This document shows positions 1-64,000 of a stretch of 64,000 nucleotides of DNA, piece by piece. The first letter of the stretch is position 1, and every line of letters begins with the position of its first letter. Below the pieces are notes generated by a model. The model did no database searches. It was not told where the DNA came from and was given only the letters and a program-made list of their open reading frames with translations. Source of the stretch: an uncultured Prevotellaceae bacterium (lineage in GTDB: Bacteria > Bacteroidota > Bacteroidia > Bacteroidales > Muribaculaceae); NCBI GenBank assembly GCA_900318205.1, contig ONJS01000004.1, forward strand, positions 124,001-188,000. The letters are read 5' to 3'. The position numbers and the translations under genes were made by a program.

Positions 1-858
1 AAAGGGTGCCAAGGCATCACGCAGCCTGGCCAGCCCCTCATCAATGGCGGTATTCACGCGCTTGACCGCCTCGTGCATCGTCTGCTTGAAGCGGCGTATC
101 TTGGAGAAATCGTTAGAGAAACGGCCCTGCTCATCCACCGTCCCCAGATAGGCTCGGATCTCGTCCATCCTGGTGCGGAAGAGCTCGCTATTGATCTGCT
201 TGGCGAACTTGTTCAAGCTGCCGCTGTCGTTGAAGAATCTCCAATCCTTCTTCTCGGCCTCGCCGCGTATCATGTGGCGCTGGTAATCCTTGACCCACTC
301 GTCGAGTTGGGTGGGTTTGGACTCGTTGCCCAACGACAGCAGGAAGTTGTGAACCGCCACCCTCACGGCATAGTCCTCATCAAGCTGGATGTCGTAGTTG
401 AAATCGCGGTCCAGCTCCCTTGCAAAGTTGCGCAGAATGGTCTGGAAAAACGAGTCGATGGTGCTCACGTTGAAGTTGCTGTAGTCAAACAGCAGCTCGT
501 TCAACGCCTGGCGAGCCAACATCCTCACCGATGCCTCGTCAAGCTGGGACTCCTGCATGAAATCCTTCAGGTAATTGCTCTTGACGCCAGGCTGCGACAA
601 GCGATACAGCTCGGCGACGATGCGTTGCTTCATCTCGTCGGTCGCCTTGTTGGTAAATGTGATGGCCAGCAAGTGACGGTGAGCATTGAGCGGGCGGCTG
701 TCGCCCGGCGCACGCCTCGGCACCAGGTGGTCACTGTCCTCACTCGTGGTGAACAACAGGTGCCTGATGTATTCCAGGGCGAGACGGTAGGTCTTGCCAG
801 AGCCAGCCGAAGCCTTTATCACCAGCAGGTTATGCCGATTGTGTTCGTTTTTCTCCAT
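1..858 (-). CDS. UvrD/RecB-like (AddA-type) ATP-dependent helicase-nuclease, N-terminal part
   Basis: Only the first 286 codons are present; the gene runs off the left edge of the window. Translation from the ATG at 858 gives MEKNEHNRHNLLVIKASAGSGKTY, with a Walker A loop (SAGSGKT) about 20 residues in, followed by the AITFTNKATDEMKQRI motif (superfamily 1 motif Ia). These are the hallmarks of UvrD-type helicases, and the helicase starting directly at the protein N-terminus with an ASAGSGKT loop is typical of the RecB/AddA subunits of recombination exonucleases. Expected role: unwinding and resecting double-strand breaks, usually with an AddB-type partner. The C-terminal nuclease domain would lie outside the window and cannot be checked. 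It starts 37 bp after the SUI1-family gene, on the same strand, so the two are probably co-transcribed. Family assignment is confident, the exact subunit name less so. Confidence 0.85.
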   Translation of the reverse strand, partial: MEKNEHNRHNLLVIKASAGSGKTYRLALEYIRHLLFTTSEDSDHLVPRRAPGDSRPLNAHRHLLAITFTNKATDEMKQRIVAELYRLSQPGVKSNYLKDFMQESQLDEASVRMLARQALNELLFDYSNFNVSTIDSFFQTILRNFARELDRDFNYDIQLDEDYAVRVAVHNFLLSLGNESKPTQLDEWVKDYQRHMIRGEAEKKDWRFFNDSGSLNKFAKQINSELFRTRMDEIRAYLGTVDEQGRFSNDFSKIRRFKQTMHEAVKRVNTAIDEGLARLRDALAPF

Positions 859-895
859 ATATGGTATGCCTTATTCTTTAAATCAAGTGGATGGA

Positions 896-1255
896 TCAGA
901 TGATGCGGGCCTTGAAGCCCATTGCCGTCAACTCGTCGAGCACGCGCTGGCGGAAGTCACCCTGTATCAAAATCTCACCGCCGCGGGCACTGCCGCCCAC
1001 GCCCAGCGAGCGCTTGAGACGTGATGCCACATCCTTGAGGGCAGCCTCATCACAAGTGAACCCTGTCACAATGGTTGCCTGCTTGCCACCGCGTCCCTTT
1101 TTCTCCAGCACGATGTCGAGACGGGTCTTGCCCTGCTGCTGCAAGGCATCGCCACGGTCCTCGGCCTGTGGCTGCTGTTCATCAGTCGGGTTATCTTCAG
1201 GGACGGGCATGTTGAACGCTTTGCCCAGCGCATCTTTCCAGTCGGTTGTGTTCAT
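896..1255 (-). CDS. SUI1/eIF1-family translation factor (YciH-like)
   Basis: A 119-residue protein ending in the SUI1 signature: a KKGRGGKQ basic stretch, then VTGF, then SLGVGGSARGGEILIQGD, and a C-terminal QRVLDELTAMGF helix. This matches bacterial YciH-type eIF1 homologues, which bind the small ribosomal subunit and can affect initiation fidelity. The N-terminal 45 residues are low-complexity and acidic, rich in E, D and Q. I start at the ATG at 1255 (MNTTDWKDA) because the only upstream in-frame initiator is a TTG with no other support. A Bacteroidetes-type -7 element on the minus strand (CAAAGGTA on the plus strand, 1314-1321) lies about 60 bp upstream. Probably the first gene of an operon with the downstream helicase. 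Confidence 0.85.
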   Translation of the reverse strand: MNTTDWKDALGKAFNMPVPEDNPTDEQQPQAEDRGDALQQQGKTRLDIVLEKKGRGGKQATIVTGFTCDEAALKDVASRLKRSLGVGGSARGGEILIQGDFRQRVLDELTAMGFKARII

Positions 1256-1416
1256 AGTCGTGTTTCTTGAAAAATTTTTAGGGAGCAATTAAACTTTCCT
1301 GTATCTCCCACATCAAAGGTACGAAATTTCCACGAGAAATGAACATTAAAACACAAAAAAACGACTCACGCCGAAGAAAAAACGGTAAAACATGCTACCA
1401 ATTAAAATAAAAGCAC

Positions 1417-1424
1417 TACTTTTG
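1417..1424 (+). promoter_or_regulatory. Bacteroidetes-type -7 element for ferredoxin
   Basis: TACTTTTG matches the TAnnTTTG -7 consensus of Bacteroidetes. It lies about 53 bp before the ferredoxin start. No clear TTTG is visible 19-21 nt upstream, so the -33 box is weak. Confidence 0.5.
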
Positions 1425-1477
1425 CCGTACTGTTTACTTTTACATTATTAATTAATTCACATTAAATTTATCGTACT

Positions 1478-1648
1478 ATGGCTTATGTAATTTCTGACAG
1501 CTGCGTGGCATGTGGAACTTGCCAGTCAGTATGCCCCGCCGACGCTATTAAGGAAGGCGACATCTATTCGATCGATCCCGACACCTGCCTCGACTGCGGC
1601 ACTTGCGCTGACGCTTGCCCCACTGGTGCAATCGCTCCTGGCGAATAA
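1478..1648 (+). CDS. 2[4Fe-4S] bacterial-type ferredoxin
   Basis: A 56-residue protein beginning MAYVISDSC and ending GAIAPGE. Two classic cluster-binding motifs are visible: CVACGTCQSVCP and CLDCGTCADACP. Each supplies three close cysteines plus a fourth before proline, as in clostridial-type ferredoxins that swap ligands between two [4Fe-4S] clusters. It should act as a soluble low-potential electron carrier for anaerobic metabolism, such as pyruvate:ferredoxin oxidoreductase or hydrogenase. It stands alone on the plus strand, between the minus-strand SUI1 gene and the minus-strand PorU-like gene, with its own promoter and a hairpin directly after it. The length is typical for the family. 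Confidence 0.95.
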   Translation: MAYVISDSCVACGTCQSVCPADAIKEGDIYSIDPDTCLDCGTCADACPTGAIAPGE

Positions 1649-1672
1649 TTAAAGAAACAACTAACAACAGTT

Positions 1673-1706
1673 GCGGCTGGTCCACTTGTGGATCAGCCGC
1701 GCTCTT
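1673..1706 (+). terminator. hairpin after ferredoxin
   Basis: GCGGCTG at 1673 pairs with CAGCCGC ending at 1700, extended by inner TCCAC/GTGGA pairing, about 25 bp after the ferredoxin stop. It is followed by a short T-containing stretch. Likely transcription terminator. Confidence 0.7.
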
Positions 1707-1744
1707 TGTATATATAGCCCCAATAGCGGTGGCATGAAACATCA

Positions 1745-1774
1745 CGCGGGAGCATCCATGAGGATGTTCCCGCG
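1745..1774 (-). terminator. hairpin after PorU-like gene
   Basis: GCGGGAGCATCC pairs with GGATGTTCCCGC across a 4-nt loop, with one G-T wobble. It lies about 40 bp beyond the stop of the minus-strand PorU-like gene and probably ends that transcript. Confidence 0.6.
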
Positions 1775-1812
1775 CGTTGCTTTATGGTCGATTACCCTCG
1801 ACGGGTATCGGA

Positions 1813-4800
1813 TTACTGGGCTGCGGTCTTGACGGGGTCAAGCACGATGAGCTTGTTGATGGGCGTGCCACCAAAGTTGATACCGTCGTTGTAGGTACCG
1901 AAGTAGCGGTACAATCCGGCAGGCACCTTGTTACCACTCATGTCCCTCATGTCCCAAGCAACGGGGAAGGCATCGGTGGTGGTCATCCATACCAGGTTAC
2001 CAGTAGCATCGGTCACGCGTACGATCACCTCAGGCTTGCTGGTCATCTCGGTCTCAAGATCAAAGTTAACCTCCTCGTTGACGTATGCGGGCAGCTTGTC
2101 GGCTACCAAGTCAACGGCACCAGTCTGTCCTACCATGAAGGTGATGGTGCGCTCGGCAACATTACCCAGCAAGTCATAGACGGTGTAGGTCAAAGTGTGC
2201 AGACCCTCGGCCATGTTGTTGAGGGGGAACTCAACATTGACGGTCTTACCATTGTCGCTGAGCGAAGCATAGCTGGTGATGTCCTGATAAGAGGGCTTGC
2301 CACCATCCATGATGAGCTTCATGCCATACTCCATCGAGTTCTCACGGACACAGATGGCCTGGTCATCGACGGCAGTGATATAGAGCATAGCGTTGGTGCC
2401 AACTACAGAGCCATAGGCAAAGCTGTTCTCATTATTGATATACATGCTGGTGATGACAGGATTCTGGGTATCGGTGATAGCCATGTTCTGGTCATAGGCA
2501 AGCATCTTGATCTTCTTGGTGAAACCGTTCACCATATAGTCGCTGTTGTCCTTGTGGGCATAAACGCGCAGCAGCACATCTTCGTTGGCAGCTCTGGGAT
2601 CCTGCGGAACAATGATCGAAGCGGTGAACACACCGTTTACAACGCGTCCCGTCACCTCGGCAAGCTTGTCGCGGTTGAAGTAGATCTTGCGTTCAACGTT
2701 CTCGCTATTGACAGCTTGAGTGATTGTGGTAAACAACTCTTCCTTGTCATAGAGCGTCATCGTTGCATTACCGTTGAAGGTGTTGTCAAGGTTACCCTCG
2801 GCATCGGTCACGTGAGCCGTTACCTCAAACTGCCTGAGCGGTCTGATCATAGCAACATCATCGGGATCATTCATGTCGGCACCATTCACCTCCATGAGTT
2901 TGAAGCGTGAGATGGGATAGTTGACCTTCATAGCGGGGTCACCCAGCAGGAAGAACGACAGCTTATTGGTATTGGCGCTGGTAAAGCTGGTCTTGGTCTT
3001 GATATAGGCTTCGCCCAGGGTCGGCATATAGCCATTGGCATCATAGCTGAAGAGCGCGTTGATGAAGTTAGTGTTCAACTTGTCGTTGTCGGTAGCATAT
3101 ACCATACGCGAGCTGGCGAGCAGTGCGATAGCACCACCGTCACGCTTGTGGAACATGAGCTCGGCAATACCGCGGCTGTTGTTGTCATAGTGGGCAACGT
3201 CGCAGCAGCAGGTGGACATGATGGGCCAGTGGCTGTAATTGGTGCTGGCAACGTCGGCGGTGATCCACAGCTTGTTGTGCTTGGTGAAGCTGATGGGACC
3301 AGCGTGGCCTACATAGGTAGCAAAGTACAAGCCATTCTTGTGGAGGTTGCTCCACAACTGCTTGGCCTCGGTAGCGGTCTTACGAGCCACCTCGATATTC
3401 TCCTCAATGGTAGAACGTGAATACTGGCTGTCGTGAACCGTTGATACGTGCATACCGGTATTCAGCTCGTCTTGAATCATGTTCTTATAACCTTCGCCCT
3501 GGAACATGTACTGTCCCTTATCAGGGCTGTCACTGGCTACCATGGCATTGTTGCGCCATACACCGTAGTCGGGGTTAGCATAGTATTCTATCAGCTTGTC
3601 CACGTCGTTCTTGGCCTCTTCCAGGTCACCACAGGTGATGCGGCCGACGCCAATCCTGAGCTTCTCGGAGGCAACATTGGAACCCGAGTTGTCATCCATA
3701 AATCCGAAGAAGTCATCGGAGGTATAGGAGAAGTCCTCATAGTTACTGTTGTCGCTCTGATAGGTCAGCAGGGCACTGGGATGCTCACCCATCATCTCCC
3801 TGTTATCAAACGTACCAGTACCGAAGATCAGCAGGTTCTTGAACTTGTTTTTGTCGCGGTCATACAGCATTTTGCACAACAAGCGATAGGCCATACCGTC
3901 ACGCGTACCACTGGAGAACTCGTTGAAGATCTTGTCCTGGTCAACGACGGCAACACTCAGGCCATCGACAGCAGCGTGCAGGTCGGCAATGCGCTGGGCC
4001 TGCTCATGATATACCTTGTCGGTGATGATGAGCATGTCGGGAACTGCCATACCGTGCAGGTTCTGGTTCTCGATATCCTCAAAAGCCGAAATCTTCTTCA
4101 GCGTCTTGCTGGGGTCAAAGGCGATGTACATCGAGACCGAAGCATTGGTCGAGTAGAAGCAAAGGCCTTGACCGCTCTCATCGTTATAGTTGGAAGTGGT
4201 CACCTCCTGGGGATTGGTCGGAGTGTTGATGTACCACACCACGGTGTTGGGCGAGGCATTGGGAAGCATGAAGCGCTCGTTACCACGGGTAGCGGCATAA
4301 CCCATCAGCGTCTGGTTGAAATTATCCTCGCGCAGGATATTCTCGTGCTTATAAGTGATGATGAAATAGTCCAGACGAGCCAGGGTGATTTCAGGATTAT
4401 CGGCGCTGAAACGCAAGTAAGGCTCAAACTGACCATGCTCGGCAGGGTTGGTCAATTTCAAGCGGCCGAAGGGGGTAGCGAAATTGTAGTGCACCATGTA
4501 GCTCGACGGCTTGTAGATGCGCGACATCGACAACGAGTAGTTGGTCGTATCGGTAACACCGCCACTGTGAATGATAGCGTTGGCAAACGAAGTAATCGAA
4601 ACGCTGGCACCGATGGCCGTTTGCAGAACGATTGTGCTGTCGCTGATGTTAGGCAGGAAATAATCGACACGCAGGTTGCCGTCGGTGAAGTCCTCACCCA
4701 GCATCTCCTTACCCGAACTACCGATCGAGGTCATTTCCTTCTCATGATAGAAATAGCCCAAACTCCACGGTGTGTCAATATAGGTGTTCACTGTCACCGT

Positions 4801-5265
4801 TGACTTCTTGGACGGACGCAGGTCACCCTCGTTGTTCTCGGTCAGGAAATAACATCCCACCTGGGAATAAGGGTTGAACGTACGTATCATGTGGGGCGTC
4901 GTGTTGTAATCCTGGATGCCGAAACCGATGGGGCCAACACCATAGAAACAAATCTTGTTGTTGGTACGCAAGATGGGCACACGGTTCAAATCATCAGGAG
5001 CATTGCCATTGAGCACCTCACTGATCTTGGCGCCACCTGAGCCATAAAGAATGACCTTGGAAGGATCATTGAAGCCCATTGCCCGAAGCTCGTCATAAGT
5101 GATTTCATACATTCCATTCTCGGGAATGGAGATTTTCACCCATTTGCCAGAGGCAAGCTTCGATGTCGTCGCATAATTGTTCACATTGAACGCGTTGGCA
5201 AAACTGGCGAAGAATAAGGCCAGCACTGCCACACATGCAAATTGAAGTTTTGTCACTTTGCTCAT
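1813..5265 (-). CDS. PorU-type C25 (gingipain-like) cysteine protease, type IX secretion sortase paralogue
   Basis: A 1150-residue secreted protein. Residues 1-25 are a signal peptide (LALFFASFANAF), followed by the PorU-style N-terminus TSKLASGKWVKI. The C25 peptidase domain runs from about residue 420 (PDMLIITDKVYHEQA) to about 760, with the catalytic His in YVGHAGP (about residue 652) and a Cys in the STCCCDVAHYDN loop (about 684). The C-terminus has Ig-like and FlgD-like segments ending in PAGLYRYFGTYNDG. In type IX secretion, PorU on the cell surface removes the C-terminal signal of cargo proteins and attaches them to lipopolysaccharide. A second PorU-like gene of similar length lies 1.7 kb upstream on the same strand, so one may have a different substrate. 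The CCC cluster at the active site is unusual compared with the TCEYTRFDN of the paralogue. The gene follows the FAH-family gene by 71 bp. Confidence 0.85.
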   Translation of the reverse strand: MSKVTKLQFACVAVLALFFASFANAFNVNNYATTSKLASGKWVKISIPENGMYEITYDELRAMGFNDPSKVILYGSGGAKISEVLNGNAPDDLNRVPILRTNNKICFYGVGPIGFGIQDYNTTPHMIRTFNPYSQVGCYFLTENNEGDLRPSKKSTVTVNTYIDTPWSLGYFYHEKEMTSIGSSGKEMLGEDFTDGNLRVDYFLPNISDSTIVLQTAIGASVSITSFANAIIHSGGVTDTTNYSLSMSRIYKPSSYMVHYNFATPFGRLKLTNPAEHGQFEPYLRFSADNPEITLARLDYFIITYKHENILREDNFNQTLMGYAATRGNERFMLPNASPNTVVWYINTPTNPQEVTTSNYNDESGQGLCFYSTNASVSMYIAFDPSKTLKKISAFEDIENQNLHGMAVPDMLIITDKVYHEQAQRIADLHAAVDGLSVAVVDQDKIFNEFSSGTRDGMAYRLLCKMLYDRDKNKFKNLLIFGTGTFDNREMMGEHPSALLTYQSDNSNYEDFSYTSDDFFGFMDDNSGSNVASEKLRIGVGRITCGDLEEAKNDVDKLIEYYANPDYGVWRNNAMVASDSPDKGQYMFQGEGYKNMIQDELNTGMHVSTVHDSQYSRSTIEENIEVARKTATEAKQLWSNLHKNGLYFATYVGHAGPISFTKHNKLWITADVASTNYSHWPIMSTCCCDVAHYDNNSRGIAELMFHKRDGGAIALLASSRMVYATDNDKLNTNFINALFSYDANGYMPTLGEAYIKTKTSFTSANTNKLSFFLLGDPAMKVNYPISRFKLMEVNGADMNDPDDVAMIRPLRQFEVTAHVTDAEGNLDNTFNGNATMTLYDKEELFTTITQAVNSENVERKIYFNRDKLAEVTGRVVNGVFTASIIVPQDPRAANEDVLLRVYAHKDNSDYMVNGFTKKIKMLAYDQNMAITDTQNPVITSMYINNENSFAYGSVVGTNAMLYITAVDDQAICVRENSMEYGMKLIMDGGKPSYQDITSYASLSDNGKTVNVEFPLNNMAEGLHTLTYTVYDLLGNVAERTITFMVGQTGAVDLVADKLPAYVNEEVNFDLETEMTSKPEVIVRVTDATGNLVWMTTTDAFPVAWDMRDMSGNKVPAGLYRYFGTYNDGINFGGTPINKLIVLDPVKTAAQ

Positions 5266-5336
5266 ATTTTATGTTCTTGGTTATATTTCGTATTTTAACC
5301 TAAATTGTCATTCTTTTATCATCAGTGGCCACAGTG

Positions 5337-5912
5337 TCACCGCCTCACTTTCACGTCGAGCACCTGAACGTCGCCAATGGCCGCCGTCAAGTGCATACCG
5401 GGTGCCAGGGTAAATCCTGGGGCCGTGTCGCCAGTGAACAGCATGTCGCCCATCTTGATGCTGCAACGGGTGCTTGCGCCAGCCATCACTTCATCAAGCG
5501 GCCACGTCATGTCGGCAAGGCAGGAACGGGATATCACCGTATCATCCACCTTGACCTCCACGACAGCGTGCAACGGGTCTTCAATGCCCGATGCAGTGAC
5601 CCAATCACCCACGATCGCTGCGCCGTCAAATGCCCTGTCAAGGGCTTCCAGCCGCGGGTCATCGCCCTGGCAAGCCTTGACATTAAAGCCCGCCGTGAGA
5701 GCGTCCCAATAGCGATGGGCAAACTTGGGCGCGATGCACTTTCCCAACCGGCCCATGCGCACCACAATGGATGGTGCTGCCATGAAGCCGCTTGCAAAGT
5801 CATGGATGAAGAGCGGCCTGCCGGTGTACAGTACCGATGAGTCTGCCATGAGATAACTCCCGGTGGCGTCGCCCGTGGTATTGTAGTTTCCTGTTATGCC
5901 GATGACCTTCAT
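5337..5912 (-). CDS. fumarylacetoacetate hydrolase (FAH)-family protein, short
   Basis: A 191-residue cytoplasmic protein beginning MKVIGITGNYN. Recognisable FAH-family pieces are RPLFIHDFASGFMAAPSIVVRMGRLGKCI near the N-terminus, YWDALTAGFNVKA (the family's A-x-G-x-D/N region), and the C-terminal MLFTGDTAPGFTLAPGMHLTAAIG, which corresponds to the usual 'GDxIxxGTPxGV' turn. FAH-superfamily enzymes hydrolyse or hydrate 2-keto-acid compounds using a divalent metal. The protein is shorter than typical members (200-290 residues) and metal ligands cannot be assigned with certainty. It lies 35 bp downstream of Rex and upstream of the PorU-like gene, so it is likely in a Rex operon. Substrate unknown. 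Confidence 0.7.
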   Translation of the reverse strand: MKVIGITGNYNTTGDATGSYLMADSSVLYTGRPLFIHDFASGFMAAPSIVVRMGRLGKCIAPKFAHRYWDALTAGFNVKACQGDDPRLEALDRAFDGAAIVGDWVTASGIEDPLHAVVEVKVDDTVISRSCLADMTWPLDEVMAGASTRCSIKMGDMLFTGDTAPGFTLAPGMHLTAAIGDVQVLDVKVRR

Positions 5913-5947
5913 CTTGCGTCAGCGTGTCGTTGGTGCAGGCAGGGATG

Positions 5948-6616
5948 TCAATCCTGCCGGTTTTCACTGTTTGATTTATGCATCCGATTATAGATGATGG
6001 CCAAGTGGGCATAGATCGAGGTGTTGGCAATCACCACATCCTCGGGGGCCTTGATGCGGTAAGGCGTGAAGTTCCACAACGCCGTAACGCCACTGGCAAT
6101 TGCCAGGTCAGCGGTCTCTTGGGCCCGCTCGACAGGCACTGTCAAGATGGCGATTGACGCATGGTGCTCACTCATCCATGAGGGCATCTCGTTGATGTCA
6201 AGCACGGGCAGACCGCCCAGGTGCTTGCCGATGACCTCGCTGCGCACGTCAAAACCAGCCACGATGTTCAGGCCGTAGTTTTCCAGACCGCGGTCCTGCA
6301 TCAGCGCAGTTCCCAGGCTACCGGTACCGATGACCACTGCATCATGCTTGCGGTTGAAGCCCAGGAAATTCTCAAGCTCCATCAGCAGGCTACGCACCTC
6401 ATAGCCAATGCGCGTCTTGCCACGAATATTGAGAAAAGACAAGTCCTTGGCAATCTGGGACGACTGTACATTCAACTCCTTGGAAATCTGAGTCGATGAC
6501 ACATACTCGACATGAAGGTTGTCAAGCATACGCACATAGGACAGATACCAGGGCAGACGACGTATTGTCGGCTCAGGCAGAATCATCTGTTGCTCATTAT
6601 TCTTGGTCATGCTCAT
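5948..6616 (-). CDS. rex: redox-sensing transcriptional repressor Rex
   Basis: About 222 residues. The N-terminal winged helix is visible as PEPTIRRLPWYLSYVRML, then STQISKELNVQSSQIAKDLSFL and RGKTRIGYEV. The C-terminal Rossmann domain has the nucleotide-binding motif VVIGTGSLGTAL followed by IVAGFDVR. The tail LWNFTPYRIKAPEDVVI with NTSIYAHLAII is the domain-swapped helix region of Rex. Rex senses the NADH/NAD+ ratio and represses fermentation and respiratory genes when NADH is low. I start at the ATG at 6616; a further ATG at 6610 is also possible, and the only longer frame would use TTG. A promoter lies just upstream (6640-6673). In Bacteroidetes, Rex commonly heads a short operon. The assignment is strong. 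Confidence 0.93.
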   Translation of the reverse strand: MSMTKNNEQQMILPEPTIRRLPWYLSYVRMLDNLHVEYVSSTQISKELNVQSSQIAKDLSFLNIRGKTRIGYEVRSLLMELENFLGFNRKHDAVVIGTGSLGTALMQDRGLENYGLNIVAGFDVRSEVIGKHLGGLPVLDINEMPSWMSEHHASIAILTVPVERAQETADLAIASGVTALWNFTPYRIKAPEDVVIANTSIYAHLAIIYNRMHKSNSENRQD

Positions 6617-6639
6617 CGTATAATGATACAATTAACCGA

Positions 6640-6673
6640 CAAATTTACCGCTATTTTTTGAACATCAAGCAAA
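6640..6673 (-). promoter_or_regulatory. promoter of rex operon
   Basis: On the minus strand the -7 element is TAAATTTG (plus 6640-6647) and a TTTG -33 box is at plus 6670-6673, with 22 nt between them; a CAAG at 6666-6669 would give 18. Fits the Bacteroidetes consensus with slightly wide spacing. Confidence 0.6.
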
Positions 6674-6903
6674 CTACACATTATTTTATGGAAAAAAGGC
6701 AGTGTTTTTAACAAATGTTATAGCTTTAACCACTCAAAGTCAGCCAACAGCGAAAAGGAGTAACCTATACGGCCAGCCAAAACAGCCAAGCCCCTAAGGC
6801 GCTACATGATAACACTTTACACATAATTGAGAAGAGCCTCATGCCGTAAAAGCATAACCCTCCACGAGTGAAGAGGTCTAACCAATCGGCTGACAGCCTT
6901 TTA
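6674..6903. other. non-coding spacer between rex and porU
   Basis: Upstream of the rex promoter and beyond the end of the neighbouring minus-strand porU. I see no supported gene; short frames here lack start context. The right end runs into the heptamer array at 6904. Confidence 0.5.
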
Positions 6904-6966
6904 GAGTTAAAAGCGAGGAGTCAAGAGATGAACTCCCAACTCCTCGCTTTTAACTCTATAACTCAA
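6904..6966. repeat. heptamer array forming a long hairpin at the porU stop
   Basis: Nine consecutive 7-bp units: gagttaa, aagcgag, gagtcaa, gagatga, then actccca, actcctc, gctttta, actctat, aactcaa. The first purine-rich half is the reverse complement of the second: GAGTTAAAAGCGAGGAGT pairs perfectly with ACTCCTCGCTTTTAACTC over 18 bp. It ends 3 bp before the stop codon of porU at 6970, so it may also act as its terminator. Same architecture as the array at 16347-16409. Confidence 0.8.
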
Positions 6967-6969
6967 GTA

Positions 6970-9900
6970 TCATTGACCCGCTACAGCGAGTTTCTTGGCC
7001 TTGGTGGCCTCCTTGATACCGTCGGTCGTGATGGTAGCACGATAGATGTAGATGCCGCGCGGCACGCGACGACCGCCGCTGTCGGTGAGATCCCAAGTGA
7101 CGGGTGTCGATGTGTACATGTCGCTGCGACCTGACTGGGTTGTGCTCCATACCATGCGTCCCATCAGATCATAGACCTCGATGGTGACACTCACCACGGC
7201 GTCAGGACGGTTATGCTTGACAAAGAATGACGTCTCGACGCTGGCAGGGTTGGCTGCACAATAGACATCGGCTATCTCGGGAGCGAGACCATTGATAACA
7301 TTGAAGGTGATGGTCTTCTCGCCCACGTTGTTATACACGTCCCACACACGCAGGCGCAACGAGTGCAAACCTGGAGTCAGGTCACTCAACTGGTAGCTGA
7401 TACTGCCCAGTGTACCCTTATCGGCAAACAATGGCGTGTAGTAGCTCACCAGGTCGTTGAAGGTAGTCGTTCCGTCCAGGGTCAACGTGATGGAGTGTCC
7501 GATACCTGACGACGAGAAGTTCACACCGCTCTCGTCAGAGACAGTCGCCAGCAGCAGGGGCGATTCATTGACGTCACTGCCGTCGATAAAGCTGTACTCG
7601 TTCAATCCCATGTTGATGATATCAGGTCCTTCGGTATCGTCCACTTCCTCGTCGTCATAACCAAAGATGATGAAATCGCTGTTTGAGCCCTTGGCCTCGA
7701 GGGTGTCACGGCTGTCACAGGCATACAGGTTAATCATCGACGGGTTACCAAAGTCGTTGCTCACCTCGCTGGGGATGATGACGCGTACCGTGAAGCGGCC
7801 GTCCACGACAGTATCCACATTGATGGCAAGGCGGTTGGCGCGCTCGGTATATACAAAGGGCACACCCTTCATGTCACCATAGCCATGGGTCTTCACCGTA
7901 TCCTCGGGGGCAAACAGGGTAGAAACCACCGTACCGTTGAAGTTGGTGGCCAACTCACCCTTCATGTCCACAATCTTGCCGGTGAACTCCACCGGTTCAC
8001 GCGCCTGGAATACGGGCAGATTGTCATGGTCAACAGGCTCACCGTTGATGGTCTCGACCTGAGCAGTATAGGGCGCCCATGCCAGTCGCATGGCGGGATC
8101 GCCAAAGCAGATGAAACGGCGGGCGTTATCCAGCACACCATAATTACTGTTTTTAGCAAGGCGCAGAATATCACCTATGCGGCGCGCTTTACCTTTATCA
8201 TCGGGTGAGAAGACATAGCGACCGATGGCATTGGACATCACTGCATTCTGAGTGATGAAGGCCACACGGGCAGGACAGATAACCGCCACGGCACCTCCGT
8301 TGGCGTTCAGGAAGATACGCTCACCACCCGACAGGACAGAGTTGTCAAAGCGGGTGTACTCACAAGTAGCGGCATACAGCACCGGCAGATGGCGGTAAAA
8401 GAGTTGTGTCTCCACATCGGAACGCATCATCAGGGCCTCGCCAGTCCAGTTCTGGGTACTGGCATGTCCGATGTAGTTCCACCACAAGGCGCCCTCCTTG
8501 AGCGTGGTGAACATCTTGGTGCGGGCATCGGGATAGGTGCGGGCACCACCATTGCTCACCGCATTGAAGGCATCGATATAAACATGACTGTAAACCATGT
8601 CGCCTCCACCATTGTCGGTCATGATTTTCTCCATATTGCGGGACTGGTTCATGTGCTCGCCGCCGTTCTCATCATCAGCTACCAGAAGCACCTGATTGCG
8701 CCATGCGCCATAAGCGGGTTTAGTCACATAATTCACCAGTTTGTTGACCACCGTGCGGGCCTCGCTTACGCTCTTGACAATCATACGGCCCACAGAGATA
8801 TTCATGATCTCGGTATCATCTATGCCAGTTTCATCTTCCAGGATGCCGAAGTAGTCATCGGTAGTGATGGAATTCTGATCATCATCGCCGTCAGGACTTT
8901 CCCAGGTGAGCAGGCGAGGATAGTTCAAGGCGTTGGCATCGGTGCCGACCAAGCGGTTATCATAACTACCACAACCCAACAGCAACAGGTAGCCAAGTTT
9001 GTGGCCGTCATCACTCACGCCACGGTCATAGAACATCTTGCACAGGCGGCGATAGGCCATCGCATCCTGGGTGCCGCTGGAAAACTCGTTGAATACCTTC
9101 TCGTGATCCAGCACGAGTACACGGAAGCCGTCATACTTCTCATGCAGATCTGCGACACGTTGTGCCTGATCCAGATAGGCGCTGGGCGCCAGAATAATCA
9201 TGTCAGGAGTGAGCTCACCGTGTATGTCCTGGTTGGACACATCGTTGACGTATTCGGGACGGGGGAAGGTACCAGACTCGTCAAAGGCGACAAACTCCTG
9301 GCGGCCGGTATGGATGGGGCTGAATGTGGCGGTGCCATCGGCAACGACAGCATTCATCTCCATCAAGGCAAAAGGCTTGGTCACATCCCACACATGGGTA
9401 GCGTTGCCACAGCCCGTCAAACGATAGCTCTTGCTGGGACTGCCCTCTCTGAGGCCGAAGACCAGTTTGCCACTCCTGAGCGCCAACTGACGCTCATAAT
9501 TGATGGTGATATAGTCCAGTCGCGCCAGTTTCACTGTACCTGGGCAAGAGAACTCCAGCGTATAGTTCAGGTCGGTTGTGCCGTCAAGGGCAAAGGTCTT
9601 GAGTGACCCTGCAGCGTTCAACTGGTAGTGGCAATGAGAGGATGAAGGGGTGGATATTTCATCTGCACCGCTCACAACCGGTAAAACGTTGTTATTATAG
9701 CTATGAGAGATGGTACCAAAGGCGTCGGGCAGATTGGCACCAAATACGGTAAAGGCTTTCACCTCGCTACCGCTCACCAGTCCGTCAAGACTGAACTTGA
9801 AGGTCTGGCGCTTGGTGCTCTTGAAATCCTCGCCCAGGAACCTACGGCCCGTCTCGCCAGGATTGATGATTTCCTGCTCATGGTAGAGACGCTCGGTATA

Positions 9901-10404
9901 GGTTGTCACGACATCACCAGCGGGTGCATTCGTCGCCTTTTCAATCGCAATGTCATTGAATCGGCTGTCGTTGGTCACCAGATAGCAGCCCGAGATGGCA
10001 TAGGGATGCTGCACCTGCAACTGATCCAGCGTGGTGCCTTTATTTCGCCACGAGATATGGCTTTGGGCATAGAACAGGATGCGGTCGCCAGAGCGCACGA
10101 TCGGCACCTGAGGCAGGTCATCGGCATAGTTGTCGCCGAGCATGATCTCGCTCAAGGGTTTGCCACCGTAACCGAACACATGAATCTGAGACAGGTCACT
10201 GCCCAGTCCCCAACTGCGGATGTCATCGGCGGTAATCTGATAGATGCCACTCTCCACAACAGCTATCTTGACCCACTTGCCGCTGGCGAGCTTACTCGTC
10301 TCGGCATAGTAGCTCTTGTCAAGCGCATTGACGGTAAATGCACAGCAGGCCATCACCAGAATAGGCACAACCATGCGGACGAAATATCTCATCATCTTTT
10401 TCAT
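6970..10404 (-). CDS. porU: type IX secretion system sortase PorU
   Basis: A 1144-residue secreted C25-family protease. The start chosen (ATG at 10404, MKKMMRYFVRMVVPILVMAC) gives a normal signal peptide ending at VNALDKSYY; the frame extends upstream but would bury this peptide. The TSKLASGKWVKIAV block follows. The gingipain-like domain starts near residue 400 (PDMIILAPSAYLDQA). Catalytic His is in YIGHASTQNW (about residue 646) and catalytic Cys in AATCEYTRFDN (about 680), closely matching the context of Porphyromonas gingivalis PorU. The C-terminus has the FlgD-like segment VPRGIYIYRATITTDG. The role is to cleave cargo C-terminal domains at the outer membrane and attach cargo to A-LPS. 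Located directly after a phosphopantetheinyl transferase, possibly at the end of the exporter operon. Confidence 0.9.
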   Translation of the reverse strand: MKKMMRYFVRMVVPILVMACCAFTVNALDKSYYAETSKLASGKWVKIAVVESGIYQITADDIRSWGLGSDLSQIHVFGYGGKPLSEIMLGDNYADDLPQVPIVRSGDRILFYAQSHISWRNKGTTLDQLQVQHPYAISGCYLVTNDSRFNDIAIEKATNAPAGDVVTTYTERLYHEQEIINPGETGRRFLGEDFKSTKRQTFKFSLDGLVSGSEVKAFTVFGANLPDAFGTISHSYNNNVLPVVSGADEISTPSSSHCHYQLNAAGSLKTFALDGTTDLNYTLEFSCPGTVKLARLDYITINYERQLALRSGKLVFGLREGSPSKSYRLTGCGNATHVWDVTKPFALMEMNAVVADGTATFSPIHTGRQEFVAFDESGTFPRPEYVNDVSNQDIHGELTPDMIILAPSAYLDQAQRVADLHEKYDGFRVLVLDHEKVFNEFSSGTQDAMAYRRLCKMFYDRGVSDDGHKLGYLLLLGCGSYDNRLVGTDANALNYPRLLTWESPDGDDDQNSITTDDYFGILEDETGIDDTEIMNISVGRMIVKSVSEARTVVNKLVNYVTKPAYGAWRNQVLLVADDENGGEHMNQSRNMEKIMTDNGGGDMVYSHVYIDAFNAVSNGGARTYPDARTKMFTTLKEGALWWNYIGHASTQNWTGEALMMRSDVETQLFYRHLPVLYAATCEYTRFDNSVLSGGERIFLNANGGAVAVICPARVAFITQNAVMSNAIGRYVFSPDDKGKARRIGDILRLAKNSNYGVLDNARRFICFGDPAMRLAWAPYTAQVETINGEPVDHDNLPVFQAREPVEFTGKIVDMKGELATNFNGTVVSTLFAPEDTVKTHGYGDMKGVPFVYTERANRLAINVDTVVDGRFTVRVIIPSEVSNDFGNPSMINLYACDSRDTLEAKGSNSDFIIFGYDDEEVDDTEGPDIINMGLNEYSFIDGSDVNESPLLLATVSDESGVNFSSSGIGHSITLTLDGTTTFNDLVSYYTPLFADKGTLGSISYQLSDLTPGLHSLRLRVWDVYNNVGEKTITFNVINGLAPEIADVYCAANPASVETSFFVKHNRPDAVVSVTIEVYDLMGRMVWSTTQSGRSDMYTSTPVTWDLTDSGGRRVPRGIYIYRATITTDGIKEATKAKKLAVAGQ

Positions 10405-10466
10405 CAGTTTGATCTTTATAACCTTATAACGATGATTTCCCCGCTTTATTGCACGGGGCTTGACAT

Positions 10467-11102
10467 TCACGGCTTGAGAGCTGCGGCAAGCGTCAAGAAA
10501 TGACCACCGACAGGACGGACAACCATCCGATAGCGGTTAGTGGCAGTGCGGGCAGTAAAAACAATTTCATCAAAGTCAAGTTCGGGAACGGTAAAGGGAT
10601 CCAGGTTGATGCCGTCGGTCCAGTCCAGAGCGCTGTTGCGCTCGGCCTTGATGATGGCCTCCTTGGCAGTCCAGGCGATGACATGGGCAGTCAAGTCGTC
10701 GGGGGCGATAAACGACTGATCGCCAGCGTTAAGGAACTTATCACGCACCCTCACCACCTGCTTGCGGTCGGCCTGCTCGGCATCAATGCCGATGACCTGA
10801 CTGTCATTGACAGCCAGTGCCACCATGTGAATTGTGTGGGTGATGCTGATGTTTGTCGTCTCATCCTTGACCGACGGGGCTCCCTGCTCATCATGACACA
10901 GCACTACCGGACGCCCAAAGGCACGGCACAACAGGAGACGTTCGGCCGCCTTCTCGCGCTGTCGCTTGTCAGGCAATTCTGCCAAATCCTCACATGCAAT
11001 ACCCGCTTCGCGACACAACGCCACCAACTGTGACGTCTCTTCCACAAGCCGCCACGACAGCACTCTAGTGCCTCCAGGATATGTCATGTCCTCTAAAAAC
11101 AT
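10467..11102 (-). CDS. 4'-phosphopantetheinyl transferase (Sfp/AcpT-type)
   Basis: 211 residues with both signature motifs of the superfamily: VIGIDAEQ (residues 103-110; D107 and E109 bind magnesium) and WTAKEAIIKA (144-153; E148 and K152 at the active site). An upstream ISITHT (86-90) corresponds to the family's S-x-SH-T motif that contacts coenzyme A. It moves the phosphopantetheine arm of CoA onto acyl or peptidyl carrier proteins in fatty-acid or secondary-metabolite synthesis. The single-domain length is typical. It sits between the ABC-2 permease pair (gap 79 bp, holding a 9-bp repeat array) and porU (gap 62 bp), all on the minus strand. No carrier protein or synthase is in the window. 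Confidence 0.9.
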   Translation of the reverse strand: MFLEDMTYPGGTRVLSWRLVEETSQLVALCREAGIACEDLAELPDKRQREKAAERLLLCRAFGRPVVLCHDEQGAPSVKDETTNISITHTIHMVALAVNDSQVIGIDAEQADRKQVVRVRDKFLNAGDQSFIAPDDLTAHVIAWTAKEAIIKAERNSALDWTDGINLDPFTVPELDFDEIVFTARTATNRYRMVVRPVGGHFLTLAAALKP

Positions 11103-11117
11103 GAGATAAGCAATACG

Positions 11118-11162
11118 CTAGATTTTCAAGAATCTCTAGATGGTCTAGACAATCGAGAGAAG
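11118..11162. repeat. 5 x 9-bp array between permease and PPTase genes
   Basis: Units: ctagatttt, caagaatct, ctagatggt, ctagacaat, cgagagaag. The period is exactly 9 bp, with CTAGA at the start of three units and close variants in the others. It fills most of the 79-bp spacer. Confidence 0.75.
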
Positions 11163-11181
11163 CAACTACTCAGTCCTAACT

Positions 11182-12438
11182 TTACCCTACTCCGTTCTTG
11201 GCCATGTCGATACGGGTGAGGATGCGGGGGTTATCCTCGCTGGCGGCAATCCAGGAACGATAACGGCGACGATTGACGTAACGCTCGACCAGATAGGCAA
11301 GGATAAACATCACGGGCACCTGTATCCACAGCATCCAGTAGGGGTGCTGAACCTGATAAAGGGTGGAACCGTTGGTCTGCATGAGCACATAGCCTTGATC
11401 CATCCATGTAGCCGGCACACAGTCACCCACAAGCCACCACAGCCTTGACATCAGGTAACGGGGCCATGAAACGCCCGTCAGGAACACGAATACCACCGAT
11501 GAGAACACGAACAGCAGGAAAACGCTCTCGCGCTCGTTGACAAAGGCCGATAACGTCTGTCCCATGAACGAAACAGCAATAATAAAGGGCACAGCCAGGC
11601 AGATGATGTGCAACAGGTTACCATACTGCGGGAAACCGAACATTAACGGCACATAGTGAAGGACATAGATGACGGGCAGCACATAGATAATCTGGTGGCA
11701 CATCATCTTGCCAACAATAGTAGCACCCGGACTGGCCTCAATAGCCATCGGGTCACGGCCGCCATTGCGACGACGGCGCTCGATACTGCCGCCATGCAGC
11801 ATGGCGATACCCAATATCATGCTCTGTTGCAGCACCAGCGGCAGGATGAACAGCAGTACGGCACTGGCAATACCCATTGCGGGGTTGCCCACAGGCACCT
11901 GGTGGTTCTCGACGATAGATCCGCCCATATTCACCACGGGTTCGACGACGGCAGCCATCCGTTCATTGCCCATTGTCTGAGTGACGTTGGACAAAGCAGT
12001 AAACATCGCCTTGTAGCGCATCATCACGCTCATGTCACAGTAGAGCGACACATGCGCCTGTTCTCTGCGGCCGGCACTTTGGCCGAAATCACGGGGCACG
12101 TACAAGATGCCATAACACTCCTTGCGATGCATCGCCTCTTGTGCCTCCTGCATGTTGGCGGCATAGCCTGCAATAGCGATCTCCTGGGTAGCATCGAGAC
12201 GGCGCACGAGGTCACGGCTCGCATGGGTGCGGTTGTCATCGACAACCACAACACTCTCGTTGCGTACCACCTCGGGATTATAGATAAGGGCATACAGGAC
12301 AGGGTAAACCGCATTGAGCAGGAGGAAAAAGATGACCACACCCTCATCACGGAACACGAGCAACAACTCGCGGCCGCACACCCTCAACACCTGGATGCAC
12401 CACAGGAAAAATCTGCTATGTTTCAGTTTCTCGGTCAT
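11182..12438 (-). CDS. ABC-2 type transporter permease (YhhJ/YbhR-like), second subunit
   Basis: About 418 residues with the ABC-2 permease layout: one N-terminal membrane segment (VVIFFLLLNAVYPVLYALIY), a large periplasmic domain (about residues 40-170), then five hydrophobic segments from GIASAVLLFILPLVLQQSMI onward, and a basic cytoplasmic tail. The motif FVFLTGVSWPRYLMSRLWW before the last membrane segment matches YhhJ/YbhR permeases. With the neighbouring permease, HlyD-like adaptor and TolC-like channel it should form a tripartite export system. No ATP-binding subunit is encoded in the operon. Starts at ATG 12438 or 12453; 12438 follows the upstream stop by 4 nt. Substrate unknown; drug, lipid or glycolipid export are all possible. 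Confidence 0.85.
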   Translation of the reverse strand: MTEKLKHSRFFLWCIQVLRVCGRELLLVFRDEGVVIFFLLLNAVYPVLYALIYNPEVVRNESVVVVDDNRTHASRDLVRRLDATQEIAIAGYAANMQEAQEAMHRKECYGILYVPRDFGQSAGRREQAHVSLYCDMSVMMRYKAMFTALSNVTQTMGNERMAAVVEPVVNMGGSIVENHQVPVGNPAMGIASAVLLFILPLVLQQSMILGIAMLHGGSIERRRRNGGRDPMAIEASPGATIVGKMMCHQIIYVLPVIYVLHYVPLMFGFPQYGNLLHIICLAVPFIIAVSFMGQTLSAFVNERESVFLLFVFSSVVFVFLTGVSWPRYLMSRLWWLVGDCVPATWMDQGYVLMQTNGSTLYQVQHPYWMLWIQVPVMFILAYLVERYVNRRRYRSWIAASEDNPRILTRIDMAKNGVG

Positions 12439-12442
12439 ATCA

Positions 12443-13609
12443 TCAGGGCACATACACAGGGTTCATGCACTCTTTCTTCAAGCGCCATGACAACAGCATG
12501 GGCAGGATGGTGAACCCGATGAGTGCAGCATAATAAACTCTTGAATAATACAGGTCGATACCGTTCAGTGCCTGATCCACCATGATCAGGAAATAGTACT
12601 TGATGGGCATCACATAACCCAGCGCCGTTACCCACGGGTACATCGACTCTTGAGGCAAAGAGAAGCCCGAGAACGAGAACGACACCATACCCAGCAGCGT
12701 ACACAGCATCGTGCCGTAGCGGAAGTTGGGAACGAAACAGAACATCAGTACCGCAAAGCTCTGGTTGGCCACCACGAGCAGGAACATCGCGATGAGCATG
12801 TTCCACGGGTTACAGTTCAGCGGGAAATCAAAGCAGCGATACATCATCCACTGGACGAACCAGCCCACGACAGTGAACAGCACCGTCTGCGGCACCAACT
12901 TGCCCACCAGGGCAAGGAACATGCTACCGCCCGAGGTCTTGAGCCACTGGCGGCTAAGGCCCGATTTCAACTCCAGTCCTAACGAGAACGCAGTTACCAA
13001 CAGGATGAACAGCGACAGGAAACAAGGCACAAACGTGCTGTTCAGGTAGTAATTGTAGTTGACAAAGGGGTTGCTGATCATGTGCACATGGGTCTGATAG
13101 GGCACCAAGGCTGATTCTATCGTCTGATTGCTGAGTCCCACGGTGCGCAATGCCGTCTGCACAATACCACCGTTGACGAGCAACGAGATGGTCTTGAAGC
13201 CCTTGTACTGCATCGAGGCGGGGGCATAGTAGGCATAGTTCACATAGTAGCTCACCACAGGCTGACGACCACCCAACGCTTCCTCCTCCAAATAATCGGG
13301 AATGAAGAAGAAGCCATATATCTCACCGCGTTGCACGGCATCGCGAGCCTCGGCAAAGTTGTTGTAACGCTGGCAGATGTTCACCTGCTGGAAACCGTTC
13401 AGGTTGCGCGAGATGCGACGCGACAAGCTGCTGTTATCCAAATCGACGATGCCTACAGGCACACGCTGTACCGAGCCGTCCTTGATCAAATCCATCAGGA
13501 ACCAGCTGCACAGCAACGGCATGATAACGATCAACAGGAAATACATGGGGCGCCGCACGAGTTGGATGCACCCGCGTTTAAAGGAACGACCTATGTATTT
13601 CAGTATCAT
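12443..13609 (-). CDS. ABC-2 type transporter permease (YhhJ/YbhS-like), first subunit
   Basis: 388 residues. An N-terminal membrane segment (RPMYFLLIVIMPLLCSWFLM) precedes a periplasmic domain with VPVGIVDLDNSSLSRRISR, the conserved start of this domain in YhiP/YbhS-type permeases. Five further hydrophobic segments follow (FVPCFLSLFILLVTAFSLG onward), and FSGFSLPQESMYPWVTALGYVMPIKYYF is the family's characteristic motif before the last segment. It pairs with the downstream paralogue as a heterodimeric permease. The gene follows the HlyD gene after an 85-bp spacer that is almost wholly filled by a composite repeat array. Confidence 0.87.
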   Translation of the reverse strand: MILKYIGRSFKRGCIQLVRRPMYFLLIVIMPLLCSWFLMDLIKDGSVQRVPVGIVDLDNSSLSRRISRNLNGFQQVNICQRYNNFAEARDAVQRGEIYGFFFIPDYLEEEALGGRQPVVSYYVNYAYYAPASMQYKGFKTISLLVNGGIVQTALRTVGLSNQTIESALVPYQTHVHMISNPFVNYNYYLNSTFVPCFLSLFILLVTAFSLGLELKSGLSRQWLKTSGGSMFLALVGKLVPQTVLFTVVGWFVQWMMYRCFDFPLNCNPWNMLIAMFLLVVANQSFAVLMFCFVPNFRYGTMLCTLLGMVSFSFSGFSLPQESMYPWVTALGYVMPIKYYFLIMVDQALNGIDLYYSRVYYAALIGFTILPMLLSWRLKKECMNPVYVP

Positions 13610-13689
13610 TAGTTGTCAGTTTTTAGTTGTCAGTTTTCAGTTGTCTAGAGTCTCTAGATATTCTAGATAATCTAGATGGTCTAGATATT
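13610..13689. repeat. composite array: 5 x 7 bp joined to 5 x 9 bp
   Basis: 13610-13644 holds five heptamers: tagttgt, cagtttt, tagttgt, cagtttt, cagttgt. Immediately after, 13645-13689 holds five nonamers: ctagagtct, ctagatatt, ctagataat, ctagatggt, ctagatatt. The 80 bp fill the spacer between the HlyD stop and the permease start with no spare unit. Confidence 0.85.
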
Positions 13690-13694
13690 GTTTC

Positions 13695-14705
13695 TTATTT
13701 TTCCAGGATGACCGACATGCCGGGGCGCAGGTTAGGCACCTTGCTCACGGGACGCATCTTCACCTCAAAGGTCTTGCTGTCATATTGGCCCTGGGCCTTA
13801 GCAGCCTGCCAAACGGCATAGCTGCCCATGTCGTGGATATAATAAACCGACATCTTGGTCTGCATATTGTTCAGCGCGGGAATGCGCACGTTCACTTCCT
13901 TGCCCATGGGCAGGTCGTTCAACATCTCCTCACGCACACTGAAGCTTACCCACATCTCGTCCAACTTGGCAATCGACATGATGGGGCTTCCCATGGCCAC
14001 GAGCTCACCCTCCTGCGGGTAGATCTCGCTCACCTCGCCGTCACAGGGAGCCACAAGCACCTGGTCCTCGAGCAGGCTCTCAACCTCCATGACCGAGCCA
14101 CGGGCGGCGTTGGCCATGCTGCGGGAAGCGTTCTTATCCTCCTGCTGGGCACCACGCACGGCCATGTCATACTGTGCCTTGGCAGCCTTGACTTGGGCTG
14201 TGGCGGCATCAAATGCGGCCCTGGCCTCGTCACGCTTCTGCTGGGTGGCGACACCCTGCTTGAAGAGGTTCTCTACGCGCTGATAAGTCTTTTCGGCGAT
14301 AGTCTGGGCAGCAACAGCCTGTTGCCACAGGTTATAGGCGCTCTGCTTCAGCTCCTCGCGGGTACCTTTCTCGGCCTTCTGGTTCTGGGATGCGGCAGCC
14401 TGCTGCATCTGCTTGGCCTGATAGTACTTGGCATCGACGGTGCTGGAGTAGATGCTCACCAGCTTGTCGCCCTTGTGTACCGTGTCACCCTCGTGCACAT
14501 AGAAACGCACGATGCGTCCAGGCAGCTTGCCGCTCACGCGCACGGCGTCACAGTCGGCCTGGCCCTGGGTAATCGTGTCGGCAGGATGGATGAGCAGGAT
14601 GCCCACAATGGCGATACTTGCCATCACCAGTGCAAACACTGCCAGGGCAGCCAGCAATGCTTTGTCCTTCTTGCGGACCACAGTTCTCTGTTCGTCTTTT
14701 TCCAT
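13695..14705 (-). CDS. HlyD-family periplasmic adaptor (membrane fusion) subunit
   Basis: 336 residues. A basic cytoplasmic N-terminus is followed by one membrane segment (LLAALAVFALVMASIAIVGILLI). The lipoyl/barrel-sandwich half-motif GKLPGRIVRFYVHEGDTVHKGDKL is classic for HlyD/EmrA adaptors. A long alpha-helical hairpin rich in A, Q, K and E runs from about residue 95 to 200, then the second lipoyl half LVAPCDGEVSEIYPQEGELV and the beta-barrel domain. It bridges the inner-membrane ABC-2 permeases to the TolC-like channel. It lies between the TolC gene and the permeases on the same strand. Confidence 0.92.
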   Translation of the reverse strand: MEKDEQRTVVRKKDKALLAALAVFALVMASIAIVGILLIHPADTITQGQADCDAVRVSGKLPGRIVRFYVHEGDTVHKGDKLVSIYSSTVDAKYYQAKQMQQAAASQNQKAEKGTREELKQSAYNLWQQAVAAQTIAEKTYQRVENLFKQGVATQQKRDEARAAFDAATAQVKAAKAQYDMAVRGAQQEDKNASRSMANAARGSVMEVESLLEDQVLVAPCDGEVSEIYPQEGELVAMGSPIMSIAKLDEMWVSFSVREEMLNDLPMGKEVNVRIPALNNMQTKMSVYYIHDMGSYAVWQAAKAQGQYDSKTFEVKMRPVSKVPNLRPGMSVILEK

Positions 14706-14710
14706 ATTCT

Positions 14711-14790
14711 TGTCTCCTGTTTTTTAGTTGTAGTCGTCAATTGCTCTAGATTTCTTGGATGTTGTGGATGATCTAGAATAAAAAGCTTAT
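14711..14790. repeat. degenerate composite array between TolC-like and HlyD-like genes
   Basis: Nonamers are recognisable from 14746: ctagatttc, ttggatgtt, gtggatgat, ctagaataa, with a doubtful fifth. The preceding 35 bp divide into weak heptamers including tagttgt, agtcgtc and aattgct. The arrangement mirrors 13610-13689, but with lower unit similarity. Confidence 0.5.
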
Positions 14791-14800
14791 CGCCTAAGAA

Positions 14801-16231
14801 TCAATAGTTCATGTCTCCCATTACCTTAGTCAGGTATTCATGGGTGAGTTGGACGTTGATTTCTGCGTCAATTTTCTCGCTATTGGCCTTGAGCCAGGCT
14901 GTCTGGGCAGTAAGCACATCGTCAATGGTTCCCATGCCTTCCTTGAAGGCTATGTCGGCGATGCGCAGGTTCTCATCGGCTTGCGCGAGGTTGGCCTTGG
15001 TAGCCTCATAGGTCTTGAACGCTTCCTGATAGCTGAAAGCAGCCTGGCTGATCTGCAAGGCGATCTTCTCCTTGGCATCATCCAGTTCCAAACGCTTGAC
15101 ATTGGCCTCAACCTGTGCAGCCTTGACTTTATTGCTCAAGCCACCCCAGTGCCACAGCGGCATCCTGAGTGTCGCACCGACGCTGAAAGCAGCGCCAAAG
15201 CGGTTCTCGAAGCCATCATAGCTGTTGGGGTTGGTGGCATGCAGAGCAGCAACAGCGGCAAGTTTAGGCATCATCTCGCTGCGGGCGACCTTCACCTGCT
15301 GGTCATAAATCTTGGTGGCCAGTTCCAGCGAGCGGACGTCATGACGCCTGCCATAAACCTCATTCAGATTGAAGTTGGACTTGGGAAGAGTCATATCCAG
15401 TTCCTCACGGCCTTCATCGGCAAGGGTCATCATGGTGTTGACGGGCAGACCACACAGTTGTGCCAGCAACATGCGCGACAATGTCACGCCATTATCCACC
15501 TTAGTCAGATCGACGTTGGCCTCGTTCAACTTCACGTCAACGGCGAGCTGGTTGGCACGGGTAGCGACACCTTCACTGACCATCGCCTTGACGTCATCGT
15601 CAAGTTTCTGCACCAGTTCGACGTAACTGCGGGCAAGCTTCTGCTTGGCGCACAACGACACGACCTGCCAGTAGGCTGCATCAACATTATAGATGACATC
15701 CTCGACTTTGCTCTCACGCATCTCGTGGGCGAGTTGCTGAGCAAGATCGGTAATCTGGTTCATCGCAGTGATTTTGCCTCCCATGTAGATGGGCTGGGTC
15801 ACCGTCAAGGCACCGCCCATCAGGTTATGGATGTTGTAGGTCATGCCACTCTTGGGCAACAGGGCTACCGTAGAGGGGACATACTGACCATTCTCAAGCT
15901 GCAGTGGAGCACCCGTGCGCGGGTCAATGACCAGATTATAGTCGTAGCTACCCGTCTGCAGATTGAACGACTTGGTGGGCAGCATCTGATCCTCCTTGAT
16001 GAGAGAGACCTTACGTGAATTATAGATGTATCCCGCCGTGAGGTCAAACTGTGGCAGATAGGCAGCAGCAGCCTCCTTGCGTTGGTAACCTGCCTTCTCG
16101 ATGGCTAGCGTTGCCTGCTGGATTTCCTTGTTGTTGCGCAGCGCCATGTGACGGCACGAGTCCAAGGTCACCACCTGGGCACTTGTCGCCATCGAAATGG
16201 CACACAGCATTATAAGAACGATTCTACGCAT
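14801..16231 (-). CDS. TolC-family outer membrane efflux protein
   Basis: 476 residues with a signal peptide (MRRIVLIMLCAISMATSAQ). The first helix VVTLDSCRHMALRNNKEIQQATLAIEKAGYQRKEAAAAYLPQFDLTAGY is the typical TolC start. The internal repeat of the fold shows as TLSRMLLAQLCGLPVN in the first half and a second helical copy ending DIAFKEGMGTIDDVLTAQTAWLKA. It forms the trimeric channel through the outer membrane for the HlyD/ABC-2 exporter encoded next. As the first gene of the minus-strand operon, it is preceded by a candidate promoter at 16264-16291. Confidence 0.93.
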   Translation of the reverse strand: MRRIVLIMLCAISMATSAQVVTLDSCRHMALRNNKEIQQATLAIEKAGYQRKEAAAAYLPQFDLTAGYIYNSRKVSLIKEDQMLPTKSFNLQTGSYDYNLVIDPRTGAPLQLENGQYVPSTVALLPKSGMTYNIHNLMGGALTVTQPIYMGGKITAMNQITDLAQQLAHEMRESKVEDVIYNVDAAYWQVVSLCAKQKLARSYVELVQKLDDDVKAMVSEGVATRANQLAVDVKLNEANVDLTKVDNGVTLSRMLLAQLCGLPVNTMMTLADEGREELDMTLPKSNFNLNEVYGRRHDVRSLELATKIYDQQVKVARSEMMPKLAAVAALHATNPNSYDGFENRFGAAFSVGATLRMPLWHWGGLSNKVKAAQVEANVKRLELDDAKEKIALQISQAAFSYQEAFKTYEATKANLAQADENLRIADIAFKEGMGTIDDVLTAQTAWLKANSEKIDAEINVQLTHEYLTKVMGDMNY

Positions 16232-16263
16232 AGTTACAATTTAATAGGTCTGTTTTCACGCTG

Positions 16264-16291
16264 CAAAATTACCATTTATTTTACAATCAAA
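16264..16291 (-). promoter_or_regulatory. candidate promoter of exporter operon
   Basis: Minus-strand TAATTTTG (plus 16264-16271) with TTTG at plus 16288-16291. The 16-nt spacing is shorter than the usual 19-21, so this is a moderate call. Confidence 0.4.
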
Positions 16292-16346
16292 AAACAACTG
16301 CCCCAAATTATCCACAATAAGTGAAATTTGGAACAGTTGTTGTAAA

Positions 16347-16409
16347 TTAGAAATGAGGAGTTGACATCAAAAAATCACTCCTAACTCCTCACTTCAAACT
16401 CCTAACTCT
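16347..16409. repeat. nine-unit heptamer array overlapping the DUF3108 stop
   Basis: Units: ttagaaa, tgaggag, ttgacat, caaaaaa, tcactcc, taactcc, tcacttc, aaactcc, taactct. The last five are clearly related; the first four are partly complementary to them, so the array can fold. The last codons of the DUF3108 gene lie inside it. Confidence 0.7.
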
Positions 16410-17145
16410 TATAGTAGCACTTGACCTCGCCGACGGGGAGTTTACCGACCAGCAGCAGAGGGATACGATCGGCATCGGTGGACATCCAGGCACTGAGATT
16501 GTCGCTCGACTTCTTGCCGCCCTCTTGGGTGAAGCGGAAGTCAATGCGGTGTGCCTTGCGCTTGGTGCCGTCACGCATCTTAATGGTCTCCACACCCTTA
16601 TAGTTGATGGTAAGGTACTCCTTCTCCTTGCCCGAGAAGATGATGGTCGTGTAATTCTTGTTGCGGCTCAACTCGTCATAGTCCAAGTTGCGCAGCATAT
16701 AGAATACGCTCACCATGTCGTAGGCTTGAGACTTGGCGCTCAGGTCGATGCTCGTTGTTCCGCTCTTGCGGTAGCGGGTGCAATGGGCCTTGGTGTGGCT
16801 GTAGTTATAGGAGAACTTGATCACGTCGCGGGCATAGTAGTCCTTCTCGTGGGTCAGTTTCTCGTAACGCAGCGGCTTGAGGTCATTGTTCATGGTGCAC
16901 TTGAGCGTATCGCGTACGGGATAGACCTTGTCGGCCCACGAGCGCGTTTTGCCGGTGAGCTGAGCGTAATAGCCTTCCTTGGTCTTGCGGGTGCTCAATG
17001 TGGCGTCGGCAGCATGTTTCCAGATCATGCCCCAGTGATACACCACCTCATAATTAAGCACCTCGTTATTGAAGTCCTTTGCTTCCACCTGCTGCGGCAG
17101 CATCATCGCCACCACGAGCAATACCGTTGCCAATAATTTTTTCAT
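16402..17145 (-). CDS. DUF3108-containing secreted protein
   Basis: About 247 residues with a signal peptide (MKKLLATVLLVVAMMLPQQVEAKDF) when started at the ATG at 17145. DUF3108-like features are the opening LNYEVVYHWGMIWKHAADATLS, an internal YEKLTHEKDYYARDVIKFSYN, and SVFYMLRNLDYDELSRN. The closing part WMSTDADRIPLLLVGKLPVGEVKCYY matches the family's C-terminal WxSxDxxRxPL pattern. The family is periplasmic or exported and has no settled function. The last few codons lie within the heptamer array. It is followed by the exporter operon on the same strand but separated by a promoter-containing gap. Confidence 0.8.
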   Translation of the reverse strand: MKKLLATVLLVVAMMLPQQVEAKDFNNEVLNYEVVYHWGMIWKHAADATLSTRKTKEGYYAQLTGKTRSWADKVYPVRDTLKCTMNNDLKPLRYEKLTHEKDYYARDVIKFSYNYSHTKAHCTRYRKSGTTSIDLSAKSQAYDMVSVFYMLRNLDYDELSRNKNYTTIIFSGKEKEYLTINYKGVETIKMRDGTKRKAHRIDFRFTQEGGKKSSDNLSAWMSTDADRIPLLLVGKLPVGEVKCYYKS

Positions 17146-17236
17146 CGCTAATGGTTTTAATCGTTTCACCTTAGACCTCAATAACCTTGAATAGTTTAAC
17201 CAGGATGGCAGTCAAGCCAAGTGCTTTTACCTTCAA

Positions 17237-19171
17237 CTAATTCTCTGACAGCAAGTTGTTGATTAGAGATGTGACGTCATTGATGTCAATATCACCATCT
17301 CCATCCATGTCGGAATTGTCCATATTGATGCTATCGACATCGCCAGACAACAGATAATTGATCAACAATGTAACATCAGCAATACTGATTTTACCATCAC
17401 CATCCACATCACCGGCAAACACGCACTCGGCCTTCACCTTTTCATAGATATAATTAGCCCGTTGCCGTAGCCATTGGGCTGCTTGAACAGCCTGGGCAGC
17501 ATAATTGGTGTTATCAAGGCCTGCTGCCTTATTGTTAGCGAACGAGGGGGCGGCATATCGATAATAGTCCTGGCAGAACTCACATAGCTCATCCAGTTTG
17601 TCACCCATAAAATCTTTCCAAAGACTGAACAGGCGCTGACCAGTATCAGCCCCGTAGCGTAGCCCCCTGATGAAGTACCGTTGGGCAAGAGGCCAGTTGT
17701 AGAAATCGGCAGTTGCATTATGGACATAATAGGTGGCATTGGTCGTGTTATAACCATAAGCCCAGTCTAAATCCCAAACAGGCCCAAAACAAAACTTGCT
17801 GCTGTCATCTAAAAGATTAGCATTATAACAGAACAAACTTTTGGGATGAATGATCTCGGTATTTAAAATGATTTCATTAGCCATCAGATAACGGGCCAGA
17901 TAGTCCATATCCACATATTTAGAGAAATCATTGCCAGTCAGCACACATGTCACAAATTGATTAAACCGATTCTTAATCAGAGTCATTGTAAGCAAAGTGC
18001 TGTCCTCATCAAATTTGGGATGCTTTATGTTAACAGGGATACTATTAGATAATGTCTTGAACTTTTGCGTCTCTGCCTCATCGTAATACTTGTCCAATTC
18101 AAGCAAAACAGCGGTCGTTTCATCCTCCAGGTCAACACTGTTATTAGACAAGCCCACCTTCTCGGTAAAATTGTAACTGCCCTTATAGGTGCCGTTGATG
18201 TACAAATCCACTGGTATCATGTGATTGACGGCAGGCGTACCGATTAAACTGGCGGCTTTCATGCCAATGGCGTTGGTCATCATTGAACCCTTTGCTTTAT
18301 TTGCCAACAACACCCAGTTCTTGCCTTTAGTAAGACCCAAAGGCTTAACTTTGCTGGCAAACTTGAGGCGGTAAGGATTCTTTGAATCAGGATTGGACGA
18401 CCATGTTGTGGTATTTCCGCGACCCCTGATCTTTACCGAGTCGGTCATTGACGGGAATACGCCAGCTCCATCGATGATAATCTCGGCATCAACATACTCG
18501 ATTTTACTTGTGATATTCACACCGCCTACGGTGTTGATGTCAATACGGGGAACCGATGTGCTGTGATCAGTCAGATAATCTACATTAACGGTATATGTCC
18601 TGCCGAAGGGCAACATCGAGTATTTACCTAAAGGCAGAGCACTGAGAATCATGTCTCCTGGATAACCGACAACATAGGTGCGATTATTGTCAAAGCGCAA
18701 TCGGCTTACCTTGCTCTCCTGCTCTTTGCCATCAACGTACGCACGGGCATTCTCATCGGATAACGTGAAGGACGACGTGAGCCTCTTGCCGATACCCGCA
18801 ACCGTGACGTTGACCATATCATCGGTGATTGTTCCAACGGCATCGGAGATTACCTGATAATTGTACTTGTTGTTGAACTTGTAGGAAGTAAATGTAGGCA
18901 ATTCTTTACTGAGTTGTTCTTCAATGGAAGCAATTGACGCCATTGAATAGGCGTAAACTGTACCATCTTTAGCGGTAAAAGAGATTCTTCCTTCCTCTTG
19001 TGTCATCAACTGTAAACATGTGTCAGGAAACACATAAAGGCGACCATCATTAAAAGTCACATAGGTGGTCGCATTGACATCATGAGCATGAAACAGCACG
19101 CTCACAACAAACACGAGAAAGAACAGATGGAGGCTTCTGCTCATCTTTGGGGATAATATTTCCTTATTCAT
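17237..19171 (-). CDS. CotH-family protein with C-terminal dockerin
   Basis: 644 residues with a signal peptide (LFFLVFVVSVLFHAHDVNA). The CotH domain covers roughly residues 230-520: VKIRGRGNTTW, KPLGLTKGKNWVLLANKAKGSMMTN, LYINGTYKGSYNFTEKVGLSNN, and the FGPVWDLDWAYGY block with the WDxD metal-binding motif. CotH proteins are kinase-like spore-coat or surface proteins; their Bacteroidales role is not established. The last 60 residues carry two dockerin-like calcium-loop repeats, DVDGDGKISIADVTLLINYLL and DMDGDGDIDINDVTSLINNLL. The next gene upstream on the same strand encodes a cohesin-like secreted protein, a plausible partner. A later start at 19144 is possible. Confidence 0.85.
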   Translation of the reverse strand: MNKEILSPKMSRSLHLFFLVFVVSVLFHAHDVNATTYVTFNDGRLYVFPDTCLQLMTQEEGRISFTAKDGTVYAYSMASIASIEEQLSKELPTFTSYKFNNKYNYQVISDAVGTITDDMVNVTVAGIGKRLTSSFTLSDENARAYVDGKEQESKVSRLRFDNNRTYVVGYPGDMILSALPLGKYSMLPFGRTYTVNVDYLTDHSTSVPRIDINTVGGVNITSKIEYVDAEIIIDGAGVFPSMTDSVKIRGRGNTTTWSSNPDSKNPYRLKFASKVKPLGLTKGKNWVLLANKAKGSMMTNAIGMKAASLIGTPAVNHMIPVDLYINGTYKGSYNFTEKVGLSNNSVDLEDETTAVLLELDKYYDEAETQKFKTLSNSIPVNIKHPKFDEDSTLLTMTLIKNRFNQFVTCVLTGNDFSKYVDMDYLARYLMANEIILNTEIIHPKSLFCYNANLLDDSSKFCFGPVWDLDWAYGYNTTNATYYVHNATADFYNWPLAQRYFIRGLRYGADTGQRLFSLWKDFMGDKLDELCEFCQDYYRYAAPSFANNKAAGLDNTNYAAQAVQAAQWLRQRANYIYEKVKAECVFAGDVDGDGKISIADVTLLINYLLSGDVDSINMDNSDMDGDGDIDINDVTSLINNLLSEN

Positions 19172-19323
19172 CTCTTAAAGAGGTTTCAGATACACTTAGT
19201 TGATAAAGATAAGGCAATTAAAGCCCCCGGCAAAACATCCTCTACATTCTACCGCCCACCTTCACAAGCGCAGATGCTACTTGTCTTTCATCACTTTTGG
19301 ATTGTATAATCCAAGCGATTGGT

Positions 19324-19842
19324 TTAATAGAATTTGCCGTCATTTTGGGTTTTGTCCATGGGGATGCCAATGAGCGAGCTGGCGGGGACGGTTACCTTGA
19401 TGGTATCGCCTTCAATAGGAATGGACTTGTTGTCGATTGTCGAACCTTTGGCACCAGACAGGATGATATCACCGCCCTTGAAATCGGGTCCTGCAGCAAA
19501 GTTTATCACCACAACCACTTCACTACCGGCTGGATAGCAGATGCGAGCCATGGGATAGATAAATACCACCTGCTCTCCATTATCTGTCCTGCGGCACACC
19601 AGGTTCATTTCATATTTCTCGCTATACTTGGTCAGGCTGCTGCTTTCAACCTTGAGGCCATCGGGAAGTGTCATGTTAAACTGCAGGCCGCGCATCGGGG
19701 TCTCGTTGGCAAGCACCACGGGAACACTGACAACGGAATCCCTGTCAATTACAAAATCCTCGATACAGATGCGGTCACCCTGGGCCGTCACAGTCAATGC
19801 AGCCAAGGCAACAATGATTGTCAATAGGAAATGTCTCATCAT
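19324..19842 (-). CDS. small secreted cohesin-like protein
   Basis: 172 residues with a signal peptide (MMRHFLLTIIVALAALTVTAQ). The mature part resembles a single cohesin-type beta-sandwich: VSVPVVLANETPMRGLQFNMTLPDGLKV corresponds to the conserved cohesin opening (V-x-V-P-V-x-L-x-N ... G-x-Q-F-x-L), and VVVVINFAAGPDFKGGDIILSGAKGS to the later strands. Cohesins bind dockerins through calcium-dependent contacts. The downstream gene ends in a dockerin, and at least two other dockerin proteins lie within 25 kb. There is no membrane anchor or type IX sorting domain; the tail ends QNDGKFY. The cohesin assignment rests on pattern only and needs a profile or structure search. It has its own strong promoter. 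Confidence 0.65.
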   Translation of the reverse strand: MMRHFLLTIIVALAALTVTAQGDRICIEDFVIDRDSVVSVPVVLANETPMRGLQFNMTLPDGLKVESSSLTKYSEKYEMNLVCRRTDNGEQVVFIYPMARICYPAGSEVVVVINFAAGPDFKGGDIILSGAKGSTIDNKSIPIEGDTIKVTVPASSLIGIPMDKTQNDGKFY

Positions 19843-19872
19843 CTCTTCTAGTTATTGATTAGCTTAGGCCGA

Positions 19873-19904
19873 CAAAGTTACAACAAGTTTTTGGTAACTG
19901 CAAA
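19873..19904 (-). promoter_or_regulatory. promoter of cohesin-like gene
   Basis: Minus-strand TTTG (plus 19901-19904), 20-nt spacer, then TAACTTTG (plus 19873-19880). A near-perfect Bacteroidetes promoter about 30 bp upstream of the start codon. Confidence 0.8.
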
Positions 19905-20082
19905 AAACCGAGAAAACCATACTAAAACCAATCCAAAACCCCTTAAAGAACAAAAAACAAAAAGAAGATTTCCCCTTGCACCACCGCATCGCAAACGCGC
20001 ATGTACGCGAGAAAAAGCAAGCTTTCAGAATTGGGGAAGCTGTTGCTGTTGAAATCTTTTTTAGAAAAAAAACATGCAAAAG

Positions 20083-20115
20083 TATTGACAAAACACCAAC
20101 GATATTGTAATTTTG
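20083..20115 (+). promoter_or_regulatory. promoter of the two-gene unknown cassette
   Basis: ATTG at 20084-20087, 20-nt spacer, TAATTTTG at 20108-20115. It places the transcription start near 20122 and so favours the ATG at 20161 over earlier in-frame starts. It diverges from the promoter at 19873-19904. Confidence 0.75.
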
Positions 20116-20160
20116 CAACGTCAAAATTATTGTTTTACCATTTTAAACACCATTTTTACC

Positions 20161-20640
20161 ATGAAAGACATGAAATCAAGTATCAAGAAGCGCGAACTGT
20201 GCCAGCAGCGTGACAAGGAGTTTCTAGCGCTCTACCACCCTACCCTCGACGCCCTGGTCGAGCAGGGCATACCCATGAGCAAGGCACGCCGTGCTGCCGT
20301 TGAATTCACTATAGCCAACGGCCATCCTCACTACCACGTGGAGCACGAACGCGCTTACCGCTGCGTGTGCCACCTGCTGAGTGCCGAGCAAAAGAAGGCG
20401 TGCAACGCCCGCACCTACCGCACCAGCGAGGAAATGGGACTGCCCAAACACCGCCTGCGCCAACAGATGTGGTATGAAATCACCCGACAAGTCGCCGCCC
20501 TGCGAGATCGCGGCATGAGCATTGAGAACGCCATCGACCATGTGCTGGAGCACTGCCGCGCCTCGCGCTTCTTCATCTCTCCCGTCACCGCGCTGACCAA
20601 AATCTGCCCTCAGGCCCGCACACGCGCCATAAGGAGTTAG
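20161..20640 (+). CDS. unknown cytoplasmic protein, 159 residues
   Basis: I do not recognise this gene. It is basic and helix-rich (MKDMKSSIKKRELCQQRDKEF at the start), with a conserved-looking block GIPMSKARRAAVEFTIANGHPHYHVEHERAYRCV and a later RTSEEMGLPKHRLRQQMWYEITRQ segment that could be a helix-turn-helix. There is no signal peptide and no membrane segment. The upstream promoter and translated codon pattern suggest it is real. Its stop codon lies inside the first heptamer of the composite array at 20634. The following gene is another small unknown on the same strand, 99 bp away. Possible DNA-binding protein, not shown. Confidence 0.6.
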   Translation: MKDMKSSIKKRELCQQRDKEFLALYHPTLDALVEQGIPMSKARRAAVEFTIANGHPHYHVEHERAYRCVCHLLSAEQKKACNARTYRTSEEMGLPKHRLRQQMWYEITRQVAALRDRGMSIENAIDHVLEHCRASRFFISPVTALTKICPQARTRAIRS

Positions 20641-20713
20641 GAGTTAGAAGTGAGAAGTGAGGAGTTCTAGAATATCTAGAGTATCTAGAGCATCCAGGAG
20701 ATCTAGAAAGTAT
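20634..20713. repeat. composite array: 5 x 7 bp joined to 5 x 9 bp
   Basis: 20634-20668: gagttag, gagttag, aagtgag, aagtgag, gagttct. 20669-20713: agaatatct, agagtatct, agagcatcc, aggagatct, agaaagtat. The total is exactly 80 bp, the same size and order as at 13610-13689 although the unit sequences differ. It spans the gap between the two unknown genes and includes the stop of the first. Confidence 0.85.
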
Positions 20714-20739
20714 AATTCATTTTAAACCAGAGAAACACC

Positions 20740-21150
20740 ATGAAATACCGCATTGATATCGTAATAGACCTGGATGAAATCCAGCAAGCCATTTATACCG
20801 AGGGAGTATGGCACCCCGCCGAGAACGCCACCGCCTGGGGCGTGAACAGTAGTAATGAACCCATCGTTGACCGCCGTGTGCGCGAGGGCCTGGACGATTT
20901 GTTAGCACGCATGAGCGGCTACATCGTGAGCCAGAACATCAACTTCAACCTCGACAGCCAGAATATCATATTGGGGATCGCCATCAAGAAACGCCCGTTG
21001 CTGTCGCTGGCACGGGAGCTGAAAAACGCCATAGTCAGCGCACTTGCCAACTACGCGCTGATGTCACTCTATGGCGATGAGGACAGCATCTATGGCACGG
21101 CATGGCGTCTGCACCGTGCCCGCACGTTGCTGCTCCTGTGCCGCCCATGA
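20740..21150 (+). CDS. unknown protein, 136 residues
   Basis: I do not recognise this gene. It begins MKYRIDIVIDLDEIQQAIYTEG and is of mixed charge, with a helical RRVREGLDDLLARMSGYIV and a hydrophobic PLLSLARELKNAIVSALANYALM. No signal peptide or clear domain is visible. It is co-oriented with the preceding gene across the composite repeat and probably co-transcribed. It ends about 60 bp before the truncated peptidase duplicate. Confidence 0.55.
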   Translation: MKYRIDIVIDLDEIQQAIYTEGVWHPAENATAWGVNSSNEPIVDRRVREGLDDLLARMSGYIVSQNINFNLDSQNIILGIAIKKRPLLSLARELKNAIVSALANYALMSLYGDEDSIYGTAWRLHRARTLLLLCRP

Positions 21151-21184
21151 GCCCCTAAAGGTGCAATACACCCAAGAGATAACT

Positions 21185-21466
21185 GCTATTGACTGCTCTA
21201 TATGTTTGTTAATGGCACCTTCAAGGCTTCGAGCATGGTAGACCTCGGCAACGGCGAGACTGTCGACATTCCTATCCGCTTCATGCCGACGGAAGCCGGC
21301 AACCACACGCTCACCTGGTCTTGGAACGATGACGGCAAAGTCTCCATCAAAGATGTAACCGACCTCATCAACCTGCTGCTCTCACAGCAGTAAAGCGCTG
21401 ATTGCATAGCACTACTCGAGACAACGAGGATGCGCCGATATGTGGTGCATCCTCGTTATCTTTTTC
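21185..21466 (+). pseudogene. truncated duplicate of the C10 peptidase 3' end
   Basis: From GACTGCTCTATATGTTTGTT (21191) the sequence matches the intact peptidase gene from about 23321. It contains the Ig-like segment FVNGTFKA...GNGETVDIPIRFMPTEAGNHTLTWSWNDDG, then jumps directly into the second part of the dockerin (KVSIKDVTDLINLLLSQQ), losing about 500 bp. The junction falls at GATGACGGC, a sequence shared by both break points. Homology continues past the stop through the terminator hairpin (21423-21466). The 5' half of the gene is absent, so it cannot make a secreted peptidase; a 63-codon frame from 21202 remains open. A remnant of a tandem duplication. Confidence 0.8.
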
Positions 21467-21634
21467 TGATTACTATCTCAATAACAAATATTCAAAGAAA
21501 AAAAAGTACTGATATTGACTTCATCCGCTTTGTAGATACGCAAAATTTTGCGTATCTACGGGTTTCAGCAGGCTGATTAGGTGAGTTCAAGAGTATAATT
21601 CGTCAAACTCATGTGAAATATTCCAAAAAAAATG

Positions 21635-21642
21635 TATATTTG
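21635..21642 (+). promoter_or_regulatory. -7 element for C10 peptidase gene
   Basis: TATATTTG, about 40 bp before the start codon. The -33 region (TGTG at 21612-21615) is only a partial match. Confidence 0.5.
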
Positions 21643-21680
21643 CAGCAACATTATTATTAACCCTAAAATCAAGCCATCCA

Positions 21681-24059
21681 ATGAACAGGATTTACACTTT
21701 TATGTTAGTGCTGTGCCTGGCGATAGCCAGTGGCACCGCATGGGCCGAGTCTATTAACGAGAGCCAGGCAAAACGCATTGCCGAGGGCTTCATGACAAGT
21801 CACCGTATGCCCGCCACTGGGCTGAAACTGGCAAAGAAGGCACCGCAACTCAATGCGCCCTCACAGGCTGGGGCAGCTGCCTACTATGTCTTTAACAATG
21901 GGCAAGCCCAGGGCGGTTATATCATCGTTGCCGGCGATGATCGCGCACCTGCCGTGCTGGGCTACAGCGACCGTGGCACCTTTGACACCCAAGCCATTCC
22001 TGAGGCTATGCAGGAACTGCTGGACAGCTATGCCGAGCAGATCGAGGCACTGGGCCGTGGCGACAAGGCGGCAATGCTGACATCGTCGGGCCCCGCCATT
22101 GCTCCCCTGCTCACCTCGTGCTGGAACCAGAAATCGCCCCACAACCAACTGTTACCCTTTGTTGCTGGCAGTCGCGCTGTGGTGGGTTGTGCCGGTACAG
22201 CCATGGCCCAAATCATGTATTACTGGAAATGGCCCGCAAGACCCACGATGACCATTCCCGAGTACACCACTTCGACCTATTCCATCTTTATGCCCGCGCT
22301 GGAGCCCGTTGACTTCAACTGGGATGCGATGCAGGACAACTATCAGAGTAGCGACACACTGAGCGAAGCCGGCCTTGCTGCAGCAACGCTATCGCTGTAC
22401 TGCGCCCAGTCCCTTGAGATGGATTTCGAGGACGGTAGTTCGGGAGCCACCACCTCACGCGCAGCGCAGAAACTCAGCACCTACTTTGGCTACAAAGCAA
22501 GCGCCCGCGTCCTGAGCCGCGCCAATTACACCAACCAGGAATGGTCCGACAACATCTATAGCGAGCTGGCTGCCAATCGTCCCGTCATCTACACCGGCAG
22601 AAAAAAGTCGAGTGGTCACGCCTTCATCTGTGACGGCTATGACGGCAACGGTATGTTCCACATCAACTGGGGCTGGAACGGACAAAGTAACGGCTACTTC
22701 CTGCTCAACGTACTCAATCCCGACATGCAGGGCACGGGTAGCGCCAGCGGTGTTTATGGCTATGTCTATAGCCAGTCAGCAATCGTTGGTATCGAGCCTG
22801 GTGAGGCAGACAACGTGTTAGCCATGACGATTACTAGTGCAACTCTGAAGTCAGCTACGACAACGCGCACGGGCACCGACGATAACTTTACAGCAGTCTT
22901 AACGGGTCTCTTCCACAACTACACGTCTGATGTAATTGCAGCCAGGTTTGGTTGGGGTCTGTATCAGGATGACGAATTCATAGAGCGACTCTACAGCACT
23001 TACACTACTGGTGTAAAGCCCGGCAACTACTTCACCATTGCTGACAAGACGGTGAGCTTCGGTAGCGGTAAGACCAGCGGCACCTATCGCATCGTGCCGA
23101 TTTACAGCGAGTATGGCGAAAGCAACTGGCGTCCCTGCGTCGGTGGCGACAAGCACTATTTCGAAGTTACCATCAACGGCAATGAGTGCACCATTAAGGG
23201 CTACGGCTCAGCCTCCGAGCCCATTTACACGGTCAACGACATCACCATGGAAGGCATGATGCACAACGGCCGCCCCGTTGACCTCAACGTCAACCTGACC
23301 AACAACGGCGAGTGGTCCAACCGACTGCTCTATATGTTTGTTAACGGTACCTTTAAGGCAACAGGTCTGGTGAGCCTCGGCAACGGCGAGACCACCGATA
23401 TCCCCTTCCGCTTCATGCCGACGGCAGCCGGCGACCACACGCTCACCTGGTCTTGGAACGATGACGGTAGCAATCCTATCGCCACCCGCACCGTTACTAT
23501 CAATGCAATGCCATCGGCTTCGCTGAGCGGCACTCTGCAGGTGCTGAACGTCACCGATGCCACCAACAAGATCGTCACCAGCGACAAGTTCAGCGTAGAG
23601 CTCACTGTCACCAACAACGGCACCGAGACCTACCACGAGGAACTCTCCTTCAAACTCTACAAGCACACCTCGGGCAACAGCGGCACCTCGGTACAAGGCC
23701 TGAACATGCCCATCGTGCTGGAGCCGGGCGAGACCAAGACTGTACAGGCAGACTTTGACAACGTCGTCAACGGCTGGAAATACTTTGTCAACGCCTACTA
23801 TTACAGTGCCGGTGAACAAATCAAGATCAAGGGCACCTCGTTCCACACCATCGTCTTCCCCGAGGCTCCCGAGCCCCAACTGGGTGACGTGAACGGTGAC
23901 GGCAAGCTGTCCATCAAAGATGTAACCGACCTGATTGACTACTTGCTGAGCGATAACAGCGAGGGCATCAATCTTGACGTTGCCGACATCAATGGCGACG
24001 GCCGTATCGCCATCAAGGATGTAACCGACCTCATCAGCCTGCTGCTCTCACAGCAGTAA
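21681..24059 (+). CDS. C10-family (streptopain-like) cysteine peptidase with C-terminal dockerin
   Basis: 792 residues. A signal peptide (MLVLCLAIASGTAWA) precedes a propeptide of about 125 residues typical of SpeB-type zymogens (YYVFNNGQAQGGYIIVAGDDRAP). The catalytic Cys is C170 in VVGCAGTAMAQIMYYWKWP and the catalytic His is H313 in GHAFICDGYDGNGMFHINWGWNG. Two or three Ig-like segments follow, and the last 58 residues (from about 735) hold two dockerin repeats: GDVNGDGKLSIKDVTDLIDYLL and DINGDGRIAIKDVTDLISLLL. A secreted or surface protease held through its dockerin is likely. A decayed copy of its tail lies directly upstream. No staphostatin-like inhibitor gene is adjacent. Confidence 0.92.
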   Translation: MNRIYTFMLVLCLAIASGTAWAESINESQAKRIAEGFMTSHRMPATGLKLAKKAPQLNAPSQAGAAAYYVFNNGQAQGGYIIVAGDDRAPAVLGYSDRGTFDTQAIPEAMQELLDSYAEQIEALGRGDKAAMLTSSGPAIAPLLTSCWNQKSPHNQLLPFVAGSRAVVGCAGTAMAQIMYYWKWPARPTMTIPEYTTSTYSIFMPALEPVDFNWDAMQDNYQSSDTLSEAGLAAATLSLYCAQSLEMDFEDGSSGATTSRAAQKLSTYFGYKASARVLSRANYTNQEWSDNIYSELAANRPVIYTGRKKSSGHAFICDGYDGNGMFHINWGWNGQSNGYFLLNVLNPDMQGTGSASGVYGYVYSQSAIVGIEPGEADNVLAMTITSATLKSATTTRTGTDDNFTAVLTGLFHNYTSDVIAARFGWGLYQDDEFIERLYSTYTTGVKPGNYFTIADKTVSFGSGKTSGTYRIVPIYSEYGESNWRPCVGGDKHYFEVTINGNECTIKGYGSASEPIYTVNDITMEGMMHNGRPVDLNVNLTNNGEWSNRLLYMFVNGTFKATGLVSLGNGETTDIPFRFMPTAAGDHTLTWSWNDDGSNPIATRTVTINAMPSASLSGTLQVLNVTDATNKIVTSDKFSVELTVTNNGTETYHEELSFKLYKHTSGNSGTSVQGLNMPIVLEPGETKTVQADFDNVVNGWKYFVNAYYYSAGEQIKIKGTSFHTIVFPEAPEPQLGDVNGDGKLSIKDVTDLIDYLLSDNSEGINLDVADINGDGRIAIKDVTDLISLLLSQQ

Positions 24060-24088
24060 TGAGCTGATCGCATAGTTCTACTCGAGAA

Positions 24089-24130
24089 AACGAGGATGCG
24101 CCGACATGTGGTGCATCCTCGTTTTTTTTA
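24089..24130 (+). terminator. terminator of C10 peptidase gene
   Basis: AACGAGGATGC pairs with GCATCCTCGTT and is followed by eight Ts. The same hairpin occurs after the truncated duplicate. Confidence 0.85.
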
Positions 24131-24605
24131 TATGTCCCCATAAACATGGCCGCACGCTAAGCCGCCAAGTTAACGTGAATTCGATGAAAATAAAGCACTA
24201 ATACTCAGCTCATCCGCTATGGAGGTGTGTCATTGTTCGCTTCAAGATTTTTTATCGGCCTTACGGCCGAGAACCTTTAGGTCGGCGAAGCCAAATTAAA
24301 CAAAAATTATTAATAAAATTAAATATGAAGTTGTCTTGTTTAATTTCTCCGTGCTAAGCACGGACATTAGTACAAGCATGGATTTATGACACATTTACAG
24401 GGTCATGCAGGCTAAACAGTTGAGTTAGAAGAGAATATCCATCAAAACTGTTTGCGTTAAATCACGGCATATTATAACCACAGCATCAGAAGGCACAAAA
24501 AGACGAAAGATAAACCATGTAACTGACACAAATAATGTTTTATTAAAAAGCATGAGGCAATTTCTTCATTATTTGACACTTTCAGCCTCAAACATTGATG
24601 GAGTA
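24131..24605. other. long non-coding spacer with nested palindromes
   Basis: No supported gene. Between 24255 and 24364 there are three structured pieces: TCGGCC/GGCCGA (24255-24270), a perfect 11-bp inverted repeat AAATTAAACAA (24293-24303) with TTGTTTAATTT (24336-24346), and TCCGTGC/GCACGGA (24348-24364). The part next to the peptidase gene still resembles the region after the truncated duplicate (about 21480-21540). Confidence 0.5.
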
Positions 24606-24637
24606 TTTGATTATTAGCCCAAAGTTTACTACTTTTG
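24606..24637 (+). promoter_or_regulatory. promoter of PIG-L deacetylase gene
   Basis: TTTG at 24606-24609, 20-nt spacer, TACTTTTG at 24630-24637. A consensus match; it predicts a very short leader of about 15 nt before the ATG at 24658. Confidence 0.8.
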
Positions 24638-24657
24638 TCACAAATAATTAGAGCATT

Positions 24658-25419
24658 ATGAACCGTAGAGAAATGATCAAGAAGACGGGAGCAGCAGCCG
24701 TGGGTGCCACGGTGCTGGGGCTGCCCGTGGGGGCATTGGCCCAAGAGAACAGCAGTAACTCAACCAAACCACGCAAACGCCTGAAGGTGCTGGCCATCGG
24801 GGCTCATCCCGACGACCCTGAGACCTGCTGTGGTGGCACGATGTGCCTGCTGACCGAGGCGGGTCATGAGGTGGTGTGCGTCTATCTCACGCGCGGCGAG
24901 GCTGGCATCGCAGGCAAGAGCCATAGCGAGGCTGCCGCCATCCGTGTGGTGGAGAGCGAAAACGCCTGCAAAGTGACCGGGGCACGCCACATCTTCATGA
25001 GTCAGGTGGATGGCAATACCGAGGTCAACCTGGAGCGCTACAAGGAGATGCGCGAACTCATCGATCGCGAGAATCCCGACATCGTGATGACCCACTGGCC
25101 GCTTGACGGTCACCGCGACCATGCCTGCTGCGGCATCCTCGTGATGGACGCCTGGCGACGCCTGGACCGCCGCTTCAAGCTGTTCTACTTCGAGGCCATG
25201 TCGGGTACCCAGAGCCAGATGTTCCACCCGACGCACTGGGTAAACATCGAGTCGGTGCTGGAGCGCAAGCACGAAGCCTGCAACTGTCATGTGAGCCAGG
25301 GGATGGACGAGATCTACCACTGGCACAAGACGATGGAACACTTCCGCGGCCTCGAGTGCCGCTGTGAAGCCGCCGAGGCCTTCATGCAGCACAGCGACGC
25401 CCTCCCCACCCTGTCGTGA
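24658..25419 (+). CDS. PIG-L/LmbE-family deacetylase with Tat-type leader
   Basis: 253 residues. The N-terminus MNRREMIKKTGAAAVGATVLGLPVGALA has a twin-arginine pair and hydrophobic stretch, suggesting Tat export of a folded metalloprotein. The zinc-binding motif AHPDD (A49-D53) and the second motif GHRDH (about residue 150) are both intact; the family deacetylates N-acetylglucosamine-type substrates using zinc bound by two His and one Asp. The RGEAGIAGKSHSEAAAIRVVE block is also typical. Substrate unknown; candidates are cell-wall or host-glycan aminosugars. It is a single-gene unit with its own promoter, followed by a 9-bp repeat array and a strong bidirectional terminator. Confidence 0.9.
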   Translation: MNRREMIKKTGAAAVGATVLGLPVGALAQENSSNSTKPRKRLKVLAIGAHPDDPETCCGGTMCLLTEAGHEVVCVYLTRGEAGIAGKSHSEAAAIRVVESENACKVTGARHIFMSQVDGNTEVNLERYKEMRELIDRENPDIVMTHWPLDGHRDHACCGILVMDAWRRLDRRFKLFYFEAMSGTQSQMFHPTHWVNIESVLERKHEACNCHVSQGMDEIYHWHKTMEHFRGLECRCEAAEAFMQHSDALPTLS

Positions 25420-25431
25420 CCGAGCCATTGC

Positions 25432-25476
25432 AATAGTCACTATAGTTACTATAGTCACTATAGATATTATAGAACA
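25432..25476. repeat. 5 x 9-bp array after PIG-L gene
   Basis: Units: aatagtcac, tatagttac, tatagtcac, tatagatat, tatagaaca. Exactly five units of 9 bp with TATAG at the start of four. It ends where the terminator stem begins. Confidence 0.85.
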
Positions 25477-25517
25477 ATAATCCCCGTGGTGTTAATGCCA
25501 CGGGGATTATTGTTTTT
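25475..25517. terminator. bidirectional terminator between converging genes
   Basis: A 15-bp perfect stem, CAATAATCCCCGTGG with CCACGGGGATTATTG, and a run of five Ts. It serves the plus-strand deacetylase and the minus-strand outer-membrane protein. Confidence 0.9.
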
Positions 25518-25535
25518 ATTGCAGGTAACCTGCTT

Positions 25536-27428
25536 TTAGAAGGTGAAGCCGGCGCCTGCCATGAAGCCGATGCGCTGAGCACCCATGCCGTAGAGGATGT
25601 CGTAGCGGCGGTTCAGCAGGTTGTGGGCCTCGAGCCACAGGTTGATGCTGCTGTTGAGGCGGTAGTTGGCACCTGCGTGCAGGTTGATGACGTCGCTCAT
25701 GTTGACAAAGGTATAATCCACCTCAGACGGGACGCCAATCATAAGCTCTTCTGTTCCGAACAGTGCCATGCGGCCACCACGGTACTCAAGACTGGCATTG
25801 ATGGTCAGGGGACGCCACGGGGTGACCTTGAGGTCGATATTGGCAACTGTTGAAGCGCGGTCCACGCCCATCTTGTAGCCGTTGTAGCGCTTGTCAATAG
25901 CATACATCTCGTTGTCGTGAGGTGCATACTTGACGCCAGCCGAAGCCTCGATGAGTGAGCGGTACTTATAGTTGAGTTCGGCGTTGATATAGTAACCCCT
26001 GCTATCAATCACTTTATAATCACTCATAAAGCCGTTGAACAGTCCCTGCCATACATCACGAGCGACCTTGTCACTAATTCCACTTTCGGAAAGACCGTCC
26101 ATTGCAGGCGTCCTATAGATGATGCCAGGTTCGTCTTTGACAACAGCATAACCCAGCGACACCTTGGCACTCAGTCCGTTGAACGGGCCAATCTTGACAC
26201 CCGCCTCGGCATCGAGCGGCGTGTAAACACTGCCGTAGAGCAACAAGGGATTGTCGTAGCGGTAATTGACAAAGTGCTTGCCCTGGCGATAACCCAACGC
26301 TTTGCCACCCAGTGCGTTGCCGAAGACCGTGAAACCATCCACCAGCGAAAGGCTGGCACGGATGTTGGGCGAAAGGCGGAAGATGCCGCCATCGCTGAAA
26401 CTCAAGTGGGCATTCAAGCCCAGCTGGAGCTTGAACATATCGCCACGGATGGAATAGGTCGGCGAGAGGGTAATCATGCCCACCTCGTCGAACAGGTCAT
26501 AGGAGCTGCTGCTTTTAGCCTTAGCACCACGGCGCAAGTACTCGCCCTTGATGTTGAGAGCTGCAGTCGTCAACTCGGTGAGGTCATAGGTGCCTCCCAG
26601 GTTGAGAATGCCCCAGTTGTCGTGGGCACCATGCTTATACAAATCATTGAATGGCTTGTCGTGGGCAGCGTGGCCATACTGGAGGCCTACGTTATACTTC
26701 AAGGGATTGTCACGCAGCATGAACTGGCTCTCCCAACCGGCATTGAAGTTGAAGTTGGTGAACGTCTGCTTCTCCTTTTCCCAATCGGGGAAAGCAATGT
26801 AAACATAATTGTCGGAATAATCATAGATAATGCCGTTAATGCCATTCCATCCACCATAGTAGTTATAGATGTCGATGTGACCCTTGGCGCCCAGAGTGAG
26901 CGTACCGTTGCCCAGCTCGCGGCTGTAATCCACGGCAAGAGTGTTGTCGTTATACTTCTGCTTGTTGCGGTTCTCGTCAACGAGCACGACCTTACTGGGA
27001 TTCTTGCTGTTCCAGGTGCTGTTGTGGTTGAGCCACACGCCCAGTTTCTCGCGCTCCTCGTCGATGATACGGTAGCCGAAGTCCATGCGGAAATTGCCCT
27101 GCGTGCCGGCGCCGATGTCAATGTAGCCGCGCTTGTCGCTGAAGTTGTGCGCCGTGCGGTAACCGTAGGGCAGCAACGTCGGTATTGTGGTGGGCACATC
27201 GATGGGCGAGGTAAGGTCACTGTAGCCCAGCGGGGTCTTTTGTCCCGTAGTAACGGTTTTTTTGACCTTGGGGAGTTCGTTCTTCTTGACCGCCTTTTTC
27301 TCTAGTGGCGCGATGTCCTTCTCAAGGGTGATCTCCTTGTTCAGGTTGGTCTTGTTGTCCTGAGCGTTCACCGCAGTGAGCGTGAACGCTGCCATCAGCA
27401 TGGCGATATATATTTTTTTCATCTTCAT
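25536..27428 (-). CDS. TonB-dependent-receptor-like outer membrane beta-barrel protein
   Basis: About 630 residues with a signal peptide (MKKIYIAMLMAAFTLTAVNAQ). After a charged linker the protein is a long run of alternating beta-strands with aromatic girdles, such as YIDIGAGTQGNFRMDFGYRI, and it ends in SINLWLEAHNLLNRRYDILYGMGAQRIGFMAGAGFTF, a typical barrel closing with terminal Phe. The N-L-L-N-R-R-Y motif is common at the end of TonB-dependent receptors. I see no plug domain or TonB box, so it is a plug-less relative. It starts 54 bp after the TPR gene, so the two form an operon. Start ambiguous among closely spaced ATGs (27422, 27428, 27437). Cargo unknown. Confidence 0.75.
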   Translation of the reverse strand: MKMKKIYIAMLMAAFTLTAVNAQDNKTNLNKEITLEKDIAPLEKKAVKKNELPKVKKTVTTGQKTPLGYSDLTSPIDVPTTIPTLLPYGYRTAHNFSDKRGYIDIGAGTQGNFRMDFGYRIIDEEREKLGVWLNHNSTWNSKNPSKVVLVDENRNKQKYNDNTLAVDYSRELGNGTLTLGAKGHIDIYNYYGGWNGINGIIYDYSDNYVYIAFPDWEKEKQTFTNFNFNAGWESQFMLRDNPLKYNVGLQYGHAAHDKPFNDLYKHGAHDNWGILNLGGTYDLTELTTAALNIKGEYLRRGAKAKSSSSYDLFDEVGMITLSPTYSIRGDMFKLQLGLNAHLSFSDGGIFRLSPNIRASLSLVDGFTVFGNALGGKALGYRQGKHFVNYRYDNPLLLYGSVYTPLDAEAGVKIGPFNGLSAKVSLGYAVVKDEPGIIYRTPAMDGLSESGISDKVARDVWQGLFNGFMSDYKVIDSRGYYINAELNYKYRSLIEASAGVKYAPHDNEMYAIDKRYNGYKMGVDRASTVANIDLKVTPWRPLTINASLEYRGGRMALFGTEELMIGVPSEVDYTFVNMSDVINLHAGANYRLNSSINLWLEAHNLLNRRYDILYGMGAQRIGFMAGAGFTF

Positions 27429-27481
27429 AATCATCATATTTTATATAATGTGTGATGTCTGTTACATTGGCACAAGTCCCA

Positions 27482-30400
27482 TTAGTTCTTTTTCTTGGTG
27501 CTCTTCTTACCGTTGTCGGTACTTGAGTTGGCTGTGGAGTTGGCATTGCCGCCTTTCCACTTGTTCAGGCGGGACTCGATACCGCTGGTGATGTCCTTCT
27601 CCTTGCCGGGATAGTTTGTCTTGAGGCTCTGCAGGTAATCGCGGGCTTGAGCCACATTGCCCTGCTTGTAATAGACATCGGCGAGCGTCAGGAAACTCTT
27701 GGCCAGCCAATAGGTGTGGGGCGTTCCCGCGTCAATGAGAGCGTTGATTGTCTGCTCGGCTCCCTTCAGGTTGCCCATCTCGTACTGCATGCGCGAGAGT
27801 TCGTAGGAAGCCTGTGCGCCATACTCGTTGGACGGATCTTTGGCCAGCGACCTGAAGGCTGCTTCGGCATCCTTGGTATTGCCTACCTGTGCCATCGAGA
27901 GTGCACGTTCAAGGGTTACCTCACGCTCCTCGTTGGCAGTGAGTCCGCCACGTTCAAGCAGCGTGCCGGTGATGTTCTGCACCTCTTTCCAGTTACCCAT
28001 CTGCTTGGCGACACGCATGGCGCCCAGTTGTGCCAGAGTGCGGTTATCTTCGCTCGTGGCACGCTCGGCAAGTTCCTTATAACTCTGGAGAGCCTCGTCG
28101 AGCTTACCCTGACGGGTGAGGATATCGCTGCGCATGGCCAGTGCATCCTGAGCGTAGGAAGCATCACCACCGCCCTTCAGAGCATCGTCGATGGCGGTCA
28201 TCGCCTCGTTGTAGTTGCCCTTGCCATAGTGATAGCGGGCGATGTAGTAGTGGGCCTTGGCGGCATAAGCACCTGAAGGATAGTCCTTGAGGTACTGCTT
28301 CATCTTGTCGATGTTGGGCTTGCTGTCGATGGCGGCTTTCTCGGCAGCCTCAAAGGTGAGTCGCTCAACCTCGTTGACATCAATCTTGGGAGCATTGGGC
28401 ACACTGTTGAGGAACTTGCCGAACTCTGCCAACTGTCCGCGGTCGGCATAGATGAGTTTCATATCCTCGGCAGCAGCCTGTGCCTCGTCACTGGTGGGAT
28501 ATTGCTTGATGACCTTCTTGTAGGCCTCGATGGCATCATCCTCCTTGCCCATCGACTTGTTGACGAGCGCTGTCTGGAGCAGACCCTTGCGAGCCTCGAC
28601 GCTCTTGGGGTAGTTCTTCAGCAGGGTGGCGTAGGTAGCCAGTGCCTCGTCGTTCTTGCCGAGCAACGCTTGGGCATTGCCTTTCTCAAGCATCGCCTGG
28701 GGAGCGAGACTGCTCTTGGGATAAGTCTTGATGAGGTCGTCCATCTGCTTGATCTCGTCGGCATACTGATGGTTAAGACCCATCATGATACCCTTCTGAT
28801 ACATCGAGTAGTCACCACTGGTGTTCTTGTCAACACGCAGCGCCTGGTCATAGGATGCCTGGGCACCGCTGAAGTCACGCAGGTAGTACTGCGCCTGACC
28901 GAGGCCCTGATAAGCGCTTGCGGTCAATTCGTTGGTCAACTGCTTGCTGGCAATGGCATTCTGGAATGCCGTCTTGGCGTCGGCATAACTATTCTGGTTG
29001 AGCAGGCTATAGCCCAGGTTGTACTGGGCGAGGCCGTAGTTCTCATCATTCTTGCCCGTGGACTTGACATATTCCTTCTGGTACTTGGCGGCTTCCTTAT
29101 AGTTACCGGCACGGTACTGGGTCTCGGCCAGCCACAAGCGGCTCTCGTTCAACACCGTCTTGTCATAGTTGCCCACTGCGATGGCCTGCTTGAAGTAGTT
29201 GTCGGCCTCCTGGGTACGGTTGTTGGACAATGCCTGCACACCCAGGTTGTAGAGGACGTTCTGCTTAGCCTTGAGAACCTTGGCGCCAGGATTCTTGATG
29301 CGGTTGATGCTCGTGAGGGCACGCTGATAGTCGGTCGTGTTCATGTAAGCATCCACGAGGTAACCCTCCACATTATCTTTATAACGGGAGTTGGGATACA
29401 GGTTGAGGAAGTCCTCAAACAAGTCCACGCTCTTGTCAAACGGAGTGCGGGCTCCCTTGCTGACACCGACGGCATAGTTGTAGTAGGCTGTCTCCTTCAC
29501 ATTGCGGTCACAATCCATCATGGCAGCCTGCTGGAAAGCCATGTTAGCGCCGTTGATGTCGCCCAGCTGCCGCTTGGCCTGACCCATGTAGAGATAAGCA
29601 CTCTGGTTGAGGGCGTCACTCTCGTCGGACACGTGGAGCATATCGTTGACCACCGCCTGGTAGTTGCCGTTGCGGTAATCGAGCACACCCATCGTGTAGG
29701 CTGCAGTACGATAAGGCTCGCCCTCGGGACTGTCGAGGTAACGGCGCAGGTAAGTCCTTGCCTGCTGGTCATTGCCCAGGTGGTAATAACTTTCACCGAT
29801 GAGGCGGTTGAGCTCAGCGTCAAAGTAGTCGTTGGCATGCTGATCAAGCAAGGTTTTACCCTTGTTGATGACATCATTGTAGTGTTTCTTGTTGAAATCT
29901 ATCTGGGTCATGTAGTACTGCGACTGGTAGCCCAGTTCGGAGTCACCGGGAATGTGACTGAACCTCTCCAGTGCCTCGTCATAGTTGCCCCGTGCATACT
30001 CCAGATAAGCCTTATAGAACTCGCTGGCACCACCATAACGCTTGCTACGCTCCAGCTCATAATACTGGCGTTCAGCGTCGTTGTAGTTGCCCAGGCGCAA
30101 GTTACAGTAGGCGCGGCGATACTCCAGGTCCTCGTCACTGTCGAGGTCAAGAGAGCGGTTGCGCACGAGCGAATAGCTCAGCAGTGCACTCTCCCACTGC
30201 CCACGGTAGAAGTAATAGTTACCTATCTTCAACTGGGCCTCGGTTGACAGCGGTGATGCGGGATAATTGTTGATAAAGCTCTGCAAGGCGTCAAGGCTCC
30301 CTTCATCACCACGCTCAAAGCGGCTCAAGGCGATGTAATAGTCGGCCTGCTCACGCATCGATGCACTGGCAGGCAGTTGCTTCATGTGCTCCAGCTGGTC

Positions 30401-30553
30401 GATGGCGCCCACATAGTTGCGGGACTCATACATCAGCCTGCCGCGCTCGAGATAGCCGGCGGCTTCGCTGGACATCACGCCAGGCTGGCAGAAGGCCAAC
30501 GTCGGGGCCGCAGCAAGCACTGACAATAAAAAGGCTCTTTTGATCTTCTTCAT
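27482..30553 (-). CDS. large periplasmic/outer-membrane TPR-repeat protein
   Basis: 1023 residues with a signal peptide (MKKIKRAFLLSVLAAAPTLAFCQ). Nearly the whole mature protein is tetratricopeptide repeats; clear units include ALQSFINNYPASPLSTEAQLKIGNYYF, AVGVSKGARTPFDKSVDLFEDFLNLYPNSRY and AYKKVIKQYPTSDEAQAAAEDM. Many units resemble YbgF/Tol-type TPRs. The C-terminus is Ser/Lys/Asn-rich. Such proteins are protein-interaction scaffolds. The direct neighbour downstream is an outer-membrane barrel, suggesting the pair acts together at the outer membrane. A candidate -7 element (TAAATTTG on the minus strand, 30633-30640) lies about 80 bp upstream. Confidence 0.85.
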   Translation of the reverse strand: MKKIKRAFLLSVLAAAPTLAFCQPGVMSSEAAGYLERGRLMYESRNYVGAIDQLEHMKQLPASASMREQADYYIALSRFERGDEGSLDALQSFINNYPASPLSTEAQLKIGNYYFYRGQWESALLSYSLVRNRSLDLDSDEDLEYRRAYCNLRLGNYNDAERQYYELERSKRYGGASEFYKAYLEYARGNYDEALERFSHIPGDSELGYQSQYYMTQIDFNKKHYNDVINKGKTLLDQHANDYFDAELNRLIGESYYHLGNDQQARTYLRRYLDSPEGEPYRTAAYTMGVLDYRNGNYQAVVNDMLHVSDESDALNQSAYLYMGQAKRQLGDINGANMAFQQAAMMDCDRNVKETAYYNYAVGVSKGARTPFDKSVDLFEDFLNLYPNSRYKDNVEGYLVDAYMNTTDYQRALTSINRIKNPGAKVLKAKQNVLYNLGVQALSNNRTQEADNYFKQAIAVGNYDKTVLNESRLWLAETQYRAGNYKEAAKYQKEYVKSTGKNDENYGLAQYNLGYSLLNQNSYADAKTAFQNAIASKQLTNELTASAYQGLGQAQYYLRDFSGAQASYDQALRVDKNTSGDYSMYQKGIMMGLNHQYADEIKQMDDLIKTYPKSSLAPQAMLEKGNAQALLGKNDEALATYATLLKNYPKSVEARKGLLQTALVNKSMGKEDDAIEAYKKVIKQYPTSDEAQAAAEDMKLIYADRGQLAEFGKFLNSVPNAPKIDVNEVERLTFEAAEKAAIDSKPNIDKMKQYLKDYPSGAYAAKAHYYIARYHYGKGNYNEAMTAIDDALKGGGDASYAQDALAMRSDILTRQGKLDEALQSYKELAERATSEDNRTLAQLGAMRVAKQMGNWKEVQNITGTLLERGGLTANEEREVTLERALSMAQVGNTKDAEAAFRSLAKDPSNEYGAQASYELSRMQYEMGNLKGAEQTINALIDAGTPHTYWLAKSFLTLADVYYKQGNVAQARDYLQSLKTNYPGKEKDITSGIESRLNKWKGGNANSTANSSTDNGKKSTKKKN

Positions 30554-30632
30554 ATATCTATCGTATCTAATATTTACACACTTATGGCACCCGGCTCATG
30601 GCTAGGTGCTCCATCCACATTAATAATAACTG

Positions 30633-30640
30633 CAAATTTA
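30633..30640 (-). promoter_or_regulatory. candidate -7 element for the TPR/barrel operon
   Basis: Minus-strand TAAATTTG. The -33 position does not show a clear TTTG. The remaining 30641-30803 contains no supported gene. Confidence 0.4.
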
Positions 30641-30803
30641 GCCATAAATTGCCACATAGCCACTACCCAAGGTCTAAAATAATGCTAAAATACCTCTAAT
30701 AAATGTTGACACCCAGCGCTCTGATTCCCCAAATACAATAGGAGGCTTAATCATTGACCCTCAAATGCCATTTTATTAAAAAACGAGAAAAAACGATTTC
30801 TTT

Positions 30804-30834
30804 TTTGCTGGTATGCAAAAAATAACTACCTTTG
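30804..30834 (+). promoter_or_regulatory. promoter of ppiD-like gene
   Basis: TTTG at 30804-30807, 19-nt spacer, TACCTTTG at 30827-30834, followed by GCG. A consensus Bacteroidetes promoter about 60 bp before the start codon. Confidence 0.8.
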
Positions 30835-30895
30835 CGTGTTTATTTGGCGAAAAGCCCTAAAATTGAGAGAAATAACGTAATATAAATAATTGTAA

Positions 30896-32977
30896 ATGGC
30901 TACATTAGAGAAAATTAGGCAGAGGAAGAAGATCCTCGCCATCGTAATCGGTGCCGCATTGCTCGCATTCATTATCGAGGTAGGTATCGAGGCCATCGGC
31001 CGTTCCGGTGGCAACAGCGCAGCTGCAAATGTCGGCAGTGAGAAAATTGACATCATGCACTTCTCACGTGAAGTAGAGAAAGCCGCAGCTGAGGCTCAGC
31101 AGAACAACAATCAAGATCAGATGGACCCCGCTGTTCGTCAACAGCAGGTACTCGACGAGATGATCAACGAGAAGCTTCTTGAGAACGAGTACAAGAGCCT
31201 GGGCATCACCGTCAGCGACAAGGAAATCAGTGAGCTGATGATTGGCAAGAGCCCCGCTCCCGCTGTCACTCAATTTGCACAGCAGGTAGGCGCCAAGTCT
31301 CCGCTTGAACTCTATGAGTTCATCCAGGACCCCGGCAAGCAGGGTGTAGATAAGTCTCAGGTGCAAGAGCTGAAGAACCAGTGGGACAAGATCCAGGCCG
31401 ACATCGTTAAACAATACAAGTTCGCCAAGATGCAGAACCTGTTGGCAGGATGTATGCAGGCCAATGACCTCGACCGCGCCCAGCTCGCCGAGGAAGGTGC
31501 TGTAACCAACGTCATCACCTTTGCCAAGAAGGACTATGCATCGCTTGCCGATGACAAGTATCCCGTGAGCGACGCAGAGCTGAAGGCTGAATGGGAGAAG
31601 CTGAAACCCATGTTCAAGCTTGAGGAGGAAGGCCGCGCCATCCACTTCATCGCTGTTGACATTGCTCCCAGCGCCGAGGACATCGCCGCCGCCAACAAGA
31701 TTGCCGACGCTGCTTACCTCGCCCTGCAGAAGGGTCGCGGTATTGACTCGGTTCGCGTTCTGGGTACCGTACACATCGACAGCACCATCGTCACCAAGGA
31801 CAAACTGCCCGCTAAGGTTCGCGACTTCTTCGCCGGTGCCGAGGTTGGTAGCGTTCGCCGTGACACCACCACTGGTGAGCACCACCAGATGTACAAGCTC
31901 ATCAACAAGCAGATGAGCATCGACTCTGTCATGCTGTCCTACGTCAGCGTACAGGGCGACGCCAAGATGCAGAACACCGTTCGTGAGCAGCTCAACTCCG
32001 GTAAGTCGATCGACGACCTCAAGAAGGCCTATCCCCAGAAGGTGGATGGTAAGACTGGTGAATGGCAGCGCCTGTACGGCATTGCCGACTCGCTGAAGAA
32101 CAAGATTGCCAATGCCGCTCTCGGCACCTACTTTGTTTACAACAGCGCCGATCAGGGTGCTATCCTCATGAAGGTTGACGAGAAGAAGGCCTCCAAGATG
32201 TTCTACACCCTGGCCACCATCAGCTATGATGCCTATGCCAGCACCAAGACCAGCGATAACCTGCGCGACAAGTTCCAGGACTTCCTGAACAAGAACAAGA
32301 CCGCTAAGGACTTCAGAGAGAACGCAGCCAAGGCTGGCTACAACGCCATCGACGCCGTTGTTACTCCCAGCACCGCTCAGTTGAGCAGCCAGTTCTCCCG
32401 TGGTATCAAGGATACCCGCAAGGCTGTGAAGTGGGCCTTTGACAACAAGAAGGACATGGTATCTCCCATCTTCAGCGACAACAACGATGTACTGATTGCC
32501 GTCGCCATCGATGACATCTATGACACCGGTTACCTGCCCTACACCTTCGAGCAGGGCAAGCAGATGCTTACCCAGCGCGTTCGCAACAACAAGAAGGGCG
32601 AAGACCTGATGAAGCAGTACAAAGGCAAGGCTAAGGATCTGAACGGCTATGCCGCCCTGATGGGTACAAAGGTCGACACTGCCCGCGTTGCATTTGCCAG
32701 CATGGGTGATCCCAAGCTGGGTCAAGAGCCCGGTCTGATTGGCCGCATCGCCACCGCTAAGCCCGGTACCCTTCAGGGTCCCTGGAAGGGCGAAAATGCC
32801 GTTATCGTTTATCAGATTGTAAAGCAGGAGAAGGAAGAGCGCAAGCCCACCAAGGAAGAGCTTGACAACCGCTACGCTCAGGCACGCGGTATCCAGGCAC
32901 TGGTTAACCCCCAGAGCATCTACCACATCCTGTCCAAGGCCACCAAGGTGACCAAGCACCTGATCGACTTCTATTAA
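30896..32977 (+). CDS. PpiD/SurA-like membrane-anchored periplasmic chaperone
   Basis: 693 residues. A short basic N-terminus (MATLEKIRQRKKI) precedes one membrane segment (LAIVIGAALLAFIIEVGI), the PpiD topology. Residues 45-210 form the SurA-N-like helical domain (VLDEMINEKLLENEYKSLGITVSDKEISELM). A central parvulin-type domain is suggested around residues 340-450 (DSVMLSYVSVQG...LKKAYPQKVDGKTGEW), but the PPIase active-site pattern is degenerate. A C-terminal helical part completes it. The role is folding of exported proteins on the periplasmic side of the inner membrane. Monocistronic, with its own promoter and terminator. Confidence 0.88.
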   Translation: MATLEKIRQRKKILAIVIGAALLAFIIEVGIEAIGRSGGNSAAANVGSEKIDIMHFSREVEKAAAEAQQNNNQDQMDPAVRQQQVLDEMINEKLLENEYKSLGITVSDKEISELMIGKSPAPAVTQFAQQVGAKSPLELYEFIQDPGKQGVDKSQVQELKNQWDKIQADIVKQYKFAKMQNLLAGCMQANDLDRAQLAEEGAVTNVITFAKKDYASLADDKYPVSDAELKAEWEKLKPMFKLEEEGRAIHFIAVDIAPSAEDIAAANKIADAAYLALQKGRGIDSVRVLGTVHIDSTIVTKDKLPAKVRDFFAGAEVGSVRRDTTTGEHHQMYKLINKQMSIDSVMLSYVSVQGDAKMQNTVREQLNSGKSIDDLKKAYPQKVDGKTGEWQRLYGIADSLKNKIANAALGTYFVYNSADQGAILMKVDEKKASKMFYTLATISYDAYASTKTSDNLRDKFQDFLNKNKTAKDFRENAAKAGYNAIDAVVTPSTAQLSSQFSRGIKDTRKAVKWAFDNKKDMVSPIFSDNNDVLIAVAIDDIYDTGYLPYTFEQGKQMLTQRVRNNKKGEDLMKQYKGKAKDLNGYAALMGTKVDTARVAFASMGDPKLGQEPGLIGRIATAKPGTLQGPWKGENAVIVYQIVKQEKEERKPTKEELDNRYAQARGIQALVNPQSIYHILSKATKVTKHLIDFY

Positions 32978-32994
32978 TTCAAATAGATACCGAC

Positions 32995-33038
32995 AAAAAA
33001 CACGTCCTGTGGGAACAGTCCTGCAGGACGTGTTTTTT
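32995..33038 (+). terminator. terminator after ppiD-like gene
   Basis: AACACGTCCTG pairs with CAGGACGTGTT, flanked by A6 and T6 runs, immediately after the gene. Confidence 0.85.
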
Positions 33039-33066
33039 ATGGAAAAATGCATTTTTATCGGCAAGG

Positions 33067-33100
33067 ATTGAGCCTATCTCAAAAAAAGACCTTATATTTG
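33067..33100 (+). promoter_or_regulatory. promoter of sufE
   Basis: ATTG at 33067-33070, 22-nt spacer, TATATTTG at 33093-33100. About 30 bp before the start codon. Confidence 0.65.
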
Positions 33101-33130
33101 TAGGTTAAACCGTAACATCACATTTTTTAA

Positions 33131-33565
33131 ATGTCAACAATTAACGACAGACAAGACGAAATCATTGAGGAATTTGAGGGTCTGGACGACTGGATGGACC
33201 GCTACAGTGTCATCATCGACATGGGCAATGCCATGCCTGCCCTGGACGAACAGTACAAGACGGCCGACAACCTGATTGACGGCTGCCAGAGCCGCGTGTG
33301 GCTGCAGGCCGACTGTATCGACGGCAAGATGCGCCTGCAGGCCGACAGCGACGCCATTATCGTCAAGGGCATCATCTCGATGCTCGTGCGCGTGCTTGAC
33401 GGCGCCACGCCCCAGGAGGTGCTTGACGCCGACCTCTACTTCATCGAGCGCATCGGCCTGAGGGAGCACCTCTCTCCCACCCGCAGCAACGGCCTGCTGG
33501 CGATGATCAAGCAGGTGCGTGCCTATGCCATTGCCTTCCAGGCACGCGAGCACTCCGGCTGTTGA
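33131..33565 (+). CDS. sufE: SufE-family Fe-S cluster assembly sulfur acceptor
   Basis: 144 residues. The catalytic cysteine is C52 in NLIDGCQSRVWL, the family signature; the N-terminal EFEGLDDWMDRYSVIIDMG and the C-terminal GLREHLSPTRSNGLLAMIKQVRAYA are also typical. SufE accepts persulfide sulfur from the cysteine desulfurase SufS and passes it to the SufBCD scaffold. No suf genes are adjacent, which is common in Bacteroidales where sufE is separate. It is followed after 52 bp by a peptide transporter on the same strand. The conserved C-terminal part of the domain is intact. Confidence 0.93.
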   Translation: MSTINDRQDEIIEEFEGLDDWMDRYSVIIDMGNAMPALDEQYKTADNLIDGCQSRVWLQADCIDGKMRLQADSDAIIVKGIISMLVRVLDGATPQEVLDADLYFIERIGLREHLSPTRSNGLLAMIKQVRAYAIAFQAREHSGC

Positions 33566-33617
33566 AACCGACAATAATACATTATTAATATATTAACCAA
33601 TAAACCAAAACAAAATT

Positions 33618-35204
33618 ATGTTTAAAAACCATCCCAAGGGGTTAATCCCCGCCGCGTTGAGCAACATGGGCGAGCGCTTCGGCTACTACATCATGAATGC
33701 CGTGCTGCTGCTGTTCCTGTGCTCCAAGTTCGGCCTTGACGAGGGCACATCGGGTGCTATCTACAGCGTATTCTATGCTGGTATCTACGTGTTGAGTCTC
33801 GTGGGCGGTGCTATCGCCGACAGCACCCAGAAGTACAAAGCCACCATCCAGTGGGGTCTTGTTATCATGGCCATCGGCTACGTGCTGCTCTCCATTCCCG
33901 TTGTTCACTCAGCCGGCAACCACATGTGGCTGCTCGTGTTCACCTGTGTGGCATTGTTCCTGATTGCCTTCGGCAACGGTCTGTTCAAGGGTAACCTGCA
34001 GGCTATCGTGGGTCAGATGTATGACAACATGGAGGCTGACGCTGTTGCCGCTGGCAAGAGCGAAGAAGAGATCAAGGCTATCAAAGAGCGCCGCGACTCG
34101 GGTTTCCAGATTTTCTACGTATTCATTAACATCGGTGGTCTGATTGCACCGTTCGTTGCCCCGTTGCTGCGCCAGTGGTGGCTGGGTGTCAAGGGTATGG
34201 TCTATGATGCAGGTCTTCCCGCATTGTGCCACCAGTACCTGAAAGAAGGCGCCAACATGGCTAGCGATCAGATGGCTAACCTCACCGCACTGATGGAGAA
34301 GGTGAACCAGGGTGGTCTGGACATGACTGACATGACTGCTGCCTGCAACAGCTACCTTGAGGTCTTCAACACGGGCGTTCACTACAGTTTTATCGCTTCG
34401 GTTGTCGCCATGTTCATCTCGCTGGCTATCTTCATGGCATTCAAGAAGATCTTCCCGACTCCCGCCAAGAAGGAAGCCGCTGCCGTTGAGCAGTACACCG
34501 AGGAGGAGAAGCGTGCCATGGCCAAGGAGATCAAGCAGCGCATGGCAGCGTTGTTCGCTGTGCTGGGCGTCTGCGTATTCTTCTGGCTGTCGTTCCACCA
34601 GAATGGCCAGTCGCTGTCTGTATTCGCACGCGACTATGTCATCACCGACAAGATCGCTCCTGAGATCTGGCAGGCTGTAAACCCGTTCTTTGTGATTGTT
34701 CTCACGCCCATCATCATGGCCATCTTTGCCGCTCTGGCAAGGAAAGGTAAAGCCATTTCCACACCGCGTAAGATTGTCATCGGTATGGCTATTACGGGTA
34801 TGGCTTATCTGTTCCTGGTGCTCCTCAGCATGGCTTATGATTATCCCAATGGTGAGGTATTCCGTGCCATGGGCATTGACCAGCAGGCAGCCATGAAGTC
34901 GCAGTGGTGGGTTCTCATCGCCACTTACTTCTTCCTGACCGTAGCCGAGCTGTTCATCTCGCCGCTGGGTCTTTCGTTCGTTTCCAAGATTGCTCCCAAG
35001 CACCTGCAGGGTATCTGCCAGGGTCTGTGGCTGGGTGCCACCGCACTGGGTAACCTCTTCATCTGGATTGGCCCGGTTATGTTGAACAAGATGCCCAAGC
35101 TGTGGATGTGCTGGGCTGTCTTCCTGGTTATCTGCCTCGTCGCCATGGGCGTCATGTGGGGTATGGTCAACTGGCTGGAGCGTGTCACCGGCGAGAAGAA
35201 GTAA
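33618..35204 (+). CDS. POT/PTR2-family proton-coupled peptide transporter (MFS), first copy
   Basis: 528 residues, about 12-14 membrane segments. The family signature NMGERFGYYIMNAVLLLFL at the N-terminus contains the E-x-x-E-R-F-x-Y-Y type motif (here GERFGYY), and GNGLFKGNLQAIVGQMYD matches the PTR2 second signature (F-K-G-N-x-x-x-x-x-G). A central linker with KKEAAAVEQYTEEEK lies between the two halves. It imports di- and tripeptides with protons. A second family member follows directly downstream, separated by a 9-bp repeat array. Growth on peptides fits with the PepT and secreted protease genes nearby, though this link is inference. Confidence 0.92.
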   Translation: MFKNHPKGLIPAALSNMGERFGYYIMNAVLLLFLCSKFGLDEGTSGAIYSVFYAGIYVLSLVGGAIADSTQKYKATIQWGLVIMAIGYVLLSIPVVHSAGNHMWLLVFTCVALFLIAFGNGLFKGNLQAIVGQMYDNMEADAVAAGKSEEEIKAIKERRDSGFQIFYVFINIGGLIAPFVAPLLRQWWLGVKGMVYDAGLPALCHQYLKEGANMASDQMANLTALMEKVNQGGLDMTDMTAACNSYLEVFNTGVHYSFIASVVAMFISLAIFMAFKKIFPTPAKKEAAAVEQYTEEEKRAMAKEIKQRMAALFAVLGVCVFFWLSFHQNGQSLSVFARDYVITDKIAPEIWQAVNPFFVIVLTPIIMAIFAALARKGKAISTPRKIVIGMAITGMAYLFLVLLSMAYDYPNGEVFRAMGIDQQAAMKSQWWVLIATYFFLTVAELFISPLGLSFVSKIAPKHLQGICQGLWLGATALGNLFIWIGPVMLNKMPKLWMCWAVFLVICLVAMGVMWGMVNWLERVTGEKK

Positions 35205-35244
35205 TTCGTCACACGCAATTCACATTATTAATTTATAAGAGAAT

Positions 35245-35289
35245 CTAGGAGATCTAGAACATCTAGATTTTCTAGATTCTCTAAAATAA
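35245..35289. repeat. 5 x 9-bp array between the two peptide transporter genes
   Basis: Units: ctaggagat, ctagaacat, ctagatttt, ctagattct, ctaaaataa. Exactly five units of 9 bp, ending 14 bp before the second transporter's start codon. Confidence 0.85.
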
Positions 35290-35303
35290 AAAGACATTAA
35301 ATC

Positions 35304-36845
35304 ATGTTTGAAGGACAACCTAAAGGACTTTTCGCGTTGGCACTGGCCAACACTGGCGAGCGCTTCGGCTACTACACGATGATTGCCGTGTTCGCCCTCT
35401 TCCTCAGGGCCAACTATGGCTTGTCTCCGGCTGTCGCCGGCACCATCTACAGTTCATTCCTGATGGTGGTGTATTTCCTCCCGTTGATCGGAGGCTGGAT
35501 GGCCGACAAGTTCGGCTTCGGCAAGATGGTGACCATCGGTATCATCATCATGTTCCTGGGCTATCTGTTGCTTGCCGTTCCATTGGGCGGCAACACCTTT
35601 GCCCTGATTGTGATGATTGGAGCGCTACTACTCATCGGCCTAGGTACTGGCCTGTTCAAGGGCAACCTACAGGTAATGGTGGGTAATCTGTATGACGACA
35701 CGCGTTATGCCGCCAAGCGTGACGCAGGCTTCTCGATTTTCTACATGGCTATCAACATCGGTGCCTTGTTTGCACCGACGGCAGCTGTCAAGATCAAAGA
35801 GTATGCCGAGACCGTTTGGGGCTTCTCGTCCAACGATGCTTATCACTTCTCATTTGCTGTGGCATGCGTTTCGCTGGTTCTCTCGATTGCCATCTACTAT
35901 GCCTTCCGCAGCACGTTCCGTCACTGTGAGGGCGGCAAGAAGGTCGCTGCCAAGGACGAGGCCAACACCGTTAAGGAGCCCGAACTGAGTAAGGAGGACA
36001 CCAAGGCGCGTATCATCGCCCTGTGCCTCGTGTTTGCCGTAGTGGTATTCTTCTGGATGGCATTCCACCAGAACGGTCTGTCGCTCACCTTCTTTGCCGA
36101 CGAGTTCACTGCCAACACATCGAGCGGCCTGGAGAGCATGGCCTTTGACGTATGGAACCTGGTACTGGTGATCTTCATCGTCTATGCCGCTTTCTCGCTG
36201 TTCCAGAGCAAGACTGCCAAGGGCAAGGGCATCTCGGGTGCCATCATTCTGGCAGCCCTGGGCATCCTGTACTACAAGTACACCCGCACAACCGGCAGCA
36301 TCAACATCGCCGCACCGATTTTCCAGCAGTTCAACCCGTTCTATGTGGTAGCATTGACGCCCGTATCGATGGCCATCTTCAGTTGGCTGGCCAGCAAGGG
36401 CAAGGAGCCTTCGGCGCCGCGCAAAATCGCCTACGGTATGGTAGTCGCCGCGATAGCCTATGCCATTATGGCCTTCGCCTCGGTGGGTCTGCCCATGCCT
36501 CAGCAAGCGCCCGATGCCAGCGGCAACCTCGTGGGACAACATGTGGCCGACGTAACGCCCAACCTGCTGATCAGCGTCTATCTGGTGCTGACCTTCGGTG
36601 AGCTGTTGCTCTCGCCGATGGGCATCTCGTTTGTCAGCAAGGTGGCTCCTCCCAAGTACAAGGGTGCCATGATGGGTGGATGGTTTGTCTCCACCGCCCT
36701 GGGCAACCAGTTGGTACTCGTGGGTGGCGCCCTGTGGGGCAAGGTGCCCCTGTGGGTATGCTGGAGCGTCTTCCTGGGCGTCTGCCTCGTGGCCGCCATC
36801 TTCATGTTCGCCATGATGAAGCGCCTCGAGAAAGTCGCTAAGTAA
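35304..36845 (+). CDS. POT/PTR2-family proton-coupled peptide transporter (MFS), second copy
   Basis: 513 residues with the same signatures as its neighbour: NTGERFGYYTMIAVFALFLR and GTGLFKGNLQVMVGNLYD. There are about 12-14 hydrophobic segments; the central loop is charged (KKVAAKDEANTVKEPELSKEDTKAR). The two proteins share the N-terminal FxxxPKGLxxxAL start and the segment VFFWMAFHQNGLSLTFF, so they arose by tandem duplication, but they are well diverged and may differ in substrate. Followed by a large hairpin terminator. Confidence 0.92.
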   Translation: MFEGQPKGLFALALANTGERFGYYTMIAVFALFLRANYGLSPAVAGTIYSSFLMVVYFLPLIGGWMADKFGFGKMVTIGIIIMFLGYLLLAVPLGGNTFALIVMIGALLLIGLGTGLFKGNLQVMVGNLYDDTRYAAKRDAGFSIFYMAINIGALFAPTAAVKIKEYAETVWGFSSNDAYHFSFAVACVSLVLSIAIYYAFRSTFRHCEGGKKVAAKDEANTVKEPELSKEDTKARIIALCLVFAVVVFFWMAFHQNGLSLTFFADEFTANTSSGLESMAFDVWNLVLVIFIVYAAFSLFQSKTAKGKGISGAIILAALGILYYKYTRTTGSINIAAPIFQQFNPFYVVALTPVSMAIFSWLASKGKEPSAPRKIAYGMVVAAIAYAIMAFASVGLPMPQQAPDASGNLVGQHVADVTPNLLISVYLVLTFGELLLSPMGISFVSKVAPPKYKGAMMGGWFVSTALGNQLVLVGGALWGKVPLWVCWSVFLGVCLVAAIFMFAMMKRLEKVAK

Positions 36846-36864
36846 TCAACCCTCAACAACGAGC

Positions 36865-36937
36865 CAGAGGCTCGCAATACTCCGACAGGCCCGCCGCGGT
36901 TGTCGAGGTATTGCGAACCTCTGATTCGTTTATTTTT
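36865..36937 (+). terminator. terminator after peptide transporter pair
   Basis: A long imperfect stem: CAGAGGCTCGCAATAC with GTATTGCGAACCTCTG, extended by CGACA/TGTCG, then a T-rich run at 36929-36937. Confidence 0.8.
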
Positions 36938-36991
36938 CCCTTTTCCACAAAAAACTGAAAGCCTAAAAACCAAAAACTGAAAACTTCTTCG

Positions 36992-36999
36992 TACCTTTG
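36992..36999 (+). promoter_or_regulatory. -7 element for hpt-adk
   Basis: TACCTTTG followed by C, 20 bp before the hpt start codon; the -33 box is not clear. Confidence 0.55.
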
Positions 37000-37019
37000 C
37001 ATTTTAATCCTGTAAACAA

Positions 37020-37565
37020 ATGGAAGAGATCACTTATCAGGGGCTGACATTTGAGCCCTACATCAGACGAGAAGAGATTGCCAAGCAAATTCACCGCCTG
37101 GCCAAGGAAATCGAGCGTGACTACGAGGGCAAGAACGCGTTGTTCCTGTGTATCCTTAATGGAGCGTTCATCTTTGCTTCGGACCTGTTCCGCGCATGCA
37201 ATCTGCATGATGCCGAAATAGCGTTTATCCGTTTCAAGTCTTACCAAGGCATAGAGTCCACCGGTGAGGTAAAACAGCTCATGGGACTGACCGAGGACAT
37301 CGAGGGCCGCCACGTACTCATCGTTGAGGACATCATTGATAGTGGTATCACGGCAGCACAGCTCCGCAAGGAACTTGACAAGCACAATCCGGCGTCGGTC
37401 AAGATGGTCTCACTGCTTTTCAAGCCCGAAGCCCTCACCATCGGTGAAGCTCCTAACTATGTGGGATTTGAGATTCCCAGCAAGTTCATTCTGGGCTACG
37501 GACTCGACCTTGACGGACTGGCACGCAATCTGCCCGACATCTATGCCCTGAAAGAGCAACGTTGA
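37020..37565 (+). CDS. hpt: hypoxanthine phosphoribosyltransferase
   Basis: 181 residues. The PRPP-binding signature is HVLIVEDIIDSGITAAQL (about residues 99-116, with E-D-I-I-D-S-G-I-T), preceded by FLCILNGAFIFASDLFRA and RFKSYQGIESTGEV (the flexible loop). The C-terminal YVGFEIPSKFILGYGLDLDGLARNLPDI is the purine-recognition region. It salvages hypoxanthine and guanine to IMP and GMP. Located 51 bp upstream of adk on the same strand, so purine salvage and nucleotide phosphorylation are likely co-expressed. Confidence 0.95.
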   Translation: MEEITYQGLTFEPYIRREEIAKQIHRLAKEIERDYEGKNALFLCILNGAFIFASDLFRACNLHDAEIAFIRFKSYQGIESTGEVKQLMGLTEDIEGRHVLIVEDIIDSGITAAQLRKELDKHNPASVKMVSLLFKPEALTIGEAPNYVGFEIPSKFILGYGLDLDGLARNLPDIYALKEQR

Positions 37566-37616
37566 TAAAAAAGGTATTAGACAACAGATATATAACAGTA
37601 AAGATTCAAGAATAAT

Positions 37617-38192
37617 ATGTTGAACATTGTTATTTTTGGTGCACCTGGATCAGGCAAAGGCACCCAGAGCGACAAACTGATTGAACATTACAAGTTATTC
37701 CACATCTCAACAGGTGACGTGCTGCGCGACAACATCAGGCGCGGTACCGAGCTGGGCAAGACGGCTAAGGGTTATATCGACCAAGGCCAACTCGTCCCTG
37801 ATGAGTTGATCATTGATATTCTGGCCCAAGTGCTCGACGAGAACAAGGACCAGGCTACCGAGGGCGTTATCTTTGACGGATTCCCCCGCACCATTCCCCA
37901 GGCCGAAGCCCTGGAGCAGATGCTTGCCGACCGTGGCACCCAGATTGATGCCGTAGTAGGTCTTGAGGTTCCTGAAGAAGAACTGATTAAGCGCATCCTG
38001 CTGCGCGGCCAGATGAGTGGACGTTCAGACGATAACGAGGAGACTGCTCGCAAGCGCCTGGATACCTACCATAACCAGACTTCGCCCCTGAAGGCTTTCT
38101 ACGAGAAGCAGGGCAAGTATCTCGCTATCAATGGCTTGGGCAGCATTGACGGCATCTTTGACTTGATCAAGGAAGCTCTCGACAACAATTAA
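37617..38192 (+). CDS. adk: adenylate kinase
   Basis: 191 residues. The P-loop is GAPGSGKGTQ (residues 8-17); FHISTGDVLRDNIRRGTELG is the AMP-binding helix pair and DGFPRTIPQAEAL the conserved core. The LID domain is short (LLRGQMSGRSDDNEETARKRL), as in the Bacteroidetes form, without the zinc-binding four-cysteine insert. Converts AMP and ATP to two ADP. It follows hpt and precedes the YihY-family membrane protein by 56 bp. Confidence 0.96.
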   Translation: MLNIVIFGAPGSGKGTQSDKLIEHYKLFHISTGDVLRDNIRRGTELGKTAKGYIDQGQLVPDELIIDILAQVLDENKDQATEGVIFDGFPRTIPQAEALEQMLADRGTQIDAVVGLEVPEEELIKRILLRGQMSGRSDDNEETARKRLDTYHNQTSPLKAFYEKQGKYLAINGLGSIDGIFDLIKEALDNN

Positions 38193-38248
38193 CCCACTCT
38201 TCTGTACAACAGAAAAAACCGTCCCGCCGGGATGAAGCGCACAAGCTG

Positions 38249-39610
38249 ATGAGCGAAAAGAAAGAGCAGACAAGCCTGTGGCAGCGCATCATGCAGAACG
38301 TGAAGTACTGCATCAATGGCGTGTGGGACGACACAAGATCGGTGTGGTCGGTCAAGACGGTCAAGATCATCAACCTGAGCATCCGCTCATTTCTGGATCG
38401 CGACCTGCAGATGCGCTCTTGCGCCTTGACCTACAACACCGTGCTTGCTGTAGTGCCAGCCCTTGCGATGCTGTTTGCCATCGCTCGCGGCTTCGGGTTT
38501 CAGAATCTGTTGCAGAGCGAGTTGTTCCGCTATTTCCCGGCACAGCGCCAAGCGCTGGAGACTGCGCTCACCTATGTCGACAATTATCTGGCTCAAGCGT
38601 CACAGGGCATTTTCATCGGCATCGGTCTGATATTCCTGTTGTGGACATTGATTTCGCTGATGAGCAATGTTGAAGACACCTTCAACCACGTGTGGGGGGT
38701 GAACACCAAACGCTCGCTGCAACGCAAATTCACCGATTACACTGCCCTGTTCCTGCTATTGCCGCTGTTGATGATCTGTTCGGCAGGTATCACAATCTTT
38801 ATGAGCGATGCGGTGCAGCGTGTTTTTGCCGGCAACCCGCTGTCTCCCTTTGTCCATCGCCTGCTGTCCTTCACTCCGACGGTCATCTCATGGATTATCT
38901 TCACGGCAGCCTACTATATGGTGCCTAACACCAAAGTAAGGTTTAAAGGCGCTTTGTTTGCCGGTGTGCTCTGCGGCACGTTGTTCCAAGTGGTGCAGTG
39001 GTTGTTCGTCAGTGGTCAGTTGTATGTGTCCAAGTACAATGCCATCTATGGAAGCTTCGCCTTCCTGCCGTTGCTGCTCGTGTGGCTGCAGCTGTCATGG
39101 CTCATTACCCTGTCGGGCGTTGTCCTGACCTATGCTTGGCAGAACTTTGACAGTTTTGTCTATCGCGACAAGGCAGAAAAGATATCACAGAGCTACTCCA
39201 ACAGACTTGCCATCGCTGTGCTGAGCCAAGCGGTCAAGCGCTTTAAGCAGAAAAAGGGGCTACTCACCCGCAGCGCAGTCATCCACGATTTTGACATACC
39301 CAGTCAGTTAGCCGACCAGCTATTGGGCAACCTGCTCCAGGCCGGACTGCTCAACCAAGTCAGTCGGGACAATGAGGAAGAAATCGCTTTCCAACCCGCT
39401 TTTGACCCCGATGATTTCACTGTGAATGATACCACCAACAAACTGTCACAGCTTGGCAACAGTGACTTCATCCCCAAAGCTGATGCACGGTTTGCAAAGA
39501 TATGGTCCGCAATACAGGACAGCCAGGAACAGAAGACAGACGACATCCTTCTGCTGGATCTACCCGATCCAGAAACAGATGATCCCGCCATTTTTGAAGG
39601 AACAGATTGA
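38249..39610 (+). CDS. YihY/BrkB-family inner membrane protein
   Basis: 453 residues. Six hydrophobic segments lie between about residues 65 and 300, including MRSCALTYNTVLAVVPALAMLFAIARGFG at the start (family motif A-A-x-L-A-Y-x-x-x-x-x-x-P), LLWTLISLMSNVEDTFNHVWGV and SFAFLPLLLVWLQLSWLITLSGVVLTYAWQN at the end. The C-terminal 140 residues are soluble and partly winged-helix-like (ITRSAVIHDFDIPSQLADQLLGNLLQAGLL), an extension common in Bacteroidales members. The family was once called RNase BN in error; its function is uncertain. Reads out from adk, with the tRNA-Leu promoter just beyond. Confidence 0.9.
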   Translation: MSEKKEQTSLWQRIMQNVKYCINGVWDDTRSVWSVKTVKIINLSIRSFLDRDLQMRSCALTYNTVLAVVPALAMLFAIARGFGFQNLLQSELFRYFPAQRQALETALTYVDNYLAQASQGIFIGIGLIFLLWTLISLMSNVEDTFNHVWGVNTKRSLQRKFTDYTALFLLLPLLMICSAGITIFMSDAVQRVFAGNPLSPFVHRLLSFTPTVISWIIFTAAYYMVPNTKVRFKGALFAGVLCGTLFQVVQWLFVSGQLYVSKYNAIYGSFAFLPLLLVWLQLSWLITLSGVVLTYAWQNFDSFVYRDKAEKISQSYSNRLAIAVLSQAVKRFKQKKGLLTRSAVIHDFDIPSQLADQLLGNLLQAGLLNQVSRDNEEEIAFQPAFDPDDFTVNDTTNKLSQLGNSDFIPKADARFAKIWSAIQDSQEQKTDDILLLDLPDPETDDPAIFEGTD

Positions 39611-39630
39611 AAAATATACGGCAAAAGCCG

Positions 39631-39657
39631 TTGTTTCGTCAAAAAGTTGTATCTTTG
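39631..39657 (+). promoter_or_regulatory. promoter of tRNA-Leu
   Basis: TTG at 39631-39633 and TATCTTTG at 39650-39657. The 16-nt spacing is short but the -7 box is perfect and sits 20 bp before the tRNA. Confidence 0.55.
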
Positions 39658-39677
39658 CAGCCGAATCCGTACCGCAC

Positions 39678-39762
39678 GCCTGAATGGTGGAATCGGTAGA
39701 CACGAGGGACTTAAAATCCCTTGGCCATTGCGGCCGTGTGGGTTCAAGTCCCACTTCAGGTA
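39678..39762 (+). tRNA. tRNA-Leu (anticodon UAA)
   Basis: The acceptor stem GCCTGAA pairs with TTCAGGT, with discriminator A. The anticodon arm is GGGA-CTTAAAA-TCCC, giving anticodon TAA. A long variable arm (TTGGCCATTGCGGCC region) marks a class II tRNA, as expected for leucine. The T-loop is GGTTCAAGTCC. CCA is not encoded. Confidence 0.96.
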
Positions 39763-39763
39763 C

Positions 39764-39807
39764 AAATAGTGGTTGATAATCAATGATTATCAACCACTAT
39801 TTTTTTG
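39764..39807 (+). terminator. terminator of tRNA-Leu
   Basis: A perfect stem of about 18 bp (AATAGTGGTTGATAATCA with its complement) followed by seven Ts. It also faces the end of the minus-strand nnr gene. Confidence 0.88.
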
Positions 39808-39837
39808 TTTTATAACCTCAGGCTGAGCGCGGCTCTA

Positions 39838-41358
39838 CTATTTCATCACCTCGGCAATGGCCTTGCCCAAATTTTCGACGATGTCGCTGGCTATCATACC
39901 ATAGGTGCCGTGTTCCTGTGCTGCCAGGTCACCTGCCAATCCGTGCAGGTAAACGCCGAGCACAACCGACCAATCGGCGGGATAATTCTGAGCGATGAGC
40001 GCCGAGATGACACCCGTGAGCACATCACCACTGCCCGGAGTCGCCATACCAGGATTGCCACTGCTGTTGACGTAAATCTTGCTGTCAGGACGCACCGTCA
40101 TCGTGTAATGTCCCTTGAGGACGATGGTGATGTTGTAAATCTTGGACACATCAAGAGCCTTCTTGAGACGCTCCTCGTCGGTTGTATGCTCGCCGAAGAG
40201 ACGGTCAAACTCTATGGCGTGCGGGGTAATGATGGAACGTGGCGGGATGCTCTTCAAGAGCATCGGACGACGGGCGATGCAGTTGAGGGCATCGGCATCC
40301 AGCAGGCACGGACGCTTGAAATTCATGATGAACTGATGAACGGCCTCGAGGGTCACATCGTTCACACCCATTCCAGGTCCAAGTGCCACCACACTGTGGG
40401 TGTGGCGCAAATCAATGGCACTTGTCAAGATCTCGTCACGGTCAGGCTCGAAGAGTGCCTCAGGAACTGCCGTCTGCAATACCTGATAGCCACATCGCGG
40501 AGCATGAACGGTCACCAATCCTGCACCTGCACGCAAAGCGCCCTTGGCGGCAAGCACTGCGGCGCCCATCATACCGTAACTGCCGGCGATGAGCAGCACT
40601 GTGCCGTTGTCATACTTGTTGATGAACGGATTGCGAGGTTTCATCACCTCATGGACGTTATCGCGCTCAATGAGATAGAAATCGGTGGGAGTGCGGGCGA
40701 TGCCCTCGCTATCCAACTCGATATCAAGCACCTTGCACTCACCGACACAATCGGCATTCTCGGCAAAGTAGAAGGCCAGTCTCTTGCTCTGATAGGTGAG
40801 CGTGAGGTTGGCATGGATGATATTACGACGGTCTATGCCCATATTCCACTCGCCGAACATGCCTGAGGGAATGTCAATTGAGACAACATAGGCACCACTG
40901 CTGTTAATGTATTGCACCAGTGAGGTATAACCACCCTTGAGGGGCGTGCGCAAACCGTTGCCGAACAAGCCGTCAACGACTACATCGTTCTTGTCGAGTT
41001 CAGGTGGCGTGAAGTTCTGGATGACCTCGATAAACTCGATGTCATCTCCAACCGTCTGCAAGAGACGGTCGCGGTTGGCCAGACAGCATGGGGACAACTG
41101 TGCAGACTTGATGTTGAACAGATACACTTCGGGCCTATAGCCTTGCTCATACATCATGCGAGCTACGGCTAGTGCGTCGGCGCCATTATCGCCAGGACCT
41201 GCAAAAAAGACGAAGCGCTTGGAAGTTCTCCATCGCGAAATGAGCTCGTAGGACACCGCCGAAGCCGCCCTCTCAATGAGGTCGAGCATGTCGATGCCTT
41301 CCTTTTCCACAGTGCGATCGCCGATGCGACGCAGTCCATCGTTTGTAAATATTTTCAT
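39838..41358 (-). CDS. nnr: bifunctional NAD(P)H-hydrate repair enzyme (epimerase + ADP-dependent dehydratase)
   Basis: 506 residues. The N-terminal YjeF_N domain shows FFAGPGDNGADALAVARMMYEQGY (epimerase, residues about 55-75) and VSIDIPSGMFGE. The C-terminal carbohydrate-kinase-like domain shows GSYGMMGAAVLAAKGALRAGAGLVTVH, VALGPGMGV and the ATP/ADP site NPGMATPGSGDVLTGVISALIA. Together they repair damaged NADH and NADPH hydrates. The fused architecture is the usual bacterial one. Its length matches the family. A -7 element (minus TACCTTTG, plus 41399-41406) lies upstream. Confidence 0.94.
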   Translation of the reverse strand: MKIFTNDGLRRIGDRTVEKEGIDMLDLIERAASAVSYELISRWRTSKRFVFFAGPGDNGADALAVARMMYEQGYRPEVYLFNIKSAQLSPCCLANRDRLLQTVGDDIEFIEVIQNFTPPELDKNDVVVDGLFGNGLRTPLKGGYTSLVQYINSSGAYVVSIDIPSGMFGEWNMGIDRRNIIHANLTLTYQSKRLAFYFAENADCVGECKVLDIELDSEGIARTPTDFYLIERDNVHEVMKPRNPFINKYDNGTVLLIAGSYGMMGAAVLAAKGALRAGAGLVTVHAPRCGYQVLQTAVPEALFEPDRDEILTSAIDLRHTHSVVALGPGMGVNDVTLEAVHQFIMNFKRPCLLDADALNCIARRPMLLKSIPPRSIITPHAIEFDRLFGEHTTDEERLKKALDVSKIYNITIVLKGHYTMTVRPDSKIYVNSSGNPGMATPGSGDVLTGVISALIAQNYPADWSVVLGVYLHGLAGDLAAQEHGTYGMIASDIVENLGKAIAEVMK

Positions 41359-41398
41359 TGCTACCGAGTAATTTTCAAGTTTTGTTTATTTGAGCCAA

Positions 41399-41406
41399 CA
41401 AAGGTA
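41399..41406 (-). promoter_or_regulatory. -7 element for nnr
   Basis: Minus-strand TACCTTTG, 41 bp before the start codon. The -33 box is unclear. Confidence 0.5.
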
Positions 41407-41663
41407 CTTCTTTTTTAGTTGAAGAGAGGTAAAAAACAATCAAAAACTGAAGAATAATTTTCTTAAAGAATGTGAAGAGCCAAATGACGTCACACCCTGC
41501 CCCATCCATCGAGCCATGATGCTTGAAAAAGACCGATAATGATTAAAGGTGACATCCTCAACAGAAAAAGTTGCGACACGCGTAATTGCCCATTAATCAT
41601 TCCCGATTTGAATAAAAAACACAAGAAAAAAGTGGTTTTTACTCAGGTTATCAACATTTTTAG
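41407..41663. other. divergent intergenic region nnr / CotH
   Basis: AT-rich, no supported gene. It holds the upstream sides of both divergent promoters. The CotH leader further right contains a small stem, CGGGA/TCCCG (about 41730-41748). Confidence 0.5.
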
Positions 41664-41671
41664 TATCTTTG
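41664..41671 (+). promoter_or_regulatory. -7 element for CotH-dockerin gene
   Basis: TATCTTTG followed by CGG. It predicts a leader of about 145 nt with a stem-loop near 41740. The -33 region is weak. Confidence 0.5.
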
Positions 41672-41823
41672 CGGCGTTTTTTCGCAGCACATGTCAATTG
41701 TCTTGACATTGAAGCATTTGACAGACAGACGGGAAGCTTGCTCCCGATTTGAGCGCAAAGCTTTACACTACTATCAAATACAACAAGAGGAAACAACAAT
41801 TTTAATAACCAATAAATGATTTC

Positions 41824-43551
41824 ATGAGGAAACAATTACTTTTGGCCATGGCCCTCATGTTGACGGCTGCCACATCAGTGGCACAGACCCTTAACATCGG
41901 TGGCCACCGTGCACCTTTAGACACGCTCAACCACATCTGGTTGTGCAGCGTGCCGCAATCCATGTTTGGCCAGGACTTCACCGCCCAGGTGAGCTTTGGC
42001 GACGAGTTGACCGACCTCGTCATCGAGGGTGTTTCTGTCAACAACGAAGATTTCGTGACCTTTGACTCTATTGCCGGTGGCAAGGAGTATATCTTGACAG
42101 CCCATCTTGGCGATAGCCTCATTACTGGCTCAGTCACCTTCACATGGCTGCCCATCGTTGAGTTGTTCGGAGAATTCACAGACACTTACAGTTATGCCAG
42201 TGTTTACGTGAGCGAGCCTGATTCGGCATACGCTGAGCCTCTGATGGCTAAGGTGAAGACCCGCGGTATCGCCACCGATGCCAACGGTAAACACAAACGC
42301 AACTACCGCATCAAGTTTGTCAATGAGGAAGACAGCACTAAGCAGAATCATCGTTTCTTCGGCTTGCGCAACGACAACAGCTGGATTCTTGACGCCGGTC
42401 AGATGGACTTCCTGCGTGTCCGCAACCGCGTCAGCACCGACTTGTGGCTCGATATGGCACGCCGCCCCTGGTATAGCGACACCCTGCCTAACGCTCACAA
42501 TGGTTCCCGTGGCCAGATGGTTGAGGTTATGCTCAACGGCGAGTACCGTGGTATCTACAACATGTGCGAACCCATTGACCGCAAGCAGCTGAAGCTGAAA
42601 CGCTATGACGAGGAGAATCAGGAATTCCACGGTCAATTGTGGATGGCTCACAGATGGACACGCACTGTATCCATGAGTAATCCCTACAAATATCCTAATA
42701 AAGACAAATGGGACGGCTTTGAGGTAGAATATCCTGATTATGATGAAATTGGTCGAGCTGATTGGACCACGCTTAAGAATGCTGTTCATTTTGCAAAGCG
42801 TGCCGATGAGAACATGAGTGCCCGCGTTGACAGCATGGGTTACTATTTCGACGTACCTGTCATGCAAGACTATTTCATCTTCATCGCTACCCTGCAGGCT
42901 CTTGATAACGAGAGCAAGAATATCTTCTACGCTTGCCATGACATCACTGATCATCCCCGTCTGACAATGGTTCCTTGGGATCTTGACATCTGCTTAGGCC
43001 AGAGTTATGCTCCGGAAGTTCCTCGTGGTAAAGCTGTTGAGCCTGAACGTGAACTCAACTGGGTATACCACATGCCAATGGTTACCATGTGGCACACGAT
43101 GGATTACCACAACGAAGTTGTTGACCGCTACAAAGAACTGCGTGAAACGGTTCTGAACACTGATAGCCTGGTTAACCGCTACCGCAGTGCCATCGAGAAT
43201 CTGGAGGAGTGCGGTGCTGCTGCCCGCGAGGAAGGCCGTTGGAGCGAGGATTCAGACCTTGCTTACAAGCCCCTTAACCTGAGTGAGGAAATGGACTATG
43301 TTGAGGACTGGCTCCGTCGCCGCATGGCATACCTTGATGAGAATGTATTCATCGAGATGACTGAGCCCGAATATAGAATCGGTGACGTGAATGGTGACGG
43401 CGAGGTTAACGTTGCAGATGTGAACACCATTATCGACATTATCCTGGGTGGTTCTGCTGATGAGGGCACTATGAAGCGTGCCGACGTGAACCAAGACGGT
43501 GAGATCAACATCGCTGACATCAATAGAGAACTCGACATCATCATGGGTTAA
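41824..43551 (+). CDS. CotH-family protein with C-terminal dockerin
   Basis: 575 residues with a signal peptide (MRKQLLLAMALMLTAATSVAQ). After a short beta-rich region, the CotH domain spans about residues 130-460: KVKTRGIATDANGKHKRNYRIKF, NDNSWILDAGQMDFLRVRNRV, VMLNGEYRGIYNMCEPIDRKQL and the WDxD motif in TMVPWDLDICLGQ. The last 60 residues hold two dockerin repeats, GDVNGDGEVNVADVNTIIDIIL and ADVNQDGEINIADINRELDIIM. It shares domain order with the protein at 17237-19171, but the dockerin sequences differ. A strong terminator follows, then the tRNA-Lys element. Confidence 0.87.
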   Translation: MRKQLLLAMALMLTAATSVAQTLNIGGHRAPLDTLNHIWLCSVPQSMFGQDFTAQVSFGDELTDLVIEGVSVNNEDFVTFDSIAGGKEYILTAHLGDSLITGSVTFTWLPIVELFGEFTDTYSYASVYVSEPDSAYAEPLMAKVKTRGIATDANGKHKRNYRIKFVNEEDSTKQNHRFFGLRNDNSWILDAGQMDFLRVRNRVSTDLWLDMARRPWYSDTLPNAHNGSRGQMVEVMLNGEYRGIYNMCEPIDRKQLKLKRYDEENQEFHGQLWMAHRWTRTVSMSNPYKYPNKDKWDGFEVEYPDYDEIGRADWTTLKNAVHFAKRADENMSARVDSMGYYFDVPVMQDYFIFIATLQALDNESKNIFYACHDITDHPRLTMVPWDLDICLGQSYAPEVPRGKAVEPERELNWVYHMPMVTMWHTMDYHNEVVDRYKELRETVLNTDSLVNRYRSAIENLEECGAAAREEGRWSEDSDLAYKPLNLSEEMDYVEDWLRRRMAYLDENVFIEMTEPEYRIGDVNGDGEVNVADVNTIIDIILGGSADEGTMKRADVNQDGEINIADINRELDIIMG

Positions 43552-43571
43552 TCCCTACTTTACTGACATTT

Positions 43572-43618
43572 AAACAAGCAGGGTTCCGGCTGTTGGCTGG
43601 AACCCTGTTTGTTTTTTC
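43572..43618 (+). terminator. terminator of CotH-dockerin gene
   Basis: AGGGTTCC pairs with GGAACCCT, extended by AAACA/TGTTT, then six Ts. Confidence 0.85.
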
Positions 43619-43635
43619 TTCTACAATCATCCACT

Positions 43636-43671
43636 AAAAAAGAGTGCGACCCTTAACAGAATCGCACTCTT
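43636..43671 (-). terminator. displaced original terminator of tRNA-Lys
   Basis: AAGAGTGCGA (43640-43649) pairs with TCGCACTCTT (43662-43671); an A-run to the left gives a T-run on the minus strand. It sits directly next to the left attachment repeat, where the tRNA's own terminator would have been before integration. Confidence 0.7.
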
Positions 43672-43672
43672 C

Positions 43673-43691
43673 TCATTGTGATTCGCGTGGG
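43673..43691. repeat. left attachment site of integrative element
   Basis: TCATTGTGATTCGCGTGGG, identical over 19 bp to 48674-48692, which is the 3' end of tRNA-Lys plus 6 bp. The flanking bases differ on both sides. The distance between copies is 5001 bp. Confidence 0.88.
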
Positions 43692-44200
43692 ATTACAACC
43701 TTGCATTGACAATCAATCAGTTACCAATCACAACCATAAAAAAGTTGTGATTTTATTGTGAAAAATGACTGGCAACCCATCCCTGGGGCACCAGCCAAAC
43801 CAATTAAATGACTTGCTTGGCAAGTCTATATTGTAAACCCAAATTACCAATATTTATTGTGCAAAGATAGCACAAATAATTCTCATGTACACACCAAATG
43901 TTTTTCTATTATTCTCTATTTAGATAATCCAATGAAACATGCCAGCTGCACATGTATGCTATTACATGTTACAATAGCATAGATCAACACTATTTTACCA
44001 CTACTTTAGTGTGCGCTGCCGTCATTCTCCGCTTATGTTTTAGAGACAAATTCCCTCTATTGTTACTCTACTATAGAGACATGCGGTATTCTATTCCCCC
44101 TCACAATAGAATAAATGGGTTAAGCCCTGACTACCTTCATTGTCTCCATACACAAATTTTGGCACCCGGCCAGCATCTTGTCGGCTACATTGATTGCATC
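43692..44200. other. non-coding left end of the element
   Basis: No supported gene; short frames here are weak. AATCACAAC (43726-43734) and GTTGTGATT (43744-43752) form an inverted pair that recurs next to the right end. Small hairpins follow near 43770-43830. Confidence 0.5.
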
Positions 44201-44286
44201 ATGGTTGTATGGTTGTAGGTTGTAGACCCGTCTAACCCCCATCAATAAAGGTTTCAAGCCACATACAACCCACAACCTAACAACCT
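44201..44286. repeat. inverted clusters of GGTTGT repeats after the DUF3987 gene
   Basis: Left cluster at 44201-44224 has three GGTTGT units (atggttgt, atggttgt, aggttgt). Right cluster at 44262-44286 has three complementary units (ACAACC type). They can fold into a stem with a loop of about 37 nt, directly beyond the stop codon at 44288. Possible origin with iteron-like repeats, or a terminator without a T-run. Confidence 0.55.
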
Positions 44287-44287
44287 G

Positions 44288-45622
44288 CTATTTCTCTCTC
44301 AACACTTTACCAATGTATTGCTGGCTTGTGCCTATCGCACGGGCAAGTGCCGATTGGTTGAGGTCGGGTTTAAGCCGTTGCAGTTGCCTAATTGTGTCGG
44401 CCAGGGTCGGCTCACCCCGTTTGTCTCCATGTAAGATTTTGAGTAATGCAGCCTTCTGCCCGTTGAGAAGGTAATCAACGCAATCAACCGAATACTGCAT
44501 GACTGGAGCAGTGATGATGCTCTCTCCGTTGAGCCTGGCGGCGATGATACTTAAGCGGCACAAATGATAATTCGCTTTTTCCAAGAGTGAGCAGCTGACA
44601 TCCTCAAATAGATCACCGCTATCAATCTCCATCATAATTCGTTCTTCATCTCGCCAGCGGTTCATGGCTGCGACATGCATATCATAGGCCGCGGCGTGTT
44701 CCCGCAATTCGCCAACATCATTTCTTAGTAATTGATCGATGTACTCATTCCAAGTTCGTCTTGTTTCATCCGGGATAATGACTGGCTTGTATTCGGGCAC
44801 ACTGCCGCCAACATTGACGAATAAGAATCGCTCAAAGAATCCGTTTTGCAAGTAGGGTTTCATCAACCTTTTTAGTTCAGCGGGTTGGGTGGTTGAAATA
44901 ATGTTAAGAGCAGGTTCATCAATCATGAATGGCTCCCCGCTGACTGATTCTTTGGAAAATCTTGCACCACTGAAGATGGACAAAAGAGAACCCACTATCA
45001 TTGCTGCTCCACCACTGGAATACTTTCCCATGCCACCCAAAAGAGTTGCAAACTCATCATGTTTCCAACATAGTGCGCCATTGTTGTCAGCGAGTTTATA
45101 AAGCAATTTCTCATCCGTAATATTACCTGCTATCCTGGTGCGTAACCTTGGGGCATCGCATCGCAATTCACGGGGCTGAGATTCCCATTGCATCCGCTCG
45201 GCTTTATATTGTTTGTATCCGGCAAGGTCATAATCCATCAATGGTTTATACACCCATTCCACTGGTGCCGACTTTCCCCTGGATGCAATACCTACAATTA
45301 CAAACCACAAGGCGGGATAATTGCGGTAGTTGTCCGATATGCCGACAACACTTTTTCCCAGGGCGGTGCCAGCTGCACTGAATATCGCCGCGGTCACGAT
45401 GCTTGGATCACATTGATAACCATCTGCAACTTCCTTGATGATGCGCTGCACATCATCGGGTAACCCCCAAGTCGGGAACTCTTTTAGATCATCCGCTGGA
45501 GCCTTCGCGTCTCCACCTGGTTTCCACTTGTTTTCCGTTGGCTCCAGTTGCGAGTTGATGAGTATCCGCGGCATGCCAATCGCGTTACCAGGTGTAGAGC
45601 CACTGGCTTTGTTTGTTGCCAT
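44288..45622 (-). CDS. DUF3987-family P-loop protein (primase/helicase-like)
   Basis: 444 residues, cytoplasmic. The DUF3987 domain starts near residue 50 (FPTWGLPDDVQRIIKEVADGYQCDPSIVTAAIFSAAGTALG). A Walker A motif G-I-A-S-R-G-K-S is at residues 111-118 (FVIVGIASRGKSAPVEWVYKPL), and a following NGALCWKHDEFATLLGGMGKYSSGG block contains the likely Walker B/sensor region (HDEF). The C-terminus QSALARAIGTSQQYIGKVLREK is a helix-turn-helix. DUF3987 proteins are common in integrated elements of Bacteroidetes, usually next to primase genes, and are thought to act in replication. This one has no separate primase partner in the element. It is the last gene of the element. Confidence 0.8.
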   Translation of the reverse strand: MATNKASGSTPGNAIGMPRILINSQLEPTENKWKPGGDAKAPADDLKEFPTWGLPDDVQRIIKEVADGYQCDPSIVTAAIFSAAGTALGKSVVGISDNYRNYPALWFVIVGIASRGKSAPVEWVYKPLMDYDLAGYKQYKAERMQWESQPRELRCDAPRLRTRIAGNITDEKLLYKLADNNGALCWKHDEFATLLGGMGKYSSGGAAMIVGSLLSIFSGARFSKESVSGEPFMIDEPALNIISTTQPAELKRLMKPYLQNGFFERFLFVNVGGSVPEYKPVIIPDETRRTWNEYIDQLLRNDVGELREHAAAYDMHVAAMNRWRDEERIMMEIDSGDLFEDVSCSLLEKANYHLCRLSIIAARLNGESIITAPVMQYSVDCVDYLLNGQKAALLKILHGDKRGEPTLADTIRQLQRLKPDLNQSALARAIGTSQQYIGKVLREK

Positions 45623-45653
45623 TGTTCTATGTAATTTGGGTTTGACATACGGG

Positions 45654-45956
45654 TTACTTGCCCTTGACTTGGGCGGCTCGTTCTACATCTGCCCGGCGAT
45701 AACGCACCACTCCACCAATCCTAATCCTTGGCAAGAATCCCGACTTGTGCCACATGTACAATGTCTTGTCGGTTACGTTGAATAATCTTCGCACTCGCCG
45801 CGGTGTCAGCAGTTCATTGTCATCTTCCCCAGCCGGGGGCGGTGTGAGTGCCTGGAGCCTTGCGGCAACCTTGTCGGCCATTTCGTCCATCATGCGGGTA
45901 ACATCGTCATAGTCCAGGATAACCTGCGTCCTGGGTGTGCCTATATTGTTTGTCAT
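45654..45956 (-). CDS. helix-turn-helix protein, excisionase/MerR-like
   Basis: About 100 residues. The C-terminal half carries a MerR/excisionase-type winged helix: ELLTPRRVRRLFNVTDKTLYMWHKSGFLPRIRIGGVVRYRRADVERA. This pattern (L-T-x-x-E/R-V ... L-x-x-W-x-x-x-G-x-L-P-x-I-R-I-G-x-x-x-R-Y) is typical of the small excisionase and control proteins of Bacteroidetes integrative elements. I start at ATG 45956 rather than an upstream GTG. It lies 31 bp before the DUF3987 gene. Likely role: directing excision by the element's integrase, regulating the DUF3987 gene, or both. Confidence 0.82.
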   Translation of the reverse strand: MTNNIGTPRTQVILDYDDVTRMMDEMADKVAARLQALTPPPAGEDDNELLTPRRVRRLFNVTDKTLYMWHKSGFLPRIRIGGVVRYRRADVERAAQVKGK

Positions 45957-46096
45957 ATTGTTTAATGACACTTCCCGCCGCGGCGTAAAAATGCCGCTGA
46001 CTTCGTTGTCGGCGGCAAAAGTAAGGCAGTAGTACTACCCCGTAAAATTTTGGTAATAGCCAGTAATAGTCGGCTACTAAAGGCTATCAATGACTA

Positions 46097-46855
46097 TCAA
46101 ATCTGCCCTATGAACGGCTCTAAATGTTTCTTGATCCCGTTTTTTTCATACTCGGTGTAGATTGTCGGGAATTCCCGATAATATCTATTATATCCGCTTT
46201 TGTTTCCTACGCCTGGGAACTCATTCAGTAACACCCCAAAAGTTGGTTTACTCATCAACCCAGTTTCAACACATAAGCGGATAACCAGGGCAACCGCTTT
46301 TCCCTTTTTCCCATCAACAAGTGAATGTAACTTCTTTAAGAACTTGTCTTGCTGATTTGCTGGAATGAGAATGCAACTTTTTATATCGTCAATGATTGTA
46401 GTCTTGTCCTTAATGCCCTGGGATGCTAATCTTGCAGCCGCGGCAGTTTCTTGTCTCACATTCCCATGAGTTGTTTTACTCTCAGCACCCTGCGTGGTTT
46501 GTGCTTGCGGATAATACCTATCAATCCACTCAATCCATTCAGCACACTTAGATCGTAATGCCTGGAACTCAAGAATAACTCTCTTGTTTTTGTCTTTGAC
46601 CGCATCATGTATGGCAGTTTCAACAACATGTAACGAATCCCGCAAACATTCTATTTGCGGGTCTATTTTGCGACCCTGCTGATACTCGCTTTTTAAGTAA
46701 TCAATAAGAGCCGACAAGTTATTGGATAACTCACTCCAAATTCTTTCCCCGGTGTTTCTCCAAATTATTTCGTCTAATGAACCTAATTTGTCAGCCGCAT
46801 TAAAGAGTTTCAAGTCATTTATAACGGCCAGGATACAATTGGTTATATTGTCCAT
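46097..46855 (-). CDS. unknown element protein, about 252 residues
   Basis: I do not recognise this gene. It begins MDNITNCILAVINDLKLFNAADKLG and is helical and mixed-charge, with a coiled-coil-like middle (ALIDYLKSEYQQGRKIDPQIECLRDSLHVVETAI). The C-terminus KPTFGVLLNEFPGVGNKSGYNRYYREFPTIYTEYEK resembles the C-terminal segment of small proteins often found with Bacteroidetes element integrases. The start is an ATG 1 nt past the stop of the preceding gene; a GTG at 46885 is the alternative. Probably translationally coupled to its neighbour. A regulatory or replication role in the element is possible but not shown. Confidence 0.6.
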   Translation of the reverse strand: MDNITNCILAVINDLKLFNAADKLGSLDEIIWRNTGERIWSELSNNLSALIDYLKSEYQQGRKIDPQIECLRDSLHVVETAIHDAVKDKNKRVILEFQALRSKCAEWIEWIDRYYPQAQTTQGAESKTTHGNVRQETAAAARLASQGIKDKTTIIDDIKSCILIPANQQDKFLKKLHSLVDGKKGKAVALVIRLCVETGLMSKPTFGVLLNEFPGVGNKSGYNRYYREFPTIYTEYEKNGIKKHLEPFIGQI

Positions 46856-46856
46856 A

Positions 46857-47183
46857 TCACTGAGTTTTTCTTCGTTGATAGTCACACTTTAGGATTAATG
46901 CATCTGCTCCCCCATGCCTTTTGTCAATAGCCATCACCGCGGCGCGGTCTCCTTTTGCGCTAAGTTCATTTCGTTTCTCTACCTCGGCTGCGTAGTTGAT
47001 GTTGTCATCGTATCCATACAAGGTTTCAAAATCTATTTCGGGTTGGTTGCTACCTTCAAAGGCTATAAGTTCAACGCCATCACATTTGTATACTTGCACG
47101 CGCTCATCCCCCATCATAGCCGGATAGGTTTCCCACTGGTCTGCGGCCTTCTTTATGATATCATACTTACTCATCATTTCCAT
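46857..47183 (-). CDS. unknown element protein, 108 residues
   Basis: I do not recognise this gene. It begins MEMMSKYDIIKKAADQWETYPAMMGD and has an acidic middle (IDFETLYGYDDNINYAAEVEKRNELSAKGD). No membrane segment. The start overlaps the integrase stop (an ATGA overlap at 47174-47177), and its stop lies next to the following gene's start. Tight coupling with the integrase suggests a shared transcript. Confidence 0.6.
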   Translation of the reverse strand: MEMMSKYDIIKKAADQWETYPAMMGDERVQVYKCDGVELIAFEGSNQPEIDFETLYGYDDNINYAAEVEKRNELSAKGDRAAVMAIDKRHGGADALILKCDYQRRKTQ

Positions 47184-48481
47184 TGCGATTTGAATTGATG
47201 TAATACCATCTTGGCGTTCTCGCTCTCACTCACCTTGATATAGGTTAAGAAGGATTTCTCGGTCTTGTGGCCAGTGATTGCCATAATCGCCAGTGTTGGA
47301 AATCCCCTCTTATACATGTTTGTCGCGAAGGAACGGCGGGCAGTGTGGGCGGTTATGGCTTGCCACTTGGGGCGGCGCGTCTCAACACGGCCAGGCGTGA
47401 AATCACCCTTTATCTGCTGGGTATGCGTCACGGCTACCTCATCATCCAGGTGAGCCATTTGCGCAACTTCCTTGACATAGTCATTGAACCGCTGGTTGCT
47501 GATAGGCCGCGGCGGTTGGTAATCGTACTTCTCCAGTATCGGCACAATCGGCGGCAAGATGGGTATTACAACCTTTGCACCCGTCTTCTGCTGCTCCAAC
47601 TTAAAGCAATCTTCACCATCTTCATTGACAATATAACGGCGCGACAATTTGCCAAGATCGCTATACCTGCATCCCGTCCAAGCCAGCAATAGGAATTGGT
47701 CTCGCACTCGGTCAAGATAGGGATTAGCAGATAAGTCCAGGTTAGCCAGTGCAAGCAGTTCCTTTTCGTTAAGTGCTACATTATCTATATCTTCATTTGC
47801 GGCTGCACACTTCCCCCGCTCCACAAATTCGCACCCCACGCGCTCGGCCATCGGCAAGGAGTTGATGACCGACTTGATGCACTTGATGCGAGTGGCGATT
47901 GTGTTCTGCTTGTAACCGTTGGCATACATGTAGCGCACGAATGAATCATAGAAGGATTTATCAGCATGCTCAATCGTCACGCCATCGGCACCCATCGCCT
48001 GGAGAATGTGCAGGGTCTGCTTGTAGTGATTGAGACGGGCGGCACAAATAGGTTTACCTTTGTGACGAATCGTTGTGGGAGCGGCTGCAATGAAATCTTC
48101 AAAAGCCTGGATTAGTGTCCTGGGCGCGTCTTCCGGCTCATCAATTGCTTTGGTTGGGTGAAGCACTTCATCAACAATTGCAGCAAGCCAGGCACGATTC
48201 AGCGCACTCTCCGCGGTGTTGGCCGCGGCGGTCTCAACTTCCGTCCTTAGTGTTGCGATCTGCTTGTTGATCTCTATTACATCAGCGCGGTAAAGCGGAT
48301 TGATGTTCTTGGGGATTTTGTGTGTTTGTTCCTTATCGTTCCAGTACTCACAAAACCCGTATAACCCCGTCCTACATCTTGCTCGGATGTAGCGGGTCTT
48401 AGGACTTCCCTGGGTAAATACCAGTTGGAACTCGGCGCGGTCGGCCTTCTTCTTCAGTAATTCAAATTTAACTTTAGCCAT
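47174..48481 (-). CDS. tyrosine recombinase (integrase) of the tRNA-Lys element
   Basis: 435 residues from the ATG at 48481 (MAKVKFELLKK). An N-terminal arm-binding domain and a SAM-like core-binding domain (about residues 120-215, AFEDFIAAAPTTIRH...) precede the catalytic domain. The active-site residues are all visible: R272 in AWTGCRYSDL, K299 in QQKTGAKVVIP, H379 and R382 in HTARRSF, H405 in ITGHKTEKSFLTY and nucleophile Y414. This is the phage/CTn integrase architecture of Bacteroidetes. It lies about 190 bp from the tRNA-Lys attachment site. Its promoter lies at 48510-48541, next to repeated AGTTGTGA sites that may be its own arm sites. Confidence 0.93.
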   Translation of the reverse strand: MAKVKFELLKKKADRAEFQLVFTQGSPKTRYIRARCRTGLYGFCEYWNDKEQTHKIPKNINPLYRADVIEINKQIATLRTEVETAAANTAESALNRAWLAAIVDEVLHPTKAIDEPEDAPRTLIQAFEDFIAAAPTTIRHKGKPICAARLNHYKQTLHILQAMGADGVTIEHADKSFYDSFVRYMYANGYKQNTIATRIKCIKSVINSLPMAERVGCEFVERGKCAAANEDIDNVALNEKELLALANLDLSANPYLDRVRDQFLLLAWTGCRYSDLGKLSRRYIVNEDGEDCFKLEQQKTGAKVVIPILPPIVPILEKYDYQPPRPISNQRFNDYVKEVAQMAHLDDEVAVTHTQQIKGDFTPGRVETRRPKWQAITAHTARRSFATNMYKRGFPTLAIMAITGHKTEKSFLTYIKVSESENAKMVLHQFKSQWK

Positions 48482-48509
48482 AACATAATCATTTAATTGG
48501 TTGGTGGCA

Positions 48510-48541
48510 CAAAGGTAATGCTTTTGCTCATGGTTCACAAG
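48510..48541 (-). promoter_or_regulatory. promoter of integrase operon
   Basis: Minus-strand TACCTTTG (plus 48510-48517), 20-nt spacer, and CAAG at plus 48538-48541 as a -33 box (CTTG). About 30 bp upstream of the start. Confidence 0.6.
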
Positions 48542-48544
48542 AAA

Positions 48545-48603
48545 AGTTGTGAAAAAGTTGTGATTTTTTGTAAGTTCAAGTAATATTCGGTAATAATCAC
48601 AAC
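48545..48603. repeat. candidate integrase arm sites at the right end
   Basis: AGTTGTGA at 48545-48552 and AGTTGTGATT at 48556-48565, then inverted AATCACAAC at 48595-48603. The same GTTGTGATT/AATCACAAC pair occurs at 43726-43752 near the left end. Repeats at both ends next to the cores fit arm-type integrase binding sites. Confidence 0.55.
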
Positions 48604-48651
48604 CACCGATAATTAGGCTAATCGCTTGATATACATGGAATTTAAGGGAAT

Positions 48652-48675
48652 AAAAAAGACGGGCGATTACCCGTC
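48652..48675 (-). terminator. terminator of tRNA-Lys supplied by the element
   Basis: GACGGG (48658-48663) pairs with CCCGTC (48670-48675); an A-run at 48652-48657 gives six Ts on the minus strand. It lies inside the element, just beyond the attachment core. Confidence 0.75.
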
Positions 48676-48692
48676 ATTGTGATTCGCGTGGG
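48674..48692. repeat. right attachment site (tRNA-Lys 3' end)
   Basis: TCATTGTGATTCGCGTGGG, the second copy of the 19-bp repeat. It covers the last 13 bases of the tRNA (48680-48692) and 6 bp beyond. Confidence 0.88.
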
Positions 48693-48752
48693 GCTCGAAC
48701 CCACGACCCCATCCTTAAAAGGGATGTGCTCTACCTGCTGAGCTAGCGAATC
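48680..48752 (-). tRNA. tRNA-Lys (anticodon UUU)
   Basis: Acceptor GATTCGC pairs with GCGAATC, discriminator A. The anticodon arm CATCC-CTTTTAA-GGATG gives anticodon TTT. D-loop AGCTCAGCAGGTAGAGC and T-arm GTGGGTTCGAGCCCCAC are standard. The 3' end is the integration target of the neighbouring element and stays intact after insertion. Confidence 0.96.
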
Positions 48753-48767
48753 TCCCAAAAAGCGGTG

Positions 48768-48799
48768 CAAAGGTACTGCAAATTTCCCTAACAGCCAAA
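48768..48799 (-). promoter_or_regulatory. promoter of tRNA-Lys
   Basis: Minus-strand TTTG (plus 48796-48799), 20-nt spacer, TACCTTTG (plus 48768-48775). A perfect match 15 bp before the tRNA. Confidence 0.8.
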
Positions 48800-48843
48800 T
48801 TTATTGGCTGTTTTTTACTTTCCCGCTTTGAAATAAGGGTTTT

Positions 48844-48888
48844 AAAGACCTTAAGGCCCCTAAAGTCCTTAAGGTCTTTAACGCATTA
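48844..48888. repeat. 5 x 9-bp array after pepT
   Basis: Units: taaagacct, taaggcccc, taaagtcct, taaggtctt, taacgcatt. Exactly five units of 9 bp starting with TAA; the units are also partly self-complementary (taaagacctta with taaggtcttta), so the array can fold. It ends 6 bp before the pepT stop. Confidence 0.85.
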
Positions 48889-48894
48889 GGATCT

Positions 48895-50109
48895 TTACTC
48901 GGCGACGAGCTTGCAGATCTCGATGATGGTCATCATGGCCTTCTCCATCGAGGGGATAGGCACGTACTCAAAGCGACCGTGCATGTTCATGCCGCCAGCA
49001 AAGATGTTGGGGCACGGCAGGTTCTTGAACGAGAGTTGGGCACCGTCCGTACCGCCGCGGATGGGCTGCACCTTGGGGGTGACACCGGCATTCTCCATAG
49101 CCTGCTTGGCGATGTCGATGATGTTCATCACCGGCTCGATCTTCTCGCGCATGTTGTAGTACTGGTCCTTAATCTCGCAAGTGGCGCAATCGGGGAACTC
49201 GGCATTGATCTTGTTGCACAGGTGCTCGATCTCACGCTTGCGGCTCTCGAAACGGGCGCGGTCATGGTCGCGGATGATGTAGCTGAGCGTAGTCTGTTCT
49301 ACTCCACCCTGCATGCTGATGAGGTGGTAGAAGCCCTCGTAGCCCTCGGTGTGCTCGGGCGTTTCCCAGCGCGGCAGCATCATAGCGAACTGCATAGCTA
49401 CACGCATCGAGTTGATCATCTTGTGCTTGGCGGCACCGGGGTGCACGTTCAAGCCCTTGAAGGTGATCTTGGCACTGGCAGCGTTGAAGTTCTCATATTC
49501 CAACTCGCCGACGGCACCACCGTCCATGGTGTATGCCCAATCACAGCCAAACGCCTCCACGTCAAAGTGGTGGGCACCCAAGCCGATTTCCTCATCGGGG
49601 TTGAAGCCTACACGGATGTTGCCATGCTTTACCTCGGGGTGTTCCTGGAGCCACTCGATGGCGCTCAGGATCTCGGCGATACCGGCCTTGTCGTCAGCAC
49701 CAAGCAGTGTGTCACCGCTGGTGACGATGAATTCCTGGCCCTTATAATCGTTCATCTCGGGGAACTGTACGGGGTCAAGGACAATGCGGGGCTCCTCGCT
49801 CAAGACGATGGGGTCGCCCTCATACTTGACGATGCGGGGCTTGACATCGTGACCGCTCATGTCGGGGGCAGTATCCATGTGAGCAATGAAGCCGATGGTG
49901 GGCACCACCTTGTCGGTATTGGCAGGCAGTGTGGCAAACAAGTAGCCGTTGTCATCGAGCGAGATGTCGCTCAAGCCCATGGCGTGCAACTCCTTCTCCA
50001 ACTCCTTGGCAAACACCATCTGGCCCGGGGTAGAGGGTGTCAGGTTGGTGAGTTCGTCACTCTGGGTGTCGAACTTCACATACTTTAAAAATCTATCAAC
50101 TAATTTCAT
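48895..50109 (-). CDS. pepT: peptidase T (tripeptide aminopeptidase, M20 family)
   Basis: 404 residues. Zinc-ligand motifs are [11 protein letters not shown] (His and Asp), [14 protein letters not shown] (bridging Asp), [12 protein letters not shown] (catalytic Glu and ligand Glu), [10 protein letters not shown] (ligand Asp) and the C-terminal [16 protein letters not shown] (ligand His). The dimerisation domain lies at about residues 205-315. The family removes the N-terminal residue of tripeptides. The length equals that of other PepT proteins. It has a consensus promoter and is monocistronic. Fits with the peptide transporters elsewhere in the window. Confidence 0.96.
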
Positions 50110-50163
50110 AGTTCGGATAATACTTAAAATTGTTTGTTTGGTCTTTCATTGTTTTTGCACCCA

Positions 50164-50195
50164 CAAAGTTACAACATAATCGGCGAAAGCGCAAA
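50164..50195 (-). promoter_or_regulatory. promoter of pepT
   Basis: Minus-strand TTTG (plus 50192-50195), 20-nt spacer, TAACTTTG (plus 50164-50171); 55 bp before the start codon. Confidence 0.8.
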
Positions 50196-50684
50196 ATCAT
50201 AACCTCACGAAATGAAAAAACACAAGACAAATCCTATATTATCTACCATCATCGCAGCGGGGTGGCACCACGCTAAGATGCCAAGGGCGCCAAGTATTTA
50301 TGTTAGACATTTCGGAGGGGGTATCACGCTATGGCACCAAAAATTTTTGTTGTTCGACTACTGTTCGGCTGGATTTGTAATCCGATAACTTCATTGGGCC
50401 AGGATTGCAAATCCCTAAACTCTTGTACAGCGTATTGCAATCCGCTGAAACAACGTCTCGACATCCACTGGAATGGGCGGAGGGGGTGATGAATGGCGGT
50501 GTTTAACATGGTTGATTTTATTATTATAATGGTTGCGGATGGTAAAGGTAGGCATTGTGTGGCGTGGATGTAAATGCCGAAAAGCGGAAATTTAATCAAT
50601 GGCGTGGATTGCTGGCCGCTGTTCATACTTTCAGCACGCACAGCAATTATTTAACTGCTCATTTATCATTTCTCATTAATTTTG
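50196..50684. other. non-coding region with an interspersed repeat
   Basis: No supported gene. The middle part (50361-50445) is one copy of an 85-bp repeat described separately. The rest is plain AT-balanced sequence. Confidence 0.5.
50361..50445 (+). repeat. 85-bp interspersed repeat, left copy
   Basis: Three modules of the type GGATTTGTAATCC, GGATTGCAAATCC and ATTGCAATCCGCTG. About 80% identical to the reverse complement of 54597-54682, including CTGGATTTGTAATCCGAT and TTCATTGGG. Confidence 0.7.
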
Positions 50685-50692
50685 TATCTTTG
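50685..50692 (+). promoter_or_regulatory. -7 element for TPR regulator gene
   Basis: TATCTTTG followed by CGG, ending only 5 bp before the ATG at 50698. It implies a leaderless transcript from that ATG, or a downstream start. Confidence 0.55.
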
Positions 50693-50697
50693 CGGAC

Positions 50698-52359
50698 ATG
50701 AAGCGTTGGCCATTGGTCATAGTGATGACTCTGTTGATGCTCGGGATGGTAATTCCGGGCTGTGGCGTGTCGCACCGTTATGACAGTCGCCTGGCGCGTG
50801 CCGACAGTCTGATGAATGATGTGCCTGACAGTGCGCTAGCCATTGTTAAGGGTGTGGCGCTTGATAGCCTGACCGACGAGAGCGACCGCGCCTATCTGGG
50901 CCTGCTACTGACCCAAGCCCGCTACAAGTGCTACATCACTGCCACCAGCGACACCGACATCAACCGCGCCCTCGACTACTACCGCAACCAAAAAAGTGAA
51001 CACGAGAAACTCACCCGCGCCTACCTCTACAAGGGTACCGTCATGGAAGATCTGGGGCACCCGGACAGTGCCATGCTCTACTACAAGACAGCCGAAGCCA
51101 CTGCCGACGAAAAGGATTATGTCAACCTCGGCCAGATCAATACAAGAATTGCGAGTTTGTATAGACTTTATCATGCTGACATACAGGTTTGTTTTGAGAA
51201 ATCTAAAAATGCCCTCAATTATTATAAGAAGGCGGATGATAAGCGACATCAAATGAGTAGTTTATTTCACATGGGAATGTGTGAAGGCATCACCAGCGAA
51301 GAACATCTCTCAGGATATCTTTATCAAGCACTTGATATTGCCAAAGAAATCAATGACACATACTATATATATCAATGTAGCGAATTGCTGTGCAGACAAC
51401 TTTCCATGAAAGACACCTCACGGCACAAAGCAAAACGGATAGCCCTTAAATGTCTTGAGGATTATCCCGAGTTAGTCGAGGTTGACCTTCTGCTTGATTT
51501 AGCAAAAATCTACGCATTAGAAGGTTGCAACGATTCAGCAAGGTTTTTCATTAACCGCGTTCAAGAGAGAACCAGTGACCACAGCGCACAAGTCAAGGTG
51601 CGTAAATGCAACATCTTGTCTATCATTGCTAAAAATGAAAATGATGTCAACAAAAAGAACTATTACAGTGATATCGCTAATCAATTATCGGATTCTATAG
51701 CAAATAACAAGCAGAAATATAGGATTCAGCAGATTGAAAACTTCAATAACCTCAAGTCATCCAACGCTAAGAACAGGAAAATCAGTAATCTCAAATTATT
51801 GATAGCCATCTTGTCATCAGTATTCATCATCATTATGATAATGGCAATGGTTTATCATTTCCGCAGGACAGCTTATGCCAAGTCCATCATCAGGGAGCTG
51901 GAAGGGACTCATCTTGATAGACACGAAGAACTATTGAAGCAAATAGATGCTAAAGAATCGATTATTCAGAATTTCGTTAAGAATTTGGTTTTCTTCATGC
52001 AGACATCAATTGATGCCAGCGAGAAAGACTCTCCAAAAGTGATTAGACAGAGAATCAAAGATACCATTGGAAATGTGGTGACCAAAGAATTCTGGACCGA
52101 GTTGCGTGCATACCTTGACAAAAATGACAATATCATCTCAAATATTGCCCTAAATCCCAAAATAACAGAATCTGATTTACATTTCATTGAACTCAGTTGT
52201 TGCGGTTTCTCTTATATCGAGATAGCCATCACCATGGGTTATTCGCCAAATTACATCAGCACAAAACGTAAAGAGATTGCTAAAAAATTAGGTATCAATA
52301 TCCCTTTACAAGATTATATCTCCCAGCTTCTTCAAGATCATTCGCAGCAAGGTAGATAG
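50698..52359 (+). CDS. TPR-transmembrane-LuxR-like HTH regulator (Bacteroidales type)
   Basis: 553 residues. N-terminal hydrophobic leader with a possible lipobox (MVIPGC), then TPR-like helices from about residue 30 (RADSLMNDVPDSALAIVKGV, ...ALDYYRNQKSEHEKLTRAYLYKGTVMEDLG) to about 330. One membrane segment (NLKLLIAILSSVFIIIMIMAMVYHF, about 362-386) precedes a coiled coil and a C-terminal HTH: DLHFIELSCCGFSYIEIAITMGYSPNYISTKRKEIAKKLG. Such proteins sense something outside the cytoplasm and act on transcription. The likely target is the downstream small ORF and CotH lipoprotein. The first 450 bp are GC-rich but the rest is clearly AT-rich, suggesting a mosaic origin. The start is uncertain because the promoter lies so close. 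Confidence 0.8.
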   Translation: MKRWPLVIVMTLLMLGMVIPGCGVSHRYDSRLARADSLMNDVPDSALAIVKGVALDSLTDESDRAYLGLLLTQARYKCYITATSDTDINRALDYYRNQKSEHEKLTRAYLYKGTVMEDLGHPDSAMLYYKTAEATADEKDYVNLGQINTRIASLYRLYHADIQVCFEKSKNALNYYKKADDKRHQMSSLFHMGMCEGITSEEHLSGYLYQALDIAKEINDTYYIYQCSELLCRQLSMKDTSRHKAKRIALKCLEDYPELVEVDLLLDLAKIYALEGCNDSARFFINRVQERTSDHSAQVKVRKCNILSIIAKNENDVNKKNYYSDIANQLSDSIANNKQKYRIQQIENFNNLKSSNAKNRKISNLKLLIAILSSVFIIIMIMAMVYHFRRTAYAKSIIRELEGTHLDRHEELLKQIDAKESIIQNFVKNLVFFMQTSIDASEKDSPKVIRQRIKDTIGNVVTKEFWTELRAYLDKNDNIISNIALNPKITESDLHFIELSCCGFSYIEIAITMGYSPNYISTKRKEIAKKLGINIPLQDYISQLLQDHSQQGR

Positions 52360-52706
52360 CAAATCACAACCATTACATTAAATTCTAAATACGACATCAA
52401 TAGTATGGCGTAAAAGCGCTGTACGCCTTGGTGTACCTAATGAAATTGAGTTTAACAATAGCAATCGTGTAATCATTGATGCCTTAAATAGCCTTTAAAA
52501 ATTACACATTGCCGAAAATGGCAGGAAAACCCATAATTGTAAACACTTTAACATCAATAGGTTACGATTTCCCCTTATCTTGCAATTTGTGATTCAGCAC
52601 GAATACAAAAAGACCATAAAATACTGATTGATAGTATTTTGTGATATGTGTAAACGTTTTTTTTATTTTCAACTTTTATAATTTATTTTTAATGAATGGC
52701 GCGCCA
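52360..52706. other. AT-rich non-coding gap with a possible gene remnant
   Basis: No intact gene. An open stretch ending at 52498 reads VWRKSAVRLGVPNEIEFNN and so on to a stop, without a start codon, and could be the tail of a lost gene. The remainder is AT-rich with no clear structure. Confidence 0.4.
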
Positions 52707-52714
52707 TAACTTTG
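52707..52714 (+). promoter_or_regulatory. -7 element for small secreted ORF
   Basis: TAACTTTG followed by CAT, 26 bp before the ATG at 52741. It rules out an earlier in-frame start at 52696. The -33 region is T-rich without TTG. Confidence 0.5.
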
Positions 52715-52740
52715 CATACAAACTAAAATTATTTAGAAAT

Positions 52741-52971
52741 ATGAAAAAAGCATTATTTACATTATTTATTATCACCTTGTCCTTGTTTTCTAATGCTGCC
52801 ATGGATGAGATCGTTTTGACAAAAGACGGAGTTGCCCGAGATCGTTTTGACTTTCCGGTTCCAATTGATATGCCTGATCTTTATTACGATAGTAACACCC
52901 AGGAAATCATTATACAAGTTGACATCGAAGTAAAAAAATTGGCAATTTTAGACATTGACACATGCTTATGA
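52741..52971 (+). CDS. small secreted protein, 76 residues, unknown
   Basis: A clear signal peptide (MKKALFTLFIITLSLFSNA) and a short mature part: DEIVLTKDGVARDRFDFPVPIDMPDLYYDSNTQEIIIQVDIEV... It resembles the first half of the small DUF3244-type secreted proteins that Bacteroidales encode beside TPR regulators, but it stops early, so it may be truncated by a frameshift. The resemblance is by eye only. It is followed after about 50 bp by the CotH lipoprotein gene and preceded by its own promoter. Confidence 0.5.
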   Translation: MKKALFTLFIITLSLFSNAAMDEIVLTKDGVARDRFDFPVPIDMPDLYYDSNTQEIIIQVDIEVKKLAILDIDTCL

Positions 52972-53023
52972 AAATAAAAGTCTAATGCACATTAAGGGAA
53001 AAAACACTACTAAAATCCATCAC

Positions 53024-54385
53024 ATGACAAAGAAACCCTTATTATTATTCATATCGCTGCTGTTGGTCATTCTGGCACCTACAGCATGTGTCGATGAGCC
53101 GCATGAGCCTGCGCCCATGCCCATACCTGATCCTACACCGCCGGCTCCAGCAGATACCACTGATGCTGAAGACACAGTAGGCCTCTACTCGGGTACGCTA
53201 CCCGTGTTATACATTATCACCGAGGGACAGCAGCCCATCGTTAGTAAGGATGAATATCTGAGGGCCAAGTTGTGGATTGATGCGCTGGGCATTAAAGGCT
53301 ATAAGTCGCTGGGGTCAGCCAAATATCCGCTGGAGGCGCAAATCAAGGGGCGTGGCAATTACACGTGGAGCGAGGCCGAAAAAAAGCCCTATAGGATTAA
53401 GCTCAATAATAAGATCCAGATGCTTGGTATGCCCCCAGACCGTCACTGGGTGCTTCTGGCGAACGCCTTCAGCACCAAAGGAATGATCGAGAATGCACTG
53501 CCATTTGAAATCAGTCGCAACATGGGACTAGCGTGGACACCCAAGCTGGAGCCCGTCGAGGTCGTCTTAAACGGTGACTACATCGGGCTCTACTTCTTGA
53601 CCGAGAAAATCCGAGTGGGAGGCAATCGTGTCAATATCACCGAACAGTATGACTATGAGACCGACAGCACACGGGTCTCTGGCGGCTGGCTGCTCGAGAT
53701 CAACAATTACAACGAGCCTAGCAACATCACCTTCACCGAGGGCAATGGAAAGCCCTTCTGGGTCATGCCCCATTCGCCAGAAAGGCTGAGCGATGTCCAG
53801 CGGAACTATATAACCTCCCTTCTCATGAGTGCCGACAGTGCCATCTACTGTTCGGACAAGAACGATGACACTTGGGAACGGTACATCAATATCGACTCGC
53901 TTGCCGTGTACTACATCGTGCAGGAGATTGTGGATAATCAAGAGGCCTTCAGCGGCAGTTGCTATATACACAAGGAGTTCGGCGAAAACACCAAGCTGAT
54001 TTTCGGGCCGATATGGGACTGTGACCATTCATATCTCCGCTATGGTAACGGCAGTTATGAGTTCAACCAGTTCCTCTATGAGGACGTGCCAAGCAACTGG
54101 TACTGCCGGTGGATAGGAGAAATCGTGAAATTCCCTCATTTCCAGGAGCGAATAAGAGTTCACTGGAAGCGGTTCTATCAGGAAGTTTATCCCTATATGG
54201 ACGCGTTCATGGATGCCTTTGTCGAAAAGATTGAGCAGGCGGGCAATGCTGACCACATGAGGTGGCCGCAGTACAATGGCGACAACACGACCTATCGCAT
54301 GAACAAATTTGCCAAGCCGAGTTTCCACAAGAAGGTAGAATGGCTGAACGGGCAATGGGGGGAAACTCAAAACAACGTGCCTTGA
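53024..54385 (+). CDS. CotH-family lipoprotein
   Basis: About 453 residues. A lipoprotein signal peptide ends LVILAPTAC, followed by a Pro-rich linker (EPAPMPIPDPTPPAPADTTD). The CotH domain covers about residues 60-410: AQIKGRGNYTWSEAEKKPYRIKL, PDRHWVLLANAFSTKGMIEN, VVLNGDYIGLYFLTEKIRVGGNRVNI and the WDxD-type FGPIWDCDHSYLRYGNG. Unlike the other two CotH proteins in this window it has no dockerin and is anchored by lipid. The start is the ATG at 53024 (MTKKPLLLF). It likely belongs with the small secreted ORF and the TPR regulator upstream. Confidence 0.87.
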   Translation: MTKKPLLLFISLLLVILAPTACVDEPHEPAPMPIPDPTPPAPADTTDAEDTVGLYSGTLPVLYIITEGQQPIVSKDEYLRAKLWIDALGIKGYKSLGSAKYPLEAQIKGRGNYTWSEAEKKPYRIKLNNKIQMLGMPPDRHWVLLANAFSTKGMIENALPFEISRNMGLAWTPKLEPVEVVLNGDYIGLYFLTEKIRVGGNRVNITEQYDYETDSTRVSGGWLLEINNYNEPSNITFTEGNGKPFWVMPHSPERLSDVQRNYITSLLMSADSAIYCSDKNDDTWERYINIDSLAVYYIVQEIVDNQEAFSGSCYIHKEFGENTKLIFGPIWDCDHSYLRYGNGSYEFNQFLYEDVPSNWYCRWIGEIVKFPHFQERIRVHWKRFYQEVYPYMDAFMDAFVEKIEQAGNADHMRWPQYNGDNTTYRMNKFAKPSFHKKVEWLNGQWGETQNNVP

Positions 54386-54795
54386 ATCAGCCATTGCTTG
54401 TCAAACAAATGAAACAGTTACATAGCCTTCAATTCCACAACAAAAATGAGGGCAAAGGTAGGAACCTTGAGTATTACGTCAGGGAAGAGTTTTGACTTCG
54501 CGATAATTCTATTATAACATTGAAAATCAAGTTGGCACACTATTCAAGTTTGGTCGAGGTTGCTGCAGAACTCATGTCCCAGCGAGCATGTTCCAGCGAA
54601 TTTGCAATCCGCTGGTGACAAGCCAAGAGATTTGTAATCCCGTCCCAATGAAACTATCGGATTACAAATCCAGCTGAACGCACCCAAGCATGACAAGCGA
54701 ATAAGTTTTGTAACACCCTCCTACATTTGCCATCGCATAAGTTTCGCTACAGCGAGGAAAGGAAAAGTTAAACAGTGTTAAAATTTTGGGGAAAA
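54386..54795. other. non-coding gap with right copy of interspersed repeat
   Basis: No supported gene. A possible short frame of 28 codons (starting MKQLHSLQFHNKNEGKG) lacks support. The 85-bp repeat copy lies at 54597-54682. The SPFH promoter follows. Confidence 0.5.
54597..54682 (-). repeat. 85-bp interspersed repeat, right copy (inverted)
   Basis: Contains TTTGCAATCCGCTGG, ATTTGTAATCCC and CGGATTACAAATCCAGCTG. In reverse complement it aligns over about 85 bp with 50361-50445. Confidence 0.7.
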
Positions 54796-54828
54796 TTTGG
54801 ATTGTATTAGAAAACAAATATATCTTTG
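54796..54828 (+). promoter_or_regulatory. promoter of the SPFH cluster
   Basis: TTTG at 54796-54799, 21-nt spacer, TATCTTTG at 54821-54828. About 60 bp before the SPFH start; may serve the whole row of genes to 61247. Confidence 0.78.
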
Positions 54829-54888
54829 CGATATCAAAATGATATCAAATTAATTCAGCTAAATATTAACATTTCAACTTTTACGATT

Positions 54889-55857
54889 ATGGAAACGAAA
54901 GAATTTAACTTCAAGGGTACAACAATGAACGGCTTCTTCATGCTGTTTGTAGCTATTGTATTACCTATTCTCGCTGTATGGGGCATTTACGAAGCCATCG
55001 TCATGTATGACGTTCCCGGCCACGGCATCCTCCCTACTATCCTGCTCATCCTGGGTGCGCTGATGTTAATCGTCGAATTGTTTATCCTGAACGGCTTCAT
55101 GATGCTTGAGCCTAACACTGCCAGGGTAACCACTTGGTTCGGCAAATACAGCGGCACCTTTACTCGCACGGGTTTCTATTGGATCAACCCCTTCTACGGC
55201 ACCAAGAAGGTGTCACTGCGCGCCCGCAACCTGGACGCCGAGCCCATCAAGGTGAATGACAAGGTGGGTAATCCCGTGATGATCGGCCTGGTTCTGGTGT
55301 GGAGACTGAAGGACACCTACAAGGCCCTGTTTGAGGTGGACTCCCAGACGATGGCCTCGACCGACGGCACACTGAGCGGCAACGCCAAGGGTCTGATGCG
55401 CGCCCTGGAAGACTTTGTAAGCGTGCAGAGCTATGCCGCCTTGAGGCAGGTAGCCGGACAGTACGCCTATGACGACAACGACGAGAACACCAAGGAGCTG
55501 ACCCTGCGCTCAGGTGGTGACGAGATCAACGAGCAACTTGAGGGCAAACTCAACGAGCGCCTGTCGCTGGCCGGCATCGAGGTAGTCGAGGCCCGCATCA
55601 ACTACCTGGCCTACGCTCCCGAAATTGCTGCCGTGATGCTGCGCCGCCAGCAGGCCAGTGCCATCATCACCGCCCGCGAAAAGATCGTCGAGGGCGCTGT
55701 GAGCATGGTGAAGATGGCCCTTGACAAGCTCTCAAGCGAGGAAATCGTAGAGCTTGACGACGACAAAAAAGCCTCGATGGTGAGCAACCTGCTTGTTGTC
55801 CTGTGCGCCGACGAACAGGCCCAGCCTGTTGTCAATACCGGCACGCTTAATATGTAA
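54889..55857 (+). CDS. SPFH/Band 7 membrane protein
   Basis: About 322 residues from the ATG at 54889 ([10 protein letters not shown]). Two hydrophobic segments ([23 protein letters not shown] and [27 protein letters not shown]) precede the SPFH domain: [61 protein letters not shown]. The flotillin-like helical region [59 protein letters not shown] follows. Members make membrane microdomain rings or cages. This subtype, with a following Arc-like gene, is common in Bacteroides and its role is unknown. Start supported by the promoter position. Confidence 0.92.
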
Positions 55858-55860
55858 TAT

Positions 55861-55937
55861 CACAGTTGACAGTTTTCAGTTGGCAGTTTTTAGCGGCATC
55901 CGCACTCAACTGCCAACTGAGAACTAAAAACTAAAAT
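55861..55937. repeat. eleven-unit heptamer array between SPFH and Arc-like genes
   Basis: Units: cacagtt, gacagtt, ttcagtt, ggcagtt, tttagcg, gcatccg, cactcaa, ctgccaa, ctgagaa, ctaaaaa, ctaaaat. The first four end CAGTT; most of the last five start CT and end AA. CAGTTGGCAGTT and AACTGCCAACTG-type parts are complementary, so it can fold. Confidence 0.78.
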
Positions 55938-55950
55938 CAATCAGCAGACT

Positions 55951-56148
55951 ATGGCAAAGAAAGCCACAAAGAGTTTCATCCTGCGTGTCGACAGCGACAC
56001 GATGGATGCCATTGAAAAATGGGCAGCCGACGAGTTCCGCTCCACCAACGGCCAGTTGCAGTGGATCATTACCGAAGCGCTGCGCAAAGCCCGCCGTCTG
56101 CCCAAGAAGAAGAAAAGTGAAACCGATAACGAGGAGGAATCGCTATGA
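55951..56148 (+). CDS. Arc-like ribbon-helix-helix DNA-binding protein
   Basis: 65 residues. SFILRVDSDTMDAIEKWAADEFRSTNGQLQWIITEALRKARR is an Arc/MetJ-type ribbon-helix-helix, with the N-terminal beta strand (KSFILRVD) that would lie in the DNA major groove. The C-terminal tail is basic then acidic. It immediately follows the SPFH gene and overlaps the next gene by an ATGA (56145-56148). Likely a local repressor of the cluster. A GAGGAGG stretch precedes the next start. Confidence 0.85.
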   Translation: MAKKATKSFILRVDSDTMDAIEKWAADEFRSTNGQLQWIITEALRKARRLPKKKKSETDNEEESL

Positions 56149-56750
56149 AACCGACCAATAGAAAAATCTGGCTCACCGTTGCAATTGTAGCCGCTATTGT
56201 TCTGATAGCCGACTTCATATTGCTTCTGGCATTTGGGGCTATCAGCGGGACAGTATTCGGAATCACTGCGCTCATTTCCGGCCCACTGGCAATTATTCCG
56301 ATGATGTTCCTTATTGCCCCTGACGAAATGAAAAAGCAATGGAACAATGCTGATATAGCAAGACAAGGTTTCTTTCCGCGCACCAAAGAGTCTACCGTGT
56401 TTGAAATCGCATCGGCATTCATCCTCATCGCCTCATGGGTCGTCGCAATAGCCCGTCCCAACGAAGAAATTTATATCATATATGTAGTTACTTTCTGTGT
56501 GATTGCACTGCTCTTCTCGGCCTACTTCACCAACAAGTGGACGTTCGGCATGATCGCATCAGACAACATGCAGCAGCTACAGACAAGGGCGCGCTTCAAG
56601 CGCATAATTGCAGTGGAAACTGCGCTTTATGGCTTACTGACTGTTATCCCGGAAATCAACCAGACTTTTGTCAACTGGACTTTTCTCCTGCTTGCCATCT
56701 TGAGCTTAATCTGGTTCTTTACTGCTCACTTCAAGAGTAAGCGGTCCTGA
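56145..56750 (+). CDS. multi-pass membrane protein of repeated-motif family, one unit
   Basis: 201 residues with about six hydrophobic segments. It contains one copy of the motif shared across five consecutive genes: FFPRTKESTVFEIASAFILIASWVVAIARP, i.e. P-R/H-T-x3-S/G-T-x-F/I-E-I/A followed by a membrane segment ending W-x-V-A. I do not recognise the family from a database; the pattern is drawn from the sequence. The gene overlaps the Arc-like gene. A role linked to the SPFH protein is inferred only from position. Confidence 0.75.
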   Translation: MKPTNRKIWLTVAIVAAIVLIADFILLLAFGAISGTVFGITALISGPLAIIPMMFLIAPDEMKKQWNNADIARQGFFPRTKESTVFEIASAFILIASWVVAIARPNEEIYIIYVVTFCVIALLFSAYFTNKWTFGMIASDNMQQLQTRARFKRIIAVETALYGLLTVIPEINQTFVNWTFLLLAILSLIWFFTAHFKSKRS

Positions 56751-56789
56751 TAAAAAGACATGTAAAACCTCTTAACCAACTCTATAACT

Positions 56790-57872
56790 ATGAAACTGAC
56801 TAATGCAAAGATACTGAGTATCGCTTTATTTATCATCTCTTTAGGATTAGGATATCTGGTCAAGGAACTCCTCTCGAGAGAAGCCATCAGCCCCCTGGTT
56901 GCACTGGTGCTGATCATCGTCATCATCGGCTTCTACTACGGTGCCCGTCATATCATCTACAAGAAATGCCCGTCACTGGCACCCCAAAAAGACAAGATTG
57001 AAGAAACCGACTTCAGTAACACCGATGATATGGTAGAGACACCACGAACAGTCATGAGCACTATCATCGAGATTGCTGTTGCCGCCATGTTTGCCCTTTC
57101 ATTCTACAAGGTATGGACAAACGACAGGATAGGGTTACTCATTGTCAGCATACTTGCAGTCGGTGCACTCGGAATGCTTGGCCTGGCTTACTACCCCAAC
57201 TCAAAAGAAGGTGAGGTCAACCCCAAGGCCACCGCTGCTGACTTCGTCAAGAGCCGGCGGATGCGCGTCCGCTCTGTGGCATTGGCGCTGTTCTCACTTG
57301 CCTTCTGCTTTTTACCACATACGCATCTTGCGCTCATCGGCTGTGGCTTGTATATAGCCATCAGGCTCATCTTCAGCTTCATCCTCAAGGGTGTTCCCGA
57401 GCTGCATGACAAGAACAGCAGGTTCAACATCGCCGAGGTGAAGGTGACCCACACGCCTGTGGCACTAGCCGTTGAGGCCGTAACCATCCTCATCCTTATC
57501 GGTGCTTGGGCCGTGGCACACTATACCCACCAGATGGAGGGCATAGGTTTACTTGACTTCCCGATCATCGAGATGGTTTGCTACTCGGTCCTGGCTGTGG
57601 TTGCACTCATCATCCCCTATTGCCCCCGCTGGATGAACAGGTCGGAGGGCTTCGTCAACAATCGTCAACTCATTGAGAACATCAAGCTATACCGAATCCT
57701 TGCTATCGGAATGGCCATCGCAGCGCTGATGGCTGTGTATCTGCCTTACAAGGGAACATACGGCTTCTTGGATACCATTGCAAGACAGATCTTTACCTTT
57801 ATCCTCTTTGTAGATCTCTACTTCAGGAACAGAGTCAGGAATGAATTGAAAAAAAACAACACCGCTCAATAA
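56790..57872 (+). CDS. multi-pass membrane protein of repeated-motif family, two units
   Basis: 360 residues, about ten to twelve hydrophobic segments. Two motif copies: TPRTVMSTIIEIAVAAMFALSFYKVW near residue 90 and KVTHTPVALAVEAVTILILIGAWAVAHY near residue 215. Each is followed by a pair of segments and a basic link with a YRILAIGMAIAALMAV-type helix. Internal duplication of the single-unit form is evident. Co-oriented with the rest of the cluster, 39 bp after the previous gene. Confidence 0.75.
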   Translation: MKLTNAKILSIALFIISLGLGYLVKELLSREAISPLVALVLIIVIIGFYYGARHIIYKKCPSLAPQKDKIEETDFSNTDDMVETPRTVMSTIIEIAVAAMFALSFYKVWTNDRIGLLIVSILAVGALGMLGLAYYPNSKEGEVNPKATAADFVKSRRMRVRSVALALFSLAFCFLPHTHLALIGCGLYIAIRLIFSFILKGVPELHDKNSRFNIAEVKVTHTPVALAVEAVTILILIGAWAVAHYTHQMEGIGLLDFPIIEMVCYSVLAVVALIIPYCPRWMNRSEGFVNNRQLIENIKLYRILAIGMAIAALMAVYLPYKGTYGFLDTIARQIFTFILFVDLYFRNRVRNELKKNNTAQ

Positions 57873-57881
57873 TCCTTTACG

Positions 57882-58514
57882 ATGATGAAACTGAATAGTC
57901 ATACCGCGTTCAACCTGCTTGGCATTGTTTGCATGATAGTCTTTATCGGCGCTCTGATGCTGGCTGCTTGGGCAGGGTTGTCAAAGGCGGGAATCATCAT
58001 CACGGGTGTTGTTGCCATGATGATTGGTGACTTTGCAGCCATCATGTTGCTGGCCAAGTACCGTAACGAGCGACGTGAAGCCACCAACGGTTTCAATATC
58101 GATGAGGTCAGGATGCCACGCACAGCCTTGAGCACCTCGATTGAAATTCTTGTCGGTGTCCTTGTAGCCTTAGCGTGGGCTATGACAGTGAAAAACGGCC
58201 TGTTCACATCAGACGATGGCAGCTTCAGTTTCAAGATGTTATTCAGCCTGTTCATCTTCACCTGTGCTATTGCCTTCATGCTTTGGGACACCTATACTCC
58301 CGGCGACATGAATAATGTGGGCATGCTGACCAATATCAAACAGGTCAAATTGGCTGTTATCATGTATCGCCTGTTGGCGGTGCTGATGGCTGTGGGAATG
58401 TTGATTTATACCTTCCCTGCGCTTCATCAGCATGAGTGGATCTTGATTGTGACAGTCCTGATTGGAGTCGTGGTCTTTGTTGCCTTCCGCATCCTCATCC
58501 GCAAGGCAAAATGA
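57882..58514 (+). CDS. multi-pass membrane protein of repeated-motif family, one unit
   Basis: 210 residues. The motif copy is RMPRTALSTSIEILVGVLVALAWAMTV near residue 80, followed by YRLLAVLMAVGMLIYTFPALHQHEW. Six or so hydrophobic segments. It begins 9 bp after the previous gene; operon structure is clear. Confidence 0.72.
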   Translation: MMKLNSHTAFNLLGIVCMIVFIGALMLAAWAGLSKAGIIITGVVAMMIGDFAAIMLLAKYRNERREATNGFNIDEVRMPRTALSTSIEILVGVLVALAWAMTVKNGLFTSDDGSFSFKMLFSLFIFTCAIAFMLWDTYTPGDMNNVGMLTNIKQVKLAVIMYRLLAVLMAVGMLIYTFPALHQHEWILIVTVLIGVVVFVAFRILIRKAK

Positions 58515-58570
58515 ACCCACCCTCGCGCCATGTAACCATATCAATATCTCTTCTTAAAAAATGAGTAGCT

Positions 58571-59713
58571 ATGAAACGTCTGAATAGAAATATTTATCTC
58601 CTTCTTATCGGTATTATTGAATCAGCCTTCATCATCTACACGATTGTCATGTCTAGAAGGGGAATCGTGGAGACCGGAGAGCTTGTGTTCGGTTGCTGCT
58701 GCATGGCAATCATGGCGGCGATATGCATTTTTGTAGCCTTTGTCAATAAGATTGGTAAAGAGAAAGAGGATGGTCCTAAACTGGACTTAACCGAAGTGCC
58801 GCGCTCCCGCGAGGGGGTCATCTTTGAAGTGCTCACACTACTGATTATCGCTGTCGCTTGGATAGTGGCGCTTGTCACCGATCGGTTTTGGACCGAGGGA
58901 TACTTTTATTACATCGACTCAGTAACCCTGTCTATGCTGTCAGTCATGGCCATTACCGTCCTGTGGTTTGTGTATATGCCGAGATTTCTTTCAATGGTAA
59001 GAAGGCATACTAATGTGAAGCAGGTGGCCCTTGAAGTCCGCATGTGCCGCGTGCTGGCCGTTGAACTTGCGTTGTTAGTCCTTGCATATGCGCTACCTTT
59101 GGAAGATTTTTCAACTGGCTTTTTCTACTATAAAATTCTTTTATACATCACCGGAGCGGTTCTTCTTGTCACCGTCGCCGTCTTCCGCTACCTCATCTAC
59201 AAAGCCCGGAGCAATCGCGAGGACATCAAGCAGGACGCAGCCGTGAACGGTTTCGACATCAATCATGTAAAAGTTCCGCATACCGTCTTGGGCACCTCCA
59301 TTGAAGCGCTCGTCGGCGTTCTTATAGTCCTGGCATGGGTACTGGGGGCGATAAACGGTATCTTCGCCGATGATGACCCCAATGCCGGTTTCTTGAATCC
59401 CGATATGTTGACGGATTACTTCAATAGGCGGATTACGATGCTCTTTTTTACCTTCTACGCCTTCATGATGCTTTGGTTCGCACATCGACCCGACACAATT
59501 TTAAAAAAGAATCAGTGGCCCAAGGTGACCAATCTCAAACAGGCCAAATTGATCATTGGCAGTTTTCGCGTGATGGCTATAATAGTAGCCCTATTCTTAT
59601 TGTTATTCCCGTTTCAGAGATTTAGTGTAATTGGGCTATTGTATGGACTCGCGGCAGTGACGTTCATCGTGGCAGTCATTATAGTCATCCTCGTCAACAG
59701 GGCTAAAGATTAA
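58571..59713 (+). CDS. multi-pass membrane protein of repeated-motif family, two units
   Basis: 380 residues. Two motif copies: EVPRSREGVIFEVLTLLIIAVAWIVALVTDRF near residue 75 and KVPHTVLGTSIEALVGVLIVLAWVLGAING near residue 235. The second copy is very close to that of the preceding gene, suggesting recent duplication between neighbours. A basic segment KARSNREDIKQDAAVNGFDINHV joins the halves. Confidence 0.75.
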   Translation: MKRLNRNIYLLLIGIIESAFIIYTIVMSRRGIVETGELVFGCCCMAIMAAICIFVAFVNKIGKEKEDGPKLDLTEVPRSREGVIFEVLTLLIIAVAWIVALVTDRFWTEGYFYYIDSVTLSMLSVMAITVLWFVYMPRFLSMVRRHTNVKQVALEVRMCRVLAVELALLVLAYALPLEDFSTGFFYYKILLYITGAVLLVTVAVFRYLIYKARSNREDIKQDAAVNGFDINHVKVPHTVLGTSIEALVGVLIVLAWVLGAINGIFADDDPNAGFLNPDMLTDYFNRRITMLFFTFYAFMMLWFAHRPDTILKKNQWPKVTNLKQAKLIIGSFRVMAIIVALFLLLFPFQRFSVIGLLYGLAAVTFIVAVIIVILVNRAKD

Positions 59714-59754
59714 GCAACAACGTCAGTCATTATTCATTGCAAAAAAAAGAAATC

Positions 59755-60384
59755 ATGGACAAGGCAAAAACTTATAAAGTGATCATGGCCATCTTGCTGG
59801 TGGTATTGTTTCTGATCATCGTCGCTTATATACACGGCAGGATCAATCATCTTGTAACTGTCATTTCGGGACTCATCATGATTGGCGCGTTCGCCCTGGT
59901 GAGTCATTATAACTCCGCCATAAAGGCCAATGAAGAAAGAGAGAGCGAGAAAATAGAACGTGCTTTTAAAAAGATAAAGGTGCAGCGCACTCGCGAGGGG
60001 ACCACCTTTGAGGTGGCGACTGCCCTGATTCTTGCCATCTCACTGGTCATCGGGGTTACCACTCACAGGTTTAAGTTCGATGACTCTTTCCTGAGATATT
60101 ATGTGTGTTGCTTCATCGGAGCCATCGCATTCCTCATTCTGGCCTATCATCCGTTCTCAGGCTTTGGTCCTGACCGCTCATCCGTGCGTGCCACCAATGC
60201 CGAGATCTTCAAGCTCATGATTAGAAGATCTCGTGTGTACGCAGTTTTATCTGCCTTGATGGCCTTAATCTTCAGCATCAATGCTTTTGAGAACCATCTG
60301 GTAATGGCTATCTTAATCTGCCTTCTCATTGCGTTGTTCGCTATTGATTTCCTCTTCCGGTTCTTGTATAAAAAGAACAAATGA
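59755..60384 (+). CDS. multi-pass membrane protein of repeated-motif family, one unit
   Basis: About 209 residues from the ATG at 59755 (MDKAKTYKVIMAILLVVLFL); the upstream in-frame start is a TTG. One motif copy, VQRTREGTTFEVATALILAISLVIGVTTHRF near residue 80, closest to the first copy of the preceding gene. The stop overlaps the next gene's start (ATGA at 60381-60384), so the nuclease gene is translationally coupled. Confidence 0.73.
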   Translation: MDKAKTYKVIMAILLVVLFLIIVAYIHGRINHLVTVISGLIMIGAFALVSHYNSAIKANEERESEKIERAFKKIKVQRTREGTTFEVATALILAISLVIGVTTHRFKFDDSFLRYYVCCFIGAIAFLILAYHPFSGFGPDRSSVRATNAEIFKLMIRRSRVYAVLSALMALIFSINAFENHLVMAILICLLIALFAIDFLFRFLYKKNK

Positions 60385-61247
60385 AGTTAACGGGTCCCTT
60401 TGTGACAATGAAAAAGCGTTTAGAGCGGTTGTGGCAACGGTGTGGCGATGCCGTCAGGTTCCTCTTGTGGGGCTTGACGGTGGCGTTGGTATGCTTTTTG
60501 CTGTATCGCGTCATCGTGAACAACAATACTCCACACCTGGTGCCCTTGAGCGAGGGCGGGCGAGACAGCCTGATGACCGTCGGCATTCCCAGCGGCATGA
60601 ACGACACGCTGGTGAACTACGGCGAAGCGTTCGCTGTGCACTTCAACAGCGAGCAGGGCATCGCTAACTGTGCGGTTTATGAGCTCGTTTGCAACGAGTT
60701 AAACGGAACGGTCGAGCGCATGAGCGAGTTCATTCCCGATGCTGGCGTGAAGGGTTGCCCGTCGCCGCAGGACTATGCGGGGAGTGGCATGGACCGAGGC
60801 CACCTGGTGCCCGCGGGAGACTTGAAATGGAGCGAGGAGGCCATGCGGCACTCATTCCTGCTGACCAACGTAGCCCCCATGCACAAGGCCCTGAACGAAG
60901 GCGGCTGGGCGAAGTTGGAGGAGAAGGTGCGTGAATGGACGGCACGGGACAGCGCGCTGCTGGTGTTCACGGGGCCTGTCGTGAGCGAGAGTGACACGAC
61001 ACTGGCCAGCGGACGGGTGACGGTGCCCAGTGCCTACTACAAGGTCATTATGGCGCCGTGCGTGAGGTCCAGGCGAGCCATCGCGTTCATCTATCCGAAC
61101 GGGCACAGCGGAGGGCGCCTGCGGCAATATGCCGTGAGCGTCGATGAGGTGGAGCGTAGGACCGGGCTGGACTTCTTCCCTACCCTGTCCACCGAGGAAC
61201 AACAGCGATTGGAAACGCATGTGAACCTGGATGCGTGGATTAATTAG
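60381..61247 (+). CDS. DNA/RNA non-specific endonuclease (NucA/EndoG-type) with membrane anchor
   Basis: 288 residues. One membrane segment near the N-terminus (FLLWGLTVALVCFLLYRVIV) then the nuclease domain. The catalytic motif is D138-R139-G140-H141 in GMDRGHLVPAGDLKW, followed by SFLLTNVAPMHKALNEGGWAKLEEKVREW with the metal-binding Asn region (N..Q/N) and VFTGPVVSE. The C-terminal half matches the family's IAFIYPNG and EVERRTGLDFFP. Active on the outer face of the inner membrane or periplasm. Its start overlaps the membrane protein gene upstream. Start alternative at 60408. Confidence 0.9.
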   Translation: MKLTGPFVTMKKRLERLWQRCGDAVRFLLWGLTVALVCFLLYRVIVNNNTPHLVPLSEGGRDSLMTVGIPSGMNDTLVNYGEAFAVHFNSEQGIANCAVYELVCNELNGTVERMSEFIPDAGVKGCPSPQDYAGSGMDRGHLVPAGDLKWSEEAMRHSFLLTNVAPMHKALNEGGWAKLEEKVREWTARDSALLVFTGPVVSESDTTLASGRVTVPSAYYKVIMAPCVRSRRAIAFIYPNGHSGGRLRQYAVSVDEVERRTGLDFFPTLSTEEQQRLETHVNLDAWIN

Positions 61248-61277
61248 ATATTAGATAATAGATAGTAGATATTAGAT
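61243..61277. repeat. 5 x 7-bp array between the two nuclease genes
   Basis: Units: attagat, attagat, aatagat, agtagat, attagat. Exactly five heptamers; the array overlaps the stop of the first nuclease gene (TAG at 61245-61247) and ends 8 bp before the next start. Confidence 0.85.
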
Positions 61278-61285
61278 GCGATAAG

Positions 61286-62245
61286 ATGAAGCAATCATTG
61301 AAGATTTGGGTAATTGTTGTGGCGATGGTGATGGGCGGTGCCCTGCCTCCGCAGGTGATGGGCGACAGCGGCATCACCACCCAGTGGTGTGCCCAGGCCA
61401 AGAGCAAGAACAAGAAAAAGTCCAGCAAAAAGGACAAGAAAAGCAAAAAGAAGGATAAGAAGGATAAGAAAAAGTCCAAACGATCCGACAAAGCGACGGC
61501 ATCGTCGCTGATGAGCGTCCCCACCATCGGCAAGACGACAACGACCACCGTCGTGCCGCAGCAAAACACCAACTCACTGCTGGCGGTGACGATTTCCAAG
61601 GGTGTTTCCAATCAAGTGCTGAACTACCAGGCCATCCGCGTCAATTTCAACCCGTCGCTCAGGATCCCCAACTGCGTGGCCTATGAACTGACGGCAACGA
61701 TGGTCGCTATGGCAGACGCCCCGGGACATGAGGTGCGCAAGAACTACAACTATGCCCGTGACCCCAATGTCAAGTCCTGCCCTGAGAACTGGGAATACCG
61801 CGGCAGCGGCTATAGCCGTGGTCACATGGCTCCCGCGATGGACATGCGCTGGGGCAAGACGGCGATGGCACAGTGCTTCTACATGACCAACATGTGCCCC
61901 CAGGAAACCAAACTCAACAACGACCACTGGCGTGTGCTGGAGGAGCGCGTCCATCGTTGGGCCAAGCGCGACAAGCGCATCATGGTCTATACCGGTCCCA
62001 TCATGGGCAAGAATCCCAAGATGATTGGCAAGGACAAAAAGAATATCGCTGTGCCCGATGCCTTCTTCAAGGTGCTGTATGCCCCCGACCAGGGCCGCGC
62101 CATCGCCTTCATCTACCCCAATACGCCGTGCCCGGGCGGCATCAAAAAGTACGCCGTGACAGTCGCCGAGGTGGAGCGCCGCACAGGGCTGACTTTCTCT
62201 AACGCCCTCCCCAAGCACCAATGCAAGATTGAAGACTGGGAATAA
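61286..62245 (+). CDS. DNA/RNA non-specific endonuclease, secreted, with Lys-rich linker
   Basis: 319 residues. An N-terminal signal-like segment (LKIWVIVVAMVMGGALPPQVMG) is followed by a very basic linker of about 35 residues (KSKNKKKSSKKDKKSKKKDKKDKK). The nuclease domain has the catalytic motif S177-R178-G179-H180 in GYSRGHMAPAMDMRWG, then CFYMTNMCPQETKLNNDHW and VYTGPIMGK. The first catalytic residue is Ser rather than the Asp seen in the neighbour; this variant is seen in family members and may still be active. The C-terminal half matches the neighbour (IAFIYPN, VERRTGLTF). The pair arose by tandem duplication. Confidence 0.9.
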   Translation: MKQSLKIWVIVVAMVMGGALPPQVMGDSGITTQWCAQAKSKNKKKSSKKDKKSKKKDKKDKKKSKRSDKATASSLMSVPTIGKTTTTTVVPQQNTNSLLAVTISKGVSNQVLNYQAIRVNFNPSLRIPNCVAYELTATMVAMADAPGHEVRKNYNYARDPNVKSCPENWEYRGSGYSRGHMAPAMDMRWGKTAMAQCFYMTNMCPQETKLNNDHWRVLEERVHRWAKRDKRIMVYTGPIMGKNPKMIGKDKKNIAVPDAFFKVLYAPDQGRAIAFIYPNTPCPGGIKKYAVTVAEVERRTGLTFSNALPKHQCKIEDWE

Positions 62246-62268
62246 TACCCTCTTGATAAAATACGATG

Positions 62269-62296
62269 AAAGGACATGGTGCCCATGTCCTTTTAT
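62269..62296 (+). terminator. terminator of the second nuclease gene
   Basis: An 11-bp perfect stem, AAAGGACATGG with CCATGTCCTTT, loop of three, then Ts. Confidence 0.82.
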
Positions 62297-62301
62297 TGTT
62301 G

Positions 62302-62309
62302 TATCTTTA
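62302..62309 (+). promoter_or_regulatory. candidate -7 element for DUF4838 gene
   Basis: TATCTTTA, one mismatch to TAnnTTTG, about 34 bp before the start codon; -33 not clear. Confidence 0.35.
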
Positions 62310-62342
62310 CTGCCTGAAATTAAACACTAACCCTTTAGGCTT

Positions 62343-64000
62343 ATGAAAAAATTATTGTTGTTTGCTGTTGTGATGCTGGCTGCCATGCAGGCATCGGCAC
62401 AGTTGCAAGTAATGAAAAACGGCAAGGCGCGGGCGGCGATTGCCATCGTTGAAGAGAGTGAAGTCAACCGGGATGCAGCCATGTTACTGAACAAGTTTGT
62501 TGAGCGCATGAGCGGGGTGAGGTTGCCAATCTCAATCGATAAGGACAGGAAGAATCTGATCCTTATCGGTGGCACGACCGACGAAGCCGGCGAGGACGGC
62601 TTTGTCATCGATTGCCATGACGGCCGCTTAACCATCAAGAGCGGCGGTGGCAAGGGGGCTCTCTATGGTGTGGCAACGCTGCTGGAAAACGAATTAGGCG
62701 TGCGCTACTATGCCGCCAACGCTTGGACCGTAGAGCCACGCACCAATATCATGATTGACCAACAGCACCATGCCGAGACGCCTTCATTCCGCTATCGCCA
62801 GACACAGACCTACGGCACCGAGGACCCCGATTATGTGGCTTTCTACAGGCTCAAGGAACCCAAAGAGATCTTTGCAGCCAACATGTGGGTCCACACCTTT
62901 AACCAGATTTTGCCGGCATCTGTCTATGGCAAAGCACACCCCGAATACTACTCCTTCTTCAACGGCGTGCGCCATCCCGGTACACACAGCCAGTGGTGCC
63001 TGACCAATCCCGAGGTCTTTGAACTAGCCGCTGCCAAGATTGACAGCATCTTCAAGGCCAATCCCGGCATGAAGCTCATCTCAGTGAGTCAGAACGACGG
63101 CAACGGCACGCAATGTGCCTGCCCCGAGTGCAAGGCCGTGGACGAGTACGAGGGTTCGCCGTCGGGCAATCTGGTTCGCTTCATGAACAAATTGGCCCAG
63201 CGTTTCCCCGACAAGGAATTCTCGACGCTGGCCTACCTGTACAGCATGCAGCCTCCCAAGCACACCAAACCGCTGCCCAACGTGAACATCATGCTGTGCA
63301 GCATCGACAGCAAACGTGAAGTTCCCTTGACCGAGAATGCCAGCGGGCGCGACTTCATGCGCGCGCTGAAGGGTTGGGGCAAGATATCGGACAACATTTT
63401 CGTCTGGGACTATGGCATCAACTTCGATAACCTGGTCACCCCGTTCCCCAACTTCCATGTGCTGCAGCCCAACATGAAGCTGTTCAAGGAGAACCATGCC
63501 ACGATGCTGTTTGAGCAGGTGGCTGGTTTCAGGGGCGTGGACTTCAGCGAGCTGCGTGCCTATATGATATCCAAACTGATGTGGAACGTCGATGCCGATA
63601 CCGACAGCCTGATGCACACCTTCCTGGACGGTTACTACGGTAAAGCCGCCCCCTATCTGTACCGTTACCTCAAGATGCGCGAGGGCGCTCTGCTGGGCAG
63701 CGGCAAGGACCTGTGGATCTATGACTCGCCCGTGTCGCACAAGGAGGGCATGCTGCGCCCCTATTTGCTGGCACAGTACGATGACCTGTTCGACCAGGCC
63801 GAGGCGGCAGTTGCCGAGGATGAGATGCTACTCAAACGTGTCCATGCTGCACGGCTGCAGCAGCAATATAGCAAGTTGGAACTTGAGCGCACCTCGGCCG
63901 AGGGCGACCGTGAGGAGCGCATCCGCGAGGTGGAACTCTTCCGTCAACGCGGTAACGAGGCGGGCATCAAGTCCCTGACCGAACGCAAGAACTCGGTAAA
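62343..64000 (+). CDS. DUF4838-containing putative glycoside hydrolase, N-terminal part
   Basis: The first 552 codons; the gene runs off the right edge. A signal peptide (MKKLLLFAVVMLAAMQASAQ) precedes a domain resembling the N-terminal part of alpha-glucuronidase-type enzymes (INKFVERMSGVRLPI..., then KSGGGKGALYGVATLLENELGVRYYAANAWTVEP). The DUF4838 segment follows from about residue 215 (HSQWCLTNPEVFELAAAKIDSIFKANPGMKLISVSQNDGNGTQCACPECKAVDE), with the conserved NDG and CxC-x-x-C region. These proteins are thought to be glycosidases acting on host or plant polysaccharides. It has its own weak promoter after the nuclease terminator. The CAZy class cannot be set from the part seen. Confidence 0.85.
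   Translation, partial: MKKLLLFAVVMLAAMQASAQLQVMKNGKARAAIAIVEESEVNRDAAMLLNKFVERMSGVRLPISIDKDRKNLILIGGTTDEAGEDGFVIDCHDGRLTIKSGGGKGALYGVATLLENELGVRYYAANAWTVEPRTNIMIDQQHHAETPSFRYRQTQTYGTEDPDYVAFYRLKEPKEIFAANMWVHTFNQILPASVYGKAHPEYYSFFNGVRHPGTHSQWCLTNPEVFELAAAKIDSIFKANPGMKLISVSQNDGNGTQCACPECKAVDEYEGSPSGNLVRFMNKLAQRFPDKEFSTLAYLYSMQPPKHTKPLPNVNIMLCSIDSKREVPLTENASGRDFMRALKGWGKISDNIFVWDYGINFDNLVTPFPNFHVLQPNMKLFKENHATMLFEQVAGFRGVDFSELRAYMISKLMWNVDADTDSLMHTFLDGYYGKAAPYLYRYLKMREGALLGSGKDLWIYDSPVSHKEGMLRPYLLAQYDDLFDQAEAAVAEDEMLLKRVHAARLQQQYSKLELERTSAEGDREERIREVELFRQRGNEAGIKSLTERKNSV

Follow-up and report, generated by a model that had tools for sequence, protein, structure and literature searches.

In the spacer between an HlyD-type gene and an ABC-2 permease gene of an uncultured Prevotellaceae bacterium, five tandem units of 7 bp (heptads) adjoin five units of 9 bp (nonads), and the same arrangement occurs at a second site between two other genes; the question arises whether such spacers hold one composite element of fixed size, as the sequence-only reading of this DNA had it, or parts of a wider system, and what maintains them. 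The window is the whole stretch of 64,000 nucleotides that was analysed; it belongs to a genome (G000) of 3.62 Mb. Another genome of the genus, G425, agrees with the record of Candidatus Sodaliphilus fimicaballi in array sequence, position and hit count, which makes Sodaliphilus (Muribaculaceae) the probable genus. The arrays of both sites are part of a system that extends across this genus, in which the fixed feature is the order and direction of the blocks relative to stop and start codons, a feature absent from the earlier reading. The arrays are taken, at a probability of about 0.5, for tandem binding sites by which the boundaries of genes are marked in the transcript.

Arrays in the window

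Genes were longest-ORF calls made without annotation, and spacers were inferred from those calls. At site 1 the 5 × 7 bp and 5 × 9 bp described earlier are exact, with zero leftover bases, and the HlyD-type and ABC-2 permease neighbours were confirmed by Pfam (Table 1). The second arrangement of 35 + 45 bp is likewise real, its position being 20632-20711 instead of 20634-20713; the TAG stop codon of the upstream ORF, ending at 20640, falls within its heptads. The statement that the two sites differ in unit sequence holds for the heptads, which are of different types, but not for the nonads, which share one core, CTAGA.

Table 1: Positions of arrays and neighbouring genes (window coordinates unless a stretch is named).
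Feature	Position	Strand	Remarks
Site 1, five AACTRA-type heptads	13610..13644	-	sense AACTGAA/AACTGAC/AACTAAA; array end directly at ATG of downstream gene
Site 1, five TCTAGANNN nonads	13645..13689	-	between HlyD stop and heptads; forward-strand 9-mers start CTAGA
ABC-2 permease gene, downstream of site 1	12443..13609	-	PF12698
HlyD-type membrane-fusion gene, upstream of site 1	13695..14705	-	PF16576
Site 2, five AGTTAGR/AGTGAGR heptads	20632..20666	+	TRF period 7, 5.0 copies
Site 2, five nonads, fourth degenerate (CCAGGAGAT)	20667..20711	+	
ORF upstream of site 2	20113..20640	+	Pfam: no match
ORF downstream of site 2	20740..21150	+	Pfam: no match
Four-phase nonad array, one decayed unit, operon spacer	11118..11149	-	
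Decayed nonad array, CTAG left at both ends only	14746..14777	-	intact array in G426 orthologous spacer
AGTTAGG-type heptads just 3' of stop codon	16377..16408	-	
Four nonads, co-directional spacer	35245..35276	+	
Second nonad family, core CTATAG, period 9, convergent spacer	25433..25473	.	
Two heptad arrays, inverted repeats flanking CGGCATCCGC	55862..55936	+	kept in G426
Five TAGATAN heptads, first at stop codon	61243..61277	+	G426: one substitution
Twelve nonads from the gene's own TAG stop, then terminator-like hairpin	L034:6272-6375		five units in G426
TCTAGA nonad loci of Victivallales/Lentisphaeria/Kiritimatiellae/Verrucomicrobia	L205, L212, L221, L234, L235, L237, L238, L260, L266, L274, L275, L290, L293, L298, L300, L302, L304, L308		

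The site-1 spacer of the sister genome G426 has six nonads and fewer heptads than site 1 of the window; five nonads stand at this position in G449 and four in G403. At wider distances the spacer turns over (nonads, various heptads, both or neither; 30 genus genomes), and on the HlyD gene tree the site-1 nonads lie on scattered branches, 12 of the 27 inner branches being open.

Excess over chance and unit numbers

Chance expectation was estimated on 457,907 bp of the window's genome (253 inferred spacers; array, at least 18 matches in 24). This sample is enriched for nonads, since 17 of the 20 stretches added to it (all except L033, L038 and L050) were chosen at CTAGA hits. Its spacers contained 51 period-7 and 28 period-9 arrays, where five dinucleotide shuffles gave 0.0 and 0.2 on average; tested periods other than multiples of 7 or 9 gave 0-3 arrays, and 14, 18 and 21 are harmonics. 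Genome-wide, CTAGAN4 (×3) was matched 79 + 61 times vs 0 for the reversed-pattern control, and AGTTN3 (×4) 137 + 144 times vs 0 for its control. The arrays thus exceed chance, as had been expected from the two sites.

Block size fared otherwise. With a minimum of three units in every search (CTAG chains, strict nonad arrays, heptads), 25 CTAG chains were composed of 3 (1 chain), 4 (11), 5 (8), 6 (1), 7 (2), 9 (1) and 12 (1) units; 74 distinct strict nonad arrays from several genomes, of 3 (16), 4 (29), 5 (22), 6 (4), 7 (2) and 12 (1); heptad arrays, of 3-16, five not being a peak. Intact nonads at orthologous spacers numbered 5 vs 6, 12 vs 5, 5 vs 4, 5 vs 6 and 7 vs 5, so that unit number changes between relatives, and by whole units, as in slippage-type repeats. 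Fixed five-unit blocks are therefore abandoned: broad counts, the outcome that the sequence-only reading had itself named as speaking against the number five, were obtained, unit number is loosely set, and the 5 + 5 of both sites is a coincidence within a common pattern. Abutment of 7-blocks on 9-blocks does recur, with the junction AGGAGTT/CTAGA at three loci (window 20640, L036:8304 and L036:11550); nonads and heptads were combined in 14 spacers under looser criteria, and 26 of the 35 nonad arrays in co-directional spacers had no heptad block under stricter ones. A single composite element of five 7-mers and five 9-mers, suggested by the two sites, is hardly credible in view of these counts, of blocks that mostly stand alone, of differing orthologues and of NNN identity across arrays of just 2.9%.

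Order, direction and position of the blocks

On the coding strand the blocks follow the order stop codon, TTAG/AGTKAG heptads, TCTAGANNN nonads, AACTRA heptads, start codon, and any of the blocks may be absent. All 21 composite spacers (two or more block kinds; 12 in G000, 8 in G426, 1 elsewhere) obeyed it with 0 reversals, at least four orthologous G000/G426 pairs among them leaving at most 17 independent cases; only sense-oriented blocks entered this count, direction being tested separately. All three blocks were present in one of the 21 (L177:4115-4245). In 402 co-directional spacers, sense and antisense arrays numbered 31 and 2 (AACTRA), 15 and 0 (AGTKAG), 36 and 9 (TTAG); the nine antisense TTAG arrays comprise five in which CTAA is part of AACTAA units and four CTAA heptads outside both classes (L042:10063, L049:7765, L174:5124, L185:5823). 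AACTRA arrays end at a median of 6 nt 5' of the start codon; AGTKAG arrays start at -6 from the stop, and the stop codon is often part of the first AGTKAG/TTAG unit.

Nonads occupy spacers behind stop codons and are rare in divergent ones: co-directional 37/434, convergent 10/115, divergent 1/99; behind a stop vs divergent, 47/549 vs 1/99 (Fisher P 0.005). The lone divergent case is a spacer with a mis-called ORF, upstream of the HlyD gene of G443; among the matches listed, three apparent divergent arrays were noted in a second Bacteroidota set, which leaves out the genomes of the sampled stretches, and one in Victivallales and relatives (PVC). A coding reading of the nonads as L-D-x peptides (some units being CTA GAN NNN) was considered; the array at L034:6272 starts at the TAG stop of the upstream gene, and about seven arrays, read by eye against upstream stops, lie in all three frames, and this reading was therefore dropped.

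The heptads, taken apart from the nonads, could be ladders of stop codons, with TAG, TGA or TAA in each unit and a 7-nt step that reaches all frames, by which read-through or spurious translation would be blocked. Stop triplets were counted in 59/61 and 51/51 AGTNAG units, in 144/147, 78/78 and 66/66 TTAG units, which are stop-bearing by search definition, and in 157/175, 97/122 and 42/46 AACT units, an anchor that also catches reversed AGTT units; as the heptads are oriented, their stops lie on the coding strand, and a T/G swap in AGTKAG turns TAG into TGA or the reverse. Such triplets are, however, AT-rich and common, and period 9 puts TAG in one frame only. The variable heptad positions are moreover restricted in letter use: position 4 of AGTKAG was T 82, G 30, A 0, C 0 (112 units, G000 and G426), and as AGTAAG would keep a stop and is nevertheless absent, more than a stop is preserved. 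Stop-codon ladders are accordingly regarded as quite unlikely.

Conservation and copy memory

Orthologous nonads of G000 and G426 were compared letter by letter; two G426 arrays were omitted from the rates (window|14705, decayed G000 partner; L050|3553, heptads instead). The CTAG core differed at 3/170 letters (5/161 starting from G426), a lower bound because period-9 alignment tends to match cores, although decayed partner units would show; the two outer core letters differed at 5/85 (3/80 from the G426 side), NNN letters at 30/96 in both directions, and four-fold sites of the 138 common genes at 6612/24304 (27%). The nonad core is thus kept about tenfold better than NNN, the rate of which is close to that of four-fold synonymous sites; cores therefore look selected and NNN about neutral. 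Confidence in the pattern itself and in the conservation of the nonad core is high. For the nonads, the comparison of two sister genomes thus tells selection apart from mutation, cores being kept and the intervening letters neutral; together with order and direction on the coding strand, core conservation makes the function of intergenic heptamer-type repeats testable.

A nonad partner was present in G426 for 10/10 arrays of G000, and in G000 for 9/11 arrays of G426. Since partners are retained while unit numbers change, arrays persist and can be old enough for NNN saturation, which fits the near-absent copy memory of the nonads: identical neighbouring NNN, 4.5% vs 2.9% across arrays (74 nonad arrays). 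Neighbour identity of heptads in G000 was 0.23 vs 0.26 random (AACTRA) and 0.28 vs 0.26 (AGTKAG); some copy memory was seen in TTAG[AG]C heptads, 0.20 vs 0.14 in G000 and 0.40 (10 pairs only) vs 0.00 in G426. Some longer arrays (at least five units) elsewhere were near-perfect repeats: among the matches listed, 96 Bacteroidota arrays, which stand in between, had 19.7% identical neighbours vs 3.1% across arrays (60 without identical neighbours; 12 above 50%), and 18 of Victivallales and relatives, 57.4% vs 6.5% (11 of the 18 over half, near-perfect).

Intergenic heptamer repeats are usually put down to polymerase slippage. Applied here, neutral slippage favouring 7- and 9-nt steps would leave functionless arrays of the LSSR/STRR kind; whole-unit differences between orthologues and the identical neighbours of longer arrays speak for it. 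Against it stand neighbours in the genus sample that, TTAG[AG]C excepted, are little more alike than random, the 60 longer arrays mentioned, the conserved core beside neutral NNN, and fixed direction and order. Pure slippage was therefore disfavoured in the genus sample on grounds of unit memory, core conservation and order, although some longer arrays elsewhere still fit; as an explanation of the system it is improbable. According to MacGregor 2015 (PMC4679880), slippage has been proposed for long simple sequence repeats (5-11 nt; Mrazek 2007 as cited there), and among these, heptamers form the largest class in most genomes, which favours slippage; heptamers are prominent in both cases, but the genus sample has little or no copy memory and its nonad cores are conserved.

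Strand bias and pairing of NNN

On the coding strand, A before TCTAGA was found in 67% vs T after it in 31% (n = 111); second Bacteroidota set, 66% vs 20% (n = 184, among the matches listed). Individual arrays in co-directional spacers leaned to the sense strand in 49/67 cases (12 opposite, 6 neutral); convergent arrays leaned towards the nearer stop in 20/33 (8 against, 5 neutral). All three NNN positions of the second set were A-rich on the coding strand, among the matches listed, and the strand bias may therefore partly be plain composition. Pairing between the NNNs on either side of a core is avoided: complementarity of adjacent NNNs was 0.186, vs 0.278 after shuffling (P(le) 0.001); folding of 60 arrays, less stable than that of pooled-NNN arrays (z +0.49 ± 0.11). 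Long hairpins were also considered; mirror complementarity was 0.213 vs 0.298 unoriented and 0.248 vs 0.279 (P 0.22) sense-oriented, the adjacent effect alone being clear, and they were rejected.

REP/BIME elements consist of short palindromes that lie behind genes and seldom between divergent ones, and they are bound by gyrase, Pol I or IHF. The nonads resemble them in the palindromic unit, in their place behind genes and in rarity in divergent spacers (spacer counts above), and differ in lacking the stable palindromic hairpin of 20-40 nt: the units have 9 bp with a six-base palindromic core, NNN complementarity is below that of shuffles, and extended pairing is avoided. In the main competing account, nonads are double-stranded DNA sites, bound by a dimer on the palindrome TCTAGA at nine-base spacing with cooperative filaments behind genes, and act as supercoiling, termination or roadblock sites functionally analogous to REP/BIME, the heptads being separate and RNA-level. 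The strongly conserved palindromic core and the REP/BIME-like distribution agree with it; the strand-biased NNN of two data sets, the avoidance, instead of favouring, of palindrome extension into NNN, and the ordered spacers and junctions shared with strand-specific heptads do not. Strand bias and pairing avoidance point to a motif that is transcribed and single-stranded more than to a symmetrical site in DNA, and the palindromic core keeps the DNA account alive as a serious contender, though a rather unlikely one.

Relation to described repeats

STRRs of filamentous cyanobacteria are dispersed intergenic 7-bp tandem repeats, and to our knowledge neither an ordered 7/9 system nor a structure of conserved core and neutral spacer is known for them. 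Although named earlier as known heptanucleotide repeats, they are not the nearest published relatives of the start-side heptads; the TAACTGA repeats come closer. According to MacGregor 2015 (PMC4679880), these are intergenic heptamer direct repeats in forward orientation, a few nt before starts, in distant lineages including some Bacteroidetes, and a translational role was proposed for them. The start-side heptads share with them the intergenic heptamer, the forward orientation and the closeness to the start codon (31 sense vs 2 antisense; median 6 nt). Tandems of the exact TAACTGA unit were not found, AACTGAT, which is TAACTGA in register, making up 0/134 units in G000 and 2/38 in G426; of the 134 AACTRA units in G000, 48 were AACTGAA, 41 AACTGAC and 20 AACTAAA. 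Having the same place and direction but a different unit, the AACTRA heptads are therefore relatives of the TAACTGA repeats, not members; in addition, stop-side heptads, nine-base TCTAGANNN arrays and a fixed block order occur here. A published description of nonads, stop-side heptad families or block order was not found in one open-licence library of papers.

Occurrence in other genomes

Nonads were present in 47/61 genus genomes (on each strand, pattern hits ranged from 0 to 165), in 1/395 genomes drawn from the phylum (that of the window) and in 2/198 drawn from the order (that of the window and one with a single hit); AACTRA heptads, in 16/149 genomes of an order draw. A scan of genome collections gave at least 114 stretches with nonads; among the matches listed, 18 were MAG contigs of Victivallales, Lentisphaeria, Kiritimatiellae or Verrucomicrobia (Table 1), and most of the other 96 were Bacteroidales or a member group. 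Followed-up genomes with nonads (n = 14) had 6 to 285 hits each; carriers that are probably isolates are Prevotellamassilia timonensis, Prevotella sp. tc2-28 and tf2-5, and Prevotellaceae bacterium MN60. Core switching between species (TCTGGA nonads in 5/61 genus genomes, few hits) and phage spread (4 stretches in the viral collection) were considered and set aside.

Rumen Victivallales and relatives have nonads with the same core, and the contigs may be mis-binned. Three co-directional arrays of this group, among the matches listed, had no strand lean; with their near-copy units, the arrays of Victivallales and relatives may therefore have another history. The arrays of L237 and L274 stand just behind tRNA-like or terminator-like sequence.

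Proposed role of the arrays

Preserved key letters with free drift between them suggest a cellular reader, probably in messenger RNA. The motifs, repeated and single-stranded in the RNA, would be recognised by part of the ribosome or by an RNA-binding protein; start-side heptads may act in translation initiation, as proposed for TAACTGA repeats (PMC4679880), and stop-side heptads and nonads in termination, processing or separation of neighbouring cistrons. Several points weigh against this transcript reading. The core TCTAGA is a palindrome, which is easier to reconcile with a dimer that binds DNA than with a motif in single-stranded RNA. The bias between strands is a statistical one, with 12/67 arrays opposed and convergent arrays less clear. 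Proteins with RRM_1 (PF00076), the obvious candidate readers, were found in 0/61 genus genomes, many of them incomplete (control search, positive in 2/14 named genomes). Pairing avoidance could alternatively come from instability of DNA palindromes. The RNA-level reading of the arrays is put at about one half.

A bolder form of the transcript reading, offered as tentative and rather doubtful, is a genome-wide punctuation code of mRNA in gut and rumen Bacteroidales: ordered degenerate words (stop, UUAG heptads, AUCUAGANN nonads, AACURA heptads, start), selected at their cores, would be recognised by a so far undescribed factor that binds RNA and keeps the translation of neighbouring cistrons apart or couples it.

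Further repeat families

Heptad inverted repeats around a CGGCATCCGC-like centre were seen in operon spacers at L035:4768-4911, L042:3181-3287 and L047:10878-10977, besides the window (Table 1); GCATCCGC occurred 35 + 26 times in 458 kb. CTATAG-core nonads were present, besides the window array, at L032:5828-5956, L042:16491-16551, L049:8327-8436 and L183:17473-17548; by spacer, convergent 5/115, co-directional 4/434, divergent 0/99. More apparent period-9 words (CGAATTNNN, ACGGANNNA) were noted by eye at L042:13881-13975, L042:4601-4896 and in the site-1 spacer of G415, G418 and G443 (L164, L166 and L158). A CTAG-phased repeat at L046:9740-9798 may be a coding L-D/E-G protein repeat instead of an intergenic array. 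Recurrent GCGAGC-type hairpins lay between heptad blocks at L038:2664-2870, L041:17144-17470 and L037:903-1039; TGCTCGC, 53 + 46 copies in 458 kb.
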